Shown: positions 1 through 7,414 of the stretch, piece by piece
Numbering within the stretch: the stretch's first letter is position 1
How the letters are laid out: each line of letters begins with the position of its first letter
Origin: Bdellovibrio sp.
GTDB taxonomy: Bacteria; Myxococcota; SpSt-1050
Assembly: GCA_020725805.1 (NCBI GenBank)
Contig: DYEF01000067.1
Location: 1 to 7,414 of the forward strand
Direction of reading: 5' to 3'
DNA: 7,414 nt
Made by a program: the position numbers and the translations under genes
Notes under the pieces: generated by a model
What the model was told of the DNA's origin: nothing
Seen by the model: the letters and a program-made list of their open reading frames with translations, nothing else
Database searches by the model: none

Positions 1-33
1 AATCAATAATCCCTGCTCTCATACACTCTAAAA

Positions 34-53
34 ATACCAAAATTTTGGGGTAT
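34..53. repeat. palindrome CCAAAATTTTGG with ATACC/GGTAT flanks
   Basis: Bases 37-48 read CCAAAATTTTGG, a perfect 12-bp palindrome. The wider segment also has the inverted pair ATACC (34-38) and GGTAT (49-53). It lies about 65 bp upstream of the probable -35 box of the M16 gene. It could be an operator for a dimeric regulator or a remnant of an upstream terminator, but no T-run follows directly. Function is inferred from shape and position only. Confidence 0.3.
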
Positions 54-116
54 ATTCAGGTTTTTATTTACCTGCGGGGTACTGATAGACGGGGAATTTT
101 ATTGTCTTGCTTGTTC

Positions 117-144
117 TTGACTTTGGGCTTTTAGGGGATAATAT
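117..144 (+). promoter_or_regulatory. probable sigma70-type promoter of the M16 protease gene
   Basis: TTGACT at 117-122 matches the TTGACA -35 consensus in five of six bases. Two overlapping -10 candidates follow: TAATAT at 139-144 (16-bp spacer, four of six matches) and GATAAT at 137-142 (five of six, but only a 14-bp spacer). Transcription would start near 150, leaving a short leader that contains the ribosome binding site. The match is by eye, and such AT-rich motifs arise by chance. Confidence 0.4.
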
Positions 145-160
145 TAAGACTCTTTTTTTG

Positions 161-169
161 AAGGTGGAG
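161..169 (+). promoter_or_regulatory. ribosome binding site of the M16 protease gene
   Basis: AAGGTGGAG at 161-169 is purine-rich and resembles AGGAGG with one insertion. It sits just before the ATG at 172. It supports that start over the internal Met codons further downstream, which would lose the lipoprotein signal peptide. Confidence 0.6.
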
Positions 170-171
170 TT

Positions 172-2895
172 ATGAGATTTTTGCTTTTAGGTCTCTTTCT
201 TATTTCCTGTGCAGGCATAATCGGGAATGAGTCCATAAATAAACCGGCTGCAGATTCAAGACAGAAAGACCTGATGTCTGTACCAAACAAAGAGGAGAAG
301 AAGATTATGAAGGGAAATGATAATGTATCTCTTTCTTCAATCAAGGGCTTTACTCTTGACAACGGCCTCCAGCTTATTGTCGAGGAAGACCATAGTGCAC
401 CTGTGGTTGCTATACAGGCGTGGGTATCTGTAGGGTCGGCTGATGAAACTGATGATATCGCAGGAGTGGCTCATCTTCATGAACATATGTTGTTTAAGGG
501 GACATCAAAGCGGGGTGTGGGTGAGATTGCAAAGATAATCGAGGAGAACGGAGGAGATATAAATGCGTGGACTTCATTCGATGATACTGTCTATCATATA
601 GTAATGCCGTCCGAAAAATATGAAATGGGGCTTGATATTATTGCCGATGTCATTATGAATTCAGCATTCGACCCCAAGGAACTTGCGAAGGAGAAAGAGG
701 TTGTGCTGGAGGAGATCAGACAGAACAGGGATATTCCGCAACGCAGACTTATCGATGAACTCTTTTCACTGAGTTATGAGATACATCCGTATAAAAGACC
801 TGTTATCGGTTATGCCGATTCAGTAAGAAAGATAACCAGACAGAAGATATATGAATTCTATAAGAAGTTCTATGTGCCGCAGAATATTGTCCTTGTCGTT
901 GCAGGGGATGTCTCTGCTGCCAGTATATATTCACGTGTTCAGAATCTCTTTTCGGCCTTTAAGGGGACAAAACCTGTCTCTGAGAGAAGAGCGGAACCAC
1001 AGCAAAACGTTCCCAGAATAAAGATTGTAAAGGACAAATTTATCGAGGCTCAGATAGGTATTGCTTTCCATATCTCCAGTATATCTGAGGAAGATACGGT
1101 CGTTCTGGACCTGCTCTCGGTCCTTTTAGGCGGTTCCCAGTCTGCAAAACTCAGGGAGACTCTGGTTGTGGATAAGACACTTGCAACAGATATATTTGCC
1201 TATTCCTATACACCAAAGGACAAGGGTCTGTTTATAATTGGTGCGGGGCTTCCGTTTTCCAATATTCCGGATGCCTTCAGGGAGATTTTCGAGATTATTC
1301 TTAAGTATAAATTCGAAAAATTCTCATCATCGGAAGTAAATAAGGCGATTATTCAGGTAGAAAGCGATGATATCTTTTCTCTTACGACTATGCAGGGCAG
1401 GGCCAGAAAACTGGGATTTTACCAGATGATGACGGGTGATTATGATTACGGGAGCAAGTATCTTAACCGTCTGAGAAGTATTACGCCTGATGAGATAGTA
1501 AAGGTGGCTAAGAAGTATTTTACAAGGGAGAATATGTCTGTGGTTCTGCTCCTCCCCGATACAGTTTCTGAGCAGATCCTCTCCGAAGAGCAGATACTCA
1601 ATATGTTTTCAAAGACTGAAGATTTTTATCGCAGGAGAGCAGAGGAGAAGGACCCGGGCAGACAGATTTACAAGAAGGTTTTGAAAAACGGGATGACTTT
1701 GATAATGGAGAAGAATCACAGACTTCCCGTCGTCTCCCTGAGGGCGGTCAGTCTGGGCGGGGTCAGATATGAGAATGAGAAGAATGCCGGCATAAGCAAC
1801 TTTGTGGCGAGGATGCTCACAAGGGGCAATAGTTCGATGAATACATTTCAGATAATGAGAGTTATTGATAATATAGGAGGGTCAATAAGCGGATACTCCG
1901 GCAAAAATTCACTTGGTCTCAGGGCCGAGTTTCTGAGCAAATATCAGGATACGGGTTTCAAGATATTTCTGGACTGTCTGTTCAAATCAGAGTTCAGCGA
2001 AGAGCAGATGGAAAAGGAGAGAAGGCTCATTCTTGAAGATATAAAGAACCGTGAGGATGACCTGGCCTTTCAGGCTGTACAGCTCTTCCTGAACACATTA
2101 TATACAACACATCCTTACAGATATGATATTCTGGGTAATGAGAGCAGTATTTCAAAACTCACAAGAAATGATTTGCTGAATTTTTACCGTAAAATCATTG
2201 TCCCAAAAAATGTCGTTCTGGCTGTTGTAGGAGATATAGAGCCTTCTCTTGTGGAGCAGATGGTCGAGGAATATATTCAGGATATTCCTGATAAGGAGTT
2301 CATACCGCTGAAGCTCGAGTCTGAGAAGATTCCAACAGAGGTCAGAAAACAGATTATCTACAAGGAGAAGGAGCAGGCACATATTGTGATAGGTTTTTTG
2401 GGGACAACATTATATGACAAGGACCGTTATGTACTCGAACTGCTCTCCGTAATTCTCGGCGGACAGAGTGGCAGGTTCTTTGTTGACCTCAGAGACAAGA
2501 AATCGCTTGCATATACTGTCTCTGCATTCAATGTAGAAGGCATGGAAAGAGGGTATTTTGCTATTTATCTCTCCTGTGCACATCACAAGGTAAAAATTTC
2601 GGAAGAGGCAATATTCGAGGAGATATCTAAACTAAGAAGCGGAGGCGTTCTCGAAGAGGAGCTTGAAAAGGCAAAGAATTATCTCATAGGGATTCACGCA
2701 ATCGAGATGCAGGAATACTCTCTGAGGGCACATCTGTATTCACTCGATGAACTGTACGGACTCGGGTATGATTTTCATAATAAGTATGCAGACCTGATAA
2801 GATCCGTAACCATAAGTGATGTTAAAAATATCATTAATAAATATTTTACCCCTGAAAACGCTGTGGTTGCTGTAATAAGGTCTCAGGTCAGGTAG
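172..2895 (+). CDS. M16 family zinc metallopeptidase, two fused M16 halves, predicted lipoprotein
   Basis: This 907-residue protein is a single-chain M16 (pitrilysin/processing-peptidase type) protease. It starts with a lipoprotein signal, MRFLLLGLFLISC, with lipobox LISC and Cys13 as the lipidated residue. Ala at +2 would fit outer-membrane sorting by the E. coli rule. A charged linker runs to about residue 55. The first half carries the inverse zinc motif HLHEH at 101-105, with Glu181 (in VVLEEI) as likely third ligand 76 residues later. Its M16_C-like part begins near FYVPQNIVLVVAGD (233 on). The second half starts near 504 (LKNGMTLIME). The zinc-motif position there reads NFVAR (543-547), so it is catalytically dead, but it has the substrate-binding Arg774 and Tyr781 pair (LR...LAY). 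The equivalent first-half positions are Val332 and Thr339. The active half plus Arg/Tyr half is thus the M16B subunit pair joined in one chain. It probably degrades peptides or misfolded proteins in the envelope; the substrate is unknown. It overlaps the convergent gene by 8 bp. Confidence 0.95.
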   Translation: MRFLLLGLFLISCAGIIGNESINKPAADSRQKDLMSVPNKEEKKIMKGNDNVSLSSIKGFTLDNGLQLIVEEDHSAPVVAIQAWVSVGSADETDDIAGVAHLHEHMLFKGTSKRGVGEIAKIIEENGGDINAWTSFDDTVYHIVMPSEKYEMGLDIIADVIMNSAFDPKELAKEKEVVLEEIRQNRDIPQRRLIDELFSLSYEIHPYKRPVIGYADSVRKITRQKIYEFYKKFYVPQNIVLVVAGDVSAASIYSRVQNLFSAFKGTKPVSERRAEPQQNVPRIKIVKDKFIEAQIGIAFHISSISEEDTVVLDLLSVLLGGSQSAKLRETLVVDKTLATDIFAYSYTPKDKGLFIIGAGLPFSNIPDAFREIFEIILKYKFEKFSSSEVNKAIIQVESDDIFSLTTMQGRARKLGFYQMMTGDYDYGSKYLNRLRSITPDEIVKVAKKYFTRENMSVVLLLPDTVSEQILSEEQILNMFSKTEDFYRRRAEEKDPGRQIYKKVLKNGMTLIMEKNHRLPVVSLRAVSLGGVRYENEKNAGISNFVARMLTRGNSSMNTFQIMRVIDNIGGSISGYSGKNSLGLRAEFLSKYQDTGFKIFLDCLFKSEFSEEQMEKERRLILEDIKNREDDLAFQAVQLFLNTLYTTHPYRYDILGNESSISKLTRNDLLNFYRKIIVPKNVVLAVVGDIEPSLVEQMVEEYIQDIPDKEFIPLKLESEKIPTEVRKQIIYKEKEQAHIVIGFLGTTLYDKDRYVLELLSVILGGQSGRFFVDLRDKKSLAYTVSAFNVEGMERGYFAIYLSCAHHKVKISEEAIFEEISKLRSGGVLEEELEKAKNYLIGIHAIEMQEYSLRAHLYSLDELYGLGYDFHNKYADLIRSVTISDVKNIINKYFTPENAVVAVIRSQVR

Positions 2896-3490
2896 AGAGT
2901 AATGCTGAAAGGGGAAGTTCCTGCTTCACATCCTGCAGGATAAGCCTGTTGCCGCTTGTTTTCCCTCTCAGAAAGAGTATTGCAGACGACTCTGTCCTGA
3001 AGGAATATTCCATACCCGTAATGTCGCCTTGCATATCGAAGTATTTCATAAATGTATATCTTGCCAGCCTTTCAAGTACCTCAGGTTTTATATTCATTGT
3101 AAAATTCTTCTCCTGCGGTGTGTATAAAACAAGCGGAAACTCTGACCTGCTCAGCTTGAGAGTTAGTTCTGTTTCAAGGTCGCCGAAATAGAGAGGGTCT
3201 ATCATTGAAAAGGCCCTTACGGCAATTACCGGACTGTTTCCGCATTTTATTGATACCTCTTTCTGTCTGTCGGTTGCAAAATGCAGATATTCGATACCGG
3301 AATGCATGATAAGAAACGGCAGGAGTATGTTGTATTCAGAATCATTTTTGGGAATAAAGGACTCAATTTTATAAAAATTCTTCTCTTTCAGGATATAGAG
3401 TGTTTTGCAGTATGAACACAGAAAAAGATATTCATCCTTTGCTCCGCTGAGTGTATTTCTGCATTCCTTGCATCTGAGCGATATAATCAC
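2888..3490 (-). CDS. zinc-ribbon protein without membrane segment, last gene of the operon
   Basis: This 200-residue protein begins with a zinc ribbon: CKEC (Cys7, Cys10) and CSYC (Cys25, Cys28). The rest is mixed alpha/beta with no obvious membrane span or signal peptide, so it is likely cytoplasmic. It follows the layout of the two zinc-ribbon genes upstream: a hydrophobic strand ending in Pro-Phe (ILLPF, 55-59), then a segment like their PAI/PAV region (SPVIAVRAFSMIDPL, 86-100), then a late hydrophobic strand (AILFL, 170-174). I infer a divergent paralogue that lost the membrane anchor; similarity is weaker than between the other two. Its GTG start is set by AGGAG five bases upstream, which overlaps the previous stop codon. 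It ends inside the 3' end of the M16 gene on the other strand (8-bp overlap). Function unknown; the ribbon could bind nucleic acid or a protein partner. Confidence 0.85.
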   Translation of the reverse strand: MIISLRCKECRNTLSGAKDEYLFLCSYCKTLYILKEKNFYKIESFIPKNDSEYNILLPFLIMHSGIEYLHFATDRQKEVSIKCGNSPVIAVRAFSMIDPLYFGDLETELTLKLSRSEFPLVLYTPQEKNFTMNIKPEVLERLARYTFMKYFDMQGDITGMEYSFRTESSAILFLRGKTSGNRLILQDVKQELPLSALLST

Positions 3491-3495
3491 TGTTG

Positions 3496-3501
3496 CTCCT
3501 A
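3496..3501 (-). promoter_or_regulatory. Shine-Dalgarno site TAGGAG overlapping the upstream stop codon
   Basis: On the minus strand TAGGAG covers 3501-3496. Its first three bases are the TAG stop of the 349-residue gene, and five bases separate it from the GTG start at 3490-3488. This strong site fixes the non-ATG start of the 200-residue gene and suggests that ribosomes finishing the upstream gene re-initiate here. Confidence 0.7.
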
Positions 3502-4548
3502 AAGGTTTTTCTTCCGGTAACTGATTATTGAATCTTCGATTATCTTAAAAACCGGCCTGAGGATTTTTTCGATGAAAGTCGTCTCCGGAATATTGAGTTT
3601 GTTGATTTCCACCTTCTCCCTTTCTATAACGATCTCGCCGTAGTTTCTGTAGAATATCCACGCCATATAAATAAACGTAATCAGAAGAAATACAAAAGTC
3701 CCGAAGACGGGAAGTGTATATACAGGCATCAGGATTATTCCTCCCACAAAGCTTGTGAGCAGAAACTTTCCGATACCGCCTGTGAATAGGGCGGTAAAGA
3801 ATGCCGCAGCGGCCATCGGGATAAAGCGGTTATTCTCTGCCTCAGGCGCTATACCGTATATTATACTGCCGCTGACAGCGTCAATTGAATAGTGGTATAT
3901 GTTTTTTCTGTATTTGAGGACAACCCTTATGACAGGGTAATATACAATAATGCAGTTTTCCGTGATTATTTCTGTCTTTATGTTCTCATTGTGTGTCATA
4001 AAATGCAGATTGATTTCATCTTTGGGAACAGATGAAATGTCCGGCCTGAGCATTATGCCTTCGCCTTCTGATTTTTCTCCCGCCGGTCTCAGCCTGTTTC
4101 TGTTATTGAGTATATGGTCGGTCCCGATATTCATTGTCCCCCAGCCGGAGAGCTTTACAGCGGGGATAAGTGTCTTGAATGCAGATTTTATTACCCTTGT
4201 GTCTTCTGTCTTTTCCTGTGTAAGACGGTCTTTTTCTTCTATAATATGTTCGCCGCATCTGAATCCGGTAGTGTAAATGAAAGGTATATAATAAAGAGTT
4301 CTTGATACTATCCGTGATTTCGGGATAAAATCACCGGCGATCAGGTAATGTCTCAGTTTCGACAGAAGTATGGAAGTCGTATCTTTTGTGCCAAAGCTTG
4401 GTTCCATAATGTATGACGGCAGGTGATTTTCGATTTTTATCAGAACCGGTGTCTGGCAGTGAGAGCAACTGGTTATTTCGTCCGTATTACTCATCTTTAT
4501 GGCAGCCCCGCACTCAGGACATTTTGCTGTTTTGGTCCTCAGATACAT
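3499..4548 (-). CDS. zinc-ribbon membrane protein, third gene of the operon
   Basis: This 349-residue protein has an N-terminal zinc ribbon, CPEC (Cys10, Cys13) and CSHC (Cys28, Cys31). A soluble domain follows (about 40-235), then a hydrophobic region at about 242-300 that can hold two or three membrane spans, and a basic C-terminal tail ending RKKNL. The soluble domain has the landmarks YIMEP (46-50), YYIPF (86-90), LIPAV (127-131) and a late block IVYYPVIRVVLKY...YSIDAVSGSI (201-229). The same landmarks occur in order in the 247-residue gene upstream, so the two are paralogues. From memory, this layout (zinc ribbon, xYxPFW-like strand, YPLxxVxYxYxGxxYxxxIDGxTG block) is seen in poorly characterised bacterial zinc-ribbon membrane proteins, and the final block recalls B. 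subtilis YdjG. I cannot verify that here. No signal peptide is visible, so the ribbon is probably cytoplasmic. It overlaps the upstream gene by 35 bp. SD GAGG lies six bases before the ATG. Confidence 0.9.
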   Translation of the reverse strand: MYLRTKTAKCPECGAAIKMSNTDEITSCSHCQTPVLIKIENHLPSYIMEPSFGTKDTTSILLSKLRHYLIAGDFIPKSRIVSRTLYYIPFIYTTGFRCGEHIIEEKDRLTQEKTEDTRVIKSAFKTLIPAVKLSGWGTMNIGTDHILNNRNRLRPAGEKSEGEGIMLRPDISSVPKDEINLHFMTHNENIKTEIITENCIIVYYPVIRVVLKYRKNIYHYSIDAVSGSIIYGIAPEAENNRFIPMAAAAFFTALFTGGIGKFLLTSFVGGIILMPVYTLPVFGTFVFLLITFIYMAWIFYRNYGEIVIEREKVEINKLNIPETTFIEKILRPVFKIIEDSIISYRKKNL

Positions 4549-5257
4549 AAATATCCTCGATAAGCCTGAAAATTGACGGGAAAAAGAACCATATAACCAA
4601 AAGGGTTGATATGGCCAGAATGAAACTCACGAGAAATGATTCGAAGGCAAAAAATTCTATGAAGAGCAGAAATGCCGTTATGATAAAGACATAGATGTAT
4701 GCCTTTTCGCGGACGGTATCCCTCTGAACAGGCAGTATGTCAGCATATATTTCCTCAGAGAATCCGTCGATAAGAAGCCTGTATTCCTGACCCAGATATT
4801 TGTATGTTACGAAGATCAGGGGGTAATAGATGAGGTTTACTTTCCTGTCCTTGATTTCATCGGGTTCTATCTCCGGCTCCAGAATCCTGTAATCGCCGGT
4901 CTTTGCTTCATCGTAGAAGACAAGCTCTCCGCCTTTGAATCTGAGGCCGGAAATTAGATTGAAATTCGAATCTTTTATTGCCGGTATCAGCTGATTCTGG
5001 TTTTCTTCTCTGTAAAAAGGAAATAGTACTGCATCTTTTTCGGCAATGTGTATTTCGCCCGTATACCCCTTCTTGAGAAAGAAGTTTTTGATAATCAGCT
5101 CGGCCTTCTGAGAGTCTGCAACCGGTCTGAGGATATATCTCAGGCCCGAACTCAGCGGGAAGATAAATACCGAGGCCCTGCAGTATTCGCAGGTGATAAA
5201 TACATCATCAGTTTCTGTCCTGATTTCTCCGCCGCAATGGGAACATCTTGCAAGCAT
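4514..5257 (-). CDS. zinc-ribbon membrane protein, second gene of the operon
   Basis: This 247-residue protein starts with a zinc ribbon, CSHC (Cys5, Cys8) and CEYC (Cys23, Cys26). A soluble domain runs from about 35 to 178, followed by two likely membrane spans (about 185-203 and 207-226) and a short hydrophilic tail. Shared landmarks with the next gene are YILRP (41-45), VLFPF (77-81), LIPAI (90-94) and the block LIYYPLIFVTYKY...LLIDGFSEEI (142-170). It is the shorter of the two membrane-anchored paralogues. Its ATG overlaps the stop of the SpoIID-domain gene in TGATG. The SD candidate AAAAGG lies seven bases upstream, inside that gene. Both features argue for coupled translation with the glycan hydrolase. 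The C-terminal codons overlap the start of the next gene by 35 bp. Function unknown; a membrane-linked scaffold or sensor with a cytoplasmic zinc ribbon would fit, by inference only. Confidence 0.9.
   Translation of the reverse strand: MLARCSHCGGEIRTETDDVFITCEYCRASVFIFPLSSGLRYILRPVADSQKAELIIKNFFLKKGYTGEIHIAEKDAVLFPFYREENQNQLIPAIKDSNFNLISGLRFKGGELVFYDEAKTGDYRILEPEIEPDEIKDRKVNLIYYPLIFVTYKYLGQEYRLLIDGFSEEIYADILPVQRDTVREKAYIYVFIITAFLLFIEFFAFESFLVSFILAISTLLVIWFFFPSIFRLIEDIYVSEDQNSKMS
4555..4558 (-). promoter_or_regulatory. Shine-Dalgarno site GAGG for the 349-residue gene
   Basis: On the minus strand GAGG (4558-4555) lies six bases before the ATG at 4548-4546 and inside the upstream coding region. 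It supports the start that creates the 35-bp overlap. Any later start would delete part of the first CxxC of the zinc ribbon. Confidence 0.6.
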
Positions 5258-6876
5258 CAGTATACCTTTTCAATTCTGACATTTTTATAATAATGAAGCA
5301 GAATATCCGGGAAGGATTTTCCTTTTTCCGCCATACCAATCGCCCCGGTCTGACACATCCCGACTCCGTGTCCCCAGCCACCGCCCGTGAATATCAGGCT
5401 TATAAGCTTTCCTTCCTGATTCTTCTTCTTCTCGATAACCATAAGACCGCTCTTCAGACCTCCGAACAACTGTCTGATATTATACTCCGTATCGATATAA
5501 TATTTCTTGTCACCGGATATTATAGATATACCTTTTATCCTTCCGGATTTTCCTCTTCCCTCTATGCTTATATCACTAATGCCGTCGATATCAAATCTTT
5601 TTTTGACCAGTCTCAGGAGTTCTTCGTAATAAATCTCGGTCTTCCATCTGTATGCCTTCTTGTTGTTAAATGTGGATACGGCGCAGTAGCTCTCGTCAGC
5701 AGTGTACAGAAATTCCTCAATATTATCATCTGAAATTCCATTAAGGTATTTTTTGAAAAAATCACTGCTTTCGTCTGCATCGGGTGATGGCACCAGATAG
5801 GGTTCCGGGTGTTCGTTCCAGACGATGTTGTTGTCTTCGCTAAAGCCTCCGCAATTACTCGAATATACTGCCCTAACAAATCTCTTCTCAAACAGCATTA
5901 CCTGCCCGTATGTATCAATTATTGCCCTGTCTGTCTGTGGTGTATAACTGTTTGTGCCGTTGTATACCTGACAGTGTTGTGTGGCACAGAGAAGATATGG
6001 TGTTGCAGGGTGACGGTGTCCGATAGCTGATAATATCTCTGTTCTTGCCGCAACGGCCTGTGCCCTGAGTGCCTCCGGCGGGGCTGAGGCATATATTTCG
6101 GAAGGGAGAATCCCCCTCAAAAGCTCCTCGAGGTCAACTCTGTTTACTGCCGCAAGACTGCCATCTGCCTCGAACGTAAAATAAAAATCTCCGTTGAACA
6201 GACCGTATGTCGATTTTTTTGTCTCGTCTGAGAGTGAAAGCCTCTCCTTCTCCTGTCTGACCCATACTATGTTTTTGACCTCAACTACCTTGTTATTATC
6301 CCTTATATTGATTTTCAGCCTGCCGGAGGGGTGTTTTCTGAGGACAGGGAGCAGAAATGTTCTTATTCTGTGCTTTTCGAATATTTCGGATATCAGAGGG
6401 TCGGCCTCTTCTTTCTTTGCAAATGTGGCTATCGAAATATAATACTGCCTGTTGTCGTATACCTTTCCCTTGAGTCCGAATACAGAGCCCACAATAATAT
6501 TTTCTGTCTTAAAACCCAGTACTCTGAGATTCTCCTCGGATTTTGCAAGTGTCTCCTTGTCATTGAAGTTTACTCTGTCTGCTATGAGTTTGTAGGCAAC
6601 TTCACCCTTTGTGCAATCTGTCTTTTCAACAACGATATCTCTGGCTTTAATAGTCCTGATTTTGCCGTTCTCCTTATATTCGACTCTGAAATTACCCTTA
6701 GACGAGATGTTATATGAATTGTGCTGGTTTGAAATAAGAATTGATGTTACAGGGATATTCCTGCTGCTGAATCTGATTGCGTGAAAGTAGTGTGTGGCAA
6801 TCTCGAAATCGAGTTCGTCGGCATAGAGTTCATTCAACAGAGATAAAATAAATGTTATAAGCAGTATCTTTCTCAT
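5257..6876 (-). CDS. secreted SpoIID/LytB-domain peptidoglycan hydrolase with SPOR-like segment
   Basis: This 539-residue protein has a Sec signal peptide (MRKILLITFILSLLNELYA, likely cut after Ala19). Residues 20-135 are not recognised. Residues 138-182 (VYDNRQYYISIATFAKKEEA onward) resemble a SPOR domain, the fold that binds peptide-free glycan. The SpoIID domain covers about 235-539. Its signature is VDLEELLRGILPSEI (247-261), with Glu260 in the place of the catalytic Glu of SpoIID, then PEALRAQAVAARTE (267-280), a Cys/His segment (Cys297, His301, Cys302), SSNCGG (339-344) and the C-terminal GGGWGHGVGMCQTGAIGMA (498-516). SpoIID proteins are lytic transglycosylases that cut glycan strands already stripped of stem peptides. 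In sporulating Firmicutes this serves engulfment, but the domain is also common in non-sporulating diderms, where it is placed in cell separation or wall turnover. It is the first gene of the four-gene operon. No clear Shine-Dalgarno site precedes the ATG. Confidence 0.93.
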   Translation of the reverse strand: MRKILLITFILSLLNELYADELDFEIATHYFHAIRFSSRNIPVTSILISNQHNSYNISSKGNFRVEYKENGKIRTIKARDIVVEKTDCTKGEVAYKLIADRVNFNDKETLAKSEENLRVLGFKTENIIVGSVFGLKGKVYDNRQYYISIATFAKKEEADPLISEIFEKHRIRTFLLPVLRKHPSGRLKINIRDNNKVVEVKNIVWVRQEKERLSLSDETKKSTYGLFNGDFYFTFEADGSLAAVNRVDLEELLRGILPSEIYASAPPEALRAQAVAARTEILSAIGHRHPATPYLLCATQHCQVYNGTNSYTPQTDRAIIDTYGQVMLFEKRFVRAVYSSNCGGFSEDNNIVWNEHPEPYLVPSPDADESSDFFKKYLNGISDDNIEEFLYTADESYCAVSTFNNKKAYRWKTEIYYEELLRLVKKRFDIDGISDISIEGRGKSGRIKGISIISGDKKYYIDTEYNIRQLFGGLKSGLMVIEKKKNQEGKLISLIFTGGGWGHGVGMCQTGAIGMAEKGKSFPDILLHYYKNVRIEKVY

Positions 6877-6893
6877 AAGCAGAATGGGGAAAT

Positions 6894-6919
6894 ATTATAT
6901 AAAAAGCAGGTTTTGGCAA
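6894..6919 (-). promoter_or_regulatory. candidate promoter of the SpoIID/zinc-ribbon operon
   Basis: On the minus strand a perfect TATAAT lies at 6899-6894, and TTGCCA (five of six matches to TTGACA) at 6919-6914. The spacer is only 14 bp, so the -35 assignment is doubtful although the -10 box is perfect. The -10 box ends 17 bp before the ATG, so the leader would be about ten bases with no room for a normal ribosome binding site. The sequence is AT-rich, so chance matches are possible. Confidence 0.4.
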
Positions 6920-7005
6920 TAAAATAGAGACTTGCATTATGTACATTGTGGTGATTATTAAATTTTCTACTGATTAAAAGCAACCTGATTCTAAAATTCG
7001 CATAT

Positions 7006-7025
7006 ATCCCAGAGTTTGATGGGAT
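7006..7025. repeat. short inverted repeat ATCCCA/TGGGAT
   Basis: ATCCCA (7006-7011) and TGGGAT (7020-7025) form a perfect 6-bp stem around the 8-base loop GAGTTTGA. Neither strand shows a T-run right after it, so it is a poor intrinsic terminator. It may be a regulator site or chance. Confidence 0.3.
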
Positions 7026-7193
7026 TCTAATAATAAAATATTCCTTCTTCCTGTAATTATAGAAGTATCAAAAGTGAGGGATATTTTGATATAAAAGTTG
7101 CAGAAAATATATAAGAAATAGCAAAGAACTCAAGGCTTTGTTTATCCATGTTAGGAGAAGGATTAAAAAATAGTATTTATAATCATTTGTGAT

Positions 7194-7230
7194 AGTTCGC
7201 AGTTCACGGAAGGATGTCCACAGACCACAG
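7194..7230. repeat. degenerate heptamer tandem repeats
   Basis: AGTTCGC (7194-7200) is followed directly by AGTTCAC (7201-7207). Nine bases later TCCACAG (7217-7223) is followed by ACCACAG (7224-7230). Each pair matches in six of seven bases. The two pairs are out of heptamer phase with each other, so this is probably a decayed short-repeat tract. Confidence 0.5.
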
Positions 7231-7247
7231 TTTGGTTAGAGATAAAG

Positions 7248-7271
7248 CGCTGAAGAGCTGAAGTGCTGAAG
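7248..7271. repeat. three 8-bp tandem units NGCTGAAG
   Basis: CGCTGAAG (7248-7255), AGCTGAAG (7256-7263) and TGCTGAAG (7264-7271) are consecutive and differ only in the first base. The tract ends 16 bp before the first palindromic element. It is too short to be a protein-coding repeat in this context. Confidence 0.6.
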
Positions 7272-7287
7272 GCGATAGAGTTATTAA

Positions 7288-7320
7288 GGTGGCTGAGTAG
7301 CGAAGCGTATCGAAGCCACC
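7288..7320 (+). repeat. palindromic repeat element 1 (REP/BIME-like)
   Basis: The element reads, in blocks: GGTGGC, TGAGTA, GCGAAGC, GTATCGAA, GCCACC. The outer arms GGTGGC (7288-7293) and GCCACC (7315-7320) are exact reverse complements. The middle GCGAAGC can fold as a GC/GC stem with loop GAA; that heptamer is known as an unusually stable DNA mini-hairpin. The two conserved blocks between the stems are identical in elements 2 and 3. Confidence 0.85.
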
Positions 7321-7329
7321 ACTAAAGTC

Positions 7330-7364
7330 GGACATTTCGATACGGCTTTACCTACTCAATGTCC
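7330..7364 (-). repeat. palindromic repeat element 2, opposite orientation
   Basis: On the minus strand the blocks are GGACAT, TGAGTA, GGTAAAGCC, GTATCGAA, ATGTCC. The arms GGACAT/ATGTCC are perfectly complementary yet differ from those of element 1. The inner block can pair GGT with GCC (one G-T pair) around loop AAA. It lies 9 bp after element 1 and is inverted relative to it. Confidence 0.85.
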
Positions 7365-7376
7365 TTTTAATACTAA

Positions 7377-7409
7377 GGTCGCTGAGTAACAGAGTGTATC
7401 GAAGCGATG
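7377..7409 (+). repeat. palindromic repeat element 3
   Basis: The blocks are GGTCGC, TGAGTA, ACAGAGT, GTATCGAA, GCGATG. The inner four pairs of the arms (TCGC/GCGA) are perfect, the next is a G-T pair and the outermost is a mismatch. The inner block pairs AC with GT around loop AGA. The element begins 12 bp after element 2, in the orientation of element 1, and ends five bases before the window edge, so the array may go on. Confidence 0.8.
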
Positions 7410-7414
7410 TAGAG

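Follow-up and report, generated by a model that had tools for sequence, protein, structure and literature searches.

Evidence for a widespread, previously undescribed GNA-looped variant of REP/BIME-like palindromic repeats

How most short palindromic repeats of bacteria spread is an open question, and it is an old question whether they act as DNA or as RNA. Both are raised by a locus at the end of the 7,414-nucleotide stretch of DNA analysed here (the window), where three hairpins lie within positions 7288-7409. Five bases follow this array before the window ends (7414), which places the contig break within a repeat. The hairpins are oriented + - +, and in each an outer arm is followed by TGAGTA, then a small inner hairpin, then GTATCGAA and lastly the complementary arm (Table 1). 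A sequence-only reading had claimed that three elements share the two core words exactly. They do, but only when the middle hairpin is read on the minus strand, an inversion that this reading had missed. It had also noted that the outer arms differ and still pair: pairing is perfect in hairpins A and B and partial in C, which has four Watson-Crick pairs, one G.T pair and one mismatch. The three-hairpin array is real, and far beyond chance.

Table 1. Features of the array and of its 5' side, in window coordinates
Feature	Position	Strand	Description	Source
Repeat module	7213..7230	+	GTCCACAG/ACCACAG; second repeat type around many copies	flanks
Degenerate tandem repeat	7245..7271	+	AAGAGCTG / GCTGAAG; just 5' of most array copies	Tandem Repeats Finder
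Conserved 5' flank	7280..7287	+	TATTAA; precedes most A units of the genome	flanks of all copies
Hairpin A	7288..7320	+	GGTGGC (7288-7293), TGAGTA (7294-7299), inner GCGAAGC (C-GAA-G loop), GTATCGAA (7307-7314), GCCACC (7315-7320)	sequence; covariance-model match, 52.8 bits
Hairpin B	7330..7364	-	read 7364-7330: GGACAT, TGAGTA, inner GGTAAAGCC, GTATCGAA, ATGTCC	sequence; covariance-model match, 44.6 bits, minus strand
Hairpin C	7377..7409	+	GGTCGC (7377-7382), TGAGTA, inner ACAGAGT, GTATCGAA (7396-7403), GCGATG (7404-7409); arms imperfect	sequence; covariance-model match, 46.2 bits

The array is one of many in its genome. A search of the 3.29 Mb with the 122-bp block gave 32 matches, and the core pattern with its spacer has 24 exact matches, against none for a reversed control. 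A covariance model built from 34 own-genome units recovered 79 hairpin units at E <= 0.1, with hairpin A as the top match; they are grouped at about 30 genomic places, a few standing solo. The sequence-only reading had proposed such a genome-wide search and would have given way to a lack of other copies or to copies with unpaired arms; further copies were found, and neither outcome occurred. All 28 array places examined are intergenic, with variable orientation relative to their neighbours, and several copies are at the ends of contigs, which is unsurprising in repeats that break assembly.

The commonest arrangement is a three-part A(+) B(-) C(+) unit with constant spacing, and orientation alternates throughout the own-genome arrays, so that both strands of an array offer canonical hairpins. 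Two types of middle unit exist: B1 (GGACAT...ATGTCC) and B2, which has a longer inner part (GTGAGCAAAGCGAGCA) and the arms GGGCGT/ACGCC. Longer mosaics also exist (for example A-B1-A-B2-C).

The arrays have a characteristic setting. Of 26 array copies, 19 have two or more GCTGAAG-like words in the 70 bp upstream, versus a background of 3%. In the window (7213-7271) and in the flanks of most copies, small intergenic islands of two degenerate repeats carry GCTGAAG words just 5' of the array and GTCCACAG/GTCGACAG words further out. A further repeat, TGTAGAGCTGAAGGCGAGAGGGATGAAGTTTTGATGGGAGAACTTT, lies downstream of hairpin C in several arrays (L002/L003/L044/L050), ending near gene starts or contig ends. 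Elsewhere in the window (2888-6876, minus strand), three adjacent genes of 200, 349 and 247 aa share direction and come after a SpoIID-domain gene; their short products are zinc-ribbon-like or unknown, and two have no Pfam match.

Outside this genome the distribution is patchy. The array is absent from 38 relatives, including one of the same genus, and the exact core is absent from the 194 other genomes of the phylum (195 with our own, the only positive one). An RpoB comparison did not settle the phylum. In a scan of genome contigs, at least 106 stretches carried the core, from about ten phyla among the matches listed; the taxa in that list are Chloroflexota, Bacteroidota, Chlorobi, Ignavibacteria, Spirochaetota, Zixibacteria, UBP14, Planctomycetota, Proteobacteria and Actinobacteria. 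The arms differ by lineage around the common core, and some of the listed matches are chance occurrences with unpaired arms. Absence from relatives together with presence in about ten phyla (among the matches listed) suggests that the core may have spread horizontally. Viral contigs hardly carry the core (just 9 stretches in 2.9 million), and we rejected a viral element. Plain tandem arrays of the palindrome, with periods of about 31 and 54 bp, were seen in L092 (4834-5053, Ignavibacteria) and L067 (1459-1590, Bacteroidetes); elsewhere the units alternate. In the same-genus genome (G001), which lacks the array, the left and right neighbours of two arrays (G000:C60 near 71.9 kb and C68 near 8.1 kb) fall on separate contigs, and neither locus showed an empty site. 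Arrays may be rearrangement points.

Palindromes with a TGAG...TCGAA core had been described, in the sequence-only reading, as dispersed in many bacterial genomes, with the longer version and its inner hairpin as a possible distinct subfamily. Such palindromes were found in many genomes, and the longer form, its inner hairpin bounded by TA and GTA, is indeed distinct. Exactly TA...GTA is present in 62 of 69 well-paired TGAG...TCGAA palindromes, a proportion biased by the loci having been fetched with the longer pattern. Our genome lacks the short form CTGAGC-NNN-GTCGAAG, which a search of 24 genomes found in 14, often with GNA loops; other genomes hold both forms. Short TGAG(C-GNA-G)TCGAA palindromes share the outer core and, in several genomes, the preference for GNA loops, but they lack the GTA/GTA junction and the inner stem. 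One Anaerolineales genome (G052, locus L117, SuakinDeep_MAG45_1) holds at least 68 short-form copies, mostly with CCA or TCC/TCT loops and several at contig ends; this abundance is a genome-specific expansion.

What do the copies keep? Among the 34 own units, 90.3% of cells are paired, versus 72.2% after shuffling and 18-44% when the structure is slid. The covariation score is 0.590 versus 0.256 for shuffles, with none of 500 shuffles reaching 0.590 and slid structures at or below 0.145; compensatory changes occur at arm positions 3-6 and in both inner pairs. The same holds for 131 cross-phylum units among the matches listed, where arm pair 3 is paired in 95 and arm pair 4 in 73 (43 and 39 in shuffles), inner pair 2 in 109 of 120 and inner pair 3 in 90 of 99 (51 and 42 in shuffles), and arm pairing falls from 486 to 128 when the partner is slid by one position; little can be read from arm pairs 1 and 2, which the search pattern largely dictates. 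Because arms and inner stem covary both within the genome and across phyla, it is clearly the fold, and not the sequence, that the copies retain, as the sequence-only reading had proposed.

Each unit moreover has one folding strand. Predicted stability favours the TGAGTA strand over its complement in 76 of 84 units when folded as DNA and in 80 of 84 when folded as RNA. Consistently, G.T mismatches exceed A.C mismatches, at about 60 versus 27 overall, 34 versus 18 in the cross-phylum arms (among the matches listed) and 12 versus 4 in the own arms.

The inner loops bear on whether that strand folds as DNA or as RNA. Among the matches listed, cross-phylum triloops with paired arms are C-GNA-G in 61 of 70 cases, where about 4 would be expected (GAA 38, GCA 13, GTA 9, GGA 1), and C-GNA-G is the majority loop in 28 of 44 genomes. 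GAA, GTA and GCA interchange inside single genomes. In the same list, 9 of 13 locus counts of four-base loops are GNNA, with just one GNRA; d(cGNNAg) is a stable DNA tetraloop. These loop and unit counts are raw and ignore shared ancestry, and the cross-phylum sample was chosen by pattern from the matches listed. The loops of our own genome are looser than the cross-phylum set and include TTTA, AGA and AAA besides GAA.

A d(GNA) triloop closed by C-G is a known stable DNA motif, with a Tm of 68.9 versus 48.9 °C for G-C closure, and the GNRA tetraloop is its RNA counterpart (PMC5815330). The inner part of hairpin A is identical to d(GCGAAGC), the classical DNA mini-hairpin of extraordinary stability (cited in PMC6895277). 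ViennaRNA energy tables make no difference between the polymers for GNA or GNNA loops, so the argument for DNA over RNA comes entirely from published loop preferences. The fold z-score of the array is stronger for RNA (-4.0) than for DNA (-2.4). Judging from the loops, single-stranded DNA is the likelier folded form; with the energy tables indecisive and the RNA z-score better, this conclusion stays moderate.

An RNA role, in which hairpins in 3' or 5' untranslated regions would end transcription, stabilise messages or bind protein, is the best of the alternatives, and we think it unlikely. It would fit that strong RNA fold, the excess of G.U-type pairs over A.C mismatches, the left-hand genes that read toward the array in 16 of 25 places (in element orientation), and the frequent proposal that REPs work as RNA (PMC3733652). 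Yet gene orientation is not fixed, as the other 9 left-hand genes of the 25 point away, and the window array lies 412 bp upstream of a SpoIID-like gene. The C-GNA-G triloops and non-GNRA tetraloops are not the stable loop types of RNA, and absence of the array from close relatives speaks against a housekeeping RNA. A known structured RNA was rejected, as no Rfam match covers 7288-7409 up to E = 5.

The reading that we prefer is that the array is a REP/BIME-like, non-autonomous repeat that acts as folded single-stranded DNA and is copied or moved in trans; we give it about an even chance of being right. The functional form would be a single-stranded DNA hairpin, most likely on the TGAGTA...GTATCGAA strand, in which an outer stem specific to the lineage leads through an irregular GA-GTA/GTA-TC(GAA) junction to an inner mini-hairpin with a DNA-type C-GNA-G loop. 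GTA opposite GTA in DNA can form sheared G.A pairs around a T.T step. Folding would take place when the DNA is single-stranded, on the lagging-strand template or during transfer or repair. A trans-acting enzyme that copies or moves the hairpin would recognise the junction and the loop, and not the arm sequence. Head-to-head and tail-to-tail pairing of alternating units would then give the + - + composites, which may recombine with one another.

The parallels with known palindromic families are close. Like GTAG REPs and BIMEs, these are imperfect palindromes of 20-40 nt with many intergenic copies, alternating clusters and strand-defined hairpins with an irregular stem, and the mosaics of A, B1/B2 and C hairpin types that alternate in orientation are what defines a BIME. 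Unlike them, they have a cross-phylum core with lineage-specific arms and a C-GNA-G inner mini-hairpin. REPs are tied to RAYT/TnpA-REP, which requires GTAG at the hairpin foot (PMC3733652, PMC6006769, PMC8266576). No GTAG (GT[AG]G) is present at the foot of the own-genome hairpins, which reads TATTAAGG / ACTAAGG; GTAG in these units is confined to the stem interior (TGAGTAG). CGTC-tagged REPs (Di Nocera 2013) are likewise palindromic, spread over several phyla and mostly arranged as inverted pairs, and no dedicated transposase has been found for them; they differ in having stems of 8-9 bp, simple loops of 4-5 nt, a CGTC terminus and CCA tails (PMC3733652), whereas the copies in our genome have a two-stem structure and neither a CGTC tag nor a CCA flank. 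REPINs also hold inverted hairpins as a fixed-spacing composite, but here the composite has three hairpins (+ - +) whose arms differ, the middle one being of either of two interchangeable types, and no associated RAYT was found.

These comparisons bear on a second alternative, that of an ordinary REP or REPIN whose palindromes are moved in trans by a same-cell RAYT (a Y1 transposase, TnpA-REP), the linked REPtron being lost or off the assembly. The genome does hold one IS200-like Y1 gene, truncated by a contig end, and the alternating irregular-stem hairpins do resemble BIMEs; E. coli TnpA-REP requires a stem bulge (PMC8266576). Against this stand the foot without GTAG, a motif crucial for TnpA-REP activity, and the Y1 genes themselves. 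They were found in 14 of 23 palindrome-bearing genomes and not in the other 9, which are incomplete MAGs, and no palindrome lies within about 1.5 kb of 31 Y1_Tnp loci from our own and the 14 palindrome-bearing genomes, contig ends permitting. We consider this alternative improbable and, with no GTAG foot and no RAYT linkage in the 31 loci, do not claim membership of the canonical GTAG REP/RAYT family.

Least likely of all, passive repeats without a dedicated enzyme, arising by slippage, template switching or gene conversion in repeat islands or as an insertion target of other elements, would suit the embedding of arrays among GCTGAAG and GTCCACAG repeats, the mosaics, and the plain tandem copies of L067 and L092, but slippage cannot jump between genomes, and a core and loop rule common to about ten phyla (among the matches listed), with a conserved TA/GTA junction, imply specific shape recognition.

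A literature search with the element's sequence strings returned primer noise or nothing, and a search for palindrome families in the same phyla returned the GTAG/CGTC paper as the sole relevant one. Our results support the array as a widespread, previously undescribed GNA-looped variant of REP/BIME-like repeats. A broader and more doubtful possibility is that the array belongs to a cross-phylum superfamily of single-stranded DNA hairpins (arm - TGAGTA - d(C-GNA-G) inner stem - GTATCGAA - arm'), moved by a non-RAYT trans-acting enzyme that would read the junction and mini-hairpin, and not the arms.

Sequence alone separates stable DNA loops (GNA, GNNA) from stable RNA loops (GNRA), and the loop rule is thus a direct handle on whether palindromic repeats act as DNA or RNA. 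RAYT, the one characterised family of movers, seemingly does not explain the GNA-looped palindromes, and their folded DNA, with its fixed core, offers a defined bait for finding the protein that recognises it.
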